From positions 1 to 64,000 of the IMG/VR virus record IMGVR_UViG_3300031885_000003: DNA of 64,000 nt; one strand, written 5' to 3'. The DNA is from a virus. The position numbers were made by a program, and so were the translations under genes. Every line of letters starts with the position of its first letter. Positions within the stretch are counted from its first letter, which is position 1. Under the pieces are notes generated by a model. That model did no database searches. It was not told the origin of the DNA and was given only the letters and a program-made list of their open reading frames with translations. Positions 1 through 64,000 of this stretch are shown in pieces.

Positions 1-1
1 G

Positions 2-91
2 CGCAGCTTAGTAATTGGTTGCATCAAAGCAGTCGCAGCCGATGCCGCCAGGGCGGACGGCGAGAAAGGAGATGGAAGTGATAACACCTGA
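2..91 (+). CDS. C-terminal fragment of small phage protein (MGPNVLTFLNQF family), cut by window edge
   Basis: The frame open from base 2 ends at TGA 89-91 and encodes the last 29 residues (ending GDGSDNT) of a small protein whose complete copy is at 50,573-50,749. The two are identical at nucleotide level over the shared part. A third, more divergent family member lies at 51,217-51,381. Function unknown. Its end overlaps the next gene, so the two are probably translationally coupled. Confidence 0.7.
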   Translation, partial: RSLVIGCIKAVAADAARADGEKGDGSDNT

Positions 92-443
92 GCAGGAATT
101 GAAAGATACCATTGCGAGTTTGAGTGCCGACAACGACCGCCTCAAGGAAGACACCACGGCACTGGGACTGGAAGTGGACCGGCTGAAGGAGGCGTTGGCG
201 ACGGCGAAGGAAGAACAGGAAGGGGCACAAGAAGAATCAGACGGCAACACAGATCGCCGTCCAACAATTGAGGAGCTTGAAGCGATTCTTGGCAAAGATG
301 ATGAGACAAGCATTGAGATCCTGCCGAACGGCGAAGTTCGCGTAGAACGGCGACCACTACCTAATGATAGTGTCAAACCAATTACTTTCCGCGACAATCT
401 TGGGGGTGAATATACACTAGATGCGGCGAAGGAGAAAGCATGA
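78..443 (+). CDS. Small acidic coiled-coil protein, copy 1
   Basis: I choose the GTG at 78 because the GGAG at 68-71 sits six bases upstream; the ATG at 72 is too close to that site. The protein (about 121 residues) starts ITPEQELKDTIA and carries an N-terminal heptad-rich coiled coil (about residues 3-50) with many Glu/Lys, then a loop rich in Asp and Arg. No catalytic motif is visible. A close paralog with the same context at its 5' end lies at 50,736-51,104. It overlaps the next gene by ATGA. Function unknown; a scaffold or adaptor role is only a guess. Confidence 0.75.
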   Translation: MITPEQELKDTIASLSADNDRLKEDTTALGLEVDRLKEALATAKEEQEGAQEESDGNTDRRPTIEELEAILGKDDETSIEILPNGEVRVERRPLPNDSVKPITFRDNLGGEYTLDAAKEKA

Positions 444-1060
444 AACCGCTGCTGATGTGCAGTCCCATGGTGCGGGCGCGTCTGGCGGGCCTCAAGTGGT
501 GTACCCGCCGCGTCATGGTACCGCAACCTCTATTAGTTGACGGCGAATGGCTATGGGCCCCGCGCCGGGGTATGATGGTGATCCCGCAATCGGAATGGGT
601 TAAATATGCCCGGCTGCAACCCGGCGACCTCTGTTACGTGCGGGAGCGCCAACGGGTGATCGAATTTAAGCATCACCTTATCCGCGTCCGCTACGAAGCG
701 GATGGTGTCGAAAGCGATTGGATTGAATACCCGGAGCGTTGCAAATGGAAACCCGTTGTCGGCCACTGTCTGCCCTACGGCGGTATCCGCGAAACCGCTC
801 GGCTGTTTGTGCCGATCACGAACACGCGGGCGGAGTGGCTACAGGACATCACTGAGGAAGATGCGATAGCGGAGGGGATAGCAGAAGGGGAATGGTACGA
901 TTATGTGGAACATCAACAAATAGGTGGTGTACCACTTCCATACGGGATTTTCAAGACGACATTTATGTGCCTGTGGGACTTCCTCAACGCCGCACGTGGC
1001 TACCCGTTTGCAAGTAACCCATGGGTGTTCCGACACGGATTGGGAAAGGAGCAGGCATGA
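440..1060 (+). CDS. ASCH-like domain phage protein, copy 1
   Basis: A 206-residue protein opening MKPLLMCSPMVRARLAGLKW and continuing CTRRVMVPQP, the typical start of a widespread phage family with a PUA/ASCH-like fold. A second hallmark, LQPGDLCYVRERQRV, follows at about residues 55-70. ASCH folds are thought to bind RNA or modified nucleotides; the substrate here is unknown. The paralog at 54,983-55,675 is so close that 885-975 is nearly identical DNA, whereas that copy has an extra insert after VVVPQP. Starts inside the ATGA overlap with the upstream gene. Confidence 0.8.
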   Translation: MKPLLMCSPMVRARLAGLKWCTRRVMVPQPLLVDGEWLWAPRRGMMVIPQSEWVKYARLQPGDLCYVRERQRVIEFKHHLIRVRYEADGVESDWIEYPERCKWKPVVGHCLPYGGIRETARLFVPITNTRAEWLQDITEEDAIAEGIAEGEWYDYVEHQQIGGVPLPYGIFKTTFMCLWDFLNAARGYPFASNPWVFRHGLGKEQA

Positions 1061-1461
1061 GTTTAACCAGAAAACAACGGTTGATCCGTGACGCGAATAA
1101 ACTGGCATGGGTAAAAGGGGTCATTAGCAGAAAAGGTGCAATTGGTCTCGACTGGCCCATCCGTCCCATAGAGGGTATCGTGTGTATGCAAATCGGCGTT
1201 GGCGTTTCACGCGAATGGACAAATAAAAAACAGTGGGCCCTCACACATCTTCAGAGTGGCCTTCGGGTGGGCGGCCCAGTAAATACAAAACGGGGTGCAA
1301 TGGTGGCCGCTCTAGTTCTATCCAGGGTCTTGGACTTTACCAAATCGGCCGCACGCGTGAGGCGACAGGCCAAACGTGGCGGGTTAACGGTTAAACAAAT
1401 ATATGGGATCACGGAAAACCCATATCTGAGAGAAGTAAATGGGAAGGCGAAAAAGGCATGA
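1057..1461 (+). CDS. Conserved hypothetical phage protein, paralog of 54,341-54,727
   Basis: A 134-residue basic protein beginning MSLTRKQRLIRDANKLAWVK, preceded by AAAGGAG and overlapping the upstream stop (ATGA). It aligns over its whole length with the product of 54,341-54,727 (shared blocks QRLIRDANKL/QQLIRAANKL, IGVGV/IGLGV, TKRGAMVAALVLSRVLDF/TKRDAFVAALQLSRLLDF, ITENPY/ITEDPY). The shared TKR-AxVAALxLSR block is probably the structural core. I recognise no family. In both places it neighbours an ASCH-like gene, suggesting a common function. Confidence 0.75.
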   Translation: MSLTRKQRLIRDANKLAWVKGVISRKGAIGLDWPIRPIEGIVCMQIGVGVSREWTNKKQWALTHLQSGLRVGGPVNTKRGAMVAALVLSRVLDFTKSAARVRRQAKRGGLTVKQIYGITENPYLREVNGKAKKA

Positions 1462-2294
1462 ACCCGCACTACAGCGTCAGCCAGATGTCGATGTTCTGGA
1501 AGTGCGCGATGCAATGGTATCTCAAAAAAAAGGTAGGGCCGGTCGCGCCGTCTGCATTTCTAATTATGGGGAAAGGCGGACACAGGGCTATAGAGAAAAA
1601 CCTGACGCACAAAATTGAGACAGGCGTGCTATTGGGCGAATCGGATGTAGCAGACATAGCCCGTGACGCGGTCAACGAAGAGTGGGCCAACGAGCCGCCG
1701 CAATTCAGCGACGAGGACAAGGAGAGCGCCATCACCTCAAAGGGCGCTGCGGTAGACAAAGCGGTTAATTTATCCAAGGTTCACCACAACATCGTGGCGC
1801 CTGAAATCAGGCCAATCTCGGATCTGACTGCGGATGGGAAGTTCAAGGGCATCGAGCGCGACTGGCGGTTGCATACGCCGTTGGGCGTAGACCTTATGGG
1901 GAAGATCGACATTTGCGAAGACGAATCGGCGGGGTGGCGCATCAGGGACACCAAGTTCACCGGCAAGCGGCCGTCAGATAACCAAGTCCACGGATCAATC
2001 CAGTTGACGGGATATCATCTGGCCCTGTCGGTCCTAGACCACCACGATTGCATGTTGCAGATGGACGCGCTTGTGCAGACCAAGACCAAGAGATATTTCG
2101 TGCCGAAACCCACAATACGAAATGCGTTCGACCACCAAGACTTTTTGAATCGACTCGCGGCAATGCACGATGCCCAAGAGAAGGGAGTGTTTTTACCATG
2201 CCAGCGGGACAGTTGGCCGTGCAGCGAGAAATTTTGTGGCTACTTTGCGAGCATCTGTGCGTATGGCAGACGCGGACGCGAAAGAAAGGGCTGA
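1458..2294 (+). CDS. PD-(D/E)XK nuclease with C-terminal cysteine cluster (RecB/Cas4-like)
   Basis: This 278-residue protein has the plan of phage RecB-family exonucleases: an N-terminal helical segment starting YSVSQMSMFWKCAMQWYLKK, an acidic residue in GVDLMGKIDIC (about 143-153) and DTK in WRIRDTKFTG (about 160-169), the Asp and D-x-K of a PD-(D/E)XK site, followed by the Q helix (IQLTGYHLAL). Cys16 together with Cys255, Cys260 and Cys267 near the C terminus could hold an iron-sulfur cluster as in Cas4/AddB-type nucleases. It would resect DNA ends for recombination. The probable partner is the protein at 3,454-4,584 in the same operon. Overlaps the upstream gene by ATGA. Confidence 0.85.
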   Translation: MNPHYSVSQMSMFWKCAMQWYLKKKVGPVAPSAFLIMGKGGHRAIEKNLTHKIETGVLLGESDVADIARDAVNEEWANEPPQFSDEDKESAITSKGAAVDKAVNLSKVHHNIVAPEIRPISDLTADGKFKGIERDWRLHTPLGVDLMGKIDICEDESAGWRIRDTKFTGKRPSDNQVHGSIQLTGYHLALSVLDHHDCMLQMDALVQTKTKRYFVPKPTIRNAFDHQDFLNRLAAMHDAQEKGVFLPCQRDSWPCSEKFCGYFASICAYGRRGRERKG

Positions 2295-2296
2295 CT

Positions 2297-2788
2297 ATGG
2301 GCCGACCGAGGCTGACAAACATAGACGAAGTTGTTTCCATGTACAAGAGCGGGATGTCCTACAGAGAAATTGCCGCCACCATAGGTCGCGGCAAATCCAC
2401 CGTGCGAGACGCACTGAAAGCGGCCAGTCACCCAGTGCGCGAACTCAAAGACCGGTATCGTATTGCCAGAGAAAAAGGACTACTCGGGGCAAAGAATCCA
2501 CCATGCGGTGAGCGCAACCACGCATATTTAGGAGTAAAGGCGAGACGGGGATACAGGCTTGTCGTTCCTGTGCTCACTGTCTGCGAAATATGCGGGACCC
2601 CGGCGGATCTAGCCATTCATCATATTGACTGCAATCCAAGAAATAACGACCGTGACAACCTTAAGATCGTGTGTCGATCATGTCACACGACGATTCACCG
2701 AAAGGATCGCTTTCGCCGTAAGAGAGAAATCGAATTGGAGCAACTGAGGACAAATGCCCCTACGGACGCCGGGGGCGCGAAAGGATGA
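2297..2788 (+). CDS. HNH endonuclease with N-terminal helix-turn-helix
   Basis: The 163-residue product starts at ATG 2297 just after the nuclease stop codon. Residues 8-45 form a resolvase/sigma-type helix-turn-helix (MYKSGMSYREIAATIGRGKS). Residues 96-133 form an HNH site: CEIC zinc pair, HHID catalytic His pair, the Asn in NLKIVC, and the CRSCH zinc pair. Free-standing HTH-HNH proteins in phages are usually homing endonucleases or packaging-associated nickases. Its place inside an operon, with no interrupted gene beside it, leaves either possible. Confidence 0.85.
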   Translation: MGRPRLTNIDEVVSMYKSGMSYREIAATIGRGKSTVRDALKAASHPVRELKDRYRIAREKGLLGAKNPPCGERNHAYLGVKARRGYRLVVPVLTVCEICGTPADLAIHHIDCNPRNNDRDNLKIVCRSCHTTIHRKDRFRRKREIELEQLRTNAPTDAGGAKG

Positions 2789-2792
2789 CAAC

Positions 2793-3119
2793 ATGAACGG
2801 ATTATCTGGAAAAGTACTAGCACAGGCAATTGGAGGGAATGTACGGTTGCAAGAGTATCAACCGCATTTGCTTGTGGAGATCCGGGATCGAACATTAACA
2901 ATCGTTGGGTTGGCGGCTGAACTCCGCCGCAAACTCTGTGCCTACAAGGATGTAGTGCAAGGCACTCCGCCAGCCGCGCCAATGGCGCAGGTGGTGTGCG
3001 GAGAACAGGGCCGAAACGAGTTTATCGGCGGGCTCTATTGCGAGATCATCACGCACCAGGGTGAGGCCCAACAAAGTCTTGAAGTGGCAACCCGCATTCT
3101 CGACGAGCTCTTGGCATAG
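2793..3119 (+). CDS. Hypothetical protein (108 aa)
   Basis: Start ATG 2793 is chosen because AAGGA at 2781-2785 lies seven bases upstream; a longer frame would begin inside the HNH gene. The product opens MNGLSGKVLAQAIGGN and is a small alpha/beta protein with one central Cys and no recognisable motif. It sits between the HNH gene and a Cys-rich gene in the early operon. Function unknown. Confidence 0.7.
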   Translation: MNGLSGKVLAQAIGGNVRLQEYQPHLLVEIRDRTLTIVGLAAELRRKLCAYKDVVQGTPPAAPMAQVVCGEQGRNEFIGGLYCEIITHQGEAQQSLEVATRILDELLA

Positions 3120-3146
3120 CCCAAGGCAAACCAAAGGAGGACGAAC

Positions 3147-3467
3147 GTGAGGAGAATCATACAGGTTCAGTACGAACTCCCCTGCAACAAGTGGACGTGC
3201 GGGCGGTGCATTCAGGGTGTGGTTGAATATTGTGCGCTGTTTCCCCACTCTCCCCGCGTTCTGAAGGCGCGATGCGGGATCTGGTATCGCGTACCAGACT
3301 GCATCGCCGCTGACATCGACCTGGAACCGTGCGAGGCCGGATGTAAACGAGAGGCCACACACACGGACAACGAGGGCATCGGCCTCTGTACGCCGTGCTG
3401 GAACGCGCTGATTAGGGAAGATAAAACCGCGAGAGCGGAGAAGGGACAAGAGCATGGGACCGAATGA
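3147..3467 (+). CDS. Cysteine-rich hypothetical protein, probable zinc binder
   Basis: GTG 3147 follows a strong AAAGGAGG site. The 106-residue product has Cys pairs CGRC (residues 18-21) and a second group CEAGC ... CTPC near residues 60-85 that could form a zinc ribbon. No enzyme motif is visible. It overlaps the next gene by 14 bases, so the pair is likely co-translated. Function unknown. Confidence 0.7.
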   Translation: MRRIIQVQYELPCNKWTCGRCIQGVVEYCALFPHSPRVLKARCGIWYRVPDCIAADIDLEPCEAGCKREATHTDNEGIGLCTPCWNALIREDKTARAEKGQEHGTE

Positions 3468-4584
3468 GGAATCGACAGCAGTGCAGGTAATGGACGGCGG
3501 GGCGTTGGTGGCGATTGACCGGGCTGAAATCGATATGCACATCGCAACCGCCAAGAAGTACCCGAGGAACATTCCAAAAGCGGTCAAGGCGATGGAAGCC
3601 ATGATCGACTTCGATCCCGAACTGGCCGAGCAGTGCTTCTACTGCCTCGACTTCTATAAAGACGAAGACGGCAAACCGGCAGTGGGCCATTCAATACGGT
3701 TGGCTGAAATGGCGGCAAGCCAGTGGGGCAACGTGCGGTACGGTTCGCGCCCCCTCGACTACGGCGACAAGACCGTTACCGCCCAGGGATACTGCTACGA
3801 CCTCGAAACCAACGCCTATTACACGACGGTCAAGACCCGCAGCATCCTCAAAAAGAGCGGTCAGCGGTATACCGAGCCAAACGTCGTGAAGGCCATGCTC
3901 TCTGCACAGGCCATTGCGGAGCGCGATGCCGTCAGCAAGATCATCCCGCGCGTCTACCTGAACCGTCTCCGGGAACGGGCCATGCAATCGGCGGTCGGCA
4001 ACAACGCGGAGGAAATGAAGAAAAAACGCGACGTGCTGGTCAAATACTTCGAGAAGTTGGGCGTCTCGATGGCCGTCCTGTTCGCCTACCTGAACATTTT
4101 GGACGAAGGCGAAATCACAAAAGAGCACCTGATCCAGTTGCGCGGGATCGCCAACGCGATCAAGGATGGGCACCAGAGCGTTGACGACGTGTTCTTCAAA
4201 CGACCCGATGTGGAAACCGGCACCATCACGCCGGCAGACCTGACGCCAGCCGTCGATCAGAGAGTGAAGAACCTGACGCCCGAAGAAGCAGAAGCGGCTT
4301 CGTTGAATGCGTTGGCAATAGGAATGAAGTTGGCCACCCCGACGCCGAAGCCGGAAACGAAACCAACACCCCCGGCCGACACCGCGACCCAGGTACAGTA
4401 TCTGGGCGCCGAGGTCACCGACTTTCGGAAGCACAAGGGCGTTACAACTCGAGCGTGGCTCACGCAGTGGAAGAAACCGCAATCGGACATGACGCCGGAA
4501 GAACTTGTTGCGGCCTACGATTGGCTGCGGGCAATGCCAGAACGAGAGGAGGAAAAGAAAGATGAACCCCAGGAAACAACTTGA
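3454..4584 (+). CDS. Conserved phage protein, probable recombination/ssDNA-annealing partner
   Basis: A 376-residue protein with the conserved phage pattern AIDRAEIDMHIATAKKYPRN, then CFYCLDFYKDEDGKPAVGHS, RLAEMAASQWGNVRYGSRP, and a helix where Arg and Lys cluster (VYLNRLRERAMQSAVGN). The C terminus holds a Pro/Thr linker and a short helical domain (TRAWLTQWKKPQSDMTPEEL). I recall this family from many temperate phages as an uncharacterised protein encoded near RecB-type nucleases. By analogy with exonuclease/annealase pairs I infer a role in homologous recombination with the nuclease at 1,458-2,294. That role is inference; the family identity is firmer. Confidence 0.7.
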   Translation: MGPNEESTAVQVMDGGALVAIDRAEIDMHIATAKKYPRNIPKAVKAMEAMIDFDPELAEQCFYCLDFYKDEDGKPAVGHSIRLAEMAASQWGNVRYGSRPLDYGDKTVTAQGYCYDLETNAYYTTVKTRSILKKSGQRYTEPNVVKAMLSAQAIAERDAVSKIIPRVYLNRLRERAMQSAVGNNAEEMKKKRDVLVKYFEKLGVSMAVLFAYLNILDEGEITKEHLIQLRGIANAIKDGHQSVDDVFFKRPDVETGTITPADLTPAVDQRVKNLTPEEAEAASLNALAIGMKLATPTPKPETKPTPPADTATQVQYLGAEVTDFRKHKGVTTRAWLTQWKKPQSDMTPEELVAAYDWLRAMPEREEEKKDEPQETT

Positions 4585-4774
4585 CCGAATCCAAGCCTGC
4601 GCGGAGATACTCTTGGAGATACTACACCAAACAGAAGGGAAACGAATCAGCCCCGTGATGAAACGGATAATCTGGGTGGCGGCTGAGCAGATTCACCAAA
4701 TCACTTGCCAGTGGACAGACGAACTCTACAAACCGGCATTGCGTGGCGAGCCGGAAGGAGAACAGACCGAATGA
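4562..4774 (+). CDS. Small helical hypothetical protein
   Basis: A 70-residue product (MNPRKQLDRIQACAEILLEI...) starting at ATG 4562 inside the end of the previous gene, with GAGGAGG-like purines upstream. Almost wholly helical, two Cys, no motif. It overlaps the following lipoprotein gene by ATGA. Function unknown. Confidence 0.65.
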   Translation: MNPRKQLDRIQACAEILLEILHQTEGKRISPVMKRIIWVAAEQIHQITCQWTDELYKPALRGEPEGEQTE

Positions 4775-5133
4775 AAACCCCCGTGTTAATCCCTGTGTTG
4801 ATTTTGGCGGGCCTACTCTTGGTGATGCTCGCCTGTAGCACGCCCAGTTCAGACCATGAACTGGCCAAGTTCTGGAAAGAGGAGTCTGATTTCTGGATGA
4901 AGGCCGCGAAGTTCTGGCGGGATGACACCACAGACCAGATCGACGCCCTTCAGGTCCGAGTGGAGCAACTGGAGGCCAAGCAAGAGACCAACCTCACCAC
5001 CAGGGGCACCCTATTTATTACGCAACAGCCGCCGGCGATAAATTGGGAAGGTTCAATGCGGCCTCCAGTAGACACAGACGTCCACCTCAAGTTCGACGGC
5101 GCCGACTGGCACGAAACGTTCAGAATTCAATAA
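4771..5133 (+). CDS. Small lipoprotein
   Basis: The 120-residue product begins MKTPVLIPVLILAGLLLVML and then A-C-S: a classical type II signal peptide with lipobox LMLAC and the lipidated Cys at residue 22. After it comes a heptad-rich segment (KFWKEESDFW ... LQVRVEQLEAK, about 33-72) and a short beta-rich tail. It would sit on a membrane of the host. A lipoprotein in an early operon could be a superinfection-exclusion protein, or a spanin component out of place; the sequence does not decide. Confidence 0.75.
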   Translation: MKTPVLIPVLILAGLLLVMLACSTPSSDHELAKFWKEESDFWMKAAKFWRDDTTDQIDALQVRVEQLEAKQETNLTTRGTLFITQQPPAINWEGSMRPPVDTDVHLKFDGADWHETFRIQ

Positions 5134-5153
5134 CAGAGAGGAGACACCGACCG

Positions 5154-5810
5154 ATGAGTAGGAAACCCGCAGTAGTGGAAGCGCCGCCAGAAGTGGCTAC
5201 GCCAGAAGTGGCAGTGGAAACCCCGCTGGAACAACCAGTGGAAGAAACCCCCGTGCTGGAACTGTCCGAAGTGAAGCTCGGCCACGTCAGAGCTGGCAAG
5301 TCGTACGTCAAAAAAATCCCCGTGCCCCTTAGCGGCGACCCCGCAAAGCAGATCGCGGCGGCGCAAGAAATCGCCAAGCTCGAACGTTCAGTCAAGGCGC
5401 TGGAAGATGACAAGAAGGCCACGGTTAAAGAGCTTTCCGAAGCCATCACCGGCGGGAAGACGCGAATCCAGGAACTCGCCAAGCAGATCGTGAACGACAC
5501 CATCATCGAAGACGTGCGGGTCTACGAAGTGCTGGACTACGATGTCGGAGTAATGCGGACGATGCGGGAAGACTCCGGCGAAGTCATCGAGACCCGCCCG
5601 CTCTGTGACAAGGAAAAGCAGGCAGAATTGCCGCTGGACGAGGAGGGACGCCCGGACCTCGACGAGGAAGAACCGTTGCCCGAGACAGAACAGAACTGCG
5701 CCGCGTGCGCCGATTACGTGTCCTGCGAAACCCGGGCCGCGGACGGCGGACCCTGCGACAAATGGGCGGCATCGCCGGTCGAAGACGAGGACGAGGAGAC
5801 ACCCGAATGA
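5154..5810 (+). CDS. Hypothetical protein with Glu/Pro-rich arm and cysteine motif
   Basis: ATG 5154 follows GAGAGGAG. The 218-residue protein has an N-terminal Pro/Glu-rich low-complexity arm (about 1-40), a helical core with a heptad pattern (EIAKLERSVKALEDDKKATV, about 80-125), a beta segment (YEVLDYDVGVMRTM), and an acidic tail with CAAC ... C ... C (about 187-205). Overlaps the next gene by ATGA. A scaffold-like or DNA-mimic acidic role is possible; I cannot assign one. Confidence 0.7.
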   Translation: MSRKPAVVEAPPEVATPEVAVETPLEQPVEETPVLELSEVKLGHVRAGKSYVKKIPVPLSGDPAKQIAAAQEIAKLERSVKALEDDKKATVKELSEAITGGKTRIQELAKQIVNDTIIEDVRVYEVLDYDVGVMRTMREDSGEVIETRPLCDKEKQAELPLDEEGRPDLDEEEPLPETEQNCAACADYVSCETRAADGGPCDKWAASPVEDEDEETPE

Positions 5811-6217
5811 ACCTTAAGGACAAGAAGATCCTGTTTTACCGCTGGTGGCCGCGCCCGGAGGACGGGCCCTGTCGCTCTGATACTGTCTGCTGGAAACGGT
5901 TCAGTTCGTGGATTGATGATGCGGCCATGACGGAGGTATTGACTGAGGACGGCCAGTGGATAATCGTAAGGCACGATGACACGGCGGTCATATATCCCGG
6001 ACAAGAACTGCTACGGCGGGTGTCTGCTCTAATGAACGCACTTGACGCCCTCGGCCCCGAATCCTGCTGTGACTGCAAGAAGCGATGCGTATGCGGACAC
6101 GCCATGCGGTTCACCTGCTCTGACACGCTTCTACATGCCGTTATTTTACGGGTAATGGGAAACGGGTGTGAATGGTTCGAGAAGGAACCCGCAGATGCGG
6201 TTACAGAGAAAGGATGA
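5807..6217 (+). CDS. Cysteine-rich hypothetical protein
   Basis: A 136-residue product coupled to the upstream gene by ATGA. It has a Trp-rich start (FYRWWPRPEDGPC) and a Cys cluster, CCDCKKRCVCGH, at about residues 88-99, which looks like a zinc-binding knuckle. No catalytic motif. Function unknown. Confidence 0.7.
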   Translation: MNLKDKKILFYRWWPRPEDGPCRSDTVCWKRFSSWIDDAAMTEVLTEDGQWIIVRHDDTAVIYPGQELLRRVSALMNALDALGPESCCDCKKRCVCGHAMRFTCSDTLLHAVILRVMGNGCEWFEKEPADAVTEKG

Positions 6218-6219
6218 GC

Positions 6220-6675
6220 ATGAAGACAACATTTAGCTATAAGAACGAGTGTGTTTGGTTCGCCATACATCCCCAAGGCGAATGTATGAAAATAGTTGGT
6301 CTTGCGAAAGAGGAACGCATCCTAGCATACACCATCGCGGGCGGAGATCACACCTTCGAACCATACATGGGCGAGACAGAATTGGATATCAATTCCATCT
6401 TGACGACGCACGGACGGCGGTGGGATCTGATAAACGGATGGAACAACATTGATCAGAGATCAGCATGGGGAATTAAGACGTGGTTACAACCTGGACAGCA
6501 ACCGCCGTTGCCGGGATCGGTGAAATGGCAGAAGTGGGTTCGCAAACCAGAAACGATCTACGTGAGACTTTCTGCCATTGGCATGTACGAAGTCAAAGAA
6601 ACGACCCATACGGACGCCTATGCCATAGAAGAAAGTCTCTTACTGGAGAACTACACCCGTGCGGTTACGGACTGA
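6220..6675 (+). CDS. Hypothetical protein (151 aa)
   Basis: I choose ATG 6220 (MKTTFSYKNECVW) because AAGGA at 6210-6214 is five bases upstream; an in-frame ATG at 6214 lies within that site. The product is beta-rich with many aromatic residues and no recognisable motif. Its 3' end overlaps the next gene by 17 bases. Confidence 0.65.
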   Translation: MKTTFSYKNECVWFAIHPQGECMKIVGLAKEERILAYTIAGGDHTFEPYMGETELDINSILTTHGRRWDLINGWNNIDQRSAWGIKTWLQPGQQPPLPGSVKWQKWVRKPETIYVRLSAIGMYEVKETTHTDAYAIEESLLLENYTRAVTD

Positions 6676-6955
6676 CTTCATCATCAGCGCCCGCGATTGG
6701 GCCGTCATCGTGCAGTACCACGTCGAGCAGGGCGTAGACCCCGGCATAATCAGTAGCCGGGGCAGGCTCCTGAGCCGCGTCCTGTTCAACGTGGCAAAGA
6801 AGATGGCGAAACGGTGCCGGAAGGTCCCGAAAGACGACGTGGAGGCGTTGAAAATACTGAAGCGGTATGGCGGGTTCAAGACATTCAAGACGTTTGATGT
6901 GGACCGGGAGAACCTGAAACAGACCATCAAGAGGAAGGAGAATAAGAAGAAATGA
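6659..6955 (+). CDS. Basic hypothetical protein
   Basis: GTG 6659 lies behind a GGAG at about 6645. The 98-residue product is strongly basic at its C terminus (TIKRKENKKK), with a helical body (AVIVQYHVEQGVDPGIISSR). It could bind nucleic acid, but no fold is recognised. Overlaps the next gene by ATGA. Confidence 0.65.
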   Translation: MRLRTDFIISARDWAVIVQYHVEQGVDPGIISSRGRLLSRVLFNVAKKMAKRCRKVPKDDVEALKILKRYGGFKTFKTFDVDRENLKQTIKRKENKKK

Positions 6956-7215
6956 GGTTAACCAGGCAGGCCATCTTTGGCGCTATGTTCGCGGGCATTG
7001 TTGGCTTCATCGTTGGATACGGTGCCGGCCATATGGACGCCGCGAATGCCGTACAGGAAGCCGCAACATTCAGCACGCGATTGTTCATCGTGGTATTCGG
7101 GGTGTTGCTGATTTACAATGTGCTCGAGATCGTTGGGTACGCGCACATGGCGGTAATCAACCTTGAATTTATCGAAAGACTGCTGGCGCAGCAGAGGAAG
7201 GACAGTGACAAATGA
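6952..7215 (+). CDS. Small membrane protein with two transmembrane segments
   Basis: The 87-residue product has two hydrophobic helices (about residues 8-26, GAMFAGIVGFIVGYGAGH, and about 44-62, LFIVVFGVLLIYNVLEIVG) and a charged C terminus (QQRKDSDK). That is the topology of class II holins and of many phage membrane proteins. Position in an early operon, away from a lysin, argues against calling it a holin. Confidence 0.65.
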   Translation: MRLTRQAIFGAMFAGIVGFIVGYGAGHMDAANAVQEAATFSTRLFIVVFGVLLIYNVLEIVGYAHMAVINLEFIERLLAQQRKDSDK

Positions 7216-7595
7216 GCAAGAACCGAATCGTGAAGCGGGTCTCGATGGAAGATCCGGAGGAGTTCCTGCAGGAACCGGAGGAACCGGCCGAAGGGGTCAC
7301 GCGTACAGAAGACCTTGACGACCACGGCGTTCGAATTGGCGACGATATGGAGGATGAGCCGGTTGTCTCGGTTGATCCATCGCCCGCGCCCCTGATAGTG
7401 AACAACGCGCCACTGGAAGCAACCGTCATCACTGTAGATCGCAAACCCCTTCTTGCCCGCGCCTTGCCGTTCTTGGAGACGTTCAGTAGGCATGGCCGGG
7501 GCTCGCGGTGCCCAGTGTGCGCCCAAATCATCGGGCATAATGAGAACTGCAAACTGGCCGCGTTGATCGCGGAGATCGAGGCGGTCCTGAAATGA
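7212..7595 (+). CDS. Acidic hypothetical protein with CxxC motif
   Basis: A 127-residue product with a long acidic N-terminal half and a C-terminal zinc-knuckle-like segment (CPVCAQIIGHNENC, about residues 97-110). Coupled by ATGA to both neighbours. Function unknown. Confidence 0.65.
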   Translation: MSKNRIVKRVSMEDPEEFLQEPEEPAEGVTRTEDLDDHGVRIGDDMEDEPVVSVDPSPAPLIVNNAPLEATVITVDRKPLLARALPFLETFSRHGRGSRCPVCAQIIGHNENCKLAALIAEIEAVLK

Positions 7596-7867
7596 GGGAC
7601 AAAACCAAACCACTCGACAACTGGGATCCTATGGCCTACCACGGCCCGTTCAAGGCAACAGACAAGACGAGAAATAAGTTCATAAAGAACATCGAGAAGG
7701 CCGCGCCCATGCGAGACGTAATGCTCGTTCTTATGGACATAGATCCCGAGGCTCCGGGGTTTGCGTTCGAGAAACTCCCCTTGGAGGCACAACGAATTTG
7801 CAATGCCCGCTGTGTGACCTACATACAGGATGGAATGCCCGTGGTTCGCAATCCAAACCTACATTGA
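7592..7867 (+). CDS. Hypothetical protein, last gene of early operon
   Basis: A 91-residue product beginning MRDKTKPLDNWDPMAYHG. No domain recognised. It is the last plus-strand gene before the convergent late operon; a terminator hairpin lies about 30 bases downstream. Confidence 0.65.
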   Translation: MRDKTKPLDNWDPMAYHGPFKATDKTRNKFIKNIEKAAPMRDVMLVLMDIDPEAPGFAFEKLPLEAQRICNARCVTYIQDGMPVVRNPNLH

Positions 7868-7897
7868 CCCTACCGCCTGACCTGCGCCCGCGCCCAG

Positions 7898-7927
7898 GCC
7901 CTTGAGCCACACCGCTCAGGGGCTTTT
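7898..7927 (+). terminator. Intrinsic terminator between convergent operons
   Basis: GCCCTTGAG (7898-7906) pairs with CTCAGGGGC (7915-7923), one G-T wobble, around an eight-base loop, followed by TTTT. It ends plus-strand early transcription; the stem overlaps the stop codon of the last minus-strand late gene. I see no T tract for the minus direction. Confidence 0.7.
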
Positions 7928-10900
7928 CCTTTCAACAAGAGTCCATGCCTTTTTACGGTCTTCTTCGGAAATGGTTTCTGACCGTTTTATTTTTTGCAAT
8001 ATCGGAATACGATACACTTCTTTCTCCTCTGGCATCATCGCTTCCCAAACCTGCATCATCTCGGGAACGGTCCTCTCCCTGATCCGATCTCCAGCCCGTT
8101 CAATGTCCGCGTTCGTCCCCTTTTTACCAGACGAGAATATAGATTCCAGATTCGCCCTGTTTAGGGTTACCCCCGCCTTTTCTGCGGTCTCCACGGCCTG
8201 TCGTATGGATGTAATGTTACCACGCACATGTCCTCTCCTGAGCGCGGCAATCGTCTGGTATCTTTTCGTGTCTTCTGTCGAATACCCGCCAACTGGCCGG
8301 TCGCCCATCCTCATCTCGTCAAGCAACGCTTCTGCTTTAGTCTGCGTCAATACTTTTGACGCCGGCATGATGCCGACCAAAGGGGGTATCACACCGCCGA
8401 TGCCCTCGCCGGCTCCGACATTCCTTTGTGCCCCGCGAACCCAAAACGGGATATATTGTTTTGCCACAAACCCGGCAACCTGCGCAAGTTGTGTCATGAT
8501 CGGCGCGAACTCATCGCGGATCTGGTTGCCATAATAATCCTGATTCTTCACAACGTCGATGCCCGCTGAAATGAGGGGGTTTGCCTTATGGCCCAGGGTA
8601 CCCAGTGGGGACCGCCAATAAGCGAACAAGTCCTTTGCGTAGGTTGGCAACATCATCCGTTCGTCTTTGCCATACTCGTCCTTGCGGCCAGTGCGGAAGG
8701 CCCAGAAATCTCTATCCGTGGGTGTTTCTCCGGTGAAGGCCGTTGTCAATGCCCCATTGACTAGGGCGGTCGTCAATAAGAGCGAGATGGTGTAAGCTGC
8801 CCGATTCGTAATCTCCGGCTTGCGGAACCTCACAAGATCGGCGGCCACTTTAGCCAGGTCAATACCGCCACCTCCGACCTCTAGGATCGTGCCGCCAGTC
8901 CACCCCGGCGCACGGACAAGGGCCTGTACAACGTTCTTAGCGGCGTTGTTCATAAAAATGCGGTCGTAATTGACCTGACCCAACCGAGAGTCTACGCGAT
9001 TCCATATCTCACGTGCTGAGGCCCGCATTTCCTCATGGCCCGCTCCTGGATTCTGCGCCATCCAGTCATTCATCATTTCACCAAAGACGCCGAATTTAAT
9101 ACGCGGGACCAGCACTTCCATGATTGGGCGTGCTGATTGTTCGGCAAGCACCAACGGAGATCGCAATACGGCGGCGCCCTTCTTGGTCAACCCGCCCGCT
9201 TTCCAGTCTTGGACCATTTGCCGGGTGTGGCCTGTTTCCATCGTATACCGGCCCCACGGATGAAGTTTTCCCCCGCTTGCCATGAGGGCGTCGATAATCC
9301 CCGCCATGTCGCCACCTTGCGACCCTGGCTTTAGCCATTCTTTAATCAGTCTGTCGCCTTGTCGGAAATTGAGTATAGGTGCAACCGGCGCTTTTACAAA
9401 GGACCGCATGGCTGGCACCAATCGGCCCTGCGAGAGTTGCCTTATTCCCAATGCGCCTTCGGAAATCACAGATTCCATTGTGACGAACCCGCCGTGAAAC
9501 ATGGAAAACATCCCGAGCTGGAACTGGTTAAGGGAATTGGCCGCTCCCATGTAGGTTCGGAACGGAGAGCCAAAATATTTGTTGTTGTAGAGGCTTTGGG
9601 ATAGGTAGTTATTGATCACCTGTGCGGCCGCGTCTGCTGCGTAATAGTGGCCGACAAGCTGGGGTCCGGCGCCGCCTTCGGCTTTTGGCGCGTAGACCGT
9701 ACTGTATCGGTCGTTGATCTTCGTGAACCCGTCAGGGGCCTTCTTCCCGAGGCGCACAAACTCGATCTGGCCGCTGCCCTTGAGGGCGTTGATCGTTTGG
9801 TGGGCAATGAGGTACTTGTCCATCTCGGACATCTTGATTGCCACCAGATCGAGCGGGTTGGTCGAGACTGGCGTGTACCCAGCATCCAAACCGGCCTGAA
9901 CGTCATCGTAGACGCGCTGTCTCAGGAAAGACTTGCCGCCCTCCCACGGACGGCGCCCCATCGCCTGCTGGGCTGTCGCGCCTTTTTCTTTCCAGATGTG
10001 CGGGAAATAACTGTCGCGTACCTCTTCGAGTTTGCCCGTACCGAGCGCCTGAACGGCCTTGACCTTGGCTTCAAAGAGACTTCGTATCGAATCGGCAGTC
10101 GCCTGGAGTTGCGGGTTTGATTGGGCCTGGCCCGTATCCATCCGCTGCATGAAGTCGATATTGTCTTGCGGAGCCGCCCGCTGAAACGTGGTGTCCGCGG
10201 GTTTCATTGCCTCATGGAAAGCGTCCATTGCGCGGGCCGCTTTCGAGACTTCCTCGCTCGTAATGGCGCCGGTTTCTTTGCCGCCGCGCCGCAGAGTGGG
10301 GGCTACCAGCCGCACCATCCCATCAGTGGCATCGCGTATGGCGTCGGGTATCGCCGTGGCTCCAGGTGGCACAATCCCGAGCGGCTTACCAACAAACCTA
10401 CGTTGCCCTGGCAGATCAGCTCTGGGCCTTGCTTCGATTGCGGTTTCGCCAAACAATTCCTCCTGTCCCGGCGTTTCTCCGCGCAGTTCAACCAGCAATT
10501 TGTCAACCGTTTTGGTCGAACTCTGTTCACTCTCCAAAACCTTGCGTTGTGATTCAAGAGCGGAGATGGCCTGGACTTCACTCCCGTAGACGCCGACAAT
10601 GCCCTCTGCCTCTCTGGATAGACCCGGTGGGCCCCAGCGTTCGGGGGTTTCGACCGTCTCAGGTACCTGGGCGGGCGTTTCTATCTGCGCGTCAACGTAC
10701 TCGTCACCATACCGTTTCCGCGCCGCGCCTTCCCGTTCTTCCCCATACCGCCGCACATTTTTGTTCTTGCCGACGAGCAGGTCGCGGAACTCGTTCGTTG
10801 TATGGTCCGGGTCGAGCAACCCCATCTCGACCGCTTCTTGCCCCCACTGATCCCATGTGGTCTTGGCGTCACGCCTGAACAAACCGGGCGGGAACGCACC

Positions 10901-13129
10901 GCCAAAGTCTTCCGTGGTCATGGGGCCGCGCAAGGGCCTGATGCCGCCTTCGCGCACCCTCTCTCGAAACTGTTTGACGGCCTGGTTGGTGTCATCGAGT
11001 ACCGCCTCACGGGTCGTGGCCCCGACAGTTTTGGGTGTTACGGCGGGAAGCGGCGCTGACAAATCACTCATGCTCGAAATAAGACCGGGTGGGGTCTTTG
11101 GGCCTATTCGGGCCGGAGTAGTTTGGGGCGGTGCCGGAGCAAGCGGAGTCTCCGGCACCGCTGGGGTGGTCGGCTCCTTCCGGGGGGCCGTGAGAGTCTC
11201 TGGCGCTACTTGCGGGGCTTCTTCTTGCCCTTTCCTTTGCACGGCATTGGGGGATACCTCCGTTGGTTGGGGTTGAGTCGGCATTGACCGTCTTTGCATC
11301 TCACTCATGATCGCAGGTCTTACCTTGTCGCCCATTGCCCATTCATTCGCGTCGATCTCGGGTCTGCCCCACTCCCGGGCTATCTCGTTGTATTGGCCAA
11401 GCTCAAGGTTACTCTGGGGTTCTTTGACCTGCGCTACCGGGGCAGGCGCTGGCGCCGTTGGCCCGGGCTGAACGATCTCGGGTCTGGTCGGGGGTTTACC
11501 CGCTGGAACCGCGGGGGTCTCCTGGGGCATCCTAGGCGTTCCCTCGAGCACTGGTGGGACGGCTTCCCGCGCGGCAAGAGCTTCCTGCGCCGCCAGAACC
11601 CCGTGTTTGGCGTCTTGTCTGACCCGTTCAATCGGCATCCGGATGTAAATGTTGTCCGTTGCGACTATAGGCGGTGTGACCGGGGTGGTCTCCGGTTTCC
11701 CTTGAGTCACTCCGGGCAGACCGGACACGTCCGCGCCGGGAGCGCCGATCTCCTTCCTGATTTCTTCGACGGCCTGTGTTGCCGTTTTGCCTTCCGCGGC
11801 CTTCCTGGCAACAAGGCCATCGGCTATGGCGCGGGATACGCCAAACGCGGCGACCATAGCGGCCGCGTCTTCAAAATCTGCCACTCCCGGCAACCGCCCT
11901 TCCGGCACCGACGAAGCCGCTGCGAAGAGCGGGACTTCGGCGGCACCTTTTATGAGGGCTTGCGCCGTCTTCGATGCCGGGGCCAATGTCTGCGCTACGG
12001 GTTCGAGGGCCTTTCCAGTCGCGCCGAGTAGCGCCCCGAGTGTGGCAGGTTTGACACCGGCATAGAGGGCTTCCGCCAGCCCGCCCGCCGATTCTACGAG
12101 ACCCTGTGGCGGGCCACCACGCCCCTTTCCTTCACGTGGAAGAGGTGTTGGTTTCTCACCTTCTTCTATCCACACGCTACGGCCCTGAGCAAGTCGTTCC
12201 TTGGCATGGGCAACGCCCTTGGCCCAGATGCGCTCTGTCATTGGACTACGTTCTGTAATTTTTCCGCCCGTCAATAGCCACTTGAGTTCTTCAGTGGTAA
12301 GCGTCGGCACTATCGAGGGAATCAGTACGTCTTTACCTTCAAGAACGTCTCCAGAGCCGATGCTGATTTCGCTAGCAACACCTTCGCGATCCCCCAACCA
12401 TTTGAGAGGACCGAAGTAGCCAGATCCTTTTAATGTATTATCTTCCCTTTTATCTCGGGCGTTCGGGTTCAAACTACTAGGTGGAGCGAGTTCAAGCGCC
12501 TGTTGTGTTTGTATGCGCTGATCGCCGCCACGCTGGATGTCTTGTATCATGGCATCTTTGAGAATGGCCGGCAAAGCGAACATACCCGCGCCCGCGCCAG
12601 CCGGACCTCCGCCAAGCGCCGCACCTAACGCCCCACCGGCAACCATAGGGGGTAAATCGGCAGCCAATCCAGTCAGCAGTTGCGTGATCCGTTCGCCCGC
12701 GCCTATGGGCTGAAAGTCGGGGACTTTCTGGGTTGCAGCGATTCCCAACACCGACCCTTGTAACCCGGCCTTGGCCGCTTGGCCGAGTTGCCCGCCCGGA
12801 TATGTTTCAGTGCCCGGGATGAGATTGCCCTGGGTGTCAGCCAGCGGCGGCGATGGTGCGCCAAGGAGATGTTCTTTGACTGCGGTCCCCACTTGCGCGA
12901 GTGCCTGCGGGATGTCGTTGTAGACTGCCGCAGCCATTGACCCGGGCAATTGGCGCAACATCCCAGTCTGTTCGGGTTTGGGGATGTTGCCGATGTCAAC
13001 ACCCCATTCGGCAAGCCGGTCACGGCGGGACTGGATGGAGAACTTTATCTGGTCGTCAGAGAAATTGTCGGGGAAATCGAGGTCAAGTTCGCCCCCGTCT
13101 TTCTTGCTGAACGTGATGGTTTGCGGCAT
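7916..13129 (-). CDS. Giant internal virion (ejection) protein, 1737 aa
   Basis: The largest gene in the window and the last of late operon A. The 1,737-residue product has Ala/Gly-rich hydrophobic stretches near its N terminus, long Pro/Thr/Glu-rich linkers (about 500-720), and a helical C-terminal half typical of phage inner-core or DNA-ejection proteins. At about 220-320 it carries a module (STEISIG-type: EISIGSGDVLEGKDVLIPSI, then VPTLTTEELKWLL) that occurs as an insert in many phage structural proteins. Neither a lysozyme nor a transglycosylase motif was obvious to me. By position it corresponds to the T7 gp16-type protein. Role inferred from size, order and composition. Confidence 0.75.
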   Translation of the reverse strand: MPQTITFSKKDGGELDLDFPDNFSDDQIKFSIQSRRDRLAEWGVDIGNIPKPEQTGMLRQLPGSMAAAVYNDIPQALAQVGTAVKEHLLGAPSPPLADTQGNLIPGTETYPGGQLGQAAKAGLQGSVLGIAATQKVPDFQPIGAGERITQLLTGLAADLPPMVAGGALGAALGGGPAGAGAGMFALPAILKDAMIQDIQRGGDQRIQTQQALELAPPSSLNPNARDKREDNTLKGSGYFGPLKWLGDREGVASEISIGSGDVLEGKDVLIPSIVPTLTTEELKWLLTGGKITERSPMTERIWAKGVAHAKERLAQGRSVWIEEGEKPTPLPREGKGRGGPPQGLVESAGGLAEALYAGVKPATLGALLGATGKALEPVAQTLAPASKTAQALIKGAAEVPLFAAASSVPEGRLPGVADFEDAAAMVAAFGVSRAIADGLVARKAAEGKTATQAVEEIRKEIGAPGADVSGLPGVTQGKPETTPVTPPIVATDNIYIRMPIERVRQDAKHGVLAAQEALAAREAVPPVLEGTPRMPQETPAVPAGKPPTRPEIVQPGPTAPAPAPVAQVKEPQSNLELGQYNEIAREWGRPEIDANEWAMGDKVRPAIMSEMQRRSMPTQPQPTEVSPNAVQRKGQEEAPQVAPETLTAPRKEPTTPAVPETPLAPAPPQTTPARIGPKTPPGLISSMSDLSAPLPAVTPKTVGATTREAVLDDTNQAVKQFRERVREGGIRPLRGPMTTEDFGGAFPPGLFRRDAKTTWDQWGQEAVEMGLLDPDHTTNEFRDLLVGKNKNVRRYGEEREGAARKRYGDEYVDAQIETPAQVPETVETPERWGPPGLSREAEGIVGVYGSEVQAISALESQRKVLESEQSSTKTVDKLLVELRGETPGQEELFGETAIEARPRADLPGQRRFVGKPLGIVPPGATAIPDAIRDATDGMVRLVAPTLRRGGKETGAITSEEVSKAARAMDAFHEAMKPADTTFQRAAPQDNIDFMQRMDTGQAQSNPQLQATADSIRSLFEAKVKAVQALGTGKLEEVRDSYFPHIWKEKGATAQQAMGRRPWEGGKSFLRQRVYDDVQAGLDAGYTPVSTNPLDLVAIKMSEMDKYLIAHQTINALKGSGQIEFVRLGKKAPDGFTKINDRYSTVYAPKAEGGAGPQLVGHYYAADAAAQVINNYLSQSLYNNKYFGSPFRTYMGAANSLNQFQLGMFSMFHGGFVTMESVISEGALGIRQLSQGRLVPAMRSFVKAPVAPILNFRQGDRLIKEWLKPGSQGGDMAGIIDALMASGGKLHPWGRYTMETGHTRQMVQDWKAGGLTKKGAAVLRSPLVLAEQSARPIMEVLVPRIKFGVFGEMMNDWMAQNPGAGHEEMRASAREIWNRVDSRLGQVNYDRIFMNNAAKNVVQALVRAPGWTGGTILEVGGGGIDLAKVAADLVRFRKPEITNRAAYTISLLLTTALVNGALTTAFTGETPTDRDFWAFRTGRKDEYGKDERMMLPTYAKDLFAYWRSPLGTLGHKANPLISAGIDVVKNQDYYGNQIRDEFAPIMTQLAQVAGFVAKQYIPFWVRGAQRNVGAGEGIGGVIPPLVGIMPASKVLTQTKAEALLDEMRMGDRPVGGYSTEDTKRYQTIAALRRGHVRGNITSIRQAVETAEKAGVTLNRANLESIFSSGKKGTNADIERAGDRIRERTVPEMMQVWEAMMPEEKEVYRIPILQKIKRSETISEEDRKKAWTLVERKSP

Positions 13130-13137
13130 TCCCTACC

Positions 13138-14157
13138 TCACGGGGCAAACAGTTCTGCGGCGGTACGTTTCTTCTTGTTGGCTTCAGTCGGAGCCGCTTC
13201 TGCATTTCCAAACCTCTTGAGCAATTCGGCGCGAAGAGAGTCGTATACGGCCCGCTCCGGTGTGCCCTCCTCTGGAGGCGTGATGTAGGCGTTTTTCATA
13301 GTGGGCCACTCCCGTTGAATCGCCTCGTCTTTGAACCCTTCATACCCGGCCTTTTTGGGTTGCGTCGCCGTTTTCGCCTTCTGTTCAGCAATTGTGGCAT
13401 TTGCTTCAACGGTGCGTTCTTTGGGTGACTTGGGGGCAAACCAGCCCTGCATCTCTTCGCCAAGACTTGCGGGTGGAGCGGCAAGTCCCTGTTGGGCCAG
13501 AAGGCGTTGTCCCTCTTCTCGCGTCATCAACCCGGCATTTATAGCCTGGATGATCTCGTACTTTGTCCAACCGCCAGCCGCACCGCCGCCGCGAGCACCG
13601 ACCTGACCCGTCAAGGCTTTGATATAGTCGAGACTGGCCTTCTCTTGTTCGGTAAGGGGCAATTCGCGTTTCTGTTTTTCGGCCTCCATCTGCCGATTCA
13701 ATATCTCATCCTGCATTGCCGCCTGCCGGTTGACCATCATTTCGTTGGCGAGTATCTGGCCGACCATGTGGAGTTTGGCCTGTTCCGCCGCTCCCGGCTG
13801 ATTGAGTTGGTTTTGCAGTTGCGCTCGTTCCAACCCCATCCGCTCTTGGGCCATCTGGTTTTGCAGCATCTGGGCCATCTGGCTCTGGGCCATCGCCTGA
13901 TCCTCTTGCCCGAGTCGTTGTTCCGCAACGTTGGTCTGCGCCGCGCCTTGGATCATCTGTGGTGTGATCCACATGCTGTTCTTCGGGACTTTCGGTGTCA
14001 CACTCCGCTGCGGTTGCAGCGCCGACATGAGTTGCTGGGCCACCATGAGTTGCAGCGGGTTGATCTGTTGCGCCTGTGGCAATTGCACCGGGGCCTGCGG
14101 TTTCGGCGCGTATGGCTGAAGCCGGAGAAGATAATCATCGAGTGTCGCGGTAGGCAT
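13138..14157 (-). CDS. Gln-rich coiled-coil virion protein (probable ejection protein)
   Basis: A 339-residue product with a Gln/Met-rich central region (about 60-150, QLMVAQQLMSALQPQ, QMAQMLQNQMAQERM) predicted to be long helix or coiled coil, and a charged C terminus ending KKKRTAAELFAP. Such composition is common in inner-core proteins that sit between capsid and tail in podoviruses. Lies between the giant ejection protein and a glycine-zipper protein in the same operon. Function inferred from context. Confidence 0.65.
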   Translation of the reverse strand: MPTATLDDYLLRLQPYAPKPQAPVQLPQAQQINPLQLMVAQQLMSALQPQRSVTPKVPKNSMWITPQMIQGAAQTNVAEQRLGQEDQAMAQSQMAQMLQNQMAQERMGLERAQLQNQLNQPGAAEQAKLHMVGQILANEMMVNRQAAMQDEILNRQMEAEKQKRELPLTEQEKASLDYIKALTGQVGARGGGAAGGWTKYEIIQAINAGLMTREEGQRLLAQQGLAAPPASLGEEMQGWFAPKSPKERTVEANATIAEQKAKTATQPKKAGYEGFKDEAIQREWPTMKNAYITPPEEGTPERAVYDSLRAELLKRFGNAEAAPTEANKKKRTAAELFAP

Positions 14158-14160
14158 GGA

Positions 14161-14862
14161 TCAGGTTCCCCCCATCATCCGTTGGATCATCATTAGGGTC
14201 AAGAGGTCAGACATTCCGGCCCCGCCCGCACCACCAAAGAGGGAACCGAGCAGGCCACCGCCAGCGGCTGAAGTAGCGTTTGCCGCCAACTGTGCAGCGG
14301 TAGGTGGCGCCATTGCGGCTGACGGGATAAGTCCGGCTCCCATCGCAGATACAGGTGCGGCAGCGCCAGCACCTACACTCATAACATTGGCTCCGGCGCC
14401 AGCGCCAGCCGCCGCGCCCCCTGCACCCAAAGCGCCAAGCGCCGTGCCGCCAAGACCGCCAAGCGCACCGCCAATGCCGCCCATTCCGGCGTAACGCAAA
14501 GTGTTTCCAAGGTCAAATTTACCGCCTCCAGCCAACTCGCCTGCGGTGCCACCGAGCGCACCGCCAAGAGCACCAGCACCCGCCATTGCCGGAATTGCAG
14601 CAAGAGACAAACCGCCAGTTGGGATCGCCAACAGAGCGCCGGCCAGCCCGCCGAGCGTACCGCCAAGACCACCCAATTTTGCGGCCTTCTTTTTCTTCTC
14701 CTGCTCCTCCATCATTTGCTGGTACTCAAGGTTCGCGGCGATACCTTGCCCCGTCTGGACGGTGTTCTGGCTCATGCCGAGCAGCCCTGGGTTGTTACCT
14801 GCAAACCCCTGGCCGAGATTGCCGAACAACTGGCCGAGGGATGGGAAAATCGACATATTCAT
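14161..14862 (-). CDS. Gly/Ala-rich hydrophobic virion protein (membrane-penetrating candidate)
   Basis: ATG 14862 follows GGAG by seven bases. The 233-residue product is dominated by glycine-zipper repeats (GGLGGTLGGLAGALLAIP, GGIGGALGGLGGTALGAL) from about residue 62 onward, after a short charged coiled coil (QQMMEEQEKKKKAAK). Glycine-zipper helices insert into membranes, so it may form part of the channel that carries DNA through the cell envelope. No signal peptide, fitting delivery from the virion. Confidence 0.65.
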   Translation of the reverse strand: MNMSIFPSLGQLFGNLGQGFAGNNPGLLGMSQNTVQTGQGIAANLEYQQMMEEQEKKKKAAKLGGLGGTLGGLAGALLAIPTGGLSLAAIPAMAGAGALGGALGGTAGELAGGGKFDLGNTLRYAGMGGIGGALGGLGGTALGALGAGGAAAGAGAGANVMSVGAGAAAPVSAMGAGLIPSAAMAPPTAAQLAANATSAAGGGLLGSLFGGAGGAGMSDLLTLMMIQRMMGGT

Positions 14863-14872
14863 TTCATATCTC

Positions 14873-15745
14873 CTATTTGCCGAACAGGCCGGGGAGAACG
14901 TTCATCGCACTGCCAGCGGTGTTCAGGATAAGCGACAATCCTGCCTGCCACGGTTCAAGACCGCGTTGCAAGGTTGGCGCGCCGCTCATAATATTGTGTG
15001 CCCTCACTTCGGACAGCAGGTTCAGGTTCCACCTCTCGGCTTCCACATCGACCTTGATCTGGTTTGCCACCAGATCCGAGTTGGCAAGGATATTGGCTTT
15101 TGCGAAGTCGAGCCGCATTTGCGCCATGATCCGATTGGACTCGATACGGTACCGGAGCGCGTCGAACAATTGGGATATGGCCTGCAAGACGATACTCGCC
15201 CGGAGTTTCTTGGCTTCGAGCAGCATCTGGGCGCGGTACTCAGCCACCTTATCGTTATGCGCTTTTTCCAGGGTTGCCCCGGCAAGGAAGAATGCCGTGC
15301 CGTATGCCGCGCCCATCTCGCCAAGTTGGGCTTGCTGTCGTGCCTTGGACCGTTGTAACGCGGGTATGTTGGCCGTGTCGAAAGCGTCCACCACGGCGAC
15401 GATGTCGCCTTCCCAAGTCAGGTCGGCGTCGATCCGTGCCTTGACTTTGGCTAACAGGTCTTCCCAGTCCGTCTCGGGGTCGAACATCTGGACAAGCACG
15501 TCGGCATCTTCCAGCCGGGACAGCGCATCATCGAGTTCCGGATTGGGATCGTGAAGTACGGCAAGCGCGTAGGGAGACGTGCTTCCAGTGAGATCCCATG
15601 CCGCTTCAAGGGCTGCCCTGAAATTGTAGATCGCATAAGATGACGGATCGCCCCATGTTGTAGCATCCTTTAGGCCGGAGATTGCCTGATAGACCGCCGC
15701 TGTCTGTGTCGGAACGGTAGTGCCACCCCATGCTTCCCCGCCCAT
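14873..15745 (-). CDS. Virion structural protein (probable internal/ejection protein)
   Basis: A 290-residue product behind a GGAGG site. Mostly helical, with an Ala-rich central coiled-coil region (about 130-250, MLLEAKKLRASIVLQAIS) and a hydrophobic C terminus (AMNVLPGLFGK). No family recognised. Gene order between the GNAT-like gene and the glycine-zipper gene suggests an inner-core component. Confidence 0.65.
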   Translation of the reverse strand: MGGEAWGGTTVPTQTAAVYQAISGLKDATTWGDPSSYAIYNFRAALEAAWDLTGSTSPYALAVLHDPNPELDDALSRLEDADVLVQMFDPETDWEDLLAKVKARIDADLTWEGDIVAVVDAFDTANIPALQRSKARQQAQLGEMGAAYGTAFFLAGATLEKAHNDKVAEYRAQMLLEAKKLRASIVLQAISQLFDALRYRIESNRIMAQMRLDFAKANILANSDLVANQIKVDVEAERWNLNLLSEVRAHNIMSGAPTLQRGLEPWQAGLSLILNTAGSAMNVLPGLFGK

Positions 15746-15747
15746 AT

Positions 15748-16245
15748 CTATACCTCCAACCGGACTAGCCGGTAGTCAGTGGTGCCAGCCAAATGTTTTA
15801 CTAATTTCTCGATGACCAGGTTATTGGTGATTGCGAAAATAGTCTTGCAACCGTTCTGTCGGGCGAACTCGCGCAGAGTTTCAATGATGGTCCCCACCAG
15901 CGGAGCCGGGGGGAGTTCGTTAATGAACAAGGAGTAAATCCATAGACTCTTTACTGCTGAGATTGCCGGGGACGTCATTTTGGTTACTACGCCGCCGTAA
16001 ACGTAGCAAGTACCTTCACCCCGTTTTGTAGCGATCCAGACCTGCAACTCGCCTTTCATCACCGCCGCCAGCACGTTGTTCATCGCCCCTGGGTCGTCCG
16101 ACACTTCTGTCGGCGGCAGAGACGCTTTGATCGCCGGCTCCAGTTGCGGCCATATGACGTTGACCTGCTCAGAACTGAGTGGTTCCAGCGCCAGCACGGG
16201 TTTAACCAGACTTGGCGAGGGCGCCGGCTGCGTTTCGTTTGTCAT
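15748..16245 (-). CDS. GNAT-like acetyltransferase-fold phage protein
   Basis: I start at ATG 16245 (MTNETQPAPS). The 165-residue product has the alternating pattern of a GNAT fold: a strand pair (LQVWIATKRGEGTCYVYGGV), a conserved-looking turn, and a C-terminal strand-helix-strand (CKTIFAITNNLVIEKLVKHL). Comparable small GNAT-like proteins occur beside ejection-protein genes of T7-like phages. I see no clear acetyl-CoA loop, so it may be structural. The gene overlaps the end of the upstream nozzle-like gene by 44 bases. Confidence 0.5.
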   Translation of the reverse strand: MTNETQPAPSPSLVKPVLALEPLSSEQVNVIWPQLEPAIKASLPPTEVSDDPGAMNNVLAAVMKGELQVWIATKRGEGTCYVYGGVVTKMTSPAISAVKSLWIYSLFINELPPAPLVGTIIETLREFARQNGCKTIFAITNNLVIEKLVKHLAGTTDYRLVRLEV

Positions 16246-18148
16246 CGAGAGATTCTCCAATGTTGAAGTAATCGAATTTACCGAGCGTGCCCCATGTGCC
16301 GGTGTACCGGACCCGGAAGTCGGTGCCGGAAACCACAGGAAACGCAAACCCCTCCTGTGAACACGTAATTTCAATTGAACGGGTGTAGGTTGTGCCTGCG
16401 CTGTGTTTGTACTCGACACAGTTCTTCAGGTTTGTGACATCCGTTACCGCCGCCTCAGTGGACTTTACGGTTTTCAACCCGCGGCGGTTAAGGTCAATGG
16501 AGTCGGTCACAACCTCGAAGTTCTGGTCGGCCCCGGCTGCCGGCGAGTACGCAGAGATCAGACCGGAGGAGACATACGACAGGTGCGTTGGAAACAATTT
16601 AATCCTGCCAAATCCGGTCTTGGACCGAATATAGCCGTATGTTCCGTCGCAAATATAGTAATCCCACTGGTCAGGGTCGAATGTCACAACAATGTTGGCG
16701 TCCGTCATCGCAGCCGTGAATTCGCTGTAGCCGAGACGTTCCGCAGAAAGGTCTGCTTTGACGTACCAGACGGTCCCGGTGTTGTCCACAAAACAATGTT
16801 GCCGATGATCCCCGCCCACGGCCCCGCGCCCGGCTACCCCGACATCGACCACGTCCACGGTGCGGTAGATCGCCATGCCGTCTTTTTGCTGCGGAACGAT
16901 GGCCGTGATGCCGTTGTCGCCATAAGCGATCACGGTGTCACCCATGCGTTTCAGACACTTCACTGCGCCCTGCCACGGCATCGGGATAAATCCGATGTCG
17001 CCTTTTCGGATCATTTCGAGGTAGTGGGATTTGAGCAGGTCCACTTCTGTCTGCCCGGGCAACCCCAGCATTGCAAGTTCAACAGAGAACGGCCACATGT
17101 ACTCTTTCCCGCCCAATGCCGAGTACATGACGATGTTCGGCCCCATCGCCATTGTCTGATTAGTCATAATGTCGTGCGGCGAGTGCTTGATCCAGGTGGC
17201 CCAGAGTTCCGTCCAGTCCGCGTCGGAGAAGTAGGTGGTCGCTGCGGGCAGTCCAGCAATCAGGAGCCGGTTGTCGAAGTTGCACATCGTTGTCGGCACG
17301 AACGGCCATGCCCCCGCCTCTGTCTCGACCACGTAAGTGGTCCAGCGGTTGTACAGCATGGTGCGGCACACGATGCAGGTGCCGTTGGTCATAAACCAGG
17401 TATCCTCGAAATCGGCAAAATGCCAGGGCCCGATACCGTTGGGGATTGTCGCCACCTTGATCTCTTTCACCGACACGTTGTCAATGGTGCCGTCAAACGT
17501 GTTGGTTGGCGTGAAGATGAAATCGAGCGAGCCGCTGCATACGAGGTCTTCGGTGTAGGTTCCGTCCTGAGTGACTGCCGTGCCGGTGCCCGTGGTGCCA
17601 ACCTTGGCCGTGACGGATCCCGCCGTCATGGCCGAGACGGTGTATTTCACGCGGTAGAGATGGGCGTTCTGCAACGCCACGGCCTGAGACGCGGAAAGTT
17701 GGCTGAGGGTCGCCGTACTGCCCGCCGTGTGGGTGACAGCGTTGGAGGCATAAGCCCAATTCGCGCCGAGCGTCCAGTTATTCGCGTTGCCGGTGAACGT
17801 GCCGTTGGTGAGGGTTTCGGTCTGCGGATCGCCGAGGTTATAGAGGGCCAGCACTGTAGTGGTCCAACCAGTTTCCGCAACTTCGTAGACGGCGTTCCGG
17901 GCGCACAGGAGCGTGTGCGTCTTTCCCCGGAACACTTGGGGATACGGCCAGACCAGCAGGTTGTCGGGAGCGCCGAGCGTCCTGTCGGTGATAGGGTAGG
18001 TGATTGTTTCAAGCCGGGACAGGCCGAATTCTGTCGGCTTTGCGTTCAAACACGTACTGAGCCGAGGGGCATTGCGCGGCATACGCTTGTCTTCGCGGAG
18101 TCCCTTTATGAACGGTTCGGCTATCGGGTGATACGTTATCGTTGCCAT
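16202..18148 (-). CDS. Tail nozzle-like structural protein, paralog 1, with inserted CBM-like domain
   Basis: Start ATG 18148 (MATITYHPIAEPFIKGLRED). The 648-residue protein is beta-rich and aligns with the next gene upstream (18,151-20,040): LLVWPYPQVFRGKTHTLLC matches LAWPFPQFYRGKQLSLLM, and IGFIPMPWQGAVKCLKRMGD matches MGILPVPWQGTQRVIKSLGN. Repeated strand units suggest a propeller as in T7 gp12-type nozzles; that is inference. At about residues 115-245 a carbohydrate-binding-like beta-sandwich is inserted (NGTFTGNANNWTLG ... FDGTIDNVSVKE); the paralog lacks it at this place. Two bases separate the genes. Confidence 0.65.
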   Translation of the reverse strand: MATITYHPIAEPFIKGLREDKRMPRNAPRLSTCLNAKPTEFGLSRLETITYPITDRTLGAPDNLLVWPYPQVFRGKTHTLLCARNAVYEVAETGWTTTVLALYNLGDPQTETLTNGTFTGNANNWTLGANWAYASNAVTHTAGSTATLSQLSASQAVALQNAHLYRVKYTVSAMTAGSVTAKVGTTGTGTAVTQDGTYTEDLVCSGSLDFIFTPTNTFDGTIDNVSVKEIKVATIPNGIGPWHFADFEDTWFMTNGTCIVCRTMLYNRWTTYVVETEAGAWPFVPTTMCNFDNRLLIAGLPAATTYFSDADWTELWATWIKHSPHDIMTNQTMAMGPNIVMYSALGGKEYMWPFSVELAMLGLPGQTEVDLLKSHYLEMIRKGDIGFIPMPWQGAVKCLKRMGDTVIAYGDNGITAIVPQQKDGMAIYRTVDVVDVGVAGRGAVGGDHRQHCFVDNTGTVWYVKADLSAERLGYSEFTAAMTDANIVVTFDPDQWDYYICDGTYGYIRSKTGFGRIKLFPTHLSYVSSGLISAYSPAAGADQNFEVVTDSIDLNRRGLKTVKSTEAAVTDVTNLKNCVEYKHSAGTTYTRSIEITCSQEGFAFPVVSGTDFRVRYTGTWGTLGKFDYFNIGESLDDKRNAAGALAKSG

Positions 18149-18150
18149 GT

Positions 18151-20040
18151 CTATTGCCACCCTCCAAGGATCTGCCTTATGGACTGTTTTCCATCCGGCG
18201 TCCAATGCAATTTGAGGTAATCCGCTTCGATACTGGTGAGTGTCGGGTTTTCCGCCACGAAGCGAAACTCCACGCTGGTGACGGCGCAAGACACTTTCCC
18301 GTTTGTGCCTAAAATCTGTGCCGCCGAACGCCGCCACGTTGCCGATGCAATGCTCTCTCTGAAGTCAAGGGCCACAGTAGTCGCCAATGACCCCGTGAAT
18401 CCGCCCCACTCGATTTCTCGGATTGTCTTCGGCTCTCTCGTGCCAAGGTCGAACACGTCCGTGACGGCCCGAAACGTGGTGAACAGGTTAGATGAAACAA
18501 CGCCGGCCAGGGTGCCCCCACCACATTCGAGTGAAGTCACGCATTGCGGGATCTTGCTCATACCGCCAGAAGCTGTGAAAAGGTATGAATAGAGAGTAGA
18601 GCCGATTTTGCCGCCGACGTAGAATTCTTCGCGGGTGGAATCGAACGTAACGACAATATCCGTGAGATTGGAAAAGAGCCATTCGTATTCGAGCCTCTCT
18701 GGTTTTTGCCCTGGCTTAAACCGCCAGACACACCCCGTCTTATCCACCATCAGATGAACGCCGTCATCACCGGCCACTGCGGCCCTGCCGTGAATGCCGG
18801 TGTCCAAGAGTTTCTTGAACCCGAGCGTCGGGCCGGATTCGGAATCAAACGGGATCAGTTCGCCAACCCCCTTGTCGCTGTAGATGAGGGCGTTGTTGCC
18901 AAGGGATTTAATGACTCGTTGAGTGCCTTGCCACGGCACCGGCAAGATCCCCATATCGCGCCGGTGTAGGTGCTCAAGGTAAAACGGCCGCGTCAGTCCG
19001 TACTTGCTGACGTCAACATCGTAGACCTGCACGTTGTCGAGGCTGAGAGACGCCCCGGCAGATCCGGTGAATAGCAGGGTCGCGCCGGAGACGGGACAAT
19101 CGACTTCCTCGAAGTAGTAGCCGTCAGCCGACCGCGGAGTAAGCGCCGTGCCGCCAAGAGAGGCCGTGATCGTGCCCGAGACGTAGTTTTTGACCAGATA
19201 ACCGACGCAATAGCGTTTCCCGGCAACAGATGATGCAAGCGCCTGAGACGCGGTATCCGCTCCGGAGAAGTCCAGCTCGAGCGCGACAGCATCCCACATG
19301 GCCGCGTCTGAGAGCGTCCAGTCGGTAGGCGAGACCCGGAACCGAGTTTGAGTAGCGAGTTGGGTTATGGTCAAGGGCCCGTAAATGGCAAGATATGGAA
19401 TGAGCAGAAACAAGATGTCCATCCCGCCATAGGCGGACCAGAACACGGCAGTCTTTGGCAGCGTCAGCGTGATTGTGGTATCGAGGGTGTTCATAAGATG
19501 GCCGATGGCCTGCCACTGAGCGCGACCGTATGTGTCCGTCTCAAACCCGGAGACCAGGACTCTGCCATGATGTTCCGCGCCGCACTGGAAGTAGGCGTCC
19601 GCGCTACCCCATAGTTTCGTGGAAGTCACGTAAAGCACGTTGGTGGCATTGACCAGAATGACAGGACTGCCGAGATCGATGACGTGCCACGCGCCCCCGC
19701 CCGAAACGATGGTGTAGGTTTCATCCATGCCAAACAGGTTCAGCGTGGTACCGGGGACTGCGCCGGTCCACGCGGTTTCGTTGATGATGTAGACGGCCGT
19801 TTCAGTCATCAGCAGAGAAAGTTGTTTGCCCCGGTAGAACTGAGGGAACGGCCACGCCAGCGTGATCCCTTCCGCCGTCATCCAGGTCGCCAGCGGGTTC
19901 ACGATAGTGTCGTATGCGACAAACCCGTACTGATTGGCCTTGCACCCTTGCAGGACGGTGAACCCCTGGGTATTGCGGGGATTGTCGTCGCTATGGACGA
20001 GTCCTTTGGTCAGTCCCTCTTTGTATTCAAGAACGTTCAC
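18151..20040 (-). CDS. Tail nozzle-like structural protein, paralog 2, with CBM-like domain at a different site
   Basis: The 629-residue product (MNVLEYKEGLTKGLVHSDDN) is a tandem paralog of 16,202-18,148. Here the beta-sandwich insert (DWTLSDAAMWDAVALELDF ... LSLDNVQVYD) lies at about residues 232-352, not at about 115-245. Removing both inserts leaves collinear cores. Likely forms, or decorates, the tail nozzle or a gatekeeper below the portal. Starts four bases inside the upstream gene (ATGA). Confidence 0.65.
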   Translation of the reverse strand: MNVLEYKEGLTKGLVHSDDNPRNTQGFTVLQGCKANQYGFVAYDTIVNPLATWMTAEGITLAWPFPQFYRGKQLSLLMTETAVYIINETAWTGAVPGTTLNLFGMDETYTIVSGGGAWHVIDLGSPVILVNATNVLYVTSTKLWGSADAYFQCGAEHHGRVLVSGFETDTYGRAQWQAIGHLMNTLDTTITLTLPKTAVFWSAYGGMDILFLLIPYLAIYGPLTITQLATQTRFRVSPTDWTLSDAAMWDAVALELDFSGADTASQALASSVAGKRYCVGYLVKNYVSGTITASLGGTALTPRSADGYYFEEVDCPVSGATLLFTGSAGASLSLDNVQVYDVDVSKYGLTRPFYLEHLHRRDMGILPVPWQGTQRVIKSLGNNALIYSDKGVGELIPFDSESGPTLGFKKLLDTGIHGRAAVAGDDGVHLMVDKTGCVWRFKPGQKPERLEYEWLFSNLTDIVVTFDSTREEFYVGGKIGSTLYSYLFTASGGMSKIPQCVTSLECGGGTLAGVVSSNLFTTFRAVTDVFDLGTREPKTIREIEWGGFTGSLATTVALDFRESIASATWRRSAAQILGTNGKVSCAVTSVEFRFVAENPTLTSIEADYLKLHWTPDGKQSIRQILGGWQ

Positions 20041-20468
20041 TTGTCTTTCTTTTCTTTGGCAGTTTCAACCTGTTCGGGAGATGCGCCGGGGTAGTACATG
20101 AACGAGACGTGAAGTACCGGAACGGGTTTGTCCAGTTCGACAAACACCAAGGCGCCCTTCTTCACCGCAAAGGTAAAATCGATGCTGCCGGATTCGTTGG
20201 CGACAACCAGACGGGTGCCTGTCACGGTAGAGCCTTCCGGGACGATAGTGATGCTGGCAGTCTCGCCTTCAGGAAGCCCTTGCGCGCGCACGGTGATGTC
20301 GGCCACAACGCCATCTCGCGGAAATAGAATCGAGTACGGCGATCCGGGGGCCAGATCTATCGCCCTGAGAAACACGGGGGACGGCGCGGCCAGAAAGATC
20401 TCGATCTCTTTTGGCGGGTCAACCACCGTTCGAGGTCGGCGAAATGACATCTTGCTTGGATTCTTCAT
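20037..20468 (-). CDS. Small beta-rich virion protein
   Basis: A 143-residue product starting MKNPSKMSFRRPRTVVDPPK. Its body is a single beta-sandwich-like domain (PGSPYSILFPRDGVVADITV ... FTFAVKKGALVFVELDK), ending in a Lys/Glu tail. Linked by ATGA overlaps to both neighbours. Possibly a collar or fibre-attachment protein; no family recognised. Confidence 0.6.
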   Translation of the reverse strand: MKNPSKMSFRRPRTVVDPPKEIEIFLAAPSPVFLRAIDLAPGSPYSILFPRDGVVADITVRAQGLPEGETASITIVPEGSTVTGTRLVVANESGSIDFTFAVKKGALVFVELDKPVPVLHVSFMYYPGASPEQVETAKEKKDK

Positions 20469-20761
20469 ATAGTGATCTGTCCATGCTCGTCTTTCATTGC
20501 GCCGAGCCGTTGTTGGATGAAATCATGCCTGGTTTCACGGAACAACAGTTCCATGTCAGCCAACCGCTCTTGGGCCTGTTGGCCCGCGCCAAGCGCAGCC
20601 GCCAGCATGTAGAGAGTGGCTTTGATGAGCAGCCACGGTTTCTGCAACGTGATATAGTTAGATGGATTCCCGCTACTCAGATCTGCCGGGTAGAACGTGC
20701 CGCTTACGCGGTACGTGTACGTCCCGTCAGCCGGGGGAAGAAATGCGATTGTGCCGGTCAT
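20465..20761 (-). CDS. Hypothetical virion-associated protein (98 aa)
   Basis: The product opens MTGTIAFLPPADGTYTYRVS and ends in a charged helix (QERLADMELLFRETRHDFIQ). Similar short proteins with a beta start and helical end are found between adaptor and tail genes of phages. Function unknown. Confidence 0.6.
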   Translation of the reverse strand: MTGTIAFLPPADGTYTYRVSGTFYPADLSSGNPSNYITLQKPWLLIKATLYMLAAALGAGQQAQERLADMELLFRETRHDFIQQRLGAMKDEHGQITI

Positions 20762-20771
20762 GTAAATCTCC

Positions 20772-22520
20772 TTACCATGTCCCTATGGCCGCCCGTTTCC
20801 ACGTGTTTGTCGCCATGCAAACGTAAATGTAGCTGGCATCAATCCGAATTTCCCCCAAGGTTCCAGTGTCACCAGCATTTGCAGGTGCGGTGTTGAGTGC
20901 GGAGAGCCTAAACTGCGCAGCAGCCGAATTGCCGTCTACCAGCAGGTTGTTGTCACCCGGATCGCTGACGCCGCCGACGTGGAGGCCAAGTCCGGCAACG
21001 ACGTTGCCTGCAAACACCCCGTCGCCCATCTCAATCAGCGAGATATTGTCCCAGTCTGTGTACCCCCCCGAATCACCACCATTTACCATCCACACGTCCA
21101 CAGTTATACATGACGTTGTAGTTACAGCAGTAAAATAGGCCGTGACTGTGCCGGGACTAATATAGGTTGCGCTGTAATCTTCATCAAGCCACGGCATACT
21201 GCCAATGGTTACATTGGTATGATTCATCCCGCCGCCATTACCCACGTATGTATAAGTAAACTTATAGCGTTTGCCTACTACAAGAGCTGTAAGTTGGTAC
21301 ATCCGTGCCACCGGAAATGACGATGCGGACTTCGTTATTCTTAGACTTCCTGCATTAAGAGAGGCTACGCCGTCTAGTGCCGTCCATCCCGTTAAACTGC
21401 TCCCATCACCATTGACGACTTTCTCCGCGCTGTTCGATGCCGCCAGCCCTCCAGCACAAACGATCCCGCCAGAGGTGATCGGATAGTCTGAAAGATCGAA
21501 ACCTTGCCAACCGAGAACAACACCGCTATTTGGTTGTTTGTAGTCGCTCCCACTGGCATCCTGATGATCCATGAAATCAAAATGGAATTCGCTGTTCATG
21601 CTGGTCTCTGTAACGTTTGAAATAAAATTGAAAATCCTTCCAGTTGTGTTCATATTTCCGGCGGAATTTCGTCCAGAAAAGGCATAATGTCCTGTCTGCT
21701 CACCATTCACAGCCGGGTCAGTCTGATTCTGTAAAACCATGGTCCCGCCAAATCCACCATAATTGATCAAGTCGAGTCTTCCACTGTTTGCGAATATTGC
21801 AGACACTTGAGAATTGCTGTCTATCAACGTCAGTGGAGAATCATCGGATATGCCAGATGTCTTCCCCTTAATAACTGTACTGCAATGAATAGCAGTAGTC
21901 CACGGAAACGCAACATAATCAAACACCGTCGTCCCGATGCCGACGTTGCCAGTGGCATGTTGAAGTAACAGCGTCGGAACCCACGACATTGCGCTGTTGT
22001 AGAATCCAAGATCATCTGTTCCAGGTGCTAGATCTCCCCTGAGTCCTACTAACCATTTATTCACTCCATCTGTCACGTAAACCGCTTGTGCTACGTTTGG
22101 CGACGCATATGATATACGTTTATAGTACACTGTTCCATTAGTACCATCATAAAACGTCCCGGTGGTCCCGGCAATCGTGTTCGGGGTCCCTGAGCCAATC
22201 GTTCCTGGGATCGCCCATGTCTGCCCAAGTAATTGATACGCATTCGAGGCCGTTGCCGCCCGCAGGTTCGTCACTGCCGTGGTACTGGCTACAGTCAGCG
22301 GGGCCGTGCCCGTAGTCACGGTCGAGACGAGTTGACTTCCGGTGACGGTGCTGTCGGAAGCGACAGCCCCGTTCGTCGAGATCGCCCCGCCCGCCGTAAT
22401 GGTCGCCCCGGTTGAACCGTATCCGCCGGAAACGATGAGCGTGTCAAACCACTCGGTACGCGCCCCGACAAACAGGACCGCAGCGAGAATCAGGCATAAC
22501 GCCAATAAACTCTTCTTCAT
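20772..22520 (-). CDS. Fibre-like virion protein with signal peptide and CBM-like domain
   Basis: ATG 22520 is eight bases from GGAG; an in-frame GTG is immediately upstream. The 582-residue protein begins MKKSLLALCLILAAVLFVGA, a clean type I signal peptide. It then has beta-rich fibre repeats (TGNVGIGTTVFDY, AATGTITAGGA-like runs) and, at about 370-505, a beta-sandwich with NGDGSSLTGW ... YTDWDNISLIEM resembling carbohydrate-binding modules. The C terminus (TGTLGEIRIDASYIYVCMAT) is the trimeric end motif seen in phage fibres. A cleavable signal on a virion protein is unusual. Confidence 0.65.
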   Translation of the reverse strand: MKKSLLALCLILAAVLFVGARTEWFDTLIVSGGYGSTGATITAGGAISTNGAVASDSTVTGSQLVSTVTTGTAPLTVASTTAVTNLRAATASNAYQLLGQTWAIPGTIGSGTPNTIAGTTGTFYDGTNGTVYYKRISYASPNVAQAVYVTDGVNKWLVGLRGDLAPGTDDLGFYNSAMSWVPTLLLQHATGNVGIGTTVFDYVAFPWTTAIHCSTVIKGKTSGISDDSPLTLIDSNSQVSAIFANSGRLDLINYGGFGGTMVLQNQTDPAVNGEQTGHYAFSGRNSAGNMNTTGRIFNFISNVTETSMNSEFHFDFMDHQDASGSDYKQPNSGVVLGWQGFDLSDYPITSGGIVCAGGLAASNSAEKVVNGDGSSLTGWTALDGVASLNAGSLRITKSASSFPVARMYQLTALVVGKRYKFTYTYVGNGGGMNHTNVTIGSMPWLDEDYSATYISPGTVTAYFTAVTTTSCITVDVWMVNGGDSGGYTDWDNISLIEMGDGVFAGNVVAGLGLHVGGVSDPGDNNLLVDGNSAAAQFRLSALNTAPANAGDTGTLGEIRIDASYIYVCMATNTWKRAAIGTW

Positions 22521-22532
22521 CACACTTTCTCC

Positions 22533-23363
22533 CTACTTGTTGCACCACACCCTCTCGTCAGTAATGACGAGATCTATGATACTACCTTCGCCTACGGAAT
22601 GAAGAATTTTTCCCAAGAGAAGGGTGCCTGGAGGAACGGCAGGCGCAACGGGCGCAACTGCTTCCGTCCCCGTGACGATCTGTATGGCGCTGGCGCTCGT
22701 GATGACCACGCGGTCGATGCGGGGAAGGACTGTCGGTGCGGGCATACCGCCAGACGTGTACTTTGCCTGCAAGGCTAATGGGGTTGTGTCGAGGAACGCG
22801 ATGCCTTCGGCAACCTCGATACACATGGAGGCGGGCGTTGTTTGACTGACAGCCAGGCCGTCGCCGCCCGCGCCGTACGCGAACGCCGCACTGTTGTCTT
22901 CGATCCCCGCCATCCGGGACAGTATGAAATTCATGATCCCCAACTGCGCGGCCAGGCCGGACGAGGCCGAACCTGTCGGCGTCTCGGAGACTTCGCACCA
23001 ATGCGCCGGCGTCCCTTGCTCAAGATCCGCGTCTCCCAATGTCAACTCGTAGTAATCCACCATCCACGCTTCTGACTTCATCAGGGGTTTCACAATCGAC
23101 TTCGAGGCGTCCCACATCCGCAACATCTCCGGCTGCCGCAGGTAATCCGCCTGAATCTGGTACGCGCCCGCCGATAGCGTTCCGTCCACGTACCGGGTTT
23201 CGCAGAGTTCCGGGAGCCTGTCGCAAAGGTACTGCATCCCTTCGTTGATGTAGGCGTCGATACCGTTGTCCGTGGTGTAGTCGGGGTTTCCCCCAATCGT
23301 ACCGACCAGATCGTACCGCCCGCTTCGCTTTACGACGTGCTCCCGAATCTGTGCAAGTGTCAT
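22533..23363 (-). CDS. Head-to-tail adaptor protein with C-terminal baseplate-like domain
   Basis: The 276-residue product begins MTLAQIREHVVKRSGRYDLV, a start I associate with phage adaptor proteins encoded after DUF5309-type capsids. The N-terminal 130 residues are helical (DNGIDAYINEGMQYLCDRLP). The C-terminal 120 form a different unit (VLPRIDRVVITSASAIQIVT, then PAVPPGTLLLGKILHSVGEG) that resembles a segment of tail and receptor-binding proteins. The fusion is unusual. Lies directly downstream of the capsid gene. Confidence 0.65.
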   Translation of the reverse strand: MTLAQIREHVVKRSGRYDLVGTIGGNPDYTTDNGIDAYINEGMQYLCDRLPELCETRYVDGTLSAGAYQIQADYLRQPEMLRMWDASKSIVKPLMKSEAWMVDYYELTLGDADLEQGTPAHWCEVSETPTGSASSGLAAQLGIMNFILSRMAGIEDNSAAFAYGAGGDGLAVSQTTPASMCIEVAEGIAFLDTTPLALQAKYTSGGMPAPTVLPRIDRVVITSASAIQIVTGTEAVAPVAPAVPPGTLLLGKILHSVGEGSIIDLVITDERVWCNK

Positions 23364-23424
23364 CTTCCGATTCTCTCGGTTATGTGGGAGCGGGGCCGAA
23401 ACCCCGCCCCCACGGGTTCATGGG

Positions 23425-24747
23425 TTAACCGTTTAGCCCGACGCCGTACAGGAGCATGAAGTCCTGCGCACAGCCCCATTCGTAGGAGCCCTGCGTGTAG
23501 AACTCCTCATGGATCCCGTCTTCGCCGGATACCTGCTCTTCCTGGTTGGCAGGCGGCGACTTACGGAAGTGGGTGTCCATGTCGGAGAAGGGACGCCACT
23601 TGACGTTGCCGAGGTTGAAGAACAGCCACGCATGACGCCAATCCTCGCTGCGTTTGTTGAACAGCGGGTGCGGAGTCAGTCCGACTTTGCCGTGAGGCGT
23701 CAGCCATGTGCGGATATCGAGACCGTATACATGGCTTTCGGGGGTGATGTCGATGTTGCCGTAGGTGGCCCCGAGGTCGGTCACGCCCTGCGCCGCGCCG
23801 GACCCGCAGAAACTCAGACGTTCGCCGTTGCTGGTGCCTTGGCGGAACAACTCCTCGAACTTCCCGTTGAGCCACGTCGGGCCTTTGCTAAGCCATGTGT
23901 TGCCCGCATAGTCCACGCGGAAATCCGCAATGCGCGTCGAGTCGAGTTGACCCGCCGCGATGCACCGTTTCATGAAATCGACCATGCCCATTTGATGATA
24001 TTCGGGCTGGCCGTTCCTGCCTGTGCCTTCCCATCTCCGCTCCCAAAAGGCGGAACGTTCGCGGGCCAGCGTGTGAAGTTGCAACTTCTGGCCTTTCACA
24101 CGGTCATACTCGGGCGTGCCGTAGCGAGTCTTCTCCTTGAGCGCGTTGTTGGTCAAGTCCAGCGCGGTGCGGATGATCTGTGCGCGGTTGTAGAGATCGT
24201 CCGGGTAGTAGGTCACGTCGCGGGGCCGGGTGTCGCCATGCGCGAACGCCGATGACACCATGGTGATGTTGTTGCAGTTAGCCAGCGTCTTGCCGCCAAC
24301 CGCCGTGTCCGCTTCCGTCAACCGCACGGTCAGGTAACTGTTCGCTCCGGCAATGTACGGGTGCGCGATGACCTTGCCGTGTATCACGTACAACGGGTAG
24401 TTGTCCACGCTCATCTCGACCGTATGCCCTTCGAGGAATTCATCGGCGAGGGCTGCGGCCAACTGGACGTATACGATGGTTCCATCCACGCCGGCAGCGG
24501 CAACGTAGGCGCTGGTCAGCGCCGGGTCGTTGTGACAGTGGGTGATCGCGCCGCACTGTACCGGCGGCGCCTGCACCATCCACGTGTGCTTGTCGGAATT
24601 GACGGATTTGGTGGGAATCTTGGCCGTCATCGCCGTGAACGGGACGCGGCCTTTGAAATCCCAGTACAAGATGCCTTCCTTGTACGATTGGGGTTTATGA
24701 CCGGCGGGGATGTCCCCCGTTCCGATCATGCCATAAGCAGTAGTCAT
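23425..24747 (-). CDS. Major capsid protein, DUF5309/SU10-like
   Basis: The 440-residue product starts MTTAYGMIGTGDIPAGHKPQ. It carries an N-terminal arm, an IPTKSVNSDKHTWMV segment, the long helix (LYNRAQIIRTALDLTNNALK), and a C terminus (GSYEWGCAQDFMLLYGVGLN) that I recognise from the DUF5309 capsid family. Polymerises into the head shell with an HK97 fold. Neighbours fit: scaffold and decoration genes upstream, adaptor downstream. An inserted stretch at about 60-130 could be an extra surface domain. Confidence 0.8.
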   Translation of the reverse strand: MTTAYGMIGTGDIPAGHKPQSYKEGILYWDFKGRVPFTAMTAKIPTKSVNSDKHTWMVQAPPVQCGAITHCHNDPALTSAYVAAAGVDGTIVYVQLAAALADEFLEGHTVEMSVDNYPLYVIHGKVIAHPYIAGANSYLTVRLTEADTAVGGKTLANCNNITMVSSAFAHGDTRPRDVTYYPDDLYNRAQIIRTALDLTNNALKEKTRYGTPEYDRVKGQKLQLHTLARERSAFWERRWEGTGRNGQPEYHQMGMVDFMKRCIAAGQLDSTRIADFRVDYAGNTWLSKGPTWLNGKFEELFRQGTSNGERLSFCGSGAAQGVTDLGATYGNIDITPESHVYGLDIRTWLTPHGKVGLTPHPLFNKRSEDWRHAWLFFNLGNVKWRPFSDMDTHFRKSPPANQEEQVSGEDGIHEEFYTQGSYEWGCAQDFMLLYGVGLNG

Positions 24748-24820
24748 GGTCAGTTCTCCTCATGTCTTAGCTGGCGTTCTCCTTCCACAGAGGTCACCGG
24801 CTTCGATTCAGTTGTGTCGT

Positions 24821-25948
24821 TTATGCCTTGCTCGCTGCGGCTACGGCATTGGCGGTCTTCACCATCTCAACGATGAATGTTGACCGGCCCGTGTCGCCTA
24901 CCGCATGTACTGTGACTACGGTTGCGGTTATTGTCTTAGCTCCGGAATAAGCTTTCGGTGCGCCACAATAATCGCCATAAGGGGCTCCCGGAAGATTCGG
25001 TAGACTCGACAATCGAGCCGCCGCCGCTGGAGCGGTTTTTAGGTCCACGGCGTCGAAATAGCCATCGGGATCGTCGTTATCGCCAACGTTCAAGGTCGCG
25101 CTGGTCGTGTTGTTCCAGACTGCGGAATTGATCCAGTCCATGTTCAAGACGGTATACCCGGCAGGAACCGAGACAGTGGCGGTGTAGGTTCCGGCTGTCG
25201 CTGTCTCGGTGAACGTCCTGACAAACTTGAGTGCGTTGACCTGAGCCTGAACCGCCGTCACGTTTCCGGTAACAGCGTTGATCTCGGCAGGGGTCGCCGT
25301 CACGGCGGTGCCGTTCAAGGTCAACGTCGTGATGTCAAGAGCCGTTACCACGTTTCCGGGGGTAGTCGTTGTAACAACTTTCCCGGCCTCGGCTGCACCA
25401 AGCGTGGTGACATCACAGTAATTCAACTCCGCGGCGGTAGAGGTTACGTTCGTGTTGTCGATGGCGAAGTTGGTTTTACAGTCGAGACCGAGAACCTGGT
25501 TGGATGCGTCGGCGGTAACGGCTTTGCTGGCCTGAGACGTTCCGAGGGTCGTAACATCGTTGTAGTTGAGTTCGATTGCCGTCGAACTAATTGCGGTTCC
25601 ACCGACTTTCCAGGCCGTCAGGTCAATAGTGTCGATCTTGCCGGTTGCACCAAGAACAACCGCTTTATTAGAGGCGGATGTCCCCGGAGTCACTGCGTCG
25701 AGTACGCCGAGTTCTGCCGCACTCAATCCGGTGCCCGGAAATGCGTTTATCTCGGCGGCGCTGGCCGTAACGGTAACGCCGTCAATCGCCCAACCGTCGG
25801 TAAGGTCAACGGGATTGAAGAACTTGATCGTGTCACCAAGCCATTCGATACCGACTGCATACAACTGGCCCTGCAAATTGATGGCATAGGCCGCCGTGCA
25901 GGCAATCAGCCCAATCGCCAGTCCGATGTACCACTTTTTGTGTCTCAT
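24821..25948 (-). CDS. Head decoration/fibre protein with repeat units and signal peptide
   Basis: ATG 25948 follows GGAGGAG by nine bases. The 375-residue product begins MRHKKWYIGLAIGLIACTAA, a signal peptide. It contains repeated units of about 45 residues with the pattern TAAELNYxDVTTLGxxxAxK, typical of head-fibre or decoration proteins in phages and repeated here at about 125 and 165 with weaker copies before and after. The C-terminal 110 residues (NALKFVRTFTETATAGTYTA) form a separate beta domain. Probably on the capsid surface. Confidence 0.7.
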   Translation of the reverse strand: MRHKKWYIGLAIGLIACTAAYAINLQGQLYAVGIEWLGDTIKFFNPVDLTDGWAIDGVTVTASAAEINAFPGTGLSAAELGVLDAVTPGTSASNKAVVLGATGKIDTIDLTAWKVGGTAISSTAIELNYNDVTTLGTSQASKAVTADASNQVLGLDCKTNFAIDNTNVTSTAAELNYCDVTTLGAAEAGKVVTTTTPGNVVTALDITTLTLNGTAVTATPAEINAVTGNVTAVQAQVNALKFVRTFTETATAGTYTATVSVPAGYTVLNMDWINSAVWNNTTSATLNVGDNDDPDGYFDAVDLKTAPAAAARLSSLPNLPGAPYGDYCGAPKAYSGAKTITATVVTVHAVGDTGRSTFIVEMVKTANAVAAASKA

Positions 25949-25978
25949 GGGTAGATACTCCTCCATTGGTTGACAGGG

Positions 25979-26329
25979 TTATGTGGTCACATCGAACAGT
26001 GTGTACCAACGTTCGCCGTCCGTGATGACCATCAACACGTCGGCGGCGGCACTCAGGCCGTCACTGGTGAACATCGCCCCGCCACCATCGAATTCTTTGC
26101 TCACGACTGTGGCCTCGAACGCACCGCCGGCTGCGGCGATGCGTTTGATGATGTAGAGACCACGTTCGACGGCTTCACCCATCGCGGGAAGGGTGATGTC
26201 GTAACTTGCGCCCACGGTGTCCACGTGGACCCGTGTGTCATACGCCGAGAGAGCGGTGGCAGCGATCACGCTTTTCCATTGCGGGGGTCGCTGGCCGTTC
26301 AGGACTGCGCCTTTTACTTGGTTGTCCAT
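25979..26329 (-). CDS. Small beta-rich virion protein
   Basis: A 116-residue product behind GGAGAAA, beginning MDNQVKGAVLNGQRPPQWKS. The sequence THVDT..YDITLPAMGE and VISDGERWYTLFDVTT resembles the short beta-prism or fibre-tip segments of phage structural proteins. Located between scaffold and decoration genes; possibly a capsid-associated protein. Confidence 0.6.
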   Translation of the reverse strand: MDNQVKGAVLNGQRPPQWKSVIAATALSAYDTRVHVDTVGASYDITLPAMGEAVERGLYIIKRIAAAGGAFEATVVSKEFDGGGAMFTSDGLSAAADVLMVITDGERWYTLFDVTT

Positions 26330-26392
26330 GTGTCGTTTCTCCTATCGTTTCAGCCAGCGTTAATTACGGGTTGGAAAAGGCTCTGGCTGTGG

Positions 26393-27304
26393 TTAGCCCT
26401 GGTCCGACCCAAGAACCGCGTGCAACGACAACACGTCCTGTTGCTCTCCTGTCAACTTCTTTGTCGCCACAGGAAGCGGACGTGCCCCCGGAATCGCTAC
26501 GGGCGACGGCGGGGTTTCGGCGGGTGTGCTACTTCGTTTGATGAGCGGGATTCGTAATTCTTTGGATGCGATTGGGCCAAGTTCTTGAAGAAGTTTGTCG
26601 ACAGACCAGTCCGGGTGTGCCGCCCGTTCCCGGGCAGCTATCTGGGTAACGCGGGGAATCTCCCCAGCGAACTCCGGATGCTGGGTCTCCCAGTCATTGC
26701 CTTTTGCGATGTTTTCCCGGCGCGTGATCTCGTTTTGAACCGCATCCGTGATCACCTTTGGAATCACAGACTGGATGTTCCGCAACATCTTCTGTTCGAC
26801 TGCGGCGGCCACGTCCAGATTGTGTTGAGCAAGTTTGGCGCTATATGCCCTCATGCCCGCTTCACTGGTCTGCGCCTCAGCGATCTCCTCTTGCGTGAAC
26901 TCCAGTGTTGGAAACACGATCTCGTCGGGCTTCTCGGGGGTTTTCGGCTGCAAGGTGGGCACCTGCCCTGCGAGAACCTGTTCGAGGGCTTCCCGATAGA
27001 CGGCGCTGTCGTGTTCCATCCGCGCCAACTGCGCACGGATCTCTTCGAGCGAGTCAGGCGTTACCGGCTGATCCACTGGCGGGCTTTCCGTGGTTGTGGG
27101 GGCCGGAGTCTCTTTTGCGGGTTCTGGTACGGTTGTCTCGGGCGCGGGCACTACTGGCGTTTCCGGCGCTGGAGTCACTACGGGCGCTGGCGTACTCGCT
27201 GGCGCGTCCGCTGGCAACTCGATACCCGCTTCCGCCGCCGCGATTTCCGCATCGTTCATTGTCTCTACGTCAGTAAAACTTGGGATTGTCTCATGTGTCG
27301 TCAT
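26393..27304 (-). CDS. Scaffolding protein
   Basis: Start ATG 27304 (MTTHETIPSFTDVETMNDAE). The 303-residue product has a Pro/Thr/Glu-rich disordered N-terminal third, a long helical middle (EEIRAQLARMEHDSAVYREA ... FTQEEIAEAQTSEAGMRAYS) and a basic C terminus (KRSSTPAETPP ... ATKKLTGEQQ), the usual plan of internal scaffolds that nucleate the capsid and then leave. Its position between portal and capsid genes supports this. Confidence 0.7.
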   Translation of the reverse strand: MTTHETIPSFTDVETMNDAEIAAAEAGIELPADAPASTPAPVVTPAPETPVVPAPETTVPEPAKETPAPTTTESPPVDQPVTPDSLEEIRAQLARMEHDSAVYREALEQVLAGQVPTLQPKTPEKPDEIVFPTLEFTQEEIAEAQTSEAGMRAYSAKLAQHNLDVAAAVEQKMLRNIQSVIPKVITDAVQNEITRRENIAKGNDWETQHPEFAGEIPRVTQIAARERAAHPDWSVDKLLQELGPIASKELRIPLIKRSSTPAETPPSPVAIPGARPLPVATKKLTGEQQDVLSLHAVLGSDQG

Positions 27305-27308
27305 TGCT

Positions 27309-27581
27309 CTACGTCTCCTTGGGTTTTGTCTCCGCTTTCCGCTTGTCCATCGACTCCTGAACGGCAAATGCCGTCTTCACATACGCCTCAAACTGAAGTC
27401 CCTTTTTGAGTGCCCTAACCGTCCCCTGAGTTCTGTAGAGCGGGACACCTTCAAGCGTCTCAAGATCCGTGTCCTGCAATCGGCGCTTATCGCCCTCAAA
27501 CTTGGCTTTCATGTCGGCCCAGACACGCCCTTTGAAGAACTCGTCGTACTCACGTTTTGTCGCAGTAGGCTCGAAGGCCAT
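27309..27581 (-). CDS. Hypothetical protein between portal and scaffold
   Basis: A 90-residue product starting MAFEPTATKREYDEFFKGRV, helical and basic at its end (MDKRKAETKPKET). Longer in-frame extension upstream would overlap the portal gene and has no ribosome site. Probably a small head-assembly factor; no family recognised. Confidence 0.6.
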   Translation of the reverse strand: MAFEPTATKREYDEFFKGRVWADMKAKFEGDKRRLQDTDLETLEGVPLYRTQGTVRALKKGLQFEAYVKTAFAVQESMDKRKAETKPKET

Positions 27582-27582
27582 G

Positions 27583-29604
27583 TCAGAACACCCCCGTCGT
27601 TGCGTCAACCGGCACGAGGTTTCCCGCCTGCGCCTGTTGAGCGACCTGTTCGTCTGGAAGGATTTGGGTCTGCACCACCGGCATCGGAACGAGCATGTCG
27701 TCGATACCCCCTTGTATCCCCGCTTCACGCGCAAACCGACGCCCGAACTTCATAGGGTCGATCTGCATGGCCGTCATGGGATTCCCCATCATGATCTGGA
27801 ACCAGTTGAGCAAGGCGCTGATGTTGGCCCCACCCGGTATAGCCCCACTGCGCGGCATGATGTCGAGGTTGACGTCAAGCACGCCCCGGTTCAGAAGTAC
27901 ATACGGGTACTCCGGCATGTACATGCCGAACTCGCGCATGAGTTGTTCTTCGTTTCTGCCAACGACTTTGACGTAGTGTTCCAGCGACATGAAATCTTGG
28001 GTGTTCGAGGCCAACATGATCGCCAGATCCGTCATGCCCATCACGTCCATGACGCGCACGTCTTTTTGCAGCCGGGATAGCGATGATTGTCTAGCGGTGT
28101 CGATCTCTGCTTTAGTTATCGCCTCAGACTTGGAGCGCGTCACGCCCTGGACGGCATCTGTCGCCCCCGTCACCCGTTGCATGTAGTCGGCAAAGAACCC
28201 CGCCGCAAGGATGTTGTTACCGGACGTGTTGTTGAACTTGAGTTGTTCAAGCCCCTCTTTTATGGCACCCGGCACACCCCAGTACTGCTCATCGAGAAGA
28301 ATAACCCTGCCAGGTTCCGGGTCTTCAAGCGTTGAAAGCATCCACCGTGACGGATCAGCCAAGATCATGTCGTTGCCGGTTTTCTTCTGGTCGCGGACGA
28401 ACTGGTTGATCAGGAAGTCGAGAATCATCTGCATCCCGTAGATGGTCTCTTGATCCGAGGTAGGCGTGATGCTGTACCCGTCATAGGTTGGCGCGGCCAC
28501 GGAGATCGGGTACATCCCGTGGCGGAAATTCATCGGCTCGGCCTTGATGACCAACTTGTCGCCGGCGACTTCAAAACACCACACTTCCGGGTATCTGGAC
28601 GACCCGAGTTTCAACTCGTAAGGGATCAGGCGCACGAACATCGTGATCACGTCTACGGGATTGCTCTCGGTTGTTCCGGTAGTATTATCAAACCCACTCT
28701 TAGTGTCCCGGCCGGAACTGTATTCGCCCATCAACGCACTGCGCATCGTCCCCTCTTTTCGGAGGTATTCGCAGTTGAAGTACCCATACCCGCCAGAGCG
28801 TTCCATAGACAACAAGGCGTTCCTGTCTGTACTCCGGCCCCAACAAAGGAACTCCGCATCCTGAATTTCGCTGATGGACACCTTGGGATCGGGCCAGAAT
28901 CTATAGGGGTCGATATTGAACAGCCGGTTGCCTTCTGTGACGATACGTTCAGAGACGACACGCCTCGGTGTCCCGTATGGAATTATCCCCAGGTACTTTG
29001 GCCGGGGAACGTCGATGATCTCCTGGCCCATTTTCCGCCGCCATTGCGGATGAACAACGCCAAACCCATACTTCCGGGCATCGCGGAAAAATGTCATCAG
29101 GTTCAGGACAAACCTGTTGAGAACGGCCTGTCGCTGGATCTCGATCTCGCACATCATCGCGCCGAACCTGTCTTCGGGTCCGGTGCCTATGTACCCGAAG
29201 ATGGGGTCTTCCAGCGCCGCCGCGCAGTCATACGTGACCTGAGTTTCCAGACACGCCTTGGACATCGGCATTACGATGTGGACGGGTTTCCGGGAATCTT
29301 TGTGTTGTTCCGCGTCTTCCTTCTCGTCAGTGGAGATATAAGCCGTCTGCGTCTCGTCGATTTTCCGCCAGGACGGGTGGCGCACCGACATCTTCGTGCC
29401 GGACTCACGCGCGAAATTCACCACCATGTTGGCAATCTTCCCGTGGAGCACGTCTTCCCCGTCGAGTGTCGGGTCGAAGTCGAGCAACACACCATCGCCG
29501 TTGACCGGGTAGATGCCCTGAGTCTTGTAATGGTCGTAGTGCTCCGGGTAGAGATCGCTGTTGTCTTGTCCTTGTCCTCCACTCGGGGCAAAATTCAAAG
29601 CCAT
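27583..29604 (-). CDS. Portal protein A
   Basis: The 673-residue product has an N-terminal clip-like region, a long helical stem, and a wing segment containing DRFGAMMCEIEIQRQAVLNR. Features of podovirus-type portals are visible: ATDAVQGVTRSKSEAITKAE (helical crown), the VQG motif, and a C-terminal Gln-rich tail. It would form the twelve-fold ring through which DNA is packaged. It follows TerL by twelve bases and precedes scaffold and capsid genes. Unrelated in sequence to the portal at 62,223. Confidence 0.8.
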   Translation of the reverse strand: MALNFAPSGGQGQDNSDLYPEHYDHYKTQGIYPVNGDGVLLDFDPTLDGEDVLHGKIANMVVNFARESGTKMSVRHPSWRKIDETQTAYISTDEKEDAEQHKDSRKPVHIVMPMSKACLETQVTYDCAAALEDPIFGYIGTGPEDRFGAMMCEIEIQRQAVLNRFVLNLMTFFRDARKYGFGVVHPQWRRKMGQEIIDVPRPKYLGIIPYGTPRRVVSERIVTEGNRLFNIDPYRFWPDPKVSISEIQDAEFLCWGRSTDRNALLSMERSGGYGYFNCEYLRKEGTMRSALMGEYSSGRDTKSGFDNTTGTTESNPVDVITMFVRLIPYELKLGSSRYPEVWCFEVAGDKLVIKAEPMNFRHGMYPISVAAPTYDGYSITPTSDQETIYGMQMILDFLINQFVRDQKKTGNDMILADPSRWMLSTLEDPEPGRVILLDEQYWGVPGAIKEGLEQLKFNNTSGNNILAAGFFADYMQRVTGATDAVQGVTRSKSEAITKAEIDTARQSSLSRLQKDVRVMDVMGMTDLAIMLASNTQDFMSLEHYVKVVGRNEEQLMREFGMYMPEYPYVLLNRGVLDVNLDIMPRSGAIPGGANISALLNWFQIMMGNPMTAMQIDPMKFGRRFAREAGIQGGIDDMLVPMPVVQTQILPDEQVAQQAQAGNLVPVDATTGVF

Positions 29605-29616
29605 GCGCGTCTCTCC

Positions 29617-31236
29617 CTAATTGGCCCACGCGGGTCTGGTCGACTCGCGGCGACGGATCGTTACGGGGCTGGGCCTCCGCCTCAGTTCTTCCAGGGACTT
29701 CCGGTTGGCTTCTTTCCGTTCGACTTGGTTGGCGTACTGGTGGCTGGAGAAGAACCGCTCCCGCTCGGCCATGACTTGCGGGATGTAACCTTCCACGTCG
29801 ATGAGGTCTTTCGCTCCCGTGACGCTCCCGCCCACTCCCGGCCGGAAATTCAGGAGTCGCATTTCAAGATGTGTGTGGTTTGCCCTGTTATGGAAAATCA
29901 TCCCCTTGCGGTAAAGCGGTACGGTCGAACAGATACGGTCGTCTTTGCCACTGAGCGCCGTGTTGAGTTGGGCTTTGCGCGGGACAAGGCGGATGATGGG
30001 TTTCCCCCATCCCTCCATCGCCATCCGGTTTTCGAGCGGGAACGTCAGATGTTCTTTAAGGCCGTTGTCCTCGACGGCGACCGCGCAAGCATTCAAGGCC
30101 CGGCCCATGTCGATGATGGCTTGATGCAACTCGTCTGGATGGAGTTTGTCTTCGATCCAGTCACGGACGAAGATGGCGCCCGTTTGCCAGTTGATCCCCA
30201 CACCCATGATGGCGCTGTTACAAGACTTGAGGTTCGTGGTGTTCGCCGGGTCTACGAGAATGATGGTGTCAAGGTGCATCGCCCGGAATTCGGTGGTCGT
30301 CTCGTCGTATGCGTGGAAGTATTCTTCCTTGAACGGCGCCGACTCGGCATCGCCGTCTTGGTTCATATACTCCCGGTAGAAGATGTCCATCATGCCCATC
30401 TCTTGATGTTGGTGAATGAGATCATCGAGAGTGGGTTGATCCATGTACTCAGGGCAGAGCGTCTTGAAATCCTTGTCACAGACGGAGAGGTCCACTTTGA
30501 CCCAACTGTCGGACTTCATCAGAGTGGCAAGCAGGCAGTCGGGATGGTGGCGGGTGCCCCAATAAACGATCTGATGGTTGTGGTCATACCGCGAGATGGA
30601 CGGCATGACGTTCTGAAACCAGTCCTCTTTCGCCGCCTGGCGCAACGCGGGATTCTTGAGGAACCGGGGGTCGTCGTAGTCATCACCCAATATCAGGTCG
30701 GGCCGCGCTTCTTCCACCACGCTTCCAACGATGAGTTGGTTTGCGCCAAGGGGAAGAACTTTCGTGCCGTGATAGTCTTTGCGGGCGAGTGGATCGTTCT
30801 CGGGCATCTTGACCGTCCATGTTTCTTTGCTGAACTGGAGGTCGATACCCGTGTCGTCTTTCTCTGGGATGATCGTGCCGTAGTTGTCCCGGATGAAGTC
30901 GGAACGAAGCATTGCGTTCTTCAGGCCCTCGGTTTTTTCGATGGCCTTTTCGCCGGAGGCCGTCATGTAGGCGAGATACTTTATTTTTCGATGGACGATC
31001 TTCTTGCCCGCGTATGAGAGAACCAAACTCGTCTTACCAAGGCCGCGCGGGCCGTTGAACACCACCTGTTTGTTGAGGGGAAGACCAAAGGCGTCTTCCG
31101 CGTCGATGGCATCGCAGATCCGGCGATGAAATACGTTCATAGGCGTAAAGAAGATGTGGCGGAACGCGGCCCGGGAAAACGCCCCGGTGTCTTTGCGCAC
31201 CTGGGCAAGCGTCTCATTGGAGGCTTGAGTGTTCAT
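29617..31236 (-). CDS. terL: Terminase large subunit A
   Basis: A 539-residue packaging motor. The ATPase half has Walker A NGPRGLGKTS (about 61-70) and Walker B DLILGDDYDD (about 180-189). The nuclease half has the first acidic residue in TIILVDPANTT (about 320-330), followed by the AVAVEDNGLKEHL strand. It cuts concatemers and pumps DNA through portal A. Its start overlaps the upstream gene by ATGA. Walker A is Gly-Leu-Gly-Lys rather than Gly-Ser-Gly-Lys. Little similarity is visible to the terminase at 60,920. Confidence 0.9.
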   Translation of the reverse strand: MNTQASNETLAQVRKDTGAFSRAAFRHIFFTPMNVFHRRICDAIDAEDAFGLPLNKQVVFNGPRGLGKTSLVLSYAGKKIVHRKIKYLAYMTASGEKAIEKTEGLKNAMLRSDFIRDNYGTIIPEKDDTGIDLQFSKETWTVKMPENDPLARKDYHGTKVLPLGANQLIVGSVVEEARPDLILGDDYDDPRFLKNPALRQAAKEDWFQNVMPSISRYDHNHQIVYWGTRHHPDCLLATLMKSDSWVKVDLSVCDKDFKTLCPEYMDQPTLDDLIHQHQEMGMMDIFYREYMNQDGDAESAPFKEEYFHAYDETTTEFRAMHLDTIILVDPANTTNLKSCNSAIMGVGINWQTGAIFVRDWIEDKLHPDELHQAIIDMGRALNACAVAVEDNGLKEHLTFPLENRMAMEGWGKPIIRLVPRKAQLNTALSGKDDRICSTVPLYRKGMIFHNRANHTHLEMRLLNFRPGVGGSVTGAKDLIDVEGYIPQVMAERERFFSSHQYANQVERKEANRKSLEELRRRPSPVTIRRRESTRPAWAN

Positions 31237-32174
31237 GCCACGTAGGTCGCCTCCAACTCGACTTCAACAGAATCGTCGGCGGACGGCATAACTTCGCGGA
31301 TGGAGACGTTATCGATCTTCCCGGTAAATGAATGTGATGGGCTATGGAACTGGAGCGTTGGGGCTCCAGCAGCGGCAGCAAGGAACGTTTGAGTAGAAGA
31401 TCCATTCGCAGATAGGGTTTCGCCGGTGAACGTCGTGATTCCGTAAATTTCTGCCCGAATATCGCCCGCGGAGTAACTTGAGACCGTGTACGTCAGTTGG
31501 TACGTCATTCCAGCCACGACGTTGCCAACTGTTTGAGACAAGACTTCCGTGGTTATTGCGTTCGCGTAAGCCTTCCCGGCCCCATCCCATGACCAGTTTG
31601 GTGCACCGAATACCCAATCGTCTCCGTCGTGAAAGTCGCCGTTGTCCAGGCGTTCCCCATTTAGGAGACCGAGAAGGAGCAGGGTGTTGGCGGTTGCCAC
31701 ACTGTCCACGTACTGAATGGTGAGGCTTCGCACGACGCCAGCAGATGTCGTCCATCGGATTGTTACTTTGTCGCCAGCGTTTGCGCCACCAGAGATGCAC
31801 TTAAGAAACGGTTCTCCGCCATTTGCCACAATCTTCGACTGGGTGGCCGAATGGTCAGAGATGGTTGCGGTGAGGTATGCAGCCGGTTTTCCCGCAGCGA
31901 TGAGATACTTGTATCGGAACAGTGCCAGTGATGCCGCAGAACCGATGTCCCCAAGGATGTTCCCCCACTTCGAGTTCATCACCGTTTGCATGGCGGCGTT
32001 GGCGTCGTCGTCGATCGGGAAGATGTCGTACCCGGGAGTAGCCGCGGTCGCCCGCCGTTCCATTTTGCGAACATCGCTCACAGCCAACTGCATTTGGAGC
32101 AAGTGGCTCTGGGTAGATTTCAGGATGTCGCGCCACTCATCCGGCGTGTATGGGCAGTCGACATAACCGGCCAT
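31233..32174 (-). CDS. Hypothetical protein with C-terminal CBM-like beta-sandwich
   Basis: The 313-residue product has an N-terminal helical part (YTPDEWRDILKSTQSHLLQM, about 9-95), a short beta region, and, at about 177-300, the same carbohydrate-binding-like module found in three tail proteins here (NGDFHDGDDWVFG ... FTGKIDNVSIREVM). Sits between probable lysis genes and TerL. A virion surface or decoration role is possible. The module type is firm by internal comparison; its ligand is unknown. Confidence 0.6.
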   Translation of the reverse strand: MAGYVDCPYTPDEWRDILKSTQSHLLQMQLAVSDVRKMERRATAATPGYDIFPIDDDANAAMQTVMNSKWGNILGDIGSAASLALFRYKYLIAAGKPAAYLTATISDHSATQSKIVANGGEPFLKCISGGANAGDKVTIRWTTSAGVVRSLTIQYVDSVATANTLLLLGLLNGERLDNGDFHDGDDWVFGAPNWSWDGAGKAYANAITTEVLSQTVGNVVAGMTYQLTYTVSSYSAGDIRAEIYGITTFTGETLSANGSSTQTFLAAAAGAPTLQFHSPSHSFTGKIDNVSIREVMPSADDSVEVELEATYVA

Positions 32175-32181
32175 CGTTCAG

Positions 32182-32550
32182 TTATCCTTTAGGGGTCACG
32201 AAATACGGACCTACCTGGGGAACGACCGCGGGGGTTATCGCTTCGGGTTCCCTGTCTGCGGACACCGGTTGGCCGAGGATGGGCGCCAACAGGCGCACCA
32301 GTTCGGTTAGAAACTCGATACCTTTCAGGGCATCCGTCGAATCCGCGTTGTCGGCCATCGAACCGATTTCGAGATCCCACTTGTCGCCTTCGCCTTTGTA
32401 AGCGGCTTGAATTGCCGATGCGTCCGTCTTCGCGAAGAATGTGTTTTGCCGACCCTGGGTGAGCGCCCCGAGTTCGTCGACGTGCTTCCAGCGGGTAGTC
32501 GTGCAGCCAGCCAGGACGGTCAGGATCAGAATGGCGAGGATGAGTTTCAT
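32182..32550 (-). CDS. Lipoprotein, candidate outer spanin
   Basis: The 122-residue product starts MKLILAILILTVLAGCTTTR: a type II signal peptide with lipobox VLAGC, Cys at residue 16. The mature part is helical then Pro-rich (AITPAVVPQVGPYFVTPKG), as in o-spanins. It overlaps the membrane-protein gene upstream (ATGA). A spanin role is inferred from the Rz/Rz1-like arrangement; no lysin was found beside it. Confidence 0.6.
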   Translation of the reverse strand: MKLILAILILTVLAGCTTTRWKHVDELGALTQGRQNTFFAKTDASAIQAAYKGEGDKWDLEIGSMADNADSTDALKGIEFLTELVRLLAPILGQPVSADREPEAITPAVVPQVGPYFVTPKG

Positions 32551-33098
32551 CGGACTGAACCGTCAGGTCTCAGGGTCAGGAATGGCCCCGGGGCGGTTAT
32601 ATCGCCTCCGAGAAAATCTGAACCGTCGATTACGGCCGCTGATTGGTTTGTCCGGAACACTTCGAGCAGCACGCGGGCTTGCTCGAGCAACGCCAGCAAT
32701 TGGTCCGTCTTGCTTGGGCTGTCCGGTTTTGCGAGGGCATCTTGAATCTGAGGAATCAACTCGAGTGCCGCGGGCGTGTTCGCTATCACGAGTTGGGTTA
32801 TAGCGACAATCGCGTCAACGTCCACCCGTGTGGTCAAGCTCTGCGTGCCGGTGTCGTCAATCGCCCGGATCGTGATGCAGCCGGGCATCAGTAACGCCGG
32901 GATCAGCAAGATCGGCAACAGACATTTCGCGGGTGCATCTTTGGCCGTCACAAGACCAACGCCTGCAAGACCGGTCAGGACGGCGGCGATGACCGCCTGG
33001 AGGTCTACGGTTTCGCCGCGAAGCAACTGGACACCGACTCCGCACAGTGTCCCGACAATCAACAGAATTCCGATGATGGTGGTCTTGGGGTTCTTCAT
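32547..33098 (-). CDS. Membrane protein with internal lipobox-like segment (possible fusion)
   Basis: ATG 33098 (MKNPKTTIIGILLIVGTLCG). Two transmembrane helices (about 7-22 and 33-50) resemble a small phage holin-like hairpin. The chain then continues in frame into CLLPILLIPALLMPGCITIR, which looks like a lipoprotein signal with lipobox LMPGC, and a helical soluble domain (ALELIPQIQDALAKPDSPSK). An in-frame GTG just before this second segment could start a separate lipoprotein. Either a gene fusion or two nested products. Confidence 0.6.
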   Translation of the reverse strand: MKNPKTTIIGILLIVGTLCGVGVQLLRGETVDLQAVIAAVLTGLAGVGLVTAKDAPAKCLLPILLIPALLMPGCITIRAIDDTGTQSLTTRVDVDAIVAITQLVIANTPAALELIPQIQDALAKPDSPSKTDQLLALLEQARVLLEVFRTNQSAAVIDGSDFLGGDITAPGPFLTLRPDGSVR

Positions 33099-33102
33099 GG
33101 TT

Positions 33103-33318
33103 TTAGGTCTCCATTTCGCGTGCGCAATGCGCATTGAGTTTGGTTTCTATCCGCTGCAAGGACTGGGCAATCGAACCCGTCCGTTCTTCAAACATCTCTT
33201 TCGAGACGTAGTTGGAACTACTGCCATTTCCTTTGTTTGGTCCGAACTTCACTATTGCGGCGATGACCACACCGCAACCCGCAACTGCGGCTGCCGCGAT
33301 TCCAGGGTCAAGACTCAT
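33103..33318 (-). CDS. Small single-span membrane protein (holin-like)
   Basis: ATG 33318 is preceded by GGAGAG. The 71-residue product has one N-terminal transmembrane helix (GIAAAAVAGCGVVIAAIVKF) and a C-terminal charged coiled coil (MFEERTGSIAQSLQRIETKL). The pattern fits an i-spanin or a class III holin. Neighbouring lipoprotein and membrane genes suggest a lysis set placed between the two terminase genes. Confidence 0.6.
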   Translation of the reverse strand: MSLDPGIAAAAVAGCGVVIAAIVKFGPNKGNGSSSNYVSKEMFEERTGSIAQSLQRIETKLNAHCAREMET

Positions 33319-33434
33319 GGATCTCTCCGTTTTGAAAAAGAGGGCGGCTGGCAGGGCAAAGGAGGACGGAAGACCCTGCCAGCACGCTTGGGTCACACAA
33401 ACACCTGGCGAAGGTGTGGGTGAGAAATGGTAAG

Positions 33435-33938
33435 TTACGCATCAGCGGGTTTCTCCGCACTGTGCGTGACGTCGATGATCTCCCGGCCTTCCAGCGCCGC
33501 CTTGCGGACAATCTCTTCGATCTCCGCTAACTTCGCCGCATCCACGTAGACTTTCGTGGCCTGAGTCTCTTGCCGGGATGTCTTTGGGTGTCCCCCCCGG
33601 TCGAGCACGTCCGCGTAAACCTTGGCGACGATTTTCTCGCTCTTGGATCCCAGCAGGTCTTCCGCCTTGTCGATGGCACGGTGCGCCAACCCCTCTATCC
33701 GCGCCTGACGTATTCGCCGCTGTTCTTCCCGCGCCGTCTCCAGCTTCTCCACATGGGCCATTACCCGCGGGTCGCGCTTTAAGTTGGACACGTAAGACTC
33801 GCTGATTCCGGCTTCAAGCGCGATCTCTTGGTTCGTGAGTCCGTTGACGATGCCAAAGGCGACGGCTTTGTGATGGTCGGAAAGCTTCTGCAACTCCCCC
33901 GGCACCCTCACCGCTTCAAGAAGATCCGCGTCTTGCAT
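33435..33938 (-). CDS. terS: Terminase small subunit A
   Basis: The 167-residue product begins MQDADLLEAVRVPGELQKLS. An HTH at about 25-55 (GLTNQEIALEAGISESYVSN) would bind the packaging site; the long helix after it (MAHVEKLETAREEQRRIRQA) is the oligomerisation part, and the Lys/Glu-rich end (IVRKAALEGREIIDVTHSAE) may contact TerL. First gene of late operon A and directly behind a strong promoter. HTH is clear, TerS role rests on position and domain plan. Confidence 0.75.
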   Translation of the reverse strand: MQDADLLEAVRVPGELQKLSDHHKAVAFGIVNGLTNQEIALEAGISESYVSNLKRDPRVMAHVEKLETAREEQRRIRQARIEGLAHRAIDKAEDLLGSKSEKIVAKVYADVLDRGGHPKTSRQETQATKVYVDAAKLAEIEEIVRKAALEGREIIDVTHSAEKPADA

Positions 33939-33981
33939 GTGTAAAAATCCCCACTTTGGGTCATGTCACCCACTACTGCGT

Positions 33982-34011
33982 ATTATCCCCCAATACTCAC
34001 AGTTCTGTCAA
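33982..34011 (-). promoter_or_regulatory. Strong sigma70-type promoter of late operon A
   Basis: On the minus strand TTGACA (34,006-34,011) and GATAAT (33,982-33,987) are 18 bases apart, 44 bases upstream of the small terminase start. The promoter is flanked by CCCCAC (33,950 region) and its complement GTGGGG (34,019 region), which may be operator arms. Confidence 0.75.
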
Positions 34012-34139
34012 TACAAAATGTGGGGGTGTGCTAAGTGGTTGACGCTACAGGTAGTTAGATGGGGTTTACAACAAGGATTTCAGGGTTCCACATGGAACCA
34101 TTATGGAACGAAACTGACGATTTTTGTCCTGCGGGCGGG

Positions 34140-34176
34140 GAAACAGAAACGCCCCAAGTCCGTAGACTCAGGGCGT
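34140..34176 (-). terminator. Intrinsic terminator downstream of the 34,254-34,499 gene
   Basis: Minus strand: twelve-pair stem (arms 34,165-34,176 and 34,149-34,160) with tetraloop TACG and two wobbles, followed by TTTCTGTTT. It ends the short transcript of the gene upstream before the late promoter. Confidence 0.75.
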
Positions 34177-34183
34177 CAATCCT

Positions 34184-34241
34184 TGGTGCGTTGCGGCGAG
34201 TCGAACGTCGCGCAGTCTATAAGTCTGCCTCCCAAAAACGC
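34184..34241 (-). other. tRNA-like element lacking a D arm (anticodon arm, T arm and ACCA end)
   Basis: Minus strand, 58 bases. The 3' end GCAACGC-ACCA can pair with a 5' GCGTTTT (one mismatch, one wobble). An anticodon-like hairpin GCAGA-CTTATAG-ACTGC holds a loop with U33 and A37 and triplet TAT. A T-arm-like hairpin has loop TTCGACT. There is no room for a D arm. It could be a decayed tRNA, an old attachment-site fragment, or a structured RNA mimic. It lies between the gene at 34,254 and its terminator, so it would be transcribed. Confidence 0.35.
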
Positions 34242-34253
34242 AAGAGCCGCGCC

Positions 34254-34499
34254 TTATTGGGCTACCTCCGCCTCAAGTGCGCGCTTCTTCGCCGCCACCG
34301 GCCACGGGCCACGTACCCAGTTTGTGATCTTCCCCCGACGGCATTTCATCAGATGTTTCTTCCACGCCCTAAATTCTTCTAACCCTTGCCGGCGAAACGA
34401 GTCCAACCGCTCCATATCCACATGGGTCAGCGGGTAAAATCTAAACTGCTGACCAAACACGTCCATCACAAGGTCAAATTCCTTAACGTAACCAACCAT
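34254..34499 (-). CDS. Hypothetical protein from a leaderless transcript
   Basis: ATG 34499 (MVGYVKEFDLVMDVFGQQFR) is chosen because a promoter places the transcript start on the ATG and no ribosome site exists. The 81-residue product is basic, with a Trp-rich middle (EEFRAWKKHLMKCRRGKITN). A longer frame runs upstream into a G-run tract and is unlikely. Not recognised; the isolated, leaderless, self-terminated unit resembles a lysogeny-maintenance or accessory gene. Confidence 0.6.
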   Translation of the reverse strand: MVGYVKEFDLVMDVFGQQFRFYPLTHVDMERLDSFRRQGLEEFRAWKKHLMKCRRGKITNWVRGPWPVAAKKRALEAEVAQ

Positions 34500-34505
34500 G
34501 ACACT

Positions 34506-34534
34506 ATAGTACACCACCGACCGCCCAAAGGCAA
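34506..34534 (-). promoter_or_regulatory. Promoter giving a leaderless mRNA
   Basis: Minus strand: TTGCCT (34,529-34,534), 17-base spacer, TACTAT (34,506-34,511). Six bases follow before the ATG at 34,499, so the expected transcript start falls at the start codon. Confidence 0.65.
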
Positions 34535-34593
34535 GCCAAAAATTTGAGAAAAATTCCGGATACAGGGGATGGTACACGGGGATGGGGGCCGGT

Positions 34594-34630
34594 CCCCCCC
34601 TCCCCCCACCCCCCACCCCACCCCCACCCC
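34594..34630 (-). other. Six-run guanine tract, potential G-quadruplex
   Basis: On the plus strand six runs of 4-7 cytosines are separated by single T or A bases; the minus strand therefore carries six G runs with one-base loops, an ideal quadruplex pattern. It lies about 60 bases upstream of the leaderless promoter. Confidence 0.7.
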
Positions 34631-34639
34631 GGCCACAGG

Positions 34640-35266
34640 CTCAGGCGCAGCGTCCAGCCTGCCACCCAGCCGACGTCCACCAGCAGGCGCGGCGCCAACG
34701 ACAGGGCAGAGTGGGCTTAAGCCCATGAGCGCCAACAGGTTAGAGCGTTCGACAGGACCGCCCACTTAACACTAGGTTAAGCGCTCGACCTATGCTATCG
34801 TGCTGCCACCATTGCACTTGCGTGCATCGAGCACAGGCAGTGACTACCCTAAACTGACTACCTGATGGGCTGACTACCTGCTCGACTCGGACTCACACAA
34901 TGGCTCAGGATGGGTGAGCGGCTGCCGGCTGAGGGTGCAGGCCCACCCGAAACCATTCCATCTTGGACCACATGCGTATCGACCGGAATCCTGCGAGCAA
35001 GCACCAGCCACCTATTTTTACCCTTGTTTTGCCTATTTTGTGGTGTTCCACTCTGGACCGTTTTCCCTAATAGTCTCTCCTCTTAACGCTTAAGACCTAC
35101 GCATTCAGGTAATAGCAAAGGAGGTAATAGCAAAAAGAGCATAAATCGTGCCATATCGCGGGTGTTGGAAGGTAGATAGGTGGTGGCTGAGTTCAGGCAT
35201 AACGCAGTAACGGTATAGTATCATGGTATCGTGAGATAAGCCGATAAACACTGGGGATAATAGTGC
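34640..35266. other. Non-coding region between module A and the small-gene operon
   Basis: About 630 bases without a convincing gene on either strand. It contains three TGACTACC repeats near 34.84-34.88 kb, AT-richer stretches around 34.99-35.06 kb, and two copies of GGTAATAGCAAA at about 35,110-35,140. Possible content: a replication origin, packaging site, or module boundary. Nothing in it is diagnostic. Confidence 0.5.
34840..34878 (-). repeat. Three TGACTACC repeats (GGTAGTCA on minus strand)
   Basis: Copies at 34,841-34,848, 34,855-34,862 and 34,871-34,878, spaced 14 and 16 bases. The same motif in opposite orientation occurs four times around the att core at 39.44-39.73 kb, so a common DNA-binding protein is likely. 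Confidence 0.6.
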
Positions 35267-35296
35267 TTGACAAGGGGCTTAAGGGCATGAGACAAT
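35267..35296 (+). promoter_or_regulatory. Promoter of the 35.3-38 kb small-gene operon
   Basis: TTGACA (35,267-35,272), 18-base spacer, GACAAT (35,291-35,296), about 50 bases upstream of the first gene. Confidence 0.6.
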
Positions 35297-35347
35297 AGGT
35301 GTATCAAGTTGAGGTAAGGCAACGCCCGCGAGGGCAAGGAGGACGGA

Positions 35348-35725
35348 ATGAAAATCACGCGAATTACAAACAGTCGGTTTGTGGTGCTGTCCGGCAACAA
35401 AACATATCAAGTGAACCACTATAAATCGGTCGGTCAAATGCGGTGGACGTGCACCTGTCCCGCGCGGGGCGAGTGCAAACATTTGCGCACGGTGCGCGGT
35501 TGCGGGGGTCTTGGGGTAGGCGATAGCATCGAACTCGATGCCGTTCGCGGCACGTCGTTTCTCGAACATGCCACGCCCCGCCCGGCGCGTGCAGTAAACG
35601 AGGACCCGGATTGCGAGGATCAGAATGAGGACTACGAGGACCAGCACATGATCGACGATGTTGGGCCGGAAATTGAGGCTGCTCGGCGCGGTCGTGGGGC
35701 ATATCGCAAATTTTTAGGGTACTGA
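35348..35725 (+). CDS. SWIM zinc-finger protein
   Basis: The 125-residue product starts MKITRITNSRFVVLSGNKTY. Residues 33-50 (WTCTCPARGECKHLRTV) match the SWIM pattern C-x-C-x(n)-C-x-H, a zinc fold for nucleic-acid or protein binding. The rest is an acidic tail. Free-standing SWIM proteins occur in phages with unknown roles. A hairpin leader (CCCGCGAGGG) and AAGGAGG precede it. Confidence 0.75.
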   Translation: MKITRITNSRFVVLSGNKTYQVNHYKSVGQMRWTCTCPARGECKHLRTVRGCGGLGVGDSIELDAVRGTSFLEHATPRPARAVNEDPDCEDQNEDYEDQHMIDDVGPEIEAARRGRGAYRKFLGY

Positions 35726-35755
35726 ACAACCGCCCGAGAGGGCAGGAGGACGGAA

Positions 35756-36025
35756 ATGATTACAAAACAGCAGGAAAAATTTCAGTGCGCAGTCCGGGAA
35801 CGGCGCGCGAAACACCATCTGACGATCCACCTACAGCGCGATGCGCAGGCGACGACAGCCTGTGGGCTGATCGATGCGAAAAACGTGATCAATGTTGATC
35901 TTCTGACCGGGCAGTTTACCCGTCCCGGCGTGCCCCTGAACGCACCGAATGAATTCCTGTGTGTGCGCTGCCGAACGGCGCTCGGGGCTCTCTACCGGGC
36001 GAACTTAGCACGAATAGGCGAATAG
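35756..36025 (+). CDS. Hypothetical protein with CxxC
   Basis: An 89-residue product (MITKQQEKFQCAVRERRAKH) with FLCVRCRTALGAL near the C terminus, probably half of a zinc ribbon together with an earlier Cys. A hairpin leader plus AGGAGG precedes it. Function unknown. Confidence 0.65.
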   Translation: MITKQQEKFQCAVRERRAKHHLTIHLQRDAQATTACGLIDAKNVINVDLLTGQFTRPGVPLNAPNEFLCVRCRTALGALYRANLARIGE

Positions 36026-36037
36026 CCCCATTCCCGT

Positions 36038-36113
36038 CACGCGCACGCTACCCCAGGCGGGGCGACCGCGGGCGGGGTAAGAGTAAGAGACTAGGGAAAC
36101 GAAAGGAGCGAGA
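36038..36113 (+). repeat. Hairpin leader repeat, copy 1
   Basis: A GC-rich nested hairpin (CCCC-AGGC-GGGG core, outer GC arms) followed by GGGAAACGAAAGGAGCGA, the ribosome site of the next gene. Closely matches copy 2 at 36,561-36,638. Confidence 0.65.
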
Positions 36114-36114
36114 A

Positions 36115-36384
36115 ATGCTAGTCGTCCTGATACACCCCGATGACGTTGACAAATTGGACGAATTTTGTTTGCCCGATATGTACCGTTGGTGGCAGGGACA
36201 TGCTATCCAACGCACTATCGGCGACGAGACCTGGTTTGAGGTTGGGAAACCCGGATGTAGACACCTAGCATTATACGGAGGTGTCAAACGACTGGCAAGT
36301 TTTGGTATACATGCACGGGTAGCACGACGCACATTGACGAGGGAACAACGCCAGCAGCGCATGTGGCGCGCCTATGGCGGCTAA
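36115..36384 (+). CDS. Hypothetical protein (89 aa)
   Basis: Start ATG 36115 follows AAAGGAGCGAGAA. The product opens MLVVLIHPDDVDKLDEFCLP and ends in a basic helix (RRTLTREQRQQRMWRAYGG). No motif recognised. Confidence 0.65.
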   Translation: MLVVLIHPDDVDKLDEFCLPDMYRWWQGHAIQRTIGDETWFEVGKPGCRHLALYGGVKRLASFGIHARVARRTLTREQRQQRMWRAYGG

Positions 36385-36411
36385 CGCCCGGGAGGGCAAG
36401 GGAGGGAGATT

Positions 36412-36552
36412 ATGTTCGGAATATACAAGGATGGGAAAAAATCAAAACTATGGTTTTGCACGGCTCCTTTTGGGGCTCGGAAATTCGTTACTCGAAAGAA
36501 AGCGGCCGCCTTGGCGCGTCAAGTTGGCGGCAAAGTAGAAAAGATCAAATAA
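36412..36552 (+). CDS. Small basic protein (46 aa)
   Basis: ATG 36412 after GGGAGGGAG. The product MFGIYKDGKKSKLWFCTAPF... ends with a basic helix (ARQVGGKVEKIK). Such mini-proteins with a 'xxYKDGKxxx' start and a Lys-rich end are frequent in phages. Function unknown. Confidence 0.6.
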   Translation: MFGIYKDGKKSKLWFCTAPFGARKFVTRKKAAALARQVGGKVEKIK

Positions 36553-36560
36553 TCTCATCT

Positions 36561-36638
36561 CCGCCCCGCGCACGTTGCCCCAGGTGGGGCGACCGCGAGC
36601 GGGGTAAGGTAAGGGACCATGGAAACGAAAGGAGCGAT
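36561..36638 (+). repeat. Hairpin leader repeat, copy 2
   Basis: Outer stem CCCCGC (36,564-36,569) with GCGGGG (36,599-36,604); inner stem GCCCC (36,577-36,581), loop AGGT, GGGGC (36,586-36,590). It is followed by GGAAACGAAAGGAGCGA. Nearly the same sequence as copy 1. Confidence 0.65.
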
Positions 36639-36917
36639 ATGGAAACGCGGAAATGCCCAAACGTATTATGCCCCGGCACAATGTACCACTCTGACGACAT
36701 GGAAAACCCGTTTGCCGGGACCGATGATCACACCCCATTTTGGCAGTGCGAGTTATGCGGGGATTGTCAACCGGAATACACCGCGGCACAGAAACGCCTA
36801 ATCGAAGAACGGAGGCTAAACTCCCGCTGGGAAAATGCGACTGAGCATGAAATGGCGACAACCCCGGAAACCGAGGAATACTCGGACGAACGGTACGACC
36901 AGGAGAATCAGGACTAA
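36639..36917 (+). CDS. Zinc-ribbon hypothetical protein
   Basis: ATG 36639 after AAAGGAGCG. The 92-residue product has CPNVLCPG near residue 5 and CELCGDC near 36, a four-Cys zinc ribbon, then an acidic tail (TPETEEYSDERYDQENQD). Function unknown. Confidence 0.65.
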   Translation: METRKCPNVLCPGTMYHSDDMENPFAGTDDHTPFWQCELCGDCQPEYTAAQKRLIEERRLNSRWENATEHEMATTPETEEYSDERYDQENQD

Positions 36918-36918
36918 T

Positions 36919-36990
36919 TCCGCCCCGCACGCTGCCCCAGGCGGGGGATCGACGTGGACGCTAACAGCCTATGAGGGCGAGGAGAACGGC
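36919..36990 (+). repeat. Hairpin leader repeat, copy 3 (degenerate)
   Basis: Starts like copies 1 and 2 (GCCCCGCACGCTGCCCCAGG) but its 3' part differs; ends in GGCGAGGAGAACGGC before the mini-ORF at 36,991. Confidence 0.5.
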
Positions 36991-37038
36991 ATGGAAGAAG
37001 GAGCACAGCGATATTACCGGTGGGGTGCTCGTTTTTAG
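36991..37038 (+). CDS. Mini-ORF (15 aa), possibly truncated gene
   Basis: ATG 36991 behind GAGGAG encodes MEEGAQRYYRWGARF and stops inside the 77-base inverted repeat beginning at 37,021. A leader of the local type precedes it, so it may be the remnant of a longer gene interrupted at the repeat boundary. Confidence 0.3.
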   Translation: MEEGAQRYYRWGARF

Positions 37039-37097
37039 GGGGTCAATTGCTACTATAGTCTTGCTATCAACGGGGTTAAGGGTGCTCGATTCACAGG
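37021..37097 (+). repeat. 77-bp perfect inverted repeat, left copy
   Basis: This 77-base sequence is found, reverse-complemented and without mismatch, at 53,267-53,343; both flanking bases differ. Here it lies between genes. It contains a direct repeat TTGCTA spaced 14 bases. Confidence 0.9.
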
Positions 37098-37197
37098 ATT
37101 ATGTGGAACGGGAAAACGCATAGGGCGACCGGCGGCGGGATAGGGATAGAGCGCCACGGGAAACAACGCGCCGGAGAGCGCAAAGGGAGACGTGAAC

Positions 37198-37332
37198 ATG
37201 ATTAAGCATTGCACACAATGCGGGGAAAAACACGAAGAATTAGAACCCTGTCCAGAACCAATTCTTAAGAAATGGTTCCCCGGTGTGAAAGGAATCGGGC
37301 CGGATGGGAAGCCGTTAAAAGGTATTTGGTAA
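37198..37332 (+). CDS. Mini zinc-knuckle protein (44 aa)
   Basis: ATG 37198 after AAAGGGAG. Product MIKHCTQCGEKHEELEPCPE, then a basic-aromatic tail (LKKWFPGVKGIGPDGK). CTQC plus a later Cys could hold zinc. Function unknown. Confidence 0.55.
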   Translation: MIKHCTQCGEKHEELEPCPEPILKKWFPGVKGIGPDGKPLKGIW

Positions 37333-37361
37333 CAACGCGCCACGGCGCAGAAAGCCTGAAT

Positions 37362-37463
37362 ATGAACCACGCGGCGATAGAAGCGGCTCGGGACCGGGCC
37401 CACCACGCGCAATTGCGACACCTGGTCGCCGCCGGCGACATTGCCGATTACCCGAAATGGTAG
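37362..37463 (+). CDS. Short His/Ala-rich peptide (33 aa)
   Basis: ATG 37362 encodes MNHAAIEAARDRAHHAQLRH and a short tail. The ribosome site is weak, so the call is tentative; it fits the spacing between neighbouring small genes. Confidence 0.35.
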   Translation: MNHAAIEAARDRAHHAQLRHLVAAGDIADYPKW

Positions 37464-37573
37464 AAACGGCTCAAGCGGTTGTTATGCGGGCCAGATGTGG
37501 TAGACGACGAAAACGGGAGTCTGCATGCGCGAGTGCGTGCAGCTCTAAAACTGGTGGATGAAAGGATCGGAGT

Positions 37574-37768
37574 ATGGTGAACACGAAGAAAAAGCAGCTG
37601 ATGGGCCGGAACTTCTACTTGACGCAGGAGGAGGCGAAGTTCCTCAGCGAGCTTGGCCGGGAACCCGGCGCGATCAACGGCAACATGTCCGCGGGATTGC
37701 GGAAAGCGGTGGAGTACGTCAAAGCCCACATGAAACAGATCCCGCTCGACAAGGAGGAAGGACCATGA
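37574..37768 (+). CDS. Small protein with RHH-like pattern
   Basis: The 64-residue product starts MVNTKKKQLMGRNFYLTQEE. A strand (GRNFYLT) followed by two helices (EEAKFLSELG, MSAGLRKAVEYVKAHM) resembles a ribbon-helix-helix DNA-binding unit. It overlaps the next gene by ATGA. Possible transcription regulator; family not certain. Confidence 0.6.
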   Translation: MVNTKKKQLMGRNFYLTQEEAKFLSELGREPGAINGNMSAGLRKAVEYVKAHMKQIPLDKEEGP

Positions 37769-37986
37769 GAAACCGAGAAGCAAATTTAGAATGGTTGAAC
37801 CGGCGCATTGATCATCTCTCTGCGGAGATGTCACGTGCCGTGAAGAATTATGTCGAAGCGGTCCAATCTCGTGACAAAGAGGGCATCGCAACAAGCGCAT
37901 GCGAGCATGCCCAGGCGACTGGCCGGTACACCGAGGCCACGCTCATCCGTAGTTATATCGCCACCGACGCCGTAATTTGTCCGTAG
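37765..37986 (+). CDS. Small helical protein, last gene of operon
   Basis: A 73-residue product (MRNREANLEWLNRRIDHLSA) made almost wholly of helix. AAGGAGGAAGG precedes it. A terminator follows. Function unknown. Confidence 0.6.
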   Translation: MRNREANLEWLNRRIDHLSAEMSRAVKNYVEAVQSRDKEGIATSACEHAQATGRYTEATLIRSYIATDAVICP

Positions 37987-37990
37987 CATT

Positions 37991-38028
37991 CGCCCCCGGT
38001 TGCAGTCTGGCCGGGGGCGTGCTGTTTT
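37991..38028 (+). terminator. Intrinsic terminator facing the integrase gene
   Basis: CGCCCCCGG (37,991-37,999) pairs perfectly with CCGGGGGCG (38,011-38,019), 11-base loop, followed by TGCTGTTTT. Separates the small-gene operon from the convergent integrase gene. Confidence 0.75.
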
Positions 38029-39074
38029 CAGGCGTAGGGACGATCTATGTCCGCGTCCCTGGGCGACAGGTGAGCGTAGATCATCGTGGTCTTGCTATCG
38101 GCATGGCCAAGCCATTGAGACACCTTGAACAGGCTGACGCCAGCACTCACCAGTTGAGACGCGAACGTATGCCGGAGCGTCTTGGGCGTGCACCACGGGA
38201 CGGCAGCAGCCACGGCGACAGCCTCAAAAGACTTCCTGGGGTCAAAGCGGTAGCGATCCCGCCCAGGGGCCGCACTTGGGGCGATGATGAAGCCCTGGGC
38301 CTGCCTGAACTCGCCCAGGATGGCTTGTAGTTGTTCAGGGAATGGGATTGTGCGTGGCCGCTTGCCTTTGGGGTCCCACCCGGTAGGCTCATCATCATCT
38401 GAGTCGATGCCTACCATGTGGATCAGCTTTTGCTCCCAATCGAACCACTCCCACCGGGCCTGTACGATCTCCGCTTTGCGCAACCCGGCATGGATCCCCA
38501 AGGCAAAGTACAAAAGCATATCTTGACTATGGGCCTTGGCCGCGTCGAGCACCGCGGCTACCTGGGCCTTGTCCAACCATTTGACGTGCCGGGCAGGCTC
38601 CTCTATGAGCCTTGCGCCGCTGAACGCGTTGGGCCCGGGGATCCAGTGCTGCTCGACAGCGATACCAAAGAGCGCCTTGAGGCTCTTGATGCAGACGTTG
38701 GTGGTCTTGGCCGCTCTGCCGGCCGATTTGAACCTTGCCTTGACCACATCCAGGTGAGCGATCCCGACGTCGGCCAGCGCGGCGCCGTTACACGCGGCCT
38801 TGAGTTTACCCAACGCCCAGAGGTACGAATCCCGCGTGCTCTGGCGATGGTGCAGGTCAGCCCACGCCCGGTATCGGTCCTCGAGATCCGCCAGGGTGCA
38901 GACAGCCGGCGGCGGGGCTTCGACAGGCAGACCCGCGACCAGGAGCGCCTCGATCCTTGCCCGCCTTGCCTCCGCTTTAGCGGCATCTTTGGTGTGCAAG
39001 CTCGTCCAGACCGTCTTGGCTCCGTCCTGATACCGTAGATACCACGTCTTGCCCCGCAGATAGAGCGTGCTCAT
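38028..39074 (-). CDS. int: Tyrosine recombinase (phage integrase)
   Basis: The 348-residue product starts MSTLYLRGKTWYLRYQDGAK, an arm-binding N-terminal domain of the AP2-like type. The core-binding domain runs to about 165. Catalytic residues are visible: Arg in HAGLRKAEIVQARW, the KTLRHTFASQLV block (Arg and His; Lys takes the place of the first His of HxxR, as in many phage integrases), His in LGHADSKTT, and the nucleophile Tyr in MIYAHL. It would integrate the phage at a tRNA gene, using the attP beside it at about 39.55 kb. Confidence 0.92.
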   Translation of the reverse strand: MSTLYLRGKTWYLRYQDGAKTVWTSLHTKDAAKAEARRARIEALLVAGLPVEAPPPAVCTLADLEDRYRAWADLHHRQSTRDSYLWALGKLKAACNGAALADVGIAHLDVVKARFKSAGRAAKTTNVCIKSLKALFGIAVEQHWIPGPNAFSGARLIEEPARHVKWLDKAQVAAVLDAAKAHSQDMLLYFALGIHAGLRKAEIVQARWEWFDWEQKLIHMVGIDSDDDEPTGWDPKGKRPRTIPFPEQLQAILGEFRQAQGFIIAPSAAPGRDRYRFDPRKSFEAVAVAAAVPWCTPKTLRHTFASQLVSAGVSLFKVSQWLGHADSKTTMIYAHLSPRDADIDRPYA

Positions 39075-39078
39075 GGCT

Positions 39079-39420
39079 TCACTCCACCCGCGATATCTTA
39101 TGGCCGGGATCGTGCATACAAAACCTTACGGGCTGCGGTCCCAACACAGGAAACTCGAACTGTGGCCGCCACTGGAACTCGTCCCAGACGCGCTTGGGTA
39201 GATACGCAAACCCCTGGAGCAGGTCATAGACATGCACCGGCACGCCCATAAACGGGGTGTGCAATTCCAACACTTCACACGGCGGCGATTCTTCGGGCGA
39301 TGAACACTCGGCCCGCAAAGCATCATGCGCCCCTATCCCCATCACCAGCACCATCGGCTCCAACTGCCCCTCCATCTCGTTTTCAACCCGCTGCATCATC
39401 TCGACAATCTGGTCAATCAT
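39079..39420 (-). CDS. Hypothetical protein next to integrase
   Basis: ATG 39420 (MIDQIVEMMQRVENEMEGQL) has a good GGAGGGAGGG site upstream. The 113-residue product has a helical start, then beta strands with MVLVMGIGAHDALRAE and a Cys pair. Resembles small phage proteins of unknown role that lie between int and attP. Excisionase size, but no HTH seen. Confidence 0.6.
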   Translation of the reverse strand: MIDQIVEMMQRVENEMEGQLEPMVLVMGIGAHDALRAECSSPEESPPCEVLELHTPFMGVPVHVYDLLQGFAYLPKRVWDEFQWRPQFEFPVLGPQPVRFCMHDPGHKISRVE

Positions 39421-39532
39421 GGTGTCCCTCCCTCCGTGAGTAGTCACTTTGAGTAGTCACCTCTCAAAATGCTCTGTTAATGCGACCATGAGGAGTGTAT
39501 CGTAAATGGTTGGGATTGTCAAGGGTTACGAT

Positions 39533-39577
39533 TGGTGGAGATGAACGGGATCGAACCGTCGCCCTCATGACTGCCAG
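39533..39577 (-). tRNA. tRNA 3' half (partial), anticodon loop to CCA, att core
   Basis: Minus strand: anticodon loop CTGGCAG (U33, A37, triplet GGC, so alanine if the loop is intact), strand TCATG, variable loop, T arm GACGG-TTCGATC-CCGTT, acceptor CATCTCC, A, CCA. Upstream of the loop the sequence has no matching anticodon stem or D arm, so this is a fragment, not a working tRNA. Expected of an att core that restores the host tRNA on integration. Confidence 0.7.
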
Positions 39578-39596
39578 TTATATAATACAGAAATGC

Positions 39597-39640
39597 ACAA
39601 GTCCAGCAACATCATGTAGTTACATGGTATCACTGGACTT
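39597..39640. repeat. Large imperfect palindrome beside att core
   Basis: CAAGTCCAG (39,597-39,605) and CTGGACTTG (39,632-39,640) pair perfectly; inside, CATGTA and TACATG pair as well. Could be a protein-binding palindrome in the P' arm, or a cruciform. Confidence 0.6.
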
Positions 39641-39733
39641 GCGCGGGAACGCTGCTCTTCGCAGAACACCGCCAAACACCGCCAAAATGGTATCGGGGTA
39701 GTCACTTTTGCCGGCTCGGGGTAGTCACTTTGT

Positions 39734-40192
39734 TCACAATCCCAGCAGCCCATTTAGGATGGCCTTCATCGTTGGCCCGTTCGACTCAAGACACTCATCA
39801 GAAGCGGCTTTCTTGTCGTCAAAGTACCAGTCGTAGTTCAAGCCACCTTCCAAGGACTGAATTACCATACCGTAACCCCCATGGCGAAGGAGTTCTTCAC
39901 CGAAGTAGTGGTAGTAATAACCGATTGCCAACTCGTATTTCCCATCCACGAGATTCTCCACACAAAACGTTTCTCCGGGTTGTAAAGGCTCAGGTAAGAT
40001 GTTCATACCCTTTGTGGGAACTGGATCAACTGGACCGATGCGGGTAACCGACAAAGAGTAGATATCATGGTCATAATTGTTGTGCAACGTCAGGCTGTTC
40101 GTTCCGTTTGGGTTGGAGTTGGGTGAATCTGGACAGCCCGCCAGGACCGCCAGAACGAACAGCACTACCGCGTACCGCAATCTCTTGTTCAT
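39734..40192 (-). CDS. Lipoprotein, candidate superinfection-exclusion factor
   Basis: ATG 40192 behind GGAGAAAG. The 152-residue product starts MNKRLRYAVVLFVLAVLAGC, a lipoprotein signal with lipobox VLAGC. The mature domain is beta-rich (TNSLTLHNNYDHDIYSLSV). Its place next to the repressor, in the same orientation, fits genes expressed from the prophage, where lipoproteins often block superinfection. Role inferred. Confidence 0.65.
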   Translation of the reverse strand: MNKRLRYAVVLFVLAVLAGCPDSPNSNPNGTNSLTLHNNYDHDIYSLSVTRIGPVDPVPTKGMNILPEPLQPGETFCVENLVDGKYELAIGYYYHYFGEELLRHGGYGMVIQSLEGGLNYDWYFDDKKAASDECLESNGPTMKAILNGLLGL

Positions 40193-40203
40193 GGCTTTCT
40201 CCT

Positions 40204-40527
40204 TTATTTGAGTTGTTTCCCACAATGGATACAGAACTTCGCCGTTTTTCCCCGGACACTGAGAACAGTCAACTCGTAGCAAATGGCACACGTCACTTCC
40301 CGCAGACCCGATTCTGGCACTTGTGGCTTACCCTCGATCATCGCTTTCAGCTTCGCAAGGTTTTTTCTCGTCATATCCTTAGTCCCACCACGTTCCCAAG
40401 CCCCGTAAGTGTTCATGCTTAACCCAAGGAAATTACTCACATCCATCTGCGACAACCCCTGCTCATCACGCCACTGTTTTGCCCGTTCCCTTAATACCCC
40501 ATCATCTGCCCCGGCCCCTTTACTCAT
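40204..40527 (-). CDS. XRE-family repressor with C-terminal zinc ribbon (CI-like)
   Basis: The 107-residue product has an HTH at about 13-60 (RAKQWRDEQGLSQMDVSNFL, GLSMNTYGAWERGG) and a four-Cys ribbon at about 79-103 (CAIC ... CIHC). It lacks the peptidase domain of lambda CI, so release from repression would not use RecA-driven self-cleavage. Divergent from the Cro-like gene at 40,702 with promoters between. Probable lysogeny repressor. Confidence 0.75.
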   Translation of the reverse strand: MSKGAGADDGVLRERAKQWRDEQGLSQMDVSNFLGLSMNTYGAWERGGTKDMTRKNLAKLKAMIEGKPQVPESGLREVTCAICYELTVLSVRGKTAKFCIHCGKQLK

Positions 40528-40580
40528 TTGTCAATCCTCCATATATATCGCGCAGACTGCTTTTGCGCCATCCGTATAGG

Positions 40581-40610
40581 ATAGTACACCGATAATGCAC
40601 GTCCTGTCAA
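40581..40610 (-). promoter_or_regulatory. Repressor promoter
   Basis: Minus strand: TTGACA (40,605-40,610), 18-base spacer, TACTAT (40,581-40,586), about 54 bases upstream of the repressor start. Confidence 0.65.
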
Positions 40611-40646
40611 GGGGTTGCAGAATTATACACAGACCATATATTTTTC

Positions 40647-40674
40647 TTGACAAAACAAGCCACCTGTCTATACA
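40647..40674 (+). promoter_or_regulatory. Early rightward promoter
   Basis: TTGACA (40,647-40,652), 16-base spacer, TATACA (40,669-40,674). The 36 bases between this and the divergent -35 box contain GTATA/TATAC-type half sites suited to operators. Confidence 0.65.
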
Positions 40675-40701
40675 CTGGCGGTGCACCAAAAGGAGAGGCC
40701 A

Positions 40702-40920
40702 ATGCAGATGGAACGACAGACGACGCCACAACGGGCCGTGTTGGAACGAATGATTAACCACAAGGGCTGGACATACACAGAACTTGCGAAACGGGCGGGG
40801 TTACATCAGAGCCTCATCGGCAAACTGCTGAGCGGGGAACGGGCGATCACCTTTCGGACAGCCCGGAAACTGGCCAAAGTATTTAACATGAGTTGGCGTC
40901 ATTTCTTTTGCGAGGAATAG
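40702..40920 (+). CDS. XRE-family HTH protein (Cro-like)
   Basis: ATG 40702 after AAAGGAGAG. The 72-residue product is a single HTH domain (MINHKGWTYTELAKRAGLHQ, SLIGKLLSGERAITFRTARK). First gene of the rightward operon and divergent from the repressor, so the likely Cro. Confidence 0.8.
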   Translation: MQMERQTTPQRAVLERMINHKGWTYTELAKRAGLHQSLIGKLLSGERAITFRTARKLAKVFNMSWRHFFCEE

Positions 40921-40922
40921 CA

Positions 40923-41192
40923 ATGCCTGAAACCTACCTTGGCCCCGCCCAGGCGGCAAAGTACATGAACATCGGCGTCACCCTGTTTTACCGGTTGCGG
41001 AAGGGCGACGCCGCATTCCCCGCGGCTATCCCGCTCGGCCGGTGCCGCCGTTATAGCGTCTACGACCTCGACGCCTACATGCAGTCGAAGAAACCAAAAC
41101 CCGTCACACCCGATCCCGAACTGGAAAAAGAAGCTGCGGACATCATCCGCAGCCATAGGAAACCACAAGAGGAGAACCACGCTCATGCCTAA
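40923..41192 (+). CDS. AlpA/excisionase-like winged HTH protein
   Basis: The 89-residue product starts MPETYLGPAQAAKYMNIGVT, then LFYRLRKGDAAFPAAIPLGR and RRYSVYDLDAYMQSKKPKP, the MerR-type helix-wing plan of AlpA and excisionase proteins. Three bases after cro, so expressed early. May be the excisionase or an early activator. Confidence 0.7.
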   Translation: MPETYLGPAQAAKYMNIGVTLFYRLRKGDAAFPAAIPLGRCRRYSVYDLDAYMQSKKPKPVTPDPELEKEAADIIRSHRKPQEENHAHA

Positions 41193-41436
41193 GAAACGCA
41201 AACCGCGAGCGCAGGCGCCGACAGCAGCACCAAAGCCAACCGCTGCCGTGCGCGTCCCGAAAGCCGTCCTCGACGGCCTGATGGCTCTGCAGTCGACCCC
41301 AACGAACACCCGCAACATCAACCAGGCGATCCAGATGCTCCGGCGTCTCGGACATCCGCAGGCGCAGCTATGGGTGTCACAGCACCCGAGCGAATACTAC
41401 GAGGGGGTCGAGGTCGGCTTCGAGGCGGACGAATGA
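41185..41436 (+). CDS. Small basic hypothetical protein
   Basis: An 83-residue product with a Lys/Pro/Ala-rich start (MPKKRKPRAQAPTAAPKPTA), a helical middle (RVPKAVLDGLMALQSTPTNT) and an acidic end. The N terminus looks like a DNA-binding tail. Overlaps both neighbours. Function unknown. Confidence 0.65.
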   Translation: MPKKRKPRAQAPTAAPKPTAAVRVPKAVLDGLMALQSTPTNTRNINQAIQMLRRLGHPQAQLWVSQHPSEYYEGVEVGFEADE

Positions 41437-41939
41437 GCCGTAAGACGTGCACACAATGCGGGGAGGAGAAACACCACGTCTCGTTTTACGCGGGGAGCAG
41501 CGTATGCCGGGCCTGTCAGAGCGAGCCGAGGCCGAAGATCAACGATGGCCGGGCACCCACTTTGGCAGAAGCGGAAGAGAAGGAGCGGCCGGCGCCGCGT
41601 CCCATGCCCGTGCCCGTTTCTGCGCCAGTGAACCCGCCGGAAAAACTGCCAGCGTTAGAACTGGCATCGTCGCTGGAATACCGGTTTTGCAAAGACGAAG
41701 AGCCAGAGCCGGAAACCGAAAAGGGTCCAGAGACCGACATAGACGGGGGACGGCTGATCGTGAAAGCCGAGACGTCGGTGGAACTGCTTGCGGCCGTCCT
41801 GATCGCCGTGTTGGACGTCTGCCCGGACGCCCGGTGCAAGTCTCTATATGGAGAGTTAGTAATCACGGCGGGGAGACAAAGGGAGAGTAACCAACGAAAG
41901 GAGAACACGACTGATGAACTGGAAGATTTTAGGGGTTGA
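41433..41939 (+). CDS. Zinc-ribbon protein with Pro/Glu-rich linker
   Basis: The 168-residue product has a four-Cys ribbon at its start (CTQCGEEKHHVSFYAGSS, then VCRAC), a Pro/Glu-rich linker (about 35-110), and a helical C-terminal half (SVELLAAVLIAVLDVCPDAR). Ribbons of this kind are common in phage replication operons. Role unknown. Confidence 0.65.
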   Translation: MSRKTCTQCGEEKHHVSFYAGSSVCRACQSEPRPKINDGRAPTLAEAEEKERPAPRPMPVPVSAPVNPPEKLPALELASSLEYRFCKDEEPEPETEKGPETDIDGGRLIVKAETSVELLAAVLIAVLDVCPDARCKSLYGELVITAGRQRESNQRKENTTDELEDFRG

Positions 41940-42336
41940 CGACAAGTTGCCCGAGTTGGATGGGCCGATTCAATTGCAGTTGGAACATGTCAACGGCACG
42001 CTCAGGGAAGTCGCTCTGGCCTGCAACTACGACGTGGTTCTGAAAATCATCCCGGGGCCATACGGCGGCCTCCAATTGCTGGTGCCACCGGATCCGAAAC
42101 CAATCTACGAGATGCGTGGCGAGCTGTGCGGTTTCCGGGCCAGGCCCATAGAGTTCGACGACGAAGCCAAGGCCCGCGAAAAGTACCTCTGGCACGTCTC
42201 ACAAGTCGGCCCCTCGCCACATAAGATCCAACTGGTCAAAGTGACTCGGGTGGGCGACGAGAAGGAGCGTGAAGAAGTGCTAGCAGAGGATATTGTGAGC
42301 GTAGCGGAGGCACACGCCGACCCCGACAACTTCTAA
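41914..42336 (+). CDS. Hypothetical protein (140 aa)
   Basis: Start ATG 41914 behind AAAGGAGAA. The product MNWKILGVDDKLPELDGPIQ is beta-rich (LQLEHVNGTLREVALACNYD) with a charged helical end. No family recognised. Last gene before the structured non-coding region. Confidence 0.65.
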   Translation: MNWKILGVDDKLPELDGPIQLQLEHVNGTLREVALACNYDVVLKIIPGPYGGLQLLVPPDPKPIYEMRGELCGFRARPIEFDDEAKAREKYLWHVSQVGPSPHKIQLVKVTRVGDEKEREEVLAEDIVSVAEAHADPDNF

Positions 42337-42348
42337 CTTCTCTGATCT

Positions 42349-42732
42349 CGGTGCGCCGCCAGGCAGGTTCGCAGCCCGCCCTCACGCCCCCTCTGATCCC
42401 CATCAGAGACACACGGCGGCGCACCGCTTGAAAGTTGAAGATTTTAGGTGTGCTGTGGCCGAGGAATGCGTGACGGGCGCGAGAAATCGCGTTGGTAAGC
42501 GACGACGGCTTACGGTCGGCTCGACGATGGGGTAAGGAACAGACCCTTAGAGCAGCAAGTAGGTCAGCCGGGCGCGGGTGATTTTACCCGTAGTAACAGT
42601 ACAGGCCGAGATAACGCCAGACAGCCACAGCACACCGATTTTCCAGCGGCGGTAAATACTCGCGAGCGCCGCTGGTTCTCCAGTGCGCGGCGTTTCAATG
42701 GTCTCGCAACCCCCAAGGGCGCCGCGCACTGG
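42349..42732 (+). ncRNA. Hairpin-rich non-coding element, candidate structured RNA
   Basis: About 385 bases with no convincing ORF but at least six strong inverted repeats in order: CGGTGCGCCGCC/GGCGGCGCACCG (42,349-42,360 with 42,415-42,426) enclosing CTCTGAT-CCCC-ATCAGAG (42,391-42,408); CGCGA-GAAA-TCGCG with a GNRA loop (42,478-42,491); GTAAGC/GCTTAC (42,495-42,513); CGGGT/ACCCG (42,575-42,590); CCAGCGGCG/CGCCGCTGG (42,643-42,675); CCAGTGCGCGGCG/CGCCGCGCACTGG (42,680-42,732). It matches no RNA family I recognise. A replication origin with cruciforms is the main alternative. Confidence 0.5.
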
Positions 42733-42802
42733 TCTCCACAACGGGAAGGGGGTGGTTTATGAAGTAAAGACTAACTTCTCCCATTTAACGATGCAAGCAG
42801 CA

Positions 42803-42850
42803 CGGGGGCGGGTCAGACAGACGCCGGCCCGCCCCCGCAAAGAAAGGGGA
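42803..42850 (+). promoter_or_regulatory. Hairpin plus ribosome site before the 42,853 gene
   Basis: CGGGGGCGGG (42,803-42,812) pairs perfectly with CCCGCCCCCG (42,828-42,837), 15-base loop, then AAAGAAAGGGGA. The same hairpin-then-purine design as the leaders at 35.3-37.2 kb. Confidence 0.6.
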
Positions 42851-42852
42851 CT

Positions 42853-42921
42853 ATGGGATCAAAAGCGATTTTCGCCGGCACAATCAACCCGCCACGCAAC
42901 GGTGTGTTCAAGACACTATAG
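42853..42921 (+). CDS. Mini-ORF (22 aa)
   Basis: ATG 42853, four bases after AAGGGG, encodes MGSKAIFAGTINPPRNGVFK and two further residues. Its hairpin leader and ribosome site support translation; it may be a leader peptide. Confidence 0.4.
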   Translation: MGSKAIFAGTINPPRNGVFKTL

Positions 42922-42951
42922 GCCGTGCCCGATAGTTGGGAGGCCGAGTGC

Positions 42952-43062
42952 ATGACGCTCCAATCGTCGTTGCGCGACGCGCTGGCGGCGGAGAAGGACG
43001 CGATCATCGCCAGACTGAGGAACGACCTGGAGAAGGCACGGAGGTTGGAACAACGTTTATGA
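42952..43062 (+). CDS. Small coiled-coil protein (36 aa)
   Basis: ATG 42952 after GGGAGG. The product MTLQSSLRDALAAEKDAIIA is one continuous amphipathic helix with Lys/Glu/Arg. ATGA overlap with the next gene. Function unknown. Confidence 0.5.
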   Translation: MTLQSSLRDALAAEKDAIIARLRNDLEKARRLEQRL

Positions 43063-43262
43063 ATAAAAAAGATCCTGATGAGACGATGAGGCAAATTCGG
43101 TCAGAGCAACGCGAACGCCTCCGGGACCGGTTCGCAATGGCGGCGCTGACAGGGTTGCCTACAACCGAACAGACGCCAGAGCATCTTGCAAAAACAGCCT
43201 ACAGAATAGCCGACGCCATGCTGGCCGAGCGGGAGAAGACACCATGTTCCTCTCCTTCCTAA
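43059..43262 (+). CDS. Hypothetical protein (67 aa)
   Basis: A mostly helical product starting MNKKDPDETMRQIRSEQRER and containing LPTTEQTPEHLAKTAYRIAD, a pattern seen in short phage replication-region proteins. Overlaps both neighbours. Confidence 0.6.
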   Translation: MNKKDPDETMRQIRSEQRERLRDRFAMAALTGLPTTEQTPEHLAKTAYRIADAMLAEREKTPCSSPS

Positions 43263-43420
43263 ACCTATTCCGCCGCCCGCGTTGCGCCGACTGCCAGCGC
43301 AAAATTAAGCGGGGGCAAGTAAGCATCAGGGTCGCAAATCTTGACGATTTTCTCGGGTATAGGTGGGTAAAACTCTGTGCGTCCTGCTACTGGGAAGCGA
43401 CCAAAGGATTCACTGACTGA
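43244..43420 (+). CDS. Zinc-ribbon mini-protein (58 aa)
   Basis: ATG 43244 inside the previous gene. The product has a hydrophobic start (MFLSFLNLFRRPRCADCQRK), CADC and CASC pairs separated by about 30 residues, a zinc-ribbon pattern. It ends on the base that begins the next start codon. Confidence 0.55.
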   Translation: MFLSFLNLFRRPRCADCQRKIKRGQVSIRVANLDDFLGYRWVKLCASCYWEATKGFTD

Positions 43421-43650
43421 TGAAACGCCAACTGTCGCTTGTGAAGATCAAGACGATGGGCGATGCCCTCGCCTACTGCCGGATGCAACGGGGAATCAGT
43501 CAGGAGCGACTATTTGAACGTTCAGGCGTACCGCAATCTACGATCAGCAGATTCGAGCGAGACTTCGACGTGCGGGTGTCAACGGTATTGAAACTTTGCA
43601 AAGCCATGGGTGTGCCGTTGAGCGAACTCGCGGCGATGGCAAGGGTGTAG
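43420..43650 (+). CDS. XRE-family HTH regulator
   Basis: The 76-residue product is one HTH domain (ALAYCRMQRGISQERLFERS, GVPQSTISRFERDFDVRVST) similar to Cro/C.AhdI types. Third HTH protein of this region; two bases separate it from the TOPRIM gene. May tune replication-gene expression. Confidence 0.75.
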   Translation: MKRQLSLVKIKTMGDALAYCRMQRGISQERLFERSGVPQSTISRFERDFDVRVSTVLKLCKAMGVPLSELAAMARV

Positions 43651-43652
43651 TG

Positions 43653-44534
43653 ATGAAAGAAACATTTCAAAATATTAAGTTGAGCAAACTCCGACTCGCC
43701 GCCGCAAACCAAGCCGACGTCATCCTTGAAGAATATGCCCTGGGCGGATGGATCCTGACGCTGCGGCAACTCTACTACCAGTTCGTCGCGCGCGGCCTAC
43801 TGGAGAATACCGAGCGCAATTACAAGTGGCTCGGATCCGTCGTCAATGACGGCAGACTCGCGGGCCTTCTCGACTGGGACCACATAACCGACCGAACTCG
43901 CACCTGTCAAGTCGTCAGCACATGGGACTCTCCACAGGACATTATCCAAGCCTCAATCGACTGCTACCGTATTGACCTCTGGAAAAACCAGCTATATCGG
44001 ATTGAAGTGTGGGTAGAAAAAGACGCTTTGATTGACGTCGTTGGCCGTGCCGCAAACTTGGCTCAACTCCCGTACTTTTCCTGTCGCGGATACTGTAGCC
44101 AGAGCGCCATGTATGGGGCTGCAAAACGCCTTGAGAAATACATAGAAGCCGATCAAATGCCCTACATTCTCTACTTCGGCGACCACGATCCAAGTGGAAT
44201 CGACATGGCGCGAGACATCCAGGTCCGCCTCAATCTGTTCTTGGACAATCCACGGATGCACTTTGACCGTCTCGCGCTGACGATGGAGCAAATCGACCAG
44301 TACTCACCGCCGCCAAACCCGGCAAAACTCACCGACTCCCGGTGTCGCGGATATATGGATGAATATGGCGAGGAGAGTTGGGAGCTTGATGCGCTTGAGC
44401 CTAACGTGATTGTCGAACTCATAACGAACAAGATGGCCGGCCTCAAAGACCATACGGCATGGAAGAAAATGACGGCCGTGCAAAAACGGGATAAAGACAC
44501 GCTCAAAAACCTGTTGGGGAAAATCAGCGACTAA
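43653..44534 (+). CDS. TOPRIM-domain phage protein (TopVI-A/Spo11-like fold)
   Basis: Start ATG 43653. The 293-residue protein has an N-terminal winged-helix-like part (LRQLYYQFVARGLLENTERN) and a TOPRIM site: Glu in IEVWVEKDALIDVV and the D-x-D pair in LYFGDHDPSGIDM. TOPRIM folds of this arrangement occur in topoisomerase VI A, Spo11 and a phage family of unknown activity. It may nick or process DNA during replication. No B subunit (GHKL ATPase) is nearby, so it is unlikely to be a full topoisomerase. Confidence 0.75.
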   Translation: MKETFQNIKLSKLRLAAANQADVILEEYALGGWILTLRQLYYQFVARGLLENTERNYKWLGSVVNDGRLAGLLDWDHITDRTRTCQVVSTWDSPQDIIQASIDCYRIDLWKNQLYRIEVWVEKDALIDVVGRAANLAQLPYFSCRGYCSQSAMYGAAKRLEKYIEADQMPYILYFGDHDPSGIDMARDIQVRLNLFLDNPRMHFDRLALTMEQIDQYSPPPNPAKLTDSRCRGYMDEYGEESWELDALEPNVIVELITNKMAGLKDHTAWKKMTAVQKRDKDTLKNLLGKISD

Positions 44535-44842
44535 TGCTCCGTAGCCTATGGGGTGAGAATTACGAAATGCAAAAAACTGAAGCCCAGGTCGACAAGTGGA
44601 TGGCCCTCTATGAACCGCGCTATCGGGCGCTCTGCAAACAGGCCAATGCCCTCGACGACCTCATGTGTGACCGTGCGGTCATACCGCCAGACATCCTGAA
44701 AGCGGCTGTCGAGGAACTGGCAGACCTTAAATCCACATGGGAGGGGATTGTCGGCCCAGTGAACCCGCCCTATGAAATGCTGATCGCCGAGATGCTGTTG
44801 GCTGACATCCAAGAAGAGTTTAAGGTCAGGGCGGGGATATGA
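44534..44842 (+). CDS. Hypothetical protein (102 aa)
   Basis: Starts on the last base of the TOPRIM stop codon and overlaps the next gene by ATGA. The product is helical (MQKTEAQVDKWMALYEPRYR) with an acidic C terminus. Possibly a partner of the TOPRIM protein or of the replication initiator. No motif. Confidence 0.6.
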   Translation: MLRSLWGENYEMQKTEAQVDKWMALYEPRYRALCKQANALDDLMCDRAVIPPDILKAAVEELADLKSTWEGIVGPVNPPYEMLIAEMLLADIQEEFKVRAGI

Positions 44843-45795
44843 TTAAATATCGTTCTACCCCTGTAAAAATCTGGAACGATCTTGCCTTTTGTTCCCTATC
44901 TGATGATGCCCAACTTGTCTATTTTTTTGTCCGCACGCATCCCAACATGGCCGCGTGCGGAGCCATGCGAGCAACATTATCGGGACTCGCACAAGAAAAA
45001 CACTGGGGTGAAAAGAGATTTACAGCAGCCTTCACGGAGCTTACAAAGGTGGTTGAGTACCGAGTTGATGAAGTACGCGGTTGTGTGGCCGTGATGGATT
45101 TGTTAGAAACGAACAGACCTATAAATGCAAAGTCCATACAGGGTTATATCAACTCCTTTGACACGATACCTGATTGTAAGTTGAAACTAGAACTAATGCG
45201 ACGGCATGCAAAACAATACCCACAGTTAGAAGAAAAGTTAGCTAACTTTTCCCTAACTTTCTCCGAACTTTTAGAGGGCCAACAAGAACAAGAACAAGAA
45301 CAAGAACAAGAACCCCCTATTTCCCCCAACGAAAAACTCCAAAAAGTTCTCACCGAACACCCAGGCGCAGAAGTCGTTCACGTCAAACTTCGCAGCAAGA
45401 TTCTCGAAGCACATCCGAATGCCAAACTGCCAGAGCCGACCCGAGAACCCAAAAAGTATCTCGATGGTTTGATGACGATTGTGAACCTCATTAAGCGGGA
45501 CCGCTTCACGTCAACAGACCTTGAGGCTCTTTGGTGGGTTTTTGAGTCAGACGACGACGAGGCGATCTTCTGGCGACAACAACTATGCGGAGTGCCGGGC
45601 CTCAGAAGGGTGTGCAAGAACGGCATGACCAAATTCGCGTCGATTCACGAGCGATGGGGTGACGCAGTGGCGGGAAAAGGGATAGACCCTAGCGGCAAAC
45701 ACCAATTTACGTCCCGAGAACTTGCTGGATTCGAGGCCGAGGAACGGTTACAGGCGGAACGGAAACAGCGGGAGGGTACAAAATGCCAGTCATAG
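44839..45795 (+). CDS. Replication initiation/helicase-loader-like protein
   Basis: The 318-residue product starts MIKYRSTPVKIWNDLAFCSL, then LSDDAQLVYFFVRTHPNMAA: the winged-helix N-terminal domain of phage replication initiators (DnaD/DnaT/O-like). A QEQEQEQEQE run at about 150-160 comes from a six-base microsatellite. The C-terminal part (LEALWWVFESDDDEAIFWRQ) is helical. It overlaps the DnaB gene by 13 bases and probably loads that helicase at the origin. Confidence 0.7.
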   Translation: MIKYRSTPVKIWNDLAFCSLSDDAQLVYFFVRTHPNMAACGAMRATLSGLAQEKHWGEKRFTAAFTELTKVVEYRVDEVRGCVAVMDLLETNRPINAKSIQGYINSFDTIPDCKLKLELMRRHAKQYPQLEEKLANFSLTFSELLEGQQEQEQEQEQEPPISPNEKLQKVLTEHPGAEVVHVKLRSKILEAHPNAKLPEPTREPKKYLDGLMTIVNLIKRDRFTSTDLEALWWVFESDDDEAIFWRQQLCGVPGLRRVCKNGMTKFASIHERWGDAVAGKGIDPSGKHQFTSRELAGFEAEERLQAERKQREGTKCQS

Positions 45796-47219
45796 CAGAC
45801 GGCATACCCCCCCACAATCTCGAAGCTGAACAGGCCGTCATTGGGGCGATCCTACTGGACAACGACGCGGTATCGGACGTGGTAAACATCATCGGTCGGT
45901 CGAATGAAATGTTCTATTCCGCCACACACCAAGCCATTTATTCGGCCATGCTTGCCATCATCGACAAAGGGCGGCCGGTAGACGGCATCACCCTTGCCGA
46001 ACAACTGCGGGAAGACGGCAAGTACGAGCTGGGCGGCGGCGTCACGTACATCGGTGAGATTGTCGATGCCGTACCCACTGCGGCCAATGTGGCCTACTAT
46101 GCGGAAATCGTCCGCCACTGCCATATCCGGCGAGAAGTCCATCGAGTCTGCACTCGCCTTGCAGCCGAATCCCTTGAGGCTGATTCCTCATGCGACTCAG
46201 ATTGGCTCGACAAAGCCCACAGCGGGCTCCTGGCGCTTTTTGAACATCGGGATCGGCATTATCCCCTACCCGCGATTGAAATCGTCTCAGGCGCCCTTGC
46301 AGAGATTCAGGCGGTGGTTGACGGGAAACCGCGAAACGAAGGATGGACTACAGGGTATACCAGTTTGGATGCAGTACACGGCGGGTTTGTGCCGAATCTC
46401 TACATCTATGCCAGCCGACCGTCGGTAGGCAAGACGACCTTGGCCGCAAACATCGCCTGCCACGTTGCGGCAGGGGGCCACCCGACCCTTTTCTTCGCCC
46501 TCGAGATGTCGGACGCCCAAATGATGCGGAAGATCCTGATGTTCCGGGCCGGGGTGAATTGGGGGCAAGTTCGCGCGGGATTTAACGCACGAAGCCAACT
46601 GGACAAAGTGCGGTTTATCGCCCCGGGCATCGGCCGCTGGCCTCTGTGGATTGATGACACACCAAACCTGACGCCGAACGCCCTCCGGGCGAAAGTGCGA
46701 AAACATATCCATCAGCACGGCCCAACACTCGTCATCATCGACTATCTGCAACTCATGGATATCCCGCAGGCACGAGGCCAGAACCGATATGAAGCTCTAG
46801 GCGGTGTTTCGCGCACACTGAAAAACCTGAGCGGCGAACTCGAATGCCCCTTCATCGGCATATCACAACTCGGCAGGGACGCGGATGGCGTTGATCCCAA
46901 AATATCTCACCTGCGGGAATCGGGCAATTTCGAGCAGGACGCGGATGTGATCATCCTTCTGTCCCGCTACCTCAAACCCGAGATAACTGAACTCCACAAA
47001 GCAGGTAGATATCTTAACGTCGATTTCGACCGGATCGTGAAGGTTCACATTGCGAAAAACCGTGAAGGTGAGACGGGAGTAGTGCAGATGATTTTCGATA
47101 AGTCGGTACAACAGTTCCGAGAACCCGGACAGCCTGAAATAGAATGCGACGCAGAAACGGGCGCCTCGATTGCGCCCGATCCACAAGCGAATCCAGAAAC
47201 AGATGAGATACCATTCTGA
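45783..47219 (+). CDS. dnaB: Replicative DNA helicase, DnaB family
   Basis: A 478-residue helicase of normal length. The N-terminal domain has PHNLEAEQAVIGAILLDNDA (about 10-29). The RecA-like core has Walker A SRPSVGKTTLAANIACHVAA (about 211-218 for the loop), Walker B TLVIIDYLQLM (about 314), the ISQLGRD motif and LRESGNFEQDADVIILLSR near the end. It unwinds DNA at the fork as a hexamer. Walker A is RPSVGKT instead of the usual RPGMGKT. Confidence 0.93.
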   Translation: MPVIADGIPPHNLEAEQAVIGAILLDNDAVSDVVNIIGRSNEMFYSATHQAIYSAMLAIIDKGRPVDGITLAEQLREDGKYELGGGVTYIGEIVDAVPTAANVAYYAEIVRHCHIRREVHRVCTRLAAESLEADSSCDSDWLDKAHSGLLALFEHRDRHYPLPAIEIVSGALAEIQAVVDGKPRNEGWTTGYTSLDAVHGGFVPNLYIYASRPSVGKTTLAANIACHVAAGGHPTLFFALEMSDAQMMRKILMFRAGVNWGQVRAGFNARSQLDKVRFIAPGIGRWPLWIDDTPNLTPNALRAKVRKHIHQHGPTLVIIDYLQLMDIPQARGQNRYEALGGVSRTLKNLSGELECPFIGISQLGRDADGVDPKISHLRESGNFEQDADVIILLSRYLKPEITELHKAGRYLNVDFDRIVKVHIAKNREGETGVVQMIFDKSVQQFREPGQPEIECDAETGASIAPDPQANPETDEIPF

Positions 47220-47246
47220 ACCGGCGCAAGAGGAGGAGTTGTTCTG

Positions 47247-47702
47247 ATGACGAGAGGCTATTCGGCGATCGGCCTGTACCAGCCCAAGACGCCCGCAAAC
47301 ATCGGCGGCGTTCTGCGGGCAGCGGACTGTTACGGCGCGGCGCTGGTGGCCGTGCAGGGGCAGCGGTATAAGCGGATCGGAACGGACACGCTGGCGAGTT
47401 ACCGCCACATCCCCTTGTTGAACGTGCCGGACCTGCACGAGTGTGTGCCCTATGACTGCATCCCCATTGCGATTGAGAGAGCCGATGGTGCAAAACCGAT
47501 TCAAGATTTCACCCATCCCGAGCGGGCATTCTACGTGTTCGGCCCGGAAGACGGGAGCGTGCCGAAGGCTGTACAGGAATGGTGCAAGTGCGTGGTCTAT
47601 ATCCCAACGTGGCATTGTATGAACCTAGCGGCAACGGTGAACGTGGTGCTGTTTGACCGCGCCATGAAGCGCGGGGAATGGTCAAAAGGGGGTGACGCCT
47701 GA
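47247..47702 (+). CDS. TrmH/SpoU-family RNA methyltransferase
   Basis: The 151-residue product has the SPOUT knot: KTPANIGGVLRAADCYGAAL (motif 1), FGPEDGSVPKAVQE (motif 2), and HCMNLAATVNVVLFDRAM (motif 3), with Asn and Arg where catalysis and SAM binding need them. It methylates ribose of rRNA or tRNA. Phage copies are rare and their RNA target is unknown; it sits within the replication cluster, one base from the SSB-like gene. Confidence 0.85.
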   Translation: MTRGYSAIGLYQPKTPANIGGVLRAADCYGAALVAVQGQRYKRIGTDTLASYRHIPLLNVPDLHECVPYDCIPIAIERADGAKPIQDFTHPERAFYVFGPEDGSVPKAVQEWCKCVVYIPTWHCMNLAATVNVVLFDRAMKRGEWSKGGDA

Positions 47703-48088
47703 TGTCCGCGATCCCCGAACTCAACGCGGTGCAGATCGCGGGTACGCTCGCCAGGGCGCCCAAAGCGAAGAAATCGAAGCAGGGGTTTGACGTTGCCGAA
47801 CTAACGTTGGTCAACAAACGCACCAGGACGCGCGGCGACACCGAGACGGTCACGCTCACCTACGTCATCGTGGAGTTCTGGGACAGGCCAGCGACGAAGT
47901 TGATCAAGCTGGACCTGAAGGCGGGGACGGGGATCATGATCGAGGGACTGTTGTGGTTGAGGGTTTGGACCAACAAAGTAACTGGAAAAGGCGAAAATCG
48001 CCTGATCGTCATGGGAAACACGTTTAGAGTGCTCGACACGCCAGACGCGGTGTACGAGCCAGAGGAGCCTGACCAATGCCAACCGTAA
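47702..48088 (+). CDS. ssb: Single-stranded DNA-binding protein (OB-fold)
   Basis: The 128-residue product follows the SSB pattern: LNAVQIAGTLARAPKAKKSK, then VAELTLVNKRTRTRG, FWDRPATKLIKLDLKAGTGI and an acidic tail (YEPEEPDQCQP). The strands match an OB fold that coats ssDNA; the acidic end would recruit replication proteins. Lies directly before the RusA resolvase gene and overlaps it by 13 bases. Confidence 0.75.
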   Translation: MSAIPELNAVQIAGTLARAPKAKKSKQGFDVAELTLVNKRTRTRGDTETVTLTYVIVEFWDRPATKLIKLDLKAGTGIMIEGLLWLRVWTNKVTGKGENRLIVMGNTFRVLDTPDAVYEPEEPDQCQP

Positions 48089-48573
48089 TCGTATCGCTAC
48101 CCCCAGGCGCACCGATAACCTTCTTCGTGCCGGGAAGGCCAGCAACAGCCGGGAGCAAACATGGATTCGCCCTCAAGAAGGGCGGCCAGTACACCGGCAA
48201 AGTCGTTATGGTAAACGACAACAAGCGGTACACGGACTGGCGGGCACTTGTGAAACACATCGCTTCACAGGCATATCAAGGTCCGCTACTCGATGGGCCG
48301 CTGTTTCTCAAGGCCCAATTTACGTTGCAGCGCCCAAAGTCTCATTACTACCAGACCAAAGCGCGGCTCGGTCAACTCAAAGACGACGCGCCACATTGGG
48401 TCACATCGAAGCCGGACTGCTCGAAGATCATCAGGGCGCTGGAAGACTCTCTGACTGGCGTGATCTGGACAGATGACTCCCGCGTAGTCCGTCTGGTAAC
48501 GGAGAAGGTCTACGGAGAGAAGCCGAGAACGGACGTGCAGATTTACGAACTGCGCAGGCGGGGACTGGCATGA
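48076..48573 (+). CDS. rusA: RusA-family Holliday junction resolvase
   Basis: The 165-residue product has the RusA signature KPDCSKIIRALEDSLTGVIW followed by TDDSRVVRLVTEKVYG, with the catalytic Asp residues in KPD, ED and DD. N-terminal FFVPGRPATAGSK matches the family start. It resolves branched replication and recombination intermediates before packaging. Confidence 0.88.
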   Translation: MPTVIVSLPPGAPITFFVPGRPATAGSKHGFALKKGGQYTGKVVMVNDNKRYTDWRALVKHIASQAYQGPLLDGPLFLKAQFTLQRPKSHYYQTKARLGQLKDDAPHWVTSKPDCSKIIRALEDSLTGVIWTDDSRVVRLVTEKVYGEKPRTDVQIYELRRRGLA

Positions 48574-48836
48574 GCGACAGCGGTGCGCGCGCGAGGGCAT
48601 GGGCAACGAGGCGGCGGCTATACGGCGCGGCTGGCCATCGTGGATCGTATTCGGGTCATGGCGCACTCCGTTGTCGTGATTGTGAACGCATGATCGGTGT
48701 AATTGTGCGGCTGTACGCGGAAGGCGTATTGAGCGAAGGACAGGCGGCGAAAGCAACCGGGCGTGATCGCGTCTGGCTGCGAATAGCGAGGGACGAAATA
48801 ATAAATGACCACGGCGTGTGCCGCGAGGAGGGATAA
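48570..48836 (+). CDS. Helix-turn-helix-like small protein, copy 1
   Basis: An 88-residue product overlapping rusA by ATGA. It shares ARAWATRRRLYGAAGHRGSY, CERM and the GQAAKATGR..VWLRIA helix-turn-helix-like end with the product of 54,072-54,344. The C-terminal unit (LSEGQAAKATGRDRVWLRIA) resembles a short DNA-binding HTH. CRDC may bind zinc. Probably a regulator or adaptor; duplicate copies in one molecule suggest exchange. Confidence 0.65.
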   Translation: MSDSGARARAWATRRRLYGAAGHRGSYSGHGALRCRDCERMIGVIVRLYAEGVLSEGQAAKATGRDRVWLRIARDEIINDHGVCREEG

Positions 48837-49216
48837 TGGGAAAGAAAGTCGAGATTGACTCGGAAGTGTTGGCCGAGATTCTGCGCACACATTCGCCAGC
48901 CTGTTGTCTAGTGGCCGCTGGTATTATCGCCGCTGCCGGCTGCGACGAGAAGGGTAGGCCGGTGCCCCTGACAGTAGGCGAAATTCAAGTAGTGATTGAC
49001 CATACAAAATCGACAACTTGGCCGATACGCAAGGTGTGTGACGGGGAATCGCTGGGTGATCGTGAATGGGTGCTGGCCACCCCCGCCGAACTCGCCCGTC
49101 TGCGCAAAGAACTTGGCGTGTCGAAGCCGGAAAAGACCTGTATGACCTGCGGCGATGCTGATGATTGTCACGTCAGCAAAACTGTAACGTGTAGGCGTTG
49201 TGGCTATCTACACTGA
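48836..49216 (+). CDS. Zinc-ribbon hypothetical protein
   Basis: ATG 48836 after GAGGAGG. The 126-residue product ends in CMTCGDADDCHVSKTVTCRR plus C, a zinc ribbon; the front half has VLAEILRTHSPACCLVAAGI. A stretch of about 80 bases without a gene follows. Function unknown. Confidence 0.65.
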   Translation: MGKKVEIDSEVLAEILRTHSPACCLVAAGIIAAAGCDEKGRPVPLTVGEIQVVIDHTKSTTWPIRKVCDGESLGDREWVLATPAELARLRKELGVSKPEKTCMTCGDADDCHVSKTVTCRRCGYLH

Positions 49217-49295
49217 CTGATCCAAGCGTGATATTTCTATGCGCCGTTATTGTTGTGCTAGTGATATGCTGGGTTGTTACATTCAGGAGGTTGCC

Positions 49296-49625
49296 ATGAG
49301 CATGACTGACGCCGAACTCCAAGAACGCGTTGAAGCGCTGGCCGAGAAGATACGCCATGACATAGTTGTTGTTGCTGCAAATACAATGGCAAGCACACTA
49401 CTATGCGAACACGATCTTGTTCTCTATCACGCCGCCATGTTCGCCGCCCGCGCGCAGGGGGCGAAGGCAGAGCGGGAACGGTGTGCAGAAGATATAGTCA
49501 TCGCCCGTTGTAGCATTTGCCCCCACCAAGACGATCCCGAGCGCGAGACATGTGACAGATGCGAAACATATGCAGCCTTAAAAGCCATCCGCAACCCGGC
49601 CGCCGAAACAGGGAAGGAGCACTAA
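49296..49625 (+). CDS. Hypothetical protein with cysteine motif
   Basis: I choose ATG 49296 (MSMTDAELQERVEALAEKIR) because AGGAGG is five bases upstream. The 109-residue product has an N-terminal coiled coil and CSICPHQDDPERETCDRC, a probable zinc site, at about 70-87. Function unknown. Confidence 0.65.
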   Translation: MSMTDAELQERVEALAEKIRHDIVVVAANTMASTLLCEHDLVLYHAAMFAARAQGAKAERERCAEDIVIARCSICPHQDDPERETCDRCETYAALKAIRNPAAETGKEH

Positions 49626-50146
49626 TGGGCTTTACGCTTCATCTTGGAAAACACTACGCTGCATGTGGCTATCATATTGCTGATTGGCATCCGTTTGTTA
49701 CCACAGATCCACAAGAAGTCACCTGTGATGAGTGTCGTGAATTGATGTCAGACGCAACCCTTATACTTCGAGGAGTAGCGGCACTATTAGCACAAGAGGT
49801 AGCGCCCGAAATGGGGAAGGAGCAAGCCGATGCCAACCCCCGGAATAAACCGATGACCCCTGAGCGCCTGAAGGAAATCAAGGCAGCCGTAGGCGAAACA
49901 AAAACCTATCACCGGCCAGATTGTGAGTGTACGTTTTGCACGCATGTTTTGCCGCTGTGCGATGAAGTCGAGCGGCTACAGGCGCGAGTGGTAGAGTTGG
50001 AAGCAGAATTGCACCCAACGTTCAGGGTCCTCAAGGACATTGGCCTGAGCGTTGTAGACCCTCATATTATGTCATTCCCACTCTTACAGGCACCAAATGA
50101 AGAAGAGATTTTCGATGACACAGATGACTCTGCTTTTGAAGGTTAA
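49625..50146 (+). CDS. Hypothetical protein with HxxC-type zinc sites and coiled coil
   Basis: ATG 49625 after AAGGAG. The 173-residue product has two Cys-rich parts: a start YAACGYHI ... VTCDECREL and a second cluster CECTFCTHVLPLC at about 100-112, followed by a short coiled coil (DEVERLQARVVELEAELH). May join two former small genes (an internal ATG follows GGGAAGGAG at about 49,812). Function unknown. Confidence 0.6.
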   Translation: MGFTLHLGKHYAACGYHIADWHPFVTTDPQEVTCDECRELMSDATLILRGVAALLAQEVAPEMGKEQADANPRNKPMTPERLKEIKAAVGETKTYHRPDCECTFCTHVLPLCDEVERLQARVVELEAELHPTFRVLKDIGLSVVDPHIMSFPLLQAPNEEEIFDDTDDSAFEG

Positions 50147-50157
50147 GGAGACCCCCG

Positions 50158-50403
50158 ATGCCAACGTATGACGTGACGCCGATGACGCCGGCGGAAGTAG
50201 AGGATGTACGTCGCTGCGTCGGTGAAGCAACTCATGGTGGTGCCCGATTATTAAAACGTTTTCTCGCCAGTCTCGACGCCGCGAACACGGTGCTGCGGGA
50301 GTTGGGGCAGCAAGCGCAGTCTTCGCTAGACATCTACGACAAGGAAATTATGGTTACGGTGTTAAAGGCCGTCATCGCGGCGGCGGAAAAGGTGAAGGCG
50401 TGA
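50158..50403 (+). CDS. Small helical hypothetical protein
   Basis: An 81-residue product (MPTYDVTPMTPAEVEDVRRC) after AAGGAGA, almost all helix. The next start codon shares its stop. Function unknown. Confidence 0.6.
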   Translation: MPTYDVTPMTPAEVEDVRRCVGEATHGGARLLKRFLASLDAANTVLRELGQQAQSSLDIYDKEIMVTVLKAVIAAAEKVKA

Positions 50404-50576
50404 TGTGCCAATGCCAAGCCCGGCAACGCCTAAAGAGCCTATCCAAACATGCCCGGAAAGTTTACCGGGTCCGCAAAAGACGATTCATCGGTTGGCGAAC
50501 AACCGCGCAACTATACGCAGATGCGCTAGGTGAACTAGTAGAGGCCGTCCATGCGGCGGCGAGAGGAGAAACATGA
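50403..50576 (+). CDS. Small basic protein (57 aa)
   Basis: ATG 50403 on the stop of the previous gene. The product MCQCQARQRLKSLSKHARKV is highly basic (VYRVRKRRFIGWRTTAQLYA), likely nucleic-acid binding. Function unknown. Confidence 0.55.
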   Translation: MCQCQARQRLKSLSKHARKVYRVRKRRFIGWRTTAQLYADALGELVEAVHAAARGET

Positions 50577-50749
50577 TGGGGCCGAACGTCCTAACGTTTC
50601 TGAACCAGTTCAAGAAATACAGCCAGAGGCAACTAGATAACATGCCCTACGAGGTTTTGCGCAGCTTAGTAATTGGTTGCATCAAAGCAGTCGCAGCCGA
50701 TGCCGCCAGGGCGGACGGCGAGAAAGGAGATGGAAGTGATAACACCTGA
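50573..50749 (+). CDS. MGPNVLTFLNQF-family small protein, complete copy
   Basis: Tandem ATGs at 50,573 and 50,576 follow GAGGAG. The 58-residue product MMGPNVLTFLNQFKKYSQRQ is helical. It is the full form of the gene truncated at the window start, and paralogous to 51,217-51,381. Bases 50,659 onward belong to the 127-base repeat. Function unknown. Confidence 0.65.
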   Translation: MMGPNVLTFLNQFKKYSQRQLDNMPYEVLRSLVIGCIKAVAADAARADGEKGDGSDNT

Positions 50750-50785
50750 GCAGGAATTGAAAGATACCATTGCGAGTTTGAGTGC
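50659..50785 (+). repeat. 127-bp perfect direct repeat of window bases 1-127
   Basis: Every base from 50,659 to 50,785 equals 1-127; base 50,786 (T) differs from 128 (C). Similarity then continues at lower identity to about 443/51,104. Confidence 0.95.
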
Positions 50786-51104
50786 TGACAACGACTGCCT
50801 CAAGGAAGACACCACGGCACTGGGACTAGAAGCGGACCAGCTGAAGGAGGCGCTGGCGACGGCGAAGGAAGAACAGGAAGGGGCACAAGAAGAATCAGAC
50901 GGCAACACAGATCGCCGTCCAACAATTGAGGAGCTTGAAGCGATCCTTGGTAGAGATGACGAGACGGCTGTTGACATTTTGCCGAACGGCGAAGTTGTCG
51001 TAGAACGGCGACCGCGATCTGACGATAACCCGAAACCACTTACTTTCCGCGATAATCTTGGGGGTGAATATACACCGGATGTAACGATGAGAGGAGAGAC
51101 ATGA
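50736..51104 (+). CDS. Small acidic coiled-coil protein, copy 2
   Basis: GTG 50736 with GGAG six bases upstream, exactly as in copy 1 at 78. The product (ITPEQELKDTIASLSADNDC) has the same coiled coil; differences accumulate toward the C terminus (AVDILPNGEVVVERR versus SIEILPNGEVRVERR). Function unknown. Confidence 0.7.
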   Translation: MITPEQELKDTIASLSADNDCLKEDTTALGLEADQLKEALATAKEEQEGAQEESDGNTDRRPTIEELEAILGRDDETAVDILPNGEVVVERRPRSDDNPKPLTFRDNLGGEYTPDVTMRGET

Positions 51105-51217
51105 TGCTTGGATTTGCGATCTCATTGTCGATAATAGATGTAATCCTGACCTTGATAATTATTTCTAATGAACTGTACCGCATAGCCAACGCGCTTGAGT
51201 GGAGAAAGGACAAGTGA
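51101..51217 (+). CDS. Single-span membrane mini-protein (38 aa)
   Basis: ATG 51101 after GAGGAGAG. The product MMLGFAISLSIIDVILTLII is a transmembrane helix followed by a short charged tail (NALEWRKDK). Absent from the copy-1 context at 443. Function unknown. Confidence 0.5.
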   Translation: MMLGFAISLSIIDVILTLIIISNELYRIANALEWRKDK

Positions 51218-51381
51218 TGGGACCGAATGTGTTGACGTTCCTAAACCAGTTTCAGAAATATAGTCAGTACCAACTGGACCACATGCCATATGAGATTCTA
51301 CGCAGTCTAGTAACTGATTACCTGAAGACAGTCGCAGCCGATGCCGCTAGGTTAGGCAGCAAGAAAGGAGAGAGAACGTGA
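51217..51381 (+). CDS. MGPNVLTFLNQF-family small protein, tandem paralog
   Basis: The 54-residue product MGPNVLTFLNQFQKYSQYQL differs from the 50,573 product at about a third of positions. The two genes flank the coiled-coil and membrane genes, so this is a small local duplication. Function unknown. Confidence 0.6.
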   Translation: MGPNVLTFLNQFQKYSQYQLDHMPYEILRSLVTDYLKTVAADAARLGSKKGERT

Positions 51382-51824
51382 GTAAATTTAGGATTGAATA
51401 CCGCACCGTCAATTGTCACAAGGGGCCGCAGGACACGGGCGGCCTGGTGACGCATGAGCAATATGAAGTCTGTACGGAAGACGATTGTATTGCGATTTTC
51501 TTCAACGCAAAACTTGCGCAAGAGTATGTTGCCCTTCGCGCCGACAACGACCGCCTCCTCGCGCCCGCCGAGGTGTTCCCGCTATGGACATACATCAAAG
51601 AGGAAGTCGAGGTTAGGAAATGGAGTATCAACATGTTGTGCCGTGCATCGGGGTTGACCATTTTTATAATTGAGGCAATATCTCGGCGGGAACCCATCAC
51701 CCCCGAGATCGCCGCCGCCCTTGGCCGCGCGTTCGGCACTTGCGCGGAAAGGTGGCTGAATTTTGACCGCCGGTGGCAGAAACGGAAACAGGCGCTCGCG
51801 CAGGCGGAAGGAGAGGCACCGTGA
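51378..51824 (+). CDS. Protein with C-terminal HigA/VapI-like HTH
   Basis: GTG 51378 after AAGGAGAGA. The 148-residue product has an N-terminal part of unknown type (VSKFRIEYRTVNCHKGPQDT) and, at about 72-140, an antitoxin-like HTH (KWSINMLCRASGLTIFIIEA, ISRREPITPEIAAALGRAFG) ending ERWLNFDRRWQKRK. No toxin gene is adjacent, so this is a regulator rather than a proven antitoxin. Confidence 0.65.
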   Translation: MSKFRIEYRTVNCHKGPQDTGGLVTHEQYEVCTEDDCIAIFFNAKLAQEYVALRADNDRLLAPAEVFPLWTYIKEEVEVRKWSINMLCRASGLTIFIIEAISRREPITPEIAAALGRAFGTCAERWLNFDRRWQKRKQALAQAEGEAP

Positions 51825-52021
51825 AGATCAAGCGGTACTGCACATGTGGCGGATACCAGACCGGAACAATCGTGCGGATGCCCCGGTTACAGGCCCAAGC
51901 GGATGCAATCTGGGCGGAACATACCGGACCCGGCCATGCCCCGTGTGACGCCAAGACCGCGACAAATGCGAGGCGTAACCAGGAGCGCCGCGCCGAGAGG
52001 GCGGAAGGAGAGGCGACGTGA
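51821..52021 (+). CDS. Small Cys/His protein (66 aa)
   Basis: GTG 51821 following AAGGAGAGG. The product MKIKRYCTCGGYQTGTIVRM has CTC, HTGPGH and a further Cys, so it may be a small zinc finger; the C terminus is basic. Function unknown. Confidence 0.55.
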   Translation: MKIKRYCTCGGYQTGTIVRMPRLQAQADAIWAEHTGPGHAPCDAKTATNARRNQERRAERAEGEAT

Positions 52022-52245
52022 ATCAGGAACGTATAGATAATCTGTTAAGCGGTATCCGAAACGTCGCGTTAGCTCTTAGGAAGACAATCGAGAATCCCGA
52101 ACCAGGCGACTCCGTTAGAAAGTTGAGCGAGGAAGAATGGATCGAACTTTATAGACTCGTTGGGCTTCTTCAAAAAAACGTGCAACAGATTCAGCAGGAA
52201 CAGGGGTTGCCATTATTGATGGTCGAAACGGAGAAAGGGACGTGA
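52018..52245 (+). CDS. Small helical protein (75 aa)
   Basis: GTG 52018 after AAGGAGAGG. The product MNQERIDNLLSGIRNVALAL is helical with EEEWIELYRLVGLLQKNVQQ. Coupled to both neighbours by four-base overlaps. Function unknown. Confidence 0.55.
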   Translation: MNQERIDNLLSGIRNVALALRKTIENPEPGDSVRKLSEEEWIELYRLVGLLQKNVQQIQQEQGLPLLMVETEKGT

Positions 52246-52574
52246 TGAGCATGAATGAACTTGCACACCAGATTCATGAATACGCCAAGGATAAAGGCTG
52301 GTACGACACGCACCCGAGCGTCGGTGAAATGTTGGCAAATGTCCACGCCGAAGTTAGCGAGGCGCTGGAAGAGTGGCGCAACGACCACATGGGCAAGTAT
52401 TTTGGAGAAGGCCACGATTGTAAGCCGTGCGGTTTTCCCTCAGAGATGGCCGACATCATTATCCGCGTGCTGGACATCTGCGCGTCGTTCGACATCGACA
52501 TCGACGCGGAAGTGTCGGCTAAGATGCAATACAACCAGACGCGCCCTTACCGCCACGGGGGCAAACTAGCATGA
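52242..52574 (+). CDS. MazG-like nucleotide pyrophosphohydrolase
   Basis: GTG 52242. The 110-residue product has the all-alpha NTP-PPase signature: VHAEVSEALEEWRND (E-x-x-E) followed by KPCGFPSEMADIIIRVLDIC, giving E-x-x-D with the metal-binding acids. It would hydrolyse nucleotides, possibly dCTP-type substrates or an alarmone. In phages such enzymes bias nucleotide pools or blunt the host stress response. Length fits the short phage form. Confidence 0.8.
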   Translation: MMSMNELAHQIHEYAKDKGWYDTHPSVGEMLANVHAEVSEALEEWRNDHMGKYFGEGHDCKPCGFPSEMADIIIRVLDICASFDIDIDAEVSAKMQYNQTRPYRHGGKLA

Positions 52575-53035
52575 AACCCATCGGCGTAGTCCAATCCGCC
52601 CCGGCTGTGCGCGGCCTACTCGACGGCGGGACCGTGCTGTGGGTGCCAGCTACAAAAGATCCATCATGTACGCGGATCTTTTGGGTTGAGAATGAAACGA
52701 CATTCCCCAATGGCAAATACACGGGGTGGGTCAAGGATTGCGGTGCGCCTTTCTTGATTCCCATTAAACCGCCCGTTCAGTCCGGCGATGTGGTATGGAT
52801 CAAAGAGACGTGGTGCGAAATACCGTGGGAAGACGGTATGGGCAAACGATCTACACGGGTTCTGTATCGGGCGATAGAACCGGAACTATTTGACCGCACT
52901 GTCGGCGATAAATGGCGTTCCCCCGTCACCATGCCCCACTGGGCCTCGCGTTTCGAGCGCATCGTCACGGCTATCGGCATGGAGCGGCGGGACGGCATGT
53001 GGCAGTGGCGGATCGAGACGGAGATAACACCATGA
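52571..53035 (+). CDS. ASCH-like domain phage protein, divergent copy
   Basis: The 154-residue product MKPIGVVQSAPAVRGLLDGG follows the pattern of the family at 440 and 54,983 (start MKP, conserved VQSGDVVWIKETWCEIPWED near 75-90) but is much more divergent and shorter. It ends RRDGMWQWRIETEITP. Function unknown; a nucleotide- or RNA-binding PUA-like fold is plausible. Confidence 0.65.
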   Translation: MKPIGVVQSAPAVRGLLDGGTVLWVPATKDPSCTRIFWVENETTFPNGKYTGWVKDCGAPFLIPIKPPVQSGDVVWIKETWCEIPWEDGMGKRSTRVLYRAIEPELFDRTVGDKWRSPVTMPHWASRFERIVTAIGMERRDGMWQWRIETEITP

Positions 53036-53376
53036 TGCCACCAAGGCATGTATGCAAAATGAAGCCGCTCAATGCCTATATCCGTGGATATCGGAATGGC
53101 GTTCAGTGGGCGGAAAAAGAGATTGCGGATTACAAATCAGCACTAGATAAGATGTTTACAATCGCCCTTGACGCTATCGGAAACAAGAGCGAAACGATTG
53201 CCGTTCGGGATGTGCTAGTTAAGGATAATTGGGAATTGCGCAAGCGGGTGGCGGAATTGGAATCAGCCTGTGAATCGAGCACCCTTAACCCCGTTGATAG
53301 CAAGACTATAGTAGCAATTGACCCCCTAAAAACGAGCACCCCATTGGGGATCGCTGAAAAAAGCGGGCAGGCATGA
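53032..53376 (+). CDS. Hypothetical coiled-coil protein carrying the 77-bp repeat
   Basis: Tandem ATG at 53,032/53,035. The 114-residue product has a helical body with coiled coil (DYKSALDKMFTIALDAIGNK, NWELRKRVAELESACE) and a tail, NPVDSKTIVAIDPLKTSTPL, encoded by the 77-base repeat whose inverted twin is non-coding at 37,021. The tail is compositionally unlike the rest. Function unknown. Confidence 0.6.
   Translation: MMPPRHVCKMKPLNAYIRGYRNGVQWAEKEIADYKSALDKMFTIALDAIGNKSETIAVRDVLVKDNWELRKRVAELESACESSTLNPVDSKTIVAIDPLKTSTPLGIAEKSGQA
53267..53343 (-). repeat. 77-bp perfect inverted repeat, right copy
   Basis: Reverse complement of 37,021-37,097, no mismatch; flanks differ on both sides. Lies inside the reading frame of 53,032-53,376. 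Confidence 0.9.
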
Positions 53377-53579
53377 TTGATGGGCGCACTATTGTCTATA
53401 CATACCGCGGCCAGGTTCAGCGCCGCGATAAGGGCGGGAAACTTTATTGGTGTTGTGGCTATAACGACTATTCCTATGGTCTCATGATGACGAAAAAGGA
53501 ATGCCGCACCGAAGCCGCCGCCGAAGGTGTTAGAGCCGTATTCGTGGGCCGTGGTAAAGCGAAAGGTAGGCAGGCATGA
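53373..53579 (+). CDS. Small hypothetical protein (68 aa)
   Basis: The product MIDGRTIVYTYRGQVQRRDK has CC near residue 27, a beta-rich front and a helix (TKKECRTEAAAEGVRAVFVG) ending basic. Resembles short phage proteins annotated only as hypothetical. ATGA overlap upstream. Confidence 0.55.
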   Translation: MIDGRTIVYTYRGQVQRRDKGGKLYWCCGYNDYSYGLMMTKKECRTEAAAEGVRAVFVGRGKAKGRQA

Positions 53580-53645
53580 AAGCAGAATACTGGGCGGTTT
53601 TCAAATGGGGGCGGCTGATGGACTGTGGCAGTGGAGGATAGAGAC
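53576..53645 (+). pseudogene. Remnant of an ASCH-like gene 3' end
   Basis: A 21-residue frame from ATG 53576 runs into GATGGACTGTGGCAGTGGAG (53,618 onward), which matches the end of the ASCH-like gene near 52,990-53,020 (DGMWQWRIET) but with a frame change. Likely a decayed copy left by recombination. Confidence 0.4.
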
Positions 53646-53840
53646 GTGAGCACAACGCGCGGACCAATAGACTTGGTTTGTGATGAATGCCAGAATTGGA
53701 AGGGTGGCAACCCCGGCGAGACGGCACGATTTATTCGGAAACTCTATAGAGCCGATGGATGGGAACGCTATAGGATTGATGGGGAACTGAAAGATTTATG
53801 TCCCGCGTGTCTCGGGAAGGACGAAGGATATTGGTGGTAG
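53646..53840 (+). CDS. Zinc-ribbon protein (64 aa)
   Basis: GTG 53646. The product has CDEC (about 12-15) and CPAC (about 53-56) around an aromatic/Arg-rich middle (RFIRKLYRADGWERYRIDGE). A compact two-CxxC zinc ribbon. Function unknown. Confidence 0.6.
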   Translation: MSTTRGPIDLVCDECQNWKGGNPGETARFIRKLYRADGWERYRIDGELKDLCPACLGKDEGYWW

Positions 53841-53856
53841 AGAAAGGTGGGCAGGT

Positions 53857-54075
53857 ATGAGCGCAACACAACGGCGGGCGAAACGCGAGGCGCGGGAAGC
53901 ATATGAGCGGGCGCACCAAGAGCGGGTCGAGTGTGAGAGCGCGATCTTGGCGTCCTACCGCGGTAGCCTGGTTCCACGCCACCCACAACGGGTCATAAAA
54001 GCATTCTACCGCGCGCTGCTTGCCGCCGAACGTGACGCCAAGGCCGCACTGGATGCGGCGAAGGAGGGAATATGA
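53857..54075 (+). CDS. Small charged helical protein (72 aa)
   Basis: The product MSATQRRAKREAREAYERAH is a long charged helix with a Cys and a second helix (FYRALLAAERDAKAALDAAK). ATG is preceded by AAAGGTGGG. ATGA overlap with the next gene. Function unknown. Confidence 0.55.
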   Translation: MSATQRRAKREAREAYERAHQERVECESAILASYRGSLVPRHPQRVIKAFYRALLAAERDAKAALDAAKEGI

Positions 54076-54344
54076 GCACGTCAACCCCTGCTCGCATACG
54101 GGCATGGGCTACGCGGCGGCGTCTTTATGGTGCAAGCGGCCACCGCGGCTCATATGTCAGACACAAAGCAATACTCTGTGTTCGTTGTGAACGCATGACG
54201 CGGCTCATCGTGAAATTATATGCGGAGGGAACATTAAGCGAAGGGCAAGCGGCGAAAGCCACTGGACGTGGCCGCGTCTGGTTGCGAATAGCCGCCGAAA
54301 CTGAGGCTGAGGCCGCACTGGATACGGTGAAGGAGAAACTATGA
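54072..54344 (+). CDS. Helix-turn-helix-like small protein, copy 2
   Basis: The 90-residue product shares most of its length with 48,570-48,836 (RAWATRRRLYGASGHRGSYV; LSEGQAAKATGRGRVWLRIA). It differs mainly at both ends. Presence of two copies 5.5 kb apart in the same operon suggests duplication followed by divergence. Possible regulator. Confidence 0.65.
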   Translation: MSTSTPARIRAWATRRRLYGASGHRGSYVRHKAILCVRCERMTRLIVKLYAEGTLSEGQAAKATGRGRVWLRIAAETEAEAALDTVKEKL

Positions 54345-54727
54345 GCACAAGGGATAAACAGCAATTGATCCGTGCGGCGAATAAACTCAAATGGGTACGG
54401 GCGCTGATTGATCGCGTGAGCACGTTCGGCATATTTGAAGAAGCCACTGAAGGATTTGTCTGTACTGAAATCGGGTTAGGCGTAGTGCACGCTATGGGTA
54501 GTGAAAAACGGTGGAGTATCACGCACCTAAATAGCGGCTGCAAAGTGGGACGATTTCTAAATACGAAACGGGATGCGTTTGTTGCGGCATTGCAGTTGTC
54601 GCGATTACTTGATTTTAAACAAGGCGAGATCGATGTGCTCGCAGAAGCAAAACGGCGCAGTATCATGACTGCACAGATAATGGCAATTACGGAAGATCCA
54701 TATCGAAAAAAGGAGAAACCATGCTAA
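54341..54727 (+). CDS. Conserved hypothetical phage protein, paralog of 1,057-1,461
   Basis: The 128-residue product MSTRDKQQLIRAANKLKWVR aligns with the copy at 1,057 throughout. Here it precedes two small genes and then the ASCH-like gene, whereas at 1,057 it follows the ASCH-like gene directly. Function unknown. Confidence 0.7.
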   Translation: MSTRDKQQLIRAANKLKWVRALIDRVSTFGIFEEATEGFVCTEIGLGVVHAMGSEKRWSITHLNSGCKVGRFLNTKRDAFVAALQLSRLLDFKQGEIDVLAEAKRRSIMTAQIMAITEDPYRKKEKPC

Positions 54728-54783
54728 TACAAAATCATGTAACCGATATGCGTAAAGACGCAACGGCGAAGGAGAAAGTATGA
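54721..54783 (+). CDS. Mini-ORF (20 aa)
   Basis: ATG 54721 after AAAGGAGAAACC encodes MLIQNHVTDMRKDATAKEKV and couples to the next gene by ATGA. Short but with a good ribosome site. Confidence 0.35.
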   Translation: MLIQNHVTDMRKDATAKEKV

Positions 54784-54980
54784 AAGACTGGCCCGGTAAA
54801 TGCCCCTACTGTGGTGGAACCACAGGGTTATACATGAAAACCAAGGCCGATGTGACTCAGTGGGTGCTATGGAATGGCGAAATTGAGGACACGGAAATAG
54901 GAATTGTGACACTCCGCAAACGCGCGGAATGTATAGACTGCGGGCGCATCGTTACGATACCAGGCACGGCAAAGGAGTAG
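54780..54980 (+). CDS. Zinc-ribbon protein (66 aa)
   Basis: ATG 54780 after AAGGAGAAA. The product MKDWPGKCPYCGGTTGLYMK has CPYC and a later CIDC (about 52-55), a classical zinc ribbon around a beta hairpin. Function unknown. Confidence 0.65.
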   Translation: MKDWPGKCPYCGGTTGLYMKTKADVTQWVLWNGEIEDTEIGIVTLRKRAECIDCGRIVTIPGTAKE

Positions 54981-54982
54981 GC

Positions 54983-55675
54983 ATGACCGACAAGCCAATG
55001 AAACCGCTACTGATGTGCGGCCCCATGGTGCGGGCGTACATGGCGGGGCTCAAGTGGTGTACCCGCCGCGTAGTCGTGCCACAGCCGGAACAAGATGGAG
55101 ATAGATTTTGGTGGCACGGCGATTGGGATACCCGTGGCGGGCCACACGCTGGCGTCTGTACACACGGCAAACCCGGTAACGGTGAACCAACGTGGACCCT
55201 AAAGGAAATTGCCGAACACGCCCGCTATCAGCCCGGCGATCTGTGCTACATCCGGGAACGTCAGCGGGTGATCGAGGTTAGGAGGCATCACCTTATCCGC
55301 GTCCGCTACGAAGCCGATGGGGCCGAAAGTGATTGGATTGAATACCCGGAGCGTTGCAAATGGAAACCTATCGTCGGCAAATGCCTACCTTATGGTGGTA
55401 TCCGCGAAACTGCGCGGTTGTTTCCGCCGATCACGGACACGCGGGCCGAGCGACTGTGGGATATTACGGAAGAAGATGCGATAGCCGAGGGCGTAGCAGA
55501 AGGGGAATGGTACGATTATGTGGAACATCAACAAATAGGTGGTGTAGCACTTCCATACGGGATTTTCGAGACGACATTTATGTGCCTATGGGATAGTCTC
55601 AACGCCGCACGCGGCTACCCCTTTTACAGCAACCCGTGCGTGTTCCGGTATGGGCTGGGGAAGGAAGAGGCATGA
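54983..55675 (+). CDS. ASCH-like domain phage protein, copy 2
   Basis: ATG 54983 (MTDKPMKPLLMCGPMVRAYM) after AAAGGAG. The 230-residue product matches 440-1,060 over its length with an extra stretch at about 40-70 (FWWHGDWDTRGGPHAGVCTH). DNA from about 55,495 to 55,590 is nearly identical to 885-975, more than amino-acid conservation requires, so exchange or duplication is recent. Probable nucleotide/RNA-binding protein. Confidence 0.75.
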   Translation: MTDKPMKPLLMCGPMVRAYMAGLKWCTRRVVVPQPEQDGDRFWWHGDWDTRGGPHAGVCTHGKPGNGEPTWTLKEIAEHARYQPGDLCYIRERQRVIEVRRHHLIRVRYEADGAESDWIEYPERCKWKPIVGKCLPYGGIRETARLFPPITDTRAERLWDITEEDAIAEGVAEGEWYDYVEHQQIGGVALPYGIFETTFMCLWDSLNAARGYPFYSNPCVFRYGLGKEEA

Positions 55676-55839
55676 GCGATGTATGGCTTAGATATTTTTG
55701 TTGGCGCTGTAGGCTCTGGAATGCACTTGAAAAGTGCCGTTCATGTAAGGGTACATGTTCACAACCAGGATCGAGAGCTAGTGCTGAAATTGCGATTGAA
55801 GCGCGAAAGCGTGGGGAACTATGGAAGGAGCAGGCATGA
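55672..55839 (+). CDS. Zinc-ribbon protein (55 aa)
   Basis: The product MSDVWLRYFCWRCRLWNALE has CWRC and CRSCKGTC, a zinc site with short loop. Coupled to both neighbours by four-base overlaps. Function unknown. Confidence 0.55.
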   Translation: MSDVWLRYFCWRCRLWNALEKCRSCKGTCSQPGSRASAEIAIEARKRGELWKEQA

Positions 55840-56102
55840 GCGGGAAAACGACAACAATTAAGCCAGTCGTAAACCTTACGGCGACAGAGGAACTTCGCCT
55901 GATGTGCGGGCTAGATATTCCGCGGTGGGGCGGGTTCAACATCAAGGGTAAGTTGGTTTATGTTGGGCGAACTCGGAGCCAGGTTATTGCACAATTTGAG
56001 AAACACTACTGGGCTGGCTACTGGCGAGACTGCTATCGGCGCGGGTGCCGAATCATACGCATCGGATTGATAGAACACGAGCATAAAGGGGATAGTAAAT
56101 GA
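55836..56102 (+). CDS. Hypothetical protein (88 aa)
   Basis: ATG 55836 following AAGGAGCAGGC. The product MSGKTTTIKPVVNLTATEEL is basic with an aromatic-rich middle (HYWAGYWRDCYRRGCRIIRI). No family recognised. ATGA overlap with the DUF5131 gene. Confidence 0.55.
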   Translation: MSGKTTTIKPVVNLTATEELRLMCGLDIPRWGGFNIKGKLVYVGRTRSQVIAQFEKHYWAGYWRDCYRRGCRIIRIGLIEHEHKGDSK

Positions 56103-57112
56103 GCGAGAAAACGAAAATTTCGTGGGCAGATGCAACGTGGAACCCGCTATCAATGTTGTGTACGCCATGCAGTCCGGGTTGTGACCATTGCTGGCATCTG
56201 CGCATGGCAAAACGGCAAGCCGCCAATTCCGCATTGCCCGTTGAAGTTCGCATTGCATGTGCGGGCGAAACTGGACCCGTACTCACGAGTCGGGTGAGTC
56301 AGCCGTTGCAGTGGAAGACGCCGAAAACCATAGCGGTGCAACTCATGGGCGACTTGTTTCATGAGTCGGTAGAACCATGGATGCAATACGAGGTCTATAG
56401 GCGGATGGCTCTTGCGCCTCAGCACACGTACATGATGTGTACGAAACGGGCTGAGATTATGGCGGCGCGTGTGCCAGACATTATGTTTCATTTACGGCGC
56501 AATGAAAGCGCGTTTAATCCCGGCATCTTGGCGAAGGGGTATTTGGAAAACATCGCCCACGGCGTCACCGTCTGCAACCAAGCGGAAACCGCTAAACTGG
56601 CCATACTCTGCCGGATGGCTGGCAAACTGTGGGTGAGCTACGAACCCGCGTTGTCCGCAGTGGATTTTACGCCGTGGCCTTATCGGCGGGTGGAATGTCA
56701 TTGCCCTGAGCCAAAGATTCTGTACCATGATCCACAGGAATTGGTGTCTGAATGCCGAAGCAAAGAAACTACAAATCGCCTCTCCCTCGTTGTCGCCGGC
56801 GGCGAGACTGGCCCCGGCGCACGGCCCGCACACCCCCAGTGGTTTCGCAAAGTGCGCGATGACTGCAAAGCCGCGGGGACGCCGCTCCATCTGAAAAGCC
56901 TCGGGGAATGGAGCACACAGAAGCCCCGAGTTTACGCAGGCGAATGGGGAACGCTCGATGAGAATGGCGAGTATTGGAGTCGGACAACGCCGTGGAACGG
57001 ACGCACAGGCGTAGATAGCGAGACCGGAGAAGTTTTGGTCTATCGCATCGGCAAAGCCCTTGCGGGCCGCGTGCTGGATGGGCAGGAGCACGACGGGGGG
57101 ATTGCGTGGTGA
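56099..57112 (+). CDS. Gp37/Gp68-like (DUF5131) protein
   Basis: The 337-residue product starts MSEKTKISWADATWNPLSML, then CTPCSPGCDHCWHLRMAKRQ, the hallmark start of DUF5131 proteins with a Cys cluster that resembles a radical-SAM iron-sulfur site. VQLMGDLFHESVEPWMQYEV and the late AGGETGPGARPAHPQWFRKV segment are also family marks. Activity is unproven; similarity to radical SAM enzymes suggests base or RNA modification. It lies near the putative modification pair at 57.6-59.3 kb. Confidence 0.8.
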   Translation: MSEKTKISWADATWNPLSMLCTPCSPGCDHCWHLRMAKRQAANSALPVEVRIACAGETGPVLTSRVSQPLQWKTPKTIAVQLMGDLFHESVEPWMQYEVYRRMALAPQHTYMMCTKRAEIMAARVPDIMFHLRRNESAFNPGILAKGYLENIAHGVTVCNQAETAKLAILCRMAGKLWVSYEPALSAVDFTPWPYRRVECHCPEPKILYHDPQELVSECRSKETTNRLSLVVAGGETGPGARPAHPQWFRKVRDDCKAAGTPLHLKSLGEWSTQKPRVYAGEWGTLDENGEYWSRTTPWNGRTGVDSETGEVLVYRIGKALAGRVLDGQEHDGGIAW

Positions 57113-57169
57113 AAGAAAGAAACGAAAAGTAGCAAAAGAAAAGAAAGAAAAATCAGGAGGTATACGGAA

Positions 57170-57313
57170 ATGGATAAGATAACTGACAAGATTGCGGAAA
57201 TGTGGGAGTATGGCGCATGGATGCAGTTGACCCTACTATATTTGGGGCTAATCGCCTTTTTGTCTGTCGTGACTTATTTGTATATGAGGTTCGGCGGACC
57301 GGAAGGGCTATGA
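57170..57313 (+). CDS. Small single-span membrane protein (47 aa)
   Basis: ATG 57170 after CAGGAGG. The product has a charged start (MDKITDKIAEMWEYGAWMQL) and one transmembrane helix (LTLLYLGLIAFLSVVTYLYM). May be holin-like or a membrane anchor. An adenine-rich stretch at 57,113-57,165 precedes it. Confidence 0.55.
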   Translation: MDKITDKIAEMWEYGAWMQLTLLYLGLIAFLSVVTYLYMRFGGPEGL

Positions 57314-57323
57314 ATATCAAAAT

Positions 57324-57349
57324 AATCTCTTGACGTTTTGGGGAACACG
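57324..57349 (+). promoter_or_regulatory. Promoter-like motif shared with 62,180
   Basis: AATCTCTTGAC, five variable bases, GGGGAACACG, then TATGAC at -10 distance. The same 26-base design occurs at 62,180-62,205. Six bases separate it from the ATG at 57,355, and no ribosome site is present, so the transcript may be nearly leaderless. Confidence 0.5.
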
Positions 57350-57354
57350 CGCGT

Positions 57355-57570
57355 ATGACTAAGAAGTCTCAGAACCCAAAAGGGCTAAACGCTAACCGTA
57401 TGTACCGAGCACGATACCGGCAAAAGGCCAGCGGGATTGAGCTTGTTGAGGTAGGCCGAAATGAGTTGCAGCAGTTCCGCAAACATGGGCGGATACCGCT
57501 CGACGTATACCGGGAAATAATGCAAGATGAGGCCGATTGGGCGGAAGAACAAATGGAGGGGGCGAGGTAG
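57355..57570 (+). CDS. Hypothetical protein (71 aa)
   Basis: The product MTKKSQNPKGLNANRMYRAR is basic at its start and acidic at its end (EIMQDEADWAEEQMEGAR). It follows the shared promoter-like motif, heads the ParB-like/ABC-GNAT operon, and ends two bases before the next start. Function unknown. Confidence 0.6.
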   Translation: MTKKSQNPKGLNANRMYRARYRQKASGIELVEVGRNELQQFRKHGRIPLDVYREIMQDEADWAEEQMEGAR

Positions 57571-57572
57571 GC

Positions 57573-58163
57573 ATGGCGGGTAATGCCCAAAAAAAGAAGC
57601 CCTATAATATCAAGGCTTTAGCCGACATTTCTCCTGATCCGAAAAATGCGAATCGTGGTACCGAACGTGGCCTCGGGATGCTTGATCAATCACTCCGCAC
57701 ATACGGCGCAGGCCGCTCAATCCTATGCGACCGCAAGGGCGTGGTGATCGCCGGCAACAAGACACTCGAACGTGCTGCCGACATCGGCATGGACGTGGAG
57801 GTAATCCAGAGCGACGGCACCCGGCTCGTGGTGGTACAGCGGACCGACTTGGACTTGGCGGAAGGCGGGGCCGCGCGTGAACTGGCCTATGCCGACAACC
57901 GGGCGGGGCAGGTCGGGCTTGACTGGGACCCGGCAGTATTGGCGGCGGACCTCGCGGCGGGGGTTGACCTGGACAAGTTCTGGCTACCGGGGGAGATGGA
58001 ATTGATCGGGCCAGAAAAAGAGTCGGAACCGCTAGATGCCTCACCACAACTTGGCGCACTGGAATACCGGATCGTCGTGACGTGCCGGGACGAAGAACAC
58101 CACGCCGAAGTCTTGTCGATGCTTCAAAAAGAAGGGCTTGAATGCAAAGTTTTGATATCGTAG
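57573..58163 (+). CDS. ParB-like (ParB/Srx fold) protein
   Basis: ATG 57573. The 196-residue product shows the ParB-Srx plan: strand (YNIKALADISPDPKNANRGT), helix (LGMLDQSLRTYGAGRSILCD), the GVVIAGNKTLERAADIGMDV helix that carries the conserved GN-x-R-type box, and LAYADNRAGQVGLDWDP. Phage relatives are usually encoded beside DNA-modification or packaging genes and may recognise nucleic acid or act as nuclease/CTPase. It overlaps the ABC-GNAT gene by 22 bases, which argues for joint function. Confidence 0.75.
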   Translation: MAGNAQKKKPYNIKALADISPDPKNANRGTERGLGMLDQSLRTYGAGRSILCDRKGVVIAGNKTLERAADIGMDVEVIQSDGTRLVVVQRTDLDLAEGGAARELAYADNRAGQVGLDWDPAVLAADLAAGVDLDKFWLPGEMELIGPEKESEPLDASPQLGALEYRIVVTCRDEEHHAEVLSMLQKEGLECKVLIS

Positions 58164-59269
58164 TTGAAAGCGATGTATCCGCCTCTGCGCGGTGTAGGCA
58201 ACTGGAAGGCATGTTCGATGTGCCGCCGTCGAAACGATCGCGCCTACAGTTCACTGGCGAACTCGATCTCGACTCGCAACCCTGGAGCGTGGGCCTGATT
58301 GTCGGCCCGTCCGGGGCGGGCAAGTCCACAATCGCTAAGTACCTCTTTCCCGCTGAATATGGGCGTACTTACGAATGGGGCAAACAGAGCGTTATAGACG
58401 ACTTCTCAGAGACGCTTTCGGTTGCGGACATATCGAGCGTATGTCAGGCGGTCGGGTTCAACACTATACCGGCGTGGCTACGCCCATTCGCCGTGCTTTC
58501 CACTGGCGAGCGATTCCGAGTGGAACTTGCCCGCAACCTTATCGAAGGCGGCGATCTCATTGTAATGGACGAATTCACGTCCGTTGTGGATCGGCAAGTC
58601 GCGCAGATCGGCGCGAACGCAGTCCAGAAATACGTGAGACGAAACGGAAAACGATTTGTGGCCGTCTCGTGTCATAGCGACATAATCGACTGGCTTCAAC
58701 CTGATTGGATCTACGAACCGGCGTTGTCCAGGTTCGTAAGGGGGTTAGTTCGGCGACGCCCAAGCATGGAGGTCGAAATCACAAGAGTCAATTATGAAGC
58801 GTGGAAACTATTCGCTCCATTTCACTATCTGACGGCAGAACTAAACCGGGTGGCGAAATGTTTCGGGCTTTGGATTGGTGGGCGCTTAACGTCCTTTGCC
58901 GGATTGCTCTGCCGCCCAACCAAGAAAGCGGATCTATGGGGTGTGAGTAGGCTTGTAACGCTACCAGACTGGCAGGGGCTGGGATTGGCAATGATACTGG
59001 CGTGCAAGATGGGCGGGGCGCACAAAGCCATTGGCAAGCGGCTCCATACCTATCCCGCGCATCCGAGCCTTATGAGGTCGTTTGATAAATCGCCGGAATG
59101 GGCGCTCATAAAGAAGCCAGGAGAATTCAAGGGCAAGGAAAACCAAAAGGGGTTTAAAGCCATGAAGGGAAACCGCATAGATCCGAATAACGAGGGCCGT
59201 CCCTATGCCGTGTTTGAATATTGCGGTCTAGCAATGGACCGCGCAGAAGCGGAGGCCCTACTTGCGTAA
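58142..59269 (+). CDS. ABC-type ATPase fused to GNAT (Mom-like) acetyltransferase
   Basis: The 375-residue product joins two enzymes. Residues about 45-200 form an ABC ATPase: Walker A VGPSGAGKST, signature LSTGERFRVELARNL, Walker B DLIVMDEFTSVVD and the switch His in VAVSCHSDIIDW. Residues about 210-340 form a GNAT-like domain (ITRVNYEAWKLFAPFHYLTA ... LVTLPDWQGLGLAMILACKM). This is the COG2401 plan. Related GNATs include Mu Mom, which modifies adenine in phage DNA. No membrane partner is present, so it is not a transporter. Partner ParB-like gene upstream. Modification of DNA is inference. Confidence 0.75.
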   Translation: MQSFDIVVESDVSASARCRQLEGMFDVPPSKRSRLQFTGELDLDSQPWSVGLIVGPSGAGKSTIAKYLFPAEYGRTYEWGKQSVIDDFSETLSVADISSVCQAVGFNTIPAWLRPFAVLSTGERFRVELARNLIEGGDLIVMDEFTSVVDRQVAQIGANAVQKYVRRNGKRFVAVSCHSDIIDWLQPDWIYEPALSRFVRGLVRRRPSMEVEITRVNYEAWKLFAPFHYLTAELNRVAKCFGLWIGGRLTSFAGLLCRPTKKADLWGVSRLVTLPDWQGLGLAMILACKMGGAHKAIGKRLHTYPAHPSLMRSFDKSPEWALIKKPGEFKGKENQKGFKAMKGNRIDPNNEGRPYAVFEYCGLAMDRAEAEALLA

Positions 59270-59617
59270 CGTCACAATGCGCGGCTCCTGGCCTTTGGGC
59301 TGGACTTCGACACGGAAGAACCCGAGATGCCCTTTCGCCGGAATCGGATTGATCCGCCGGACGTTGGCGATAACCCAAGCGTACATGTTCGGGATGTGCG
59401 CGATACAAGCGGCGTCTTCGTCTGCGCGTACAAACGGGCGGCACTCGATAATGTCAAACACGGCAATCGCAAAACCCGCGGGGTATATTGCGGGCGACGC
59501 CGAGGAACACAAGAGCACCTGCGCTCGGGGAGGCGTGCTCCACTGGCGGATCTCCAACGTTTTCCGCCCCTGGGCGATCATGTTCGCCCAAGGCTGTTTG
59601 ACGCTAAGCGCAATCAT
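59258..59617 (-). CDS. ASCH domain protein (canonical)
   Basis: Start ATG 59617 (MIALSVKQPWANMIAQGRKT), coupled to the gene upstream whose stop overlaps. The 119-residue product has the ASCH hallmarks: KQPWANMIAQGRKTLEIRQW at its start, a strand pair, and a C-terminal strand (GHLGFFRVEVQPKG). A second possible ATG lies twelve bases upstream. ASCH domains bind RNA or modified bases. Convergent with the ABC-GNAT gene by a 12-base overlap. Confidence 0.8.
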   Translation of the reverse strand: MIALSVKQPWANMIAQGRKTLEIRQWSTPPRAQVLLCSSASPAIYPAGFAIAVFDIIECRPFVRADEDAACIAHIPNMYAWVIANVRRINPIPAKGHLGFFRVEVQPKGQEPRIVTLRK

Positions 59618-59618
59618 T

Positions 59619-60086
59619 TCACGCGGCATGGAGCGGCCCGAAAAGGCGGTGCAACTCTGCGCACGCTGCGTTGTAGTCGTTTTGATCCCACGCATTACGT
59701 CCACCTTTGCGCATCCTGCGATTGCCTACGTCCGCTGCGGCTGCGCGGCCTATTGCGTCTTGCATCTGAGGCGAGCGGGCCTTGCAGTGAGGCCGCGCCT
59801 GTGCTTTCATTCTCGCCCGTTCCATCTTCGCTTGTTCGATCCTACACGCTTTTTGTTTCCCCATCAACTCTATCATCGCATCGGCGATTGGCTTGCGGGC
59901 CTCGATTACGGCAAGAAGTTCCGTTACTCTCGCGTGGCGGCTTCCATTCTCGGGGTCTTGCACGTCCGGCGAGAGCATAAGGAGTTCAAGGCGATCCCGC
60001 CACAAATCGTAGTCCACAATGTCCGGCCCGTTGATCGGCAAGTTGCGGAAACGGCTACACGGGGACGCTCGAAATGCTTTCCTCAT
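59619..60086 (-). CDS. Hypothetical protein (155 aa)
   Basis: The product MRKAFRASPCSRFRNLPING is helical and basic with MIELMGKQKACRIEQAKMER and a Trp-rich end (GGRNAWDQNDYNAACAELHR). ATGA overlap with the upstream minus-strand gene. Member of a three-gene minus operon inserted between modification genes and terminase B. Not recognised. Confidence 0.6.
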   Translation of the reverse strand: MRKAFRASPCSRFRNLPINGPDIVDYDLWRDRLELLMLSPDVQDPENGSRHARVTELLAVIEARKPIADAMIELMGKQKACRIEQAKMERARMKAQARPHCKARSPQMQDAIGRAAAADVGNRRMRKGGRNAWDQNDYNAACAELHRLFGPLHAA

Positions 60087-60313
60087 TTTGCACCTGCAAT
60101 CACGTCCGCAAGGGCAGTCTCGGCTTCTTCACGAGTTTCAAATGTCTTTGAACGGATCCCCTTCGTAAAGCCCGAAACATATTCTTTCGTCAAGGACATT
60201 GGCACAAGCCCGCGAAAACCCCATCGCCCTGTCGGGTATTCTACGAGTGTGCATTTCGTGGGGGTCTTTTCGTGCATCTTATTGAACATCATTAAATCGT
60301 TCCAATCGCTCAT
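60083..60313 (-). CDS. Hypothetical protein (76 aa)
   Basis: ATG 60313 behind GAGGGAGGG. The product MSDWNDLMMFNKMHEKTPTK has a beta-hairpin core (YPTGRWGFRGLVPMSLTKEY) and a C-terminal helix (TREEAETALADVIAGAK), like small AP2-type integrase-arm or RNA-binding folds. First gene of the minus operon. Confidence 0.6.
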   Translation of the reverse strand: MSDWNDLMMFNKMHEKTPTKCTLVEYPTGRWGFRGLVPMSLTKEYVSGFTKGIRSKTFETREEAETALADVIAGAK

Positions 60314-60368
60314 CTCGCCCTCCCTCTCTCTTTATCGTTTCACTTCAACTCTCATTCCCTACCCCTTA

Positions 60369-60397
60369 ATTGTATCTGACAATCCCGCAAACCGCAA
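60369..60397 (-). promoter_or_regulatory. Promoter of the minus-strand ASCH operon
   Basis: Minus strand: TTGCGG (60,392-60,397), 17-base spacer, TACAAT (60,369-60,374), about 55 bases upstream of the ATG at 60,313. Confidence 0.65.
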
Positions 60398-60459
60398 CCA
60401 AAATATGTGCATAAATGCCAGTGGCTCCAGCACTTACAGCGGTTTTATTGGTTTAAATT

Positions 60460-60948
60460 ATGCCTAAGAACGGCAAACCCCGCCCCCGCCAGTTATACGA
60501 CCCCGCACGCACGCCGGGCATCATCCGGGCACTCGCCCAGGCTGGCCACACGAACGCTGAAATGGCGGCGCTGCTCGACGTGTCCAGCAAATGCCTGTGG
60601 CAGTGGCGCGACAAATATCCAGAGGTTCGAGCCGCGCTCGATGACGGCAAGACGGTTGCCGATCAGATGGTCATAGACGCGCTCTACAAACGGGCGCTCG
60701 GGTATGAGTACGAGGAAACCGAAGTCAAAGGCGTAGTAGACGAACACGGGCAGCCTATCGGTATGAAGGAAGTTAAGAAGGTCAAGAAACAGATGGCCCC
60801 GGATGTGGGCGCGTGTTGTTTCTGGCTCAAAAACCGTAGACCCGATGAATGGCGCGATGTGTATAAGGGCGAGGTATCCGCCAATATTATCCTGTCCGTA
60901 ATTCCGCCCCCCAAACCCAATGCCGCCTCAGAGCCGACTACAAATTGA
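60460..60948 (+). CDS. terS: Terminase small subunit B
   Basis: The 162-residue product MPKNGKPRPRQLYDPARTPG has an HTH at about 25-55 (GHTNAEMAALLDVSSKCLWQ), a central beta/helix unit (YEYEETEVKGVVDEHGQPIG), and the end CCFWLKNRRPDEWRDVYKGE, characteristic of this TerS family. No ribosome site is visible before the ATG, suggesting a short or absent leader. Overlaps TerL B by 29 bases. Confidence 0.85.
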   Translation: MPKNGKPRPRQLYDPARTPGIIRALAQAGHTNAEMAALLDVSSKCLWQWRDKYPEVRAALDDGKTVADQMVIDALYKRALGYEYEETEVKGVVDEHGQPIGMKEVKKVKKQMAPDVGACCFWLKNRRPDEWRDVYKGEVSANIILSVIPPPKPNAASEPTTN

Positions 60949-62179
60949 CCTGAGCCGCCTGGCTGAGGCATGTGTCCCTAGATTCTACCCGTTATATTTC
61001 AATCGATCCCGATTCTTGGTTATGGTAGGCGGGGCCGGATCGGGCAAGTCTCATTTTGCGGCAGAAAAGGTACTTGGACGGCTCGTATCAGAGCAGGGCC
61101 CACATCGTTTCGTGGTTGGACGCAAAGTACAACGAACGCTGCGGGCTTCATGTTTCCGCCTCTTGAATGACTACATAAACCGCTGGGGTTGGACAAAACA
61201 TTTCAACGTCAACAAGTCTGACCTCGATATTACATTCATGCCCACAGGCGCACAGATCATGTTTGTCGGTATGGATGACCCAGAGAAACTAAAATCCATC
61301 GAACAACCCACGGGCTTCTGGCTGGAAGAGGCTACTGAATTCAGCGAGGAAGATATAGGTCAAGTCAACCTGCGGTTACGCACTGATATCGTGCCATACA
61401 TGCAGATCATGTTGACGTTCAACCCAATATCAATCAATCACCACCTAAAGACTCGTTTCTTTGATTGTGAACCAACCGAACGCATAACTACGATGCGATC
61501 AACGTTCTTGGACAACCCGTTTTTGGTTGCATCCTACCGCGCTGAACTAGAAGACCTCCGGCTGCGCAACCCGTCGTGGTGGACCATTTACGGCCGTGGC
61601 GAATGGGGCGTCATGGAAGGGTTGATTTACGACCCGCCCATCATAGGGCTATGGCCGGAATCATTCGATGAAACGTTCTACGGGCTCGATTTTGGCTACA
61701 ATAACCCGACGGCGTTAATCCAGGTTGACATAAAAGACAAGGTTCCGTACCTAACAGAACTAGTGTACGAAACGGAACTCACCAACGCTGGGTTGATAAA
61801 ACAACTGACTGGTAGTGAAGCGGAAGGGCTTATTAAGCCGCTTATCACAAACCGGAACTTACCCATTTATGCCGATGCCGCCGAACCAGGACGCATCGTC
61901 GAAATACGTAATGCCGGGTTCAACTGTAAACCCGCCGACAAGGGGCCAGGTTCGGTCCATGCCGGGATATCATTCTGCAAAGGAGTAAAGCTTTATACCA
62001 AATCTAGTAACGCCAATCTAAACGCGGAGTTTTCCTCTTATGTCTGGCTAAAGGATAAAAACGGCAAGACGCTGGATGAACCAATAGCGGTCAAAAATCA
62101 TGCCATGGATGCTATGCGTTACGGCCTATGGACACACTTGGGCAAACGCCGTCCGTTACAGCCAATCCGCGTCCGATAA
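60920..62179 (+). CDS. terL: Terminase large subunit B (PBSX/Terminase_3 type)
   Basis: The 419-residue motor has Walker A VGGAGSGKSHF (about 36-46), Walker B GFWLEEATEF (about 126), a coupling motif (LTFNPIS), and a nuclease half with Asp in YGLDFGYNNPTALIQVDIKD (about 246), Asp in IYADAAEPGRIVEIRNAGF and AMDAMRYGLW near the end. A full set of PBSX-type landmarks. Works with the portal at 62,223. Start overlaps TerS B. Confidence 0.93.
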   Translation: MPPQSRLQIDLSRLAEACVPRFYPLYFNRSRFLVMVGGAGSGKSHFAAEKVLGRLVSEQGPHRFVVGRKVQRTLRASCFRLLNDYINRWGWTKHFNVNKSDLDITFMPTGAQIMFVGMDDPEKLKSIEQPTGFWLEEATEFSEEDIGQVNLRLRTDIVPYMQIMLTFNPISINHHLKTRFFDCEPTERITTMRSTFLDNPFLVASYRAELEDLRLRNPSWWTIYGRGEWGVMEGLIYDPPIIGLWPESFDETFYGLDFGYNNPTALIQVDIKDKVPYLTELVYETELTNAGLIKQLTGSEAEGLIKPLITNRNLPIYADAAEPGRIVEIRNAGFNCKPADKGPGSVHAGISFCKGVKLYTKSSNANLNAEFSSYVWLKDKNGKTLDEPIAVKNHAMDAMRYGLWTHLGKRRPLQPIRVR

Positions 62180-62205
62180 AATCCCTTGACAAAAAGGGGA
62201 ACACG
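62180..62205 (+). promoter_or_regulatory. Promoter-like motif shared with 57,324
   Basis: AATCCCTTGAC, AAAAA, GGGGAACACG; fits the motif at 57,324 in all fixed positions except one base. It is 17 bases upstream of the portal start. It may be the -35 region of a phage promoter or a regulator site. Confidence 0.5.
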
Positions 62206-62222
62206 GCCCGCCTAATCTCTCT

Positions 62223-63725
62223 ATGAGTGCTGAGACCGATCTGAAGCGAGCCATTCTGGACCTTTCTACAAAAGCCGTCGCGTACCGCCGCCTATGGAAT
62301 TATTACGAGGGCAAACACCCGCTCGTGTTTAGTAGCGAGAAGCTCGCTGAGGTATTTGATCGCGCCGTCCCGTTTGTCCAGAACTGGTGTGAAGTTATCA
62401 TAAATGCCGCGCTAGACCGGCTCATAATTGATGGGTGGAGCATCCAGGATGGCCTGGCAAAAGACGCGCTCGACGAGCTATGGCGTAAGACGCAGTTGCG
62501 CCGCCGGGCGGGCGATGTTCATAAGGCCGCACTAGTAACGGGCGAAGCGTTTGTTGTTGTTCAAAAAGATGCAGACAAAGCTGTCCGCGCATTCTACAAT
62601 GACCCATGTAACATGGCCATGTACTATGACGATGAAAAGCCGCAGGTTAAAAAATTTGCAGTAAAGGCATGGCTAGATACCCAAGTCAAAAAGTGGCGGT
62701 TGAACCTGTATTATCTCAATCGCATCGAGCACTATATCAACAATGGCGCTGACTTCGGATCGACCTTTACCCCGTATTCGGCTGAGAACGTGAAACCCGT
62801 TGAGCCGCATGACTTTGGGTTTATCCCTATCATCCATTTCCGCCGCGATCTACGCACTACCATTGGCGAACTAACGCCCAGCGTGCTCAGCATCCAAGAT
62901 GCGATTAATAAGTTGTTCTCCGACATGATGGTCACAAGCGAGTATAGTGCATTTCAACAGCGGTGGGTGATCGGACGGTTTGAAGGCACAGGCAAAATCC
63001 CCGTTGCGCCATTTACGACTGTGGAAATCCCGCCGGGCGCGCCCGGTGAACAGCCAGTATCTGTTGGCCAGTTTGAGGCCAGCGATCCACAATGTTACTT
63101 GCTACCCTTGGAGCAGCTTGTCCATTCAATCGCCATTATCAGCCGGACGCCAAAATCGTACTTCCTCAAGACCGGCGGAGACCCGAGTGGTGAAGCCCTA
63201 CAGGCCATGGAAGCCCCGCTCGTTTCTAAGGTTGAATCTATGCAAGACAATTTTGGCGATTCCTGGGGCGAAGTCGGAGATATGATGCTCGCGTTTGCTG
63301 GGGTGAATATTAGCGAAGATGAGGATCTCTGGCCGCTCTGGAAACCGGCTGCAACGCCTATTCCAAAAGCACAGGCAGAAATCCGGGAGATCAATACACG
63401 CGCGGGCCTGCCTATCGAATGGCAGATGAAGCGCGAAGGGTTGACGGAGGAAGAACTCCAGGAGTTGCACGAGGCGAAGGCCGATGAAGCTACGCGCGGC
63501 AATATCCCACGGCTGGCAGGATTGCCAGGCAATGTACCCGAGGGCATACGCGCCGCGGCTATAGGCGAAGCCAAGGGGGCACTTGCGGGCGGCCTTCAGC
63601 CAGAAGTTGTCAAAGCTATAACGGGCGCAAGTCAAACCGCTGTTGACCGTATGGTGCGGGATGGCACGCTGGAGAAGTTCATGGCGAAATGGGCAGGCAA
63701 ACCGATTGTAGCAGGGGTAACATGA
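62223..63725 (+). CDS. Portal protein B (SPP1 gp6-like)
   Basis: The 500-residue product MSAETDLKRAILDLSTKAVA follows the gp6-like portal plan: WNYYEGKHPL near 25, VPFVQNWCEVIINAALDRLI, PVEPHDFGFIPIIHFRRDLR, SVLSIQDAINKLFSDMMVTS, TPKSYFLKTGGDPSGEALQA (the PSG crown motif), and a long helical C terminus. It forms the DNA entry ring of a siphovirus-like head. Unlike portal A in length and sequence. Confidence 0.9.
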   Translation: MSAETDLKRAILDLSTKAVAYRRLWNYYEGKHPLVFSSEKLAEVFDRAVPFVQNWCEVIINAALDRLIIDGWSIQDGLAKDALDELWRKTQLRRRAGDVHKAALVTGEAFVVVQKDADKAVRAFYNDPCNMAMYYDDEKPQVKKFAVKAWLDTQVKKWRLNLYYLNRIEHYINNGADFGSTFTPYSAENVKPVEPHDFGFIPIIHFRRDLRTTIGELTPSVLSIQDAINKLFSDMMVTSEYSAFQQRWVIGRFEGTGKIPVAPFTTVEIPPGAPGEQPVSVGQFEASDPQCYLLPLEQLVHSIAIISRTPKSYFLKTGGDPSGEALQAMEAPLVSKVESMQDNFGDSWGEVGDMMLAFAGVNISEDEDLWPLWKPAATPIPKAQAEIREINTRAGLPIEWQMKREGLTEEELQELHEAKADEATRGNIPRLAGLPGNVPEGIRAAAIGEAKGALAGGLQPEVVKAITGASQTAVDRMVRDGTLEKFMAKWAGKPIVAGVT

Positions 63726-63922
63726 TAGAACGTCGCGAAAGTGAACGCCAAAAACTAATCGCTATTGCTACCACTACGCGGGTCAACCTCTGCGATAGAA
63801 AAGATTGCGCAAACAACTTCGACATGAAATGTAATGCCAGACTGGTGGAAATCGATAGGGAAGGATGTCGCATGTATGCCGGAGAAGAACACACCCGTAT
63901 ACACAAAAAGTTTGTTGAGTAG
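63722..63922 (+). CDS. DUF1540-like cysteine protein
   Basis: The 66-residue product has CDRKDCANNFDMKC and a later C (GCRMY), the spacing of small DUF1540-type zinc proteins, with a basic amphipathic front (MIERRESERQKLIAIATTTR). Overlaps the portal gene by ATGA. Function unknown. Confidence 0.65.
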   Translation: MIERRESERQKLIAIATTTRVNLCDRKDCANNFDMKCNARLVEIDREGCRMYAGEEHTRIHKKFVE

Positions 63923-63946
63923 GATACGGGCATAAGGAGACGGGCG

Positions 63947-64000
63947 ATGTCAACACCTGAATTTCATCGGCACGATACGTGCATACACTACTTGGCGGAA
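63947..64000 (+). CDS. Start of a gene cut by the window edge
   Basis: ATG 63947, eight bases behind AAGGAGA, encodes MSTPEFHRHDTCIHYLAE and runs to the window end. The first 18 residues, with His and Cys, do not identify a family. Expected position of a small gene before head-morphogenesis genes of module B. Confidence 0.5.
   Translation, partial: MSTPEFHRHDTCIHYLAE

Follow-up and report, generated by a model that had tools for sequence, protein, structure and literature searches.

A single mark of the kind made by Mom of phage Mu can weaken the action of many restriction enzymes simultaneously. A distinct family, in which an ABC ATPase is joined to a GNAT domain, has been predicted to acylate a DNA base; PMC7824862 credits this prediction to the Aravind group (Iyer et al. 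2013) and names Tenacibaculum phage pT24 as a carrier. In the Dnd DNA-modification systems, a ParB-superfamily protein (DndB) stands beside an ABC ATPase (DndD).

Here we describe a phage locus in which a ParB-like gene overlaps a gene for an ABC ATPase-GNAT fusion. With the family of Iyer et al. (phrog_11143), as presented in PMC7824862, the fusion shares both architecture and predicted function: the family match is full-length over both domains, the ABC motifs and the acyl-CoA loop are intact, and phage pT24 is a tblastn relative (E = 4e-44). The sequence-only reading of this DNA had known of no described system with exactly this set of genes, a claim that does not hold for its core, given that base acylation by an ABC-ATPase/GNAT family had already been predicted (PMC7824862, in the part citing Iyer et al. 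2013). Apparently undescribed are the fixed ParB partner with its gene overlap, the positional link to ASCH genes, the swaps with Mom and the linkage to genes for PanD, CoA-transferase and formyltransferase, some of which may stand in Iyer et al. 2013. Compared to the Dnd systems, the module has neither DndC nor DndE nor a coiled-coil ABC ATPase, and is predicted to transfer an acyl group instead of sulfur.

Layout of the locus

The stretch of DNA analysed (the window) comprises bases 1–64,000 of an 82,853-base IMG/VR phage record, and all four genes named by the sequence-only reading (ParB-like, ABC-GNAT, ASCH and DUF5131) were found at the locus. The ParB/Srx-like gene (57573–58163, plus strand) encodes a product of 196 aa with a conserved C-terminal tail, counted from the ATG at 57573, which sits after a purine-rich stretch and is, judging from the sequence, the likely start; the open reading frame begins with a TTG at 57537 and stops at 58163. 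The product matched the profiles phrog_620 (ParB-like, E = 3e-13) and phrog_498 (ParB-methylase, E = 7e-13), and a Pfam search with it returned no family above cut-off. The reading frame overlaps that of the following gene by exactly 22 bp (58142–58163, plus strand), just as first noticed. This second gene (58142–59269, plus strand) encodes the 375-aa fusion, which matched PF00005 (36.4 bits; cut-off 25) and, over residues 6–365, i.e. both domains, phrog_11143 (E = 2.2e-94). Motif conservation in 121 sequences and the structural model place the ABC ATPase domain at 58142–58741, and alignments, model and structural matches (see below) place the GNAT domain at 58754–59266.

Convergent with the fusion gene is a gene for an ASCH-domain protein (59258–59704, minus strand; PF04266, 34.9 bits; cut-off 21.2), the stops of the two genes overlapping by 12 bp. 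The span from ParB to ASCH is 57573–59704; the originally proposed span of 57324–59617 started too early and ended within the ASCH gene. Two overlapping minus-strand genes (59619–60086 and 60083–60313) without any family match separate the ASCH gene from the terminase genes. The small (60460–60948) and large (60920–62179) terminase subunit genes (together 60460–62179, plus strand; phrog_309, phrog_3717 and PF04466) provide a late, packaging context outside the ParB/ABC-GNAT module. Upstream, two proteins of phrog_874 (52571–53035 and 54929–55675), a family of unknown function, look ASCH- or PUA-like by eye, with no supporting Pfam match. In agreement with the first reading, no partner permease, as would mark an ABC transporter, occurred among the family-matched neighbours or the recurrent neighbour clusters.

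The ABC-GNAT fusion and its relation to Mom

The ABC part carries the full Walker A, signature and Walker B that had been read from it, namely GPSGAGKST (residues 55–63), LSTGE (119–123) and LIVMDE (DE143–144), followed by a D-loop (S147..D150-R151) and the H-loop CHSD (H178). The residues of these five motifs are invariant or nearly so in an alignment of 121 relatives, window included (A4). Equally constrained in the GNAT part are H228, Y229, R270, P275, G279 and W320, invariant or near-invariant in A4 and a second alignment (A5), and the acyl-CoA loop PDWQGLGLA (residues 275–283) fits the general GNAT motif Q-x-x-G-x-G/A. The C-terminal half of the window protein had no Pfam match of its own; relatives pass the Pfam cut-off for Acetyltransf_1.

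AlphaFold2 modelled the full-length protein from A4 with a pLDDT of 93.5 and a pTM of 0.87. Because a full-length Foldseek search was swamped by ABC transporters, the GNAT part was also modelled alone, from A5, giving a confident GNAT fold (pLDDT 91.4). Against the PDB, this model matched GNAT acetyltransferases such as 1y9k and RimI (5isv) with E of about 1e-6 and TM of about 0.6. Another structural match, BFVD entry A0A8S5PZ92 (Siphoviridae sp. ctG0D7), is named aspartate 1-decarboxylase, possibly through misannotation or as a GNAT-linked decarboxylase.

Proteins and RNA are common GNAT substrates, RimI and protein acetyltransferases are among the top structural matches, and sequence similarity links the ABC part to EttA, ABC-F and SufC. 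We therefore considered that the GNAT domain might serve host takeover by acylating RNA (tRNA or rRNA) or a host protein, the ABC part acting on ribosomes or RNA like ABC-F. Against this stand the genomic associations presented below (the ParB partner, the swaps with Mom, a pairing with a DNA methylase and the position near terminase), and we regard an RNA or protein substrate as unlikely.

The GNAT domain had further been assigned to the type related to Mom of Mu. What the two share is the GNAT fold, an H-Y motif close to where the domain begins and, as described below, a locus downstream of ParB that either can occupy in sister phages. We reject membership of the Mom family (PF25680; PDB 8bv8) on sequence grounds: the PF25680 profile did not match the window GNAT, its best relative reached only E = 0.059 (13.5 bits; cut-off 27.1), and hhalign gave a probability of 8%, with the alignment confined to the region surrounding the HY motif. 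Mom also differs in having no ABC domain and no PDxQGxGxG acyl-CoA loop, which is missing from it in alignment A3 and is kept in the window protein. Structurally, Mom of Salmonella phage FSL SP-031 ranked 37th (E = 3.5e-4) in a Foldseek search of viral models, and 8bv8 was not among the 50 listed PDB matches of the GNAT model. By sequence criteria, then, the window domain is a GNAT in the broad sense, more canonical than Mom, and not a Mom.

Conserved neighbours among the relatives

A tblastn search with the window protein found relatives in 73 phage records; there are at least 595 in the viral collection and 469 in bacterial genome contigs. The loci that we read were the best-scoring ones, with open reading frames called mechanically, so that the counts describe close relatives and not a random sample. 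A same-strand ParB-like gene, recognised by HMM, lay no more than 500 bp upstream of ABC-GNAT in 156 of 177 loci. Of the remaining 21, 6 were cut off just upstream, leaving 15 of 171 testable loci without ParB. The survey thus bears out the suggestion that the two genes travel together. The overlap was again 22 bp in 71 of the 156 loci and 19 bp in 9, and streptococcal and lactococcal phages encode ABC and GNAT as separate adjacent genes with the same ParB ahead. ParB is not strictly required, because it is missing beside ABC-GNAT in some lineages (Mu-like, Straboviridae and flavobacterial phages). In Gordonia phage AnClar (L011), an HNH endonuclease gene (604–1089) separates ParB from ABC-GNAT, and phages of the AnClar cluster have the module at the cohesive genome end.

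In 83 of 127 loci a large terminase gene (TerL) lay no more than 4 kb downstream, as would be expected if the module were an accessory for packaging or DNA handling, with the ABC ATPase as its working end and the GNAT activity incidental. Yet the GNAT residues (HY, R270, the acyl-CoA loop and W320) are among the most conserved, and clades in the Mu position or linked to CoA-transferase (see below) argue for chemistry, which makes this very unlikely. Among TerL relatives of the window phage, one close sister (L338) keeps the whole ParB/ABC-GNAT/ASCH set, which is absent from 26 remoter ones, several of them fragments. The same sister has a second ParB-profile match after the terminase (7340–8434), continuing into a part that by eye resembles a Dam-type adenine methylase.

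Of the 254 loci able to show it, 39 had an ASCH gene within 1 kb downstream of ABC-GNAT, whereas the corresponding upstream interval held one in 1 of 241 (Fisher p = 2.6e-11). More distant flanking sequence carried ASCH at a rate of about 1% per kilobase. On a tree of 168 rows, the ASCH label required 25 changes for 29 rows, indicating numerous gains or losses of ASCH at this position. This repeated association suggests a functional link with ABC-GNAT, although a favoured insertion site is a possible alternative source. The catalytic residues of the ASCH amidohydrolase YqfB, which hydrolyses ac4C, are Lys21-Thr24-Arg26-Glu74 (PMC6972931). The window protein (motif GRKTLEIR) and the main associated ASCH groups share with it the domain and the conserved G.K..E.R pattern; however, Glu replaces the nucleophile Thr24, and a YqfB-like deacylase is therefore unlikely. 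The protein may, as first suggested, read a modified base or nucleotide.

The DUF5131 gene just upstream (56099–57112, plus strand; PF07505, E = 2e-55) does encode the radical-SAM-like Cys cluster ascribed to it, a CX3CX2C motif (CSPGCDHC) accompanied by a weak match to TIGR04471. As DUF5131 was near ABC-GNAT in only 7 of 177 loci, we reject it as a module component and treat it as an incidental neighbour. The supposed co-occurrence of all four genes is accordingly reduced to ABC-GNAT with ParB and, in a good many but not most loci, ASCH at a constant position.

In several phage pairs ABC-GNAT and Mom replace each other. Arthrobacter phage EastWest has ParB/ABC-GNAT, and at the same locus in phage Shade ParB is followed by a small gene and Mom. 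The two phages share the gene preceding ParB (66% identity), ParB itself (55%), the DNA-binding protein that comes next (80%) and the sliding clamp (45%), whereas the ABC-GNAT and Mom payloads do not align. Pasteurella phage Pmp13 (ParB/ABC-GNAT/terminase) likewise parallels L414 (ParB/Mom/terminase), with 45% identity in ParB and 25% in TerL, and in Microbacterium phage Appa ParB overlaps Mom. A C5-cytosine methylase with 72% identity between L328 and L417 is followed by ABC-GNAT in the former and by Mom in the latter, and one locus (L436, 3974–5772) has Mom (PF25680) and ABC-GNAT as adjacent, overlapping genes. Aeromonas phage PX29 carries both at separate places. In Pseudomonas phage Komp_PAO1_1, which has a Mu Gam-like gene and also a formyltransferase, ABC-GNAT follows the tail-fibre assembly gene, a position comparable to that of mom in Mu. 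Use of a common cargo site, and not common chemistry, might explain the swaps, although ParB is retained in two of the cases. A ParB of the ABC-GNAT type lay upstream of Mom in 4 of the 80 Mom loci read, so this partner is not general for Mom.

Two clades, each clustering on the tree, link ABC-GNAT to genes of the acyl-donor type. Loci like that of Gordonia/Rhodococcus phage Jace encode PanD (PF02261, E = 2e-33; 14 of 39 loci) and a short class III CoA-transferase (PF02515; 18 of 39) directly downstream on the same strand (L004, phage Jace, 7101–8212; also L084, L087, L152, L155, L219–L224, L231–L235 and L238). Among their conserved motifs are the Y-x-G-S self-cleavage site of PanD and, in the CoA-transferase, a GDT motif; we tentatively take the latter to lie at the catalytic Asp of formyl-CoA transferase. 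In loci related to Porphyromonas Mu-like phages, 64 of 80 have a PurN-like formyltransferase (PF00551). Loci with this gene directly after ABC-GNAT include L008 (7107–7724), L012 (7125–7598), L328 (6124–6792) and many of L257–L336. These formyltransferase-linked genes of Mu-like phages also occupy a position comparable to that of mom. The simplest reading is that such neighbours would supply the acyl donor locally, e.g. beta-alanyl-CoA. None of the three profiles (PanD, CoA-transferase and formyltransferase) matched in the window or in the rest of the record (64,001–82,853), so that in the window phage a host acyl-CoA, for instance acetyl-CoA, may serve as donor.

A candidate DNA acylation cassette

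Of the readings weighed, base modification, as first proposed, is the best supported by these genomic comparisons, through the ParB partner, the ASCH position and the exchange with Mom at one locus. In its specific form, to which we give a probability of roughly 0.6, ParB and ABC-GNAT constitute a cassette that acylates the bases of phage DNA in an ATP-gated manner ahead of packaging. The GNAT domain would move an acyl group from acyl-CoA to the exocyclic amine of a DNA base, and the ABC ATPase, presumably a dimer pairing two GNAT domains, would draw on ATP for gripping or opening the DNA. In other contexts, NTPase and DNase or nicking activity is known from ParB/Srx domains (PMC5512222); here the protein might guide or license the reaction, or process DNA itself as an NTPase or nicking domain. 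ASCH would be an optional accessory binding the modified base or nucleotide. With the cassette just upstream of terminase, modification would come late, and the modified DNA would be shielded from host restriction, as Mom does for Mu. That DNA is the substrate we infer from the ParB partner, the Mom swaps, the methylase pairing and the terminase proximity; the direction of the chemistry, the roles of ParB and ASCH and the late timing are likewise proposals. Counting against this reading are the position of the GNAT outside the Mom family by sequence, the lack of ParB in some carriers and the occurrence of donor-type genes in other clades and not in the window phage.

The activities of ParB/Srx domains (PMC5512222), the known use of GNAT domains as effectors (PMC10853773) and weak PADLOC matches to MADS ATPases would also suit an anti-invader or superinfection-exclusion effector, in which ParB acts as nuclease or NTPase, the ABC part as sensor and the GNAT as a suicidal modifier of protein or RNA. 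However, no PADLOC system matched well, the synteny is with terminase and not with defence islands, and the gene swaps with Mom; we consider such an effector quite unlikely.

Extending the acylation reading to the whole family, we tentatively propose, as a possibility that we would not favour over its negation, that ABC-GNAT cassettes form a large class of systems acylating phage DNA with varied chemistry, the acyl donor being made by linked genes. In Jace-type phages, PanD would convert aspartate to beta-alanine, the class III CoA-transferase would yield beta-alanyl-CoA, and the product would be a beta-alanyl base; elsewhere the donors would be formyl-type or plain acetyl-type. The ATPase would load the transferase on DNA, ParB would guide it and ASCH would read the mark. 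A literature search for phage DNA modification involving PanD and CoA-transferase returned nothing relevant, and to our knowledge no beta-alanyl, formyl-type or acetyl-type modification of DNA by an ABC-GNAT protein has been described.

Hundreds of phages and prophages carry a member of the family. A constant ParB partner, exchange with Mom at the same locus and linkage to genes of the donor-making type now turn a predicted enzyme family into a testable one. For a culturable phage, the linkage to donor-type genes predicts a specific chemical outcome, a base heavier by a beta-alanyl-type group, and the EastWest/Shade pair offers a natural comparison of ABC-GNAT with Mom.
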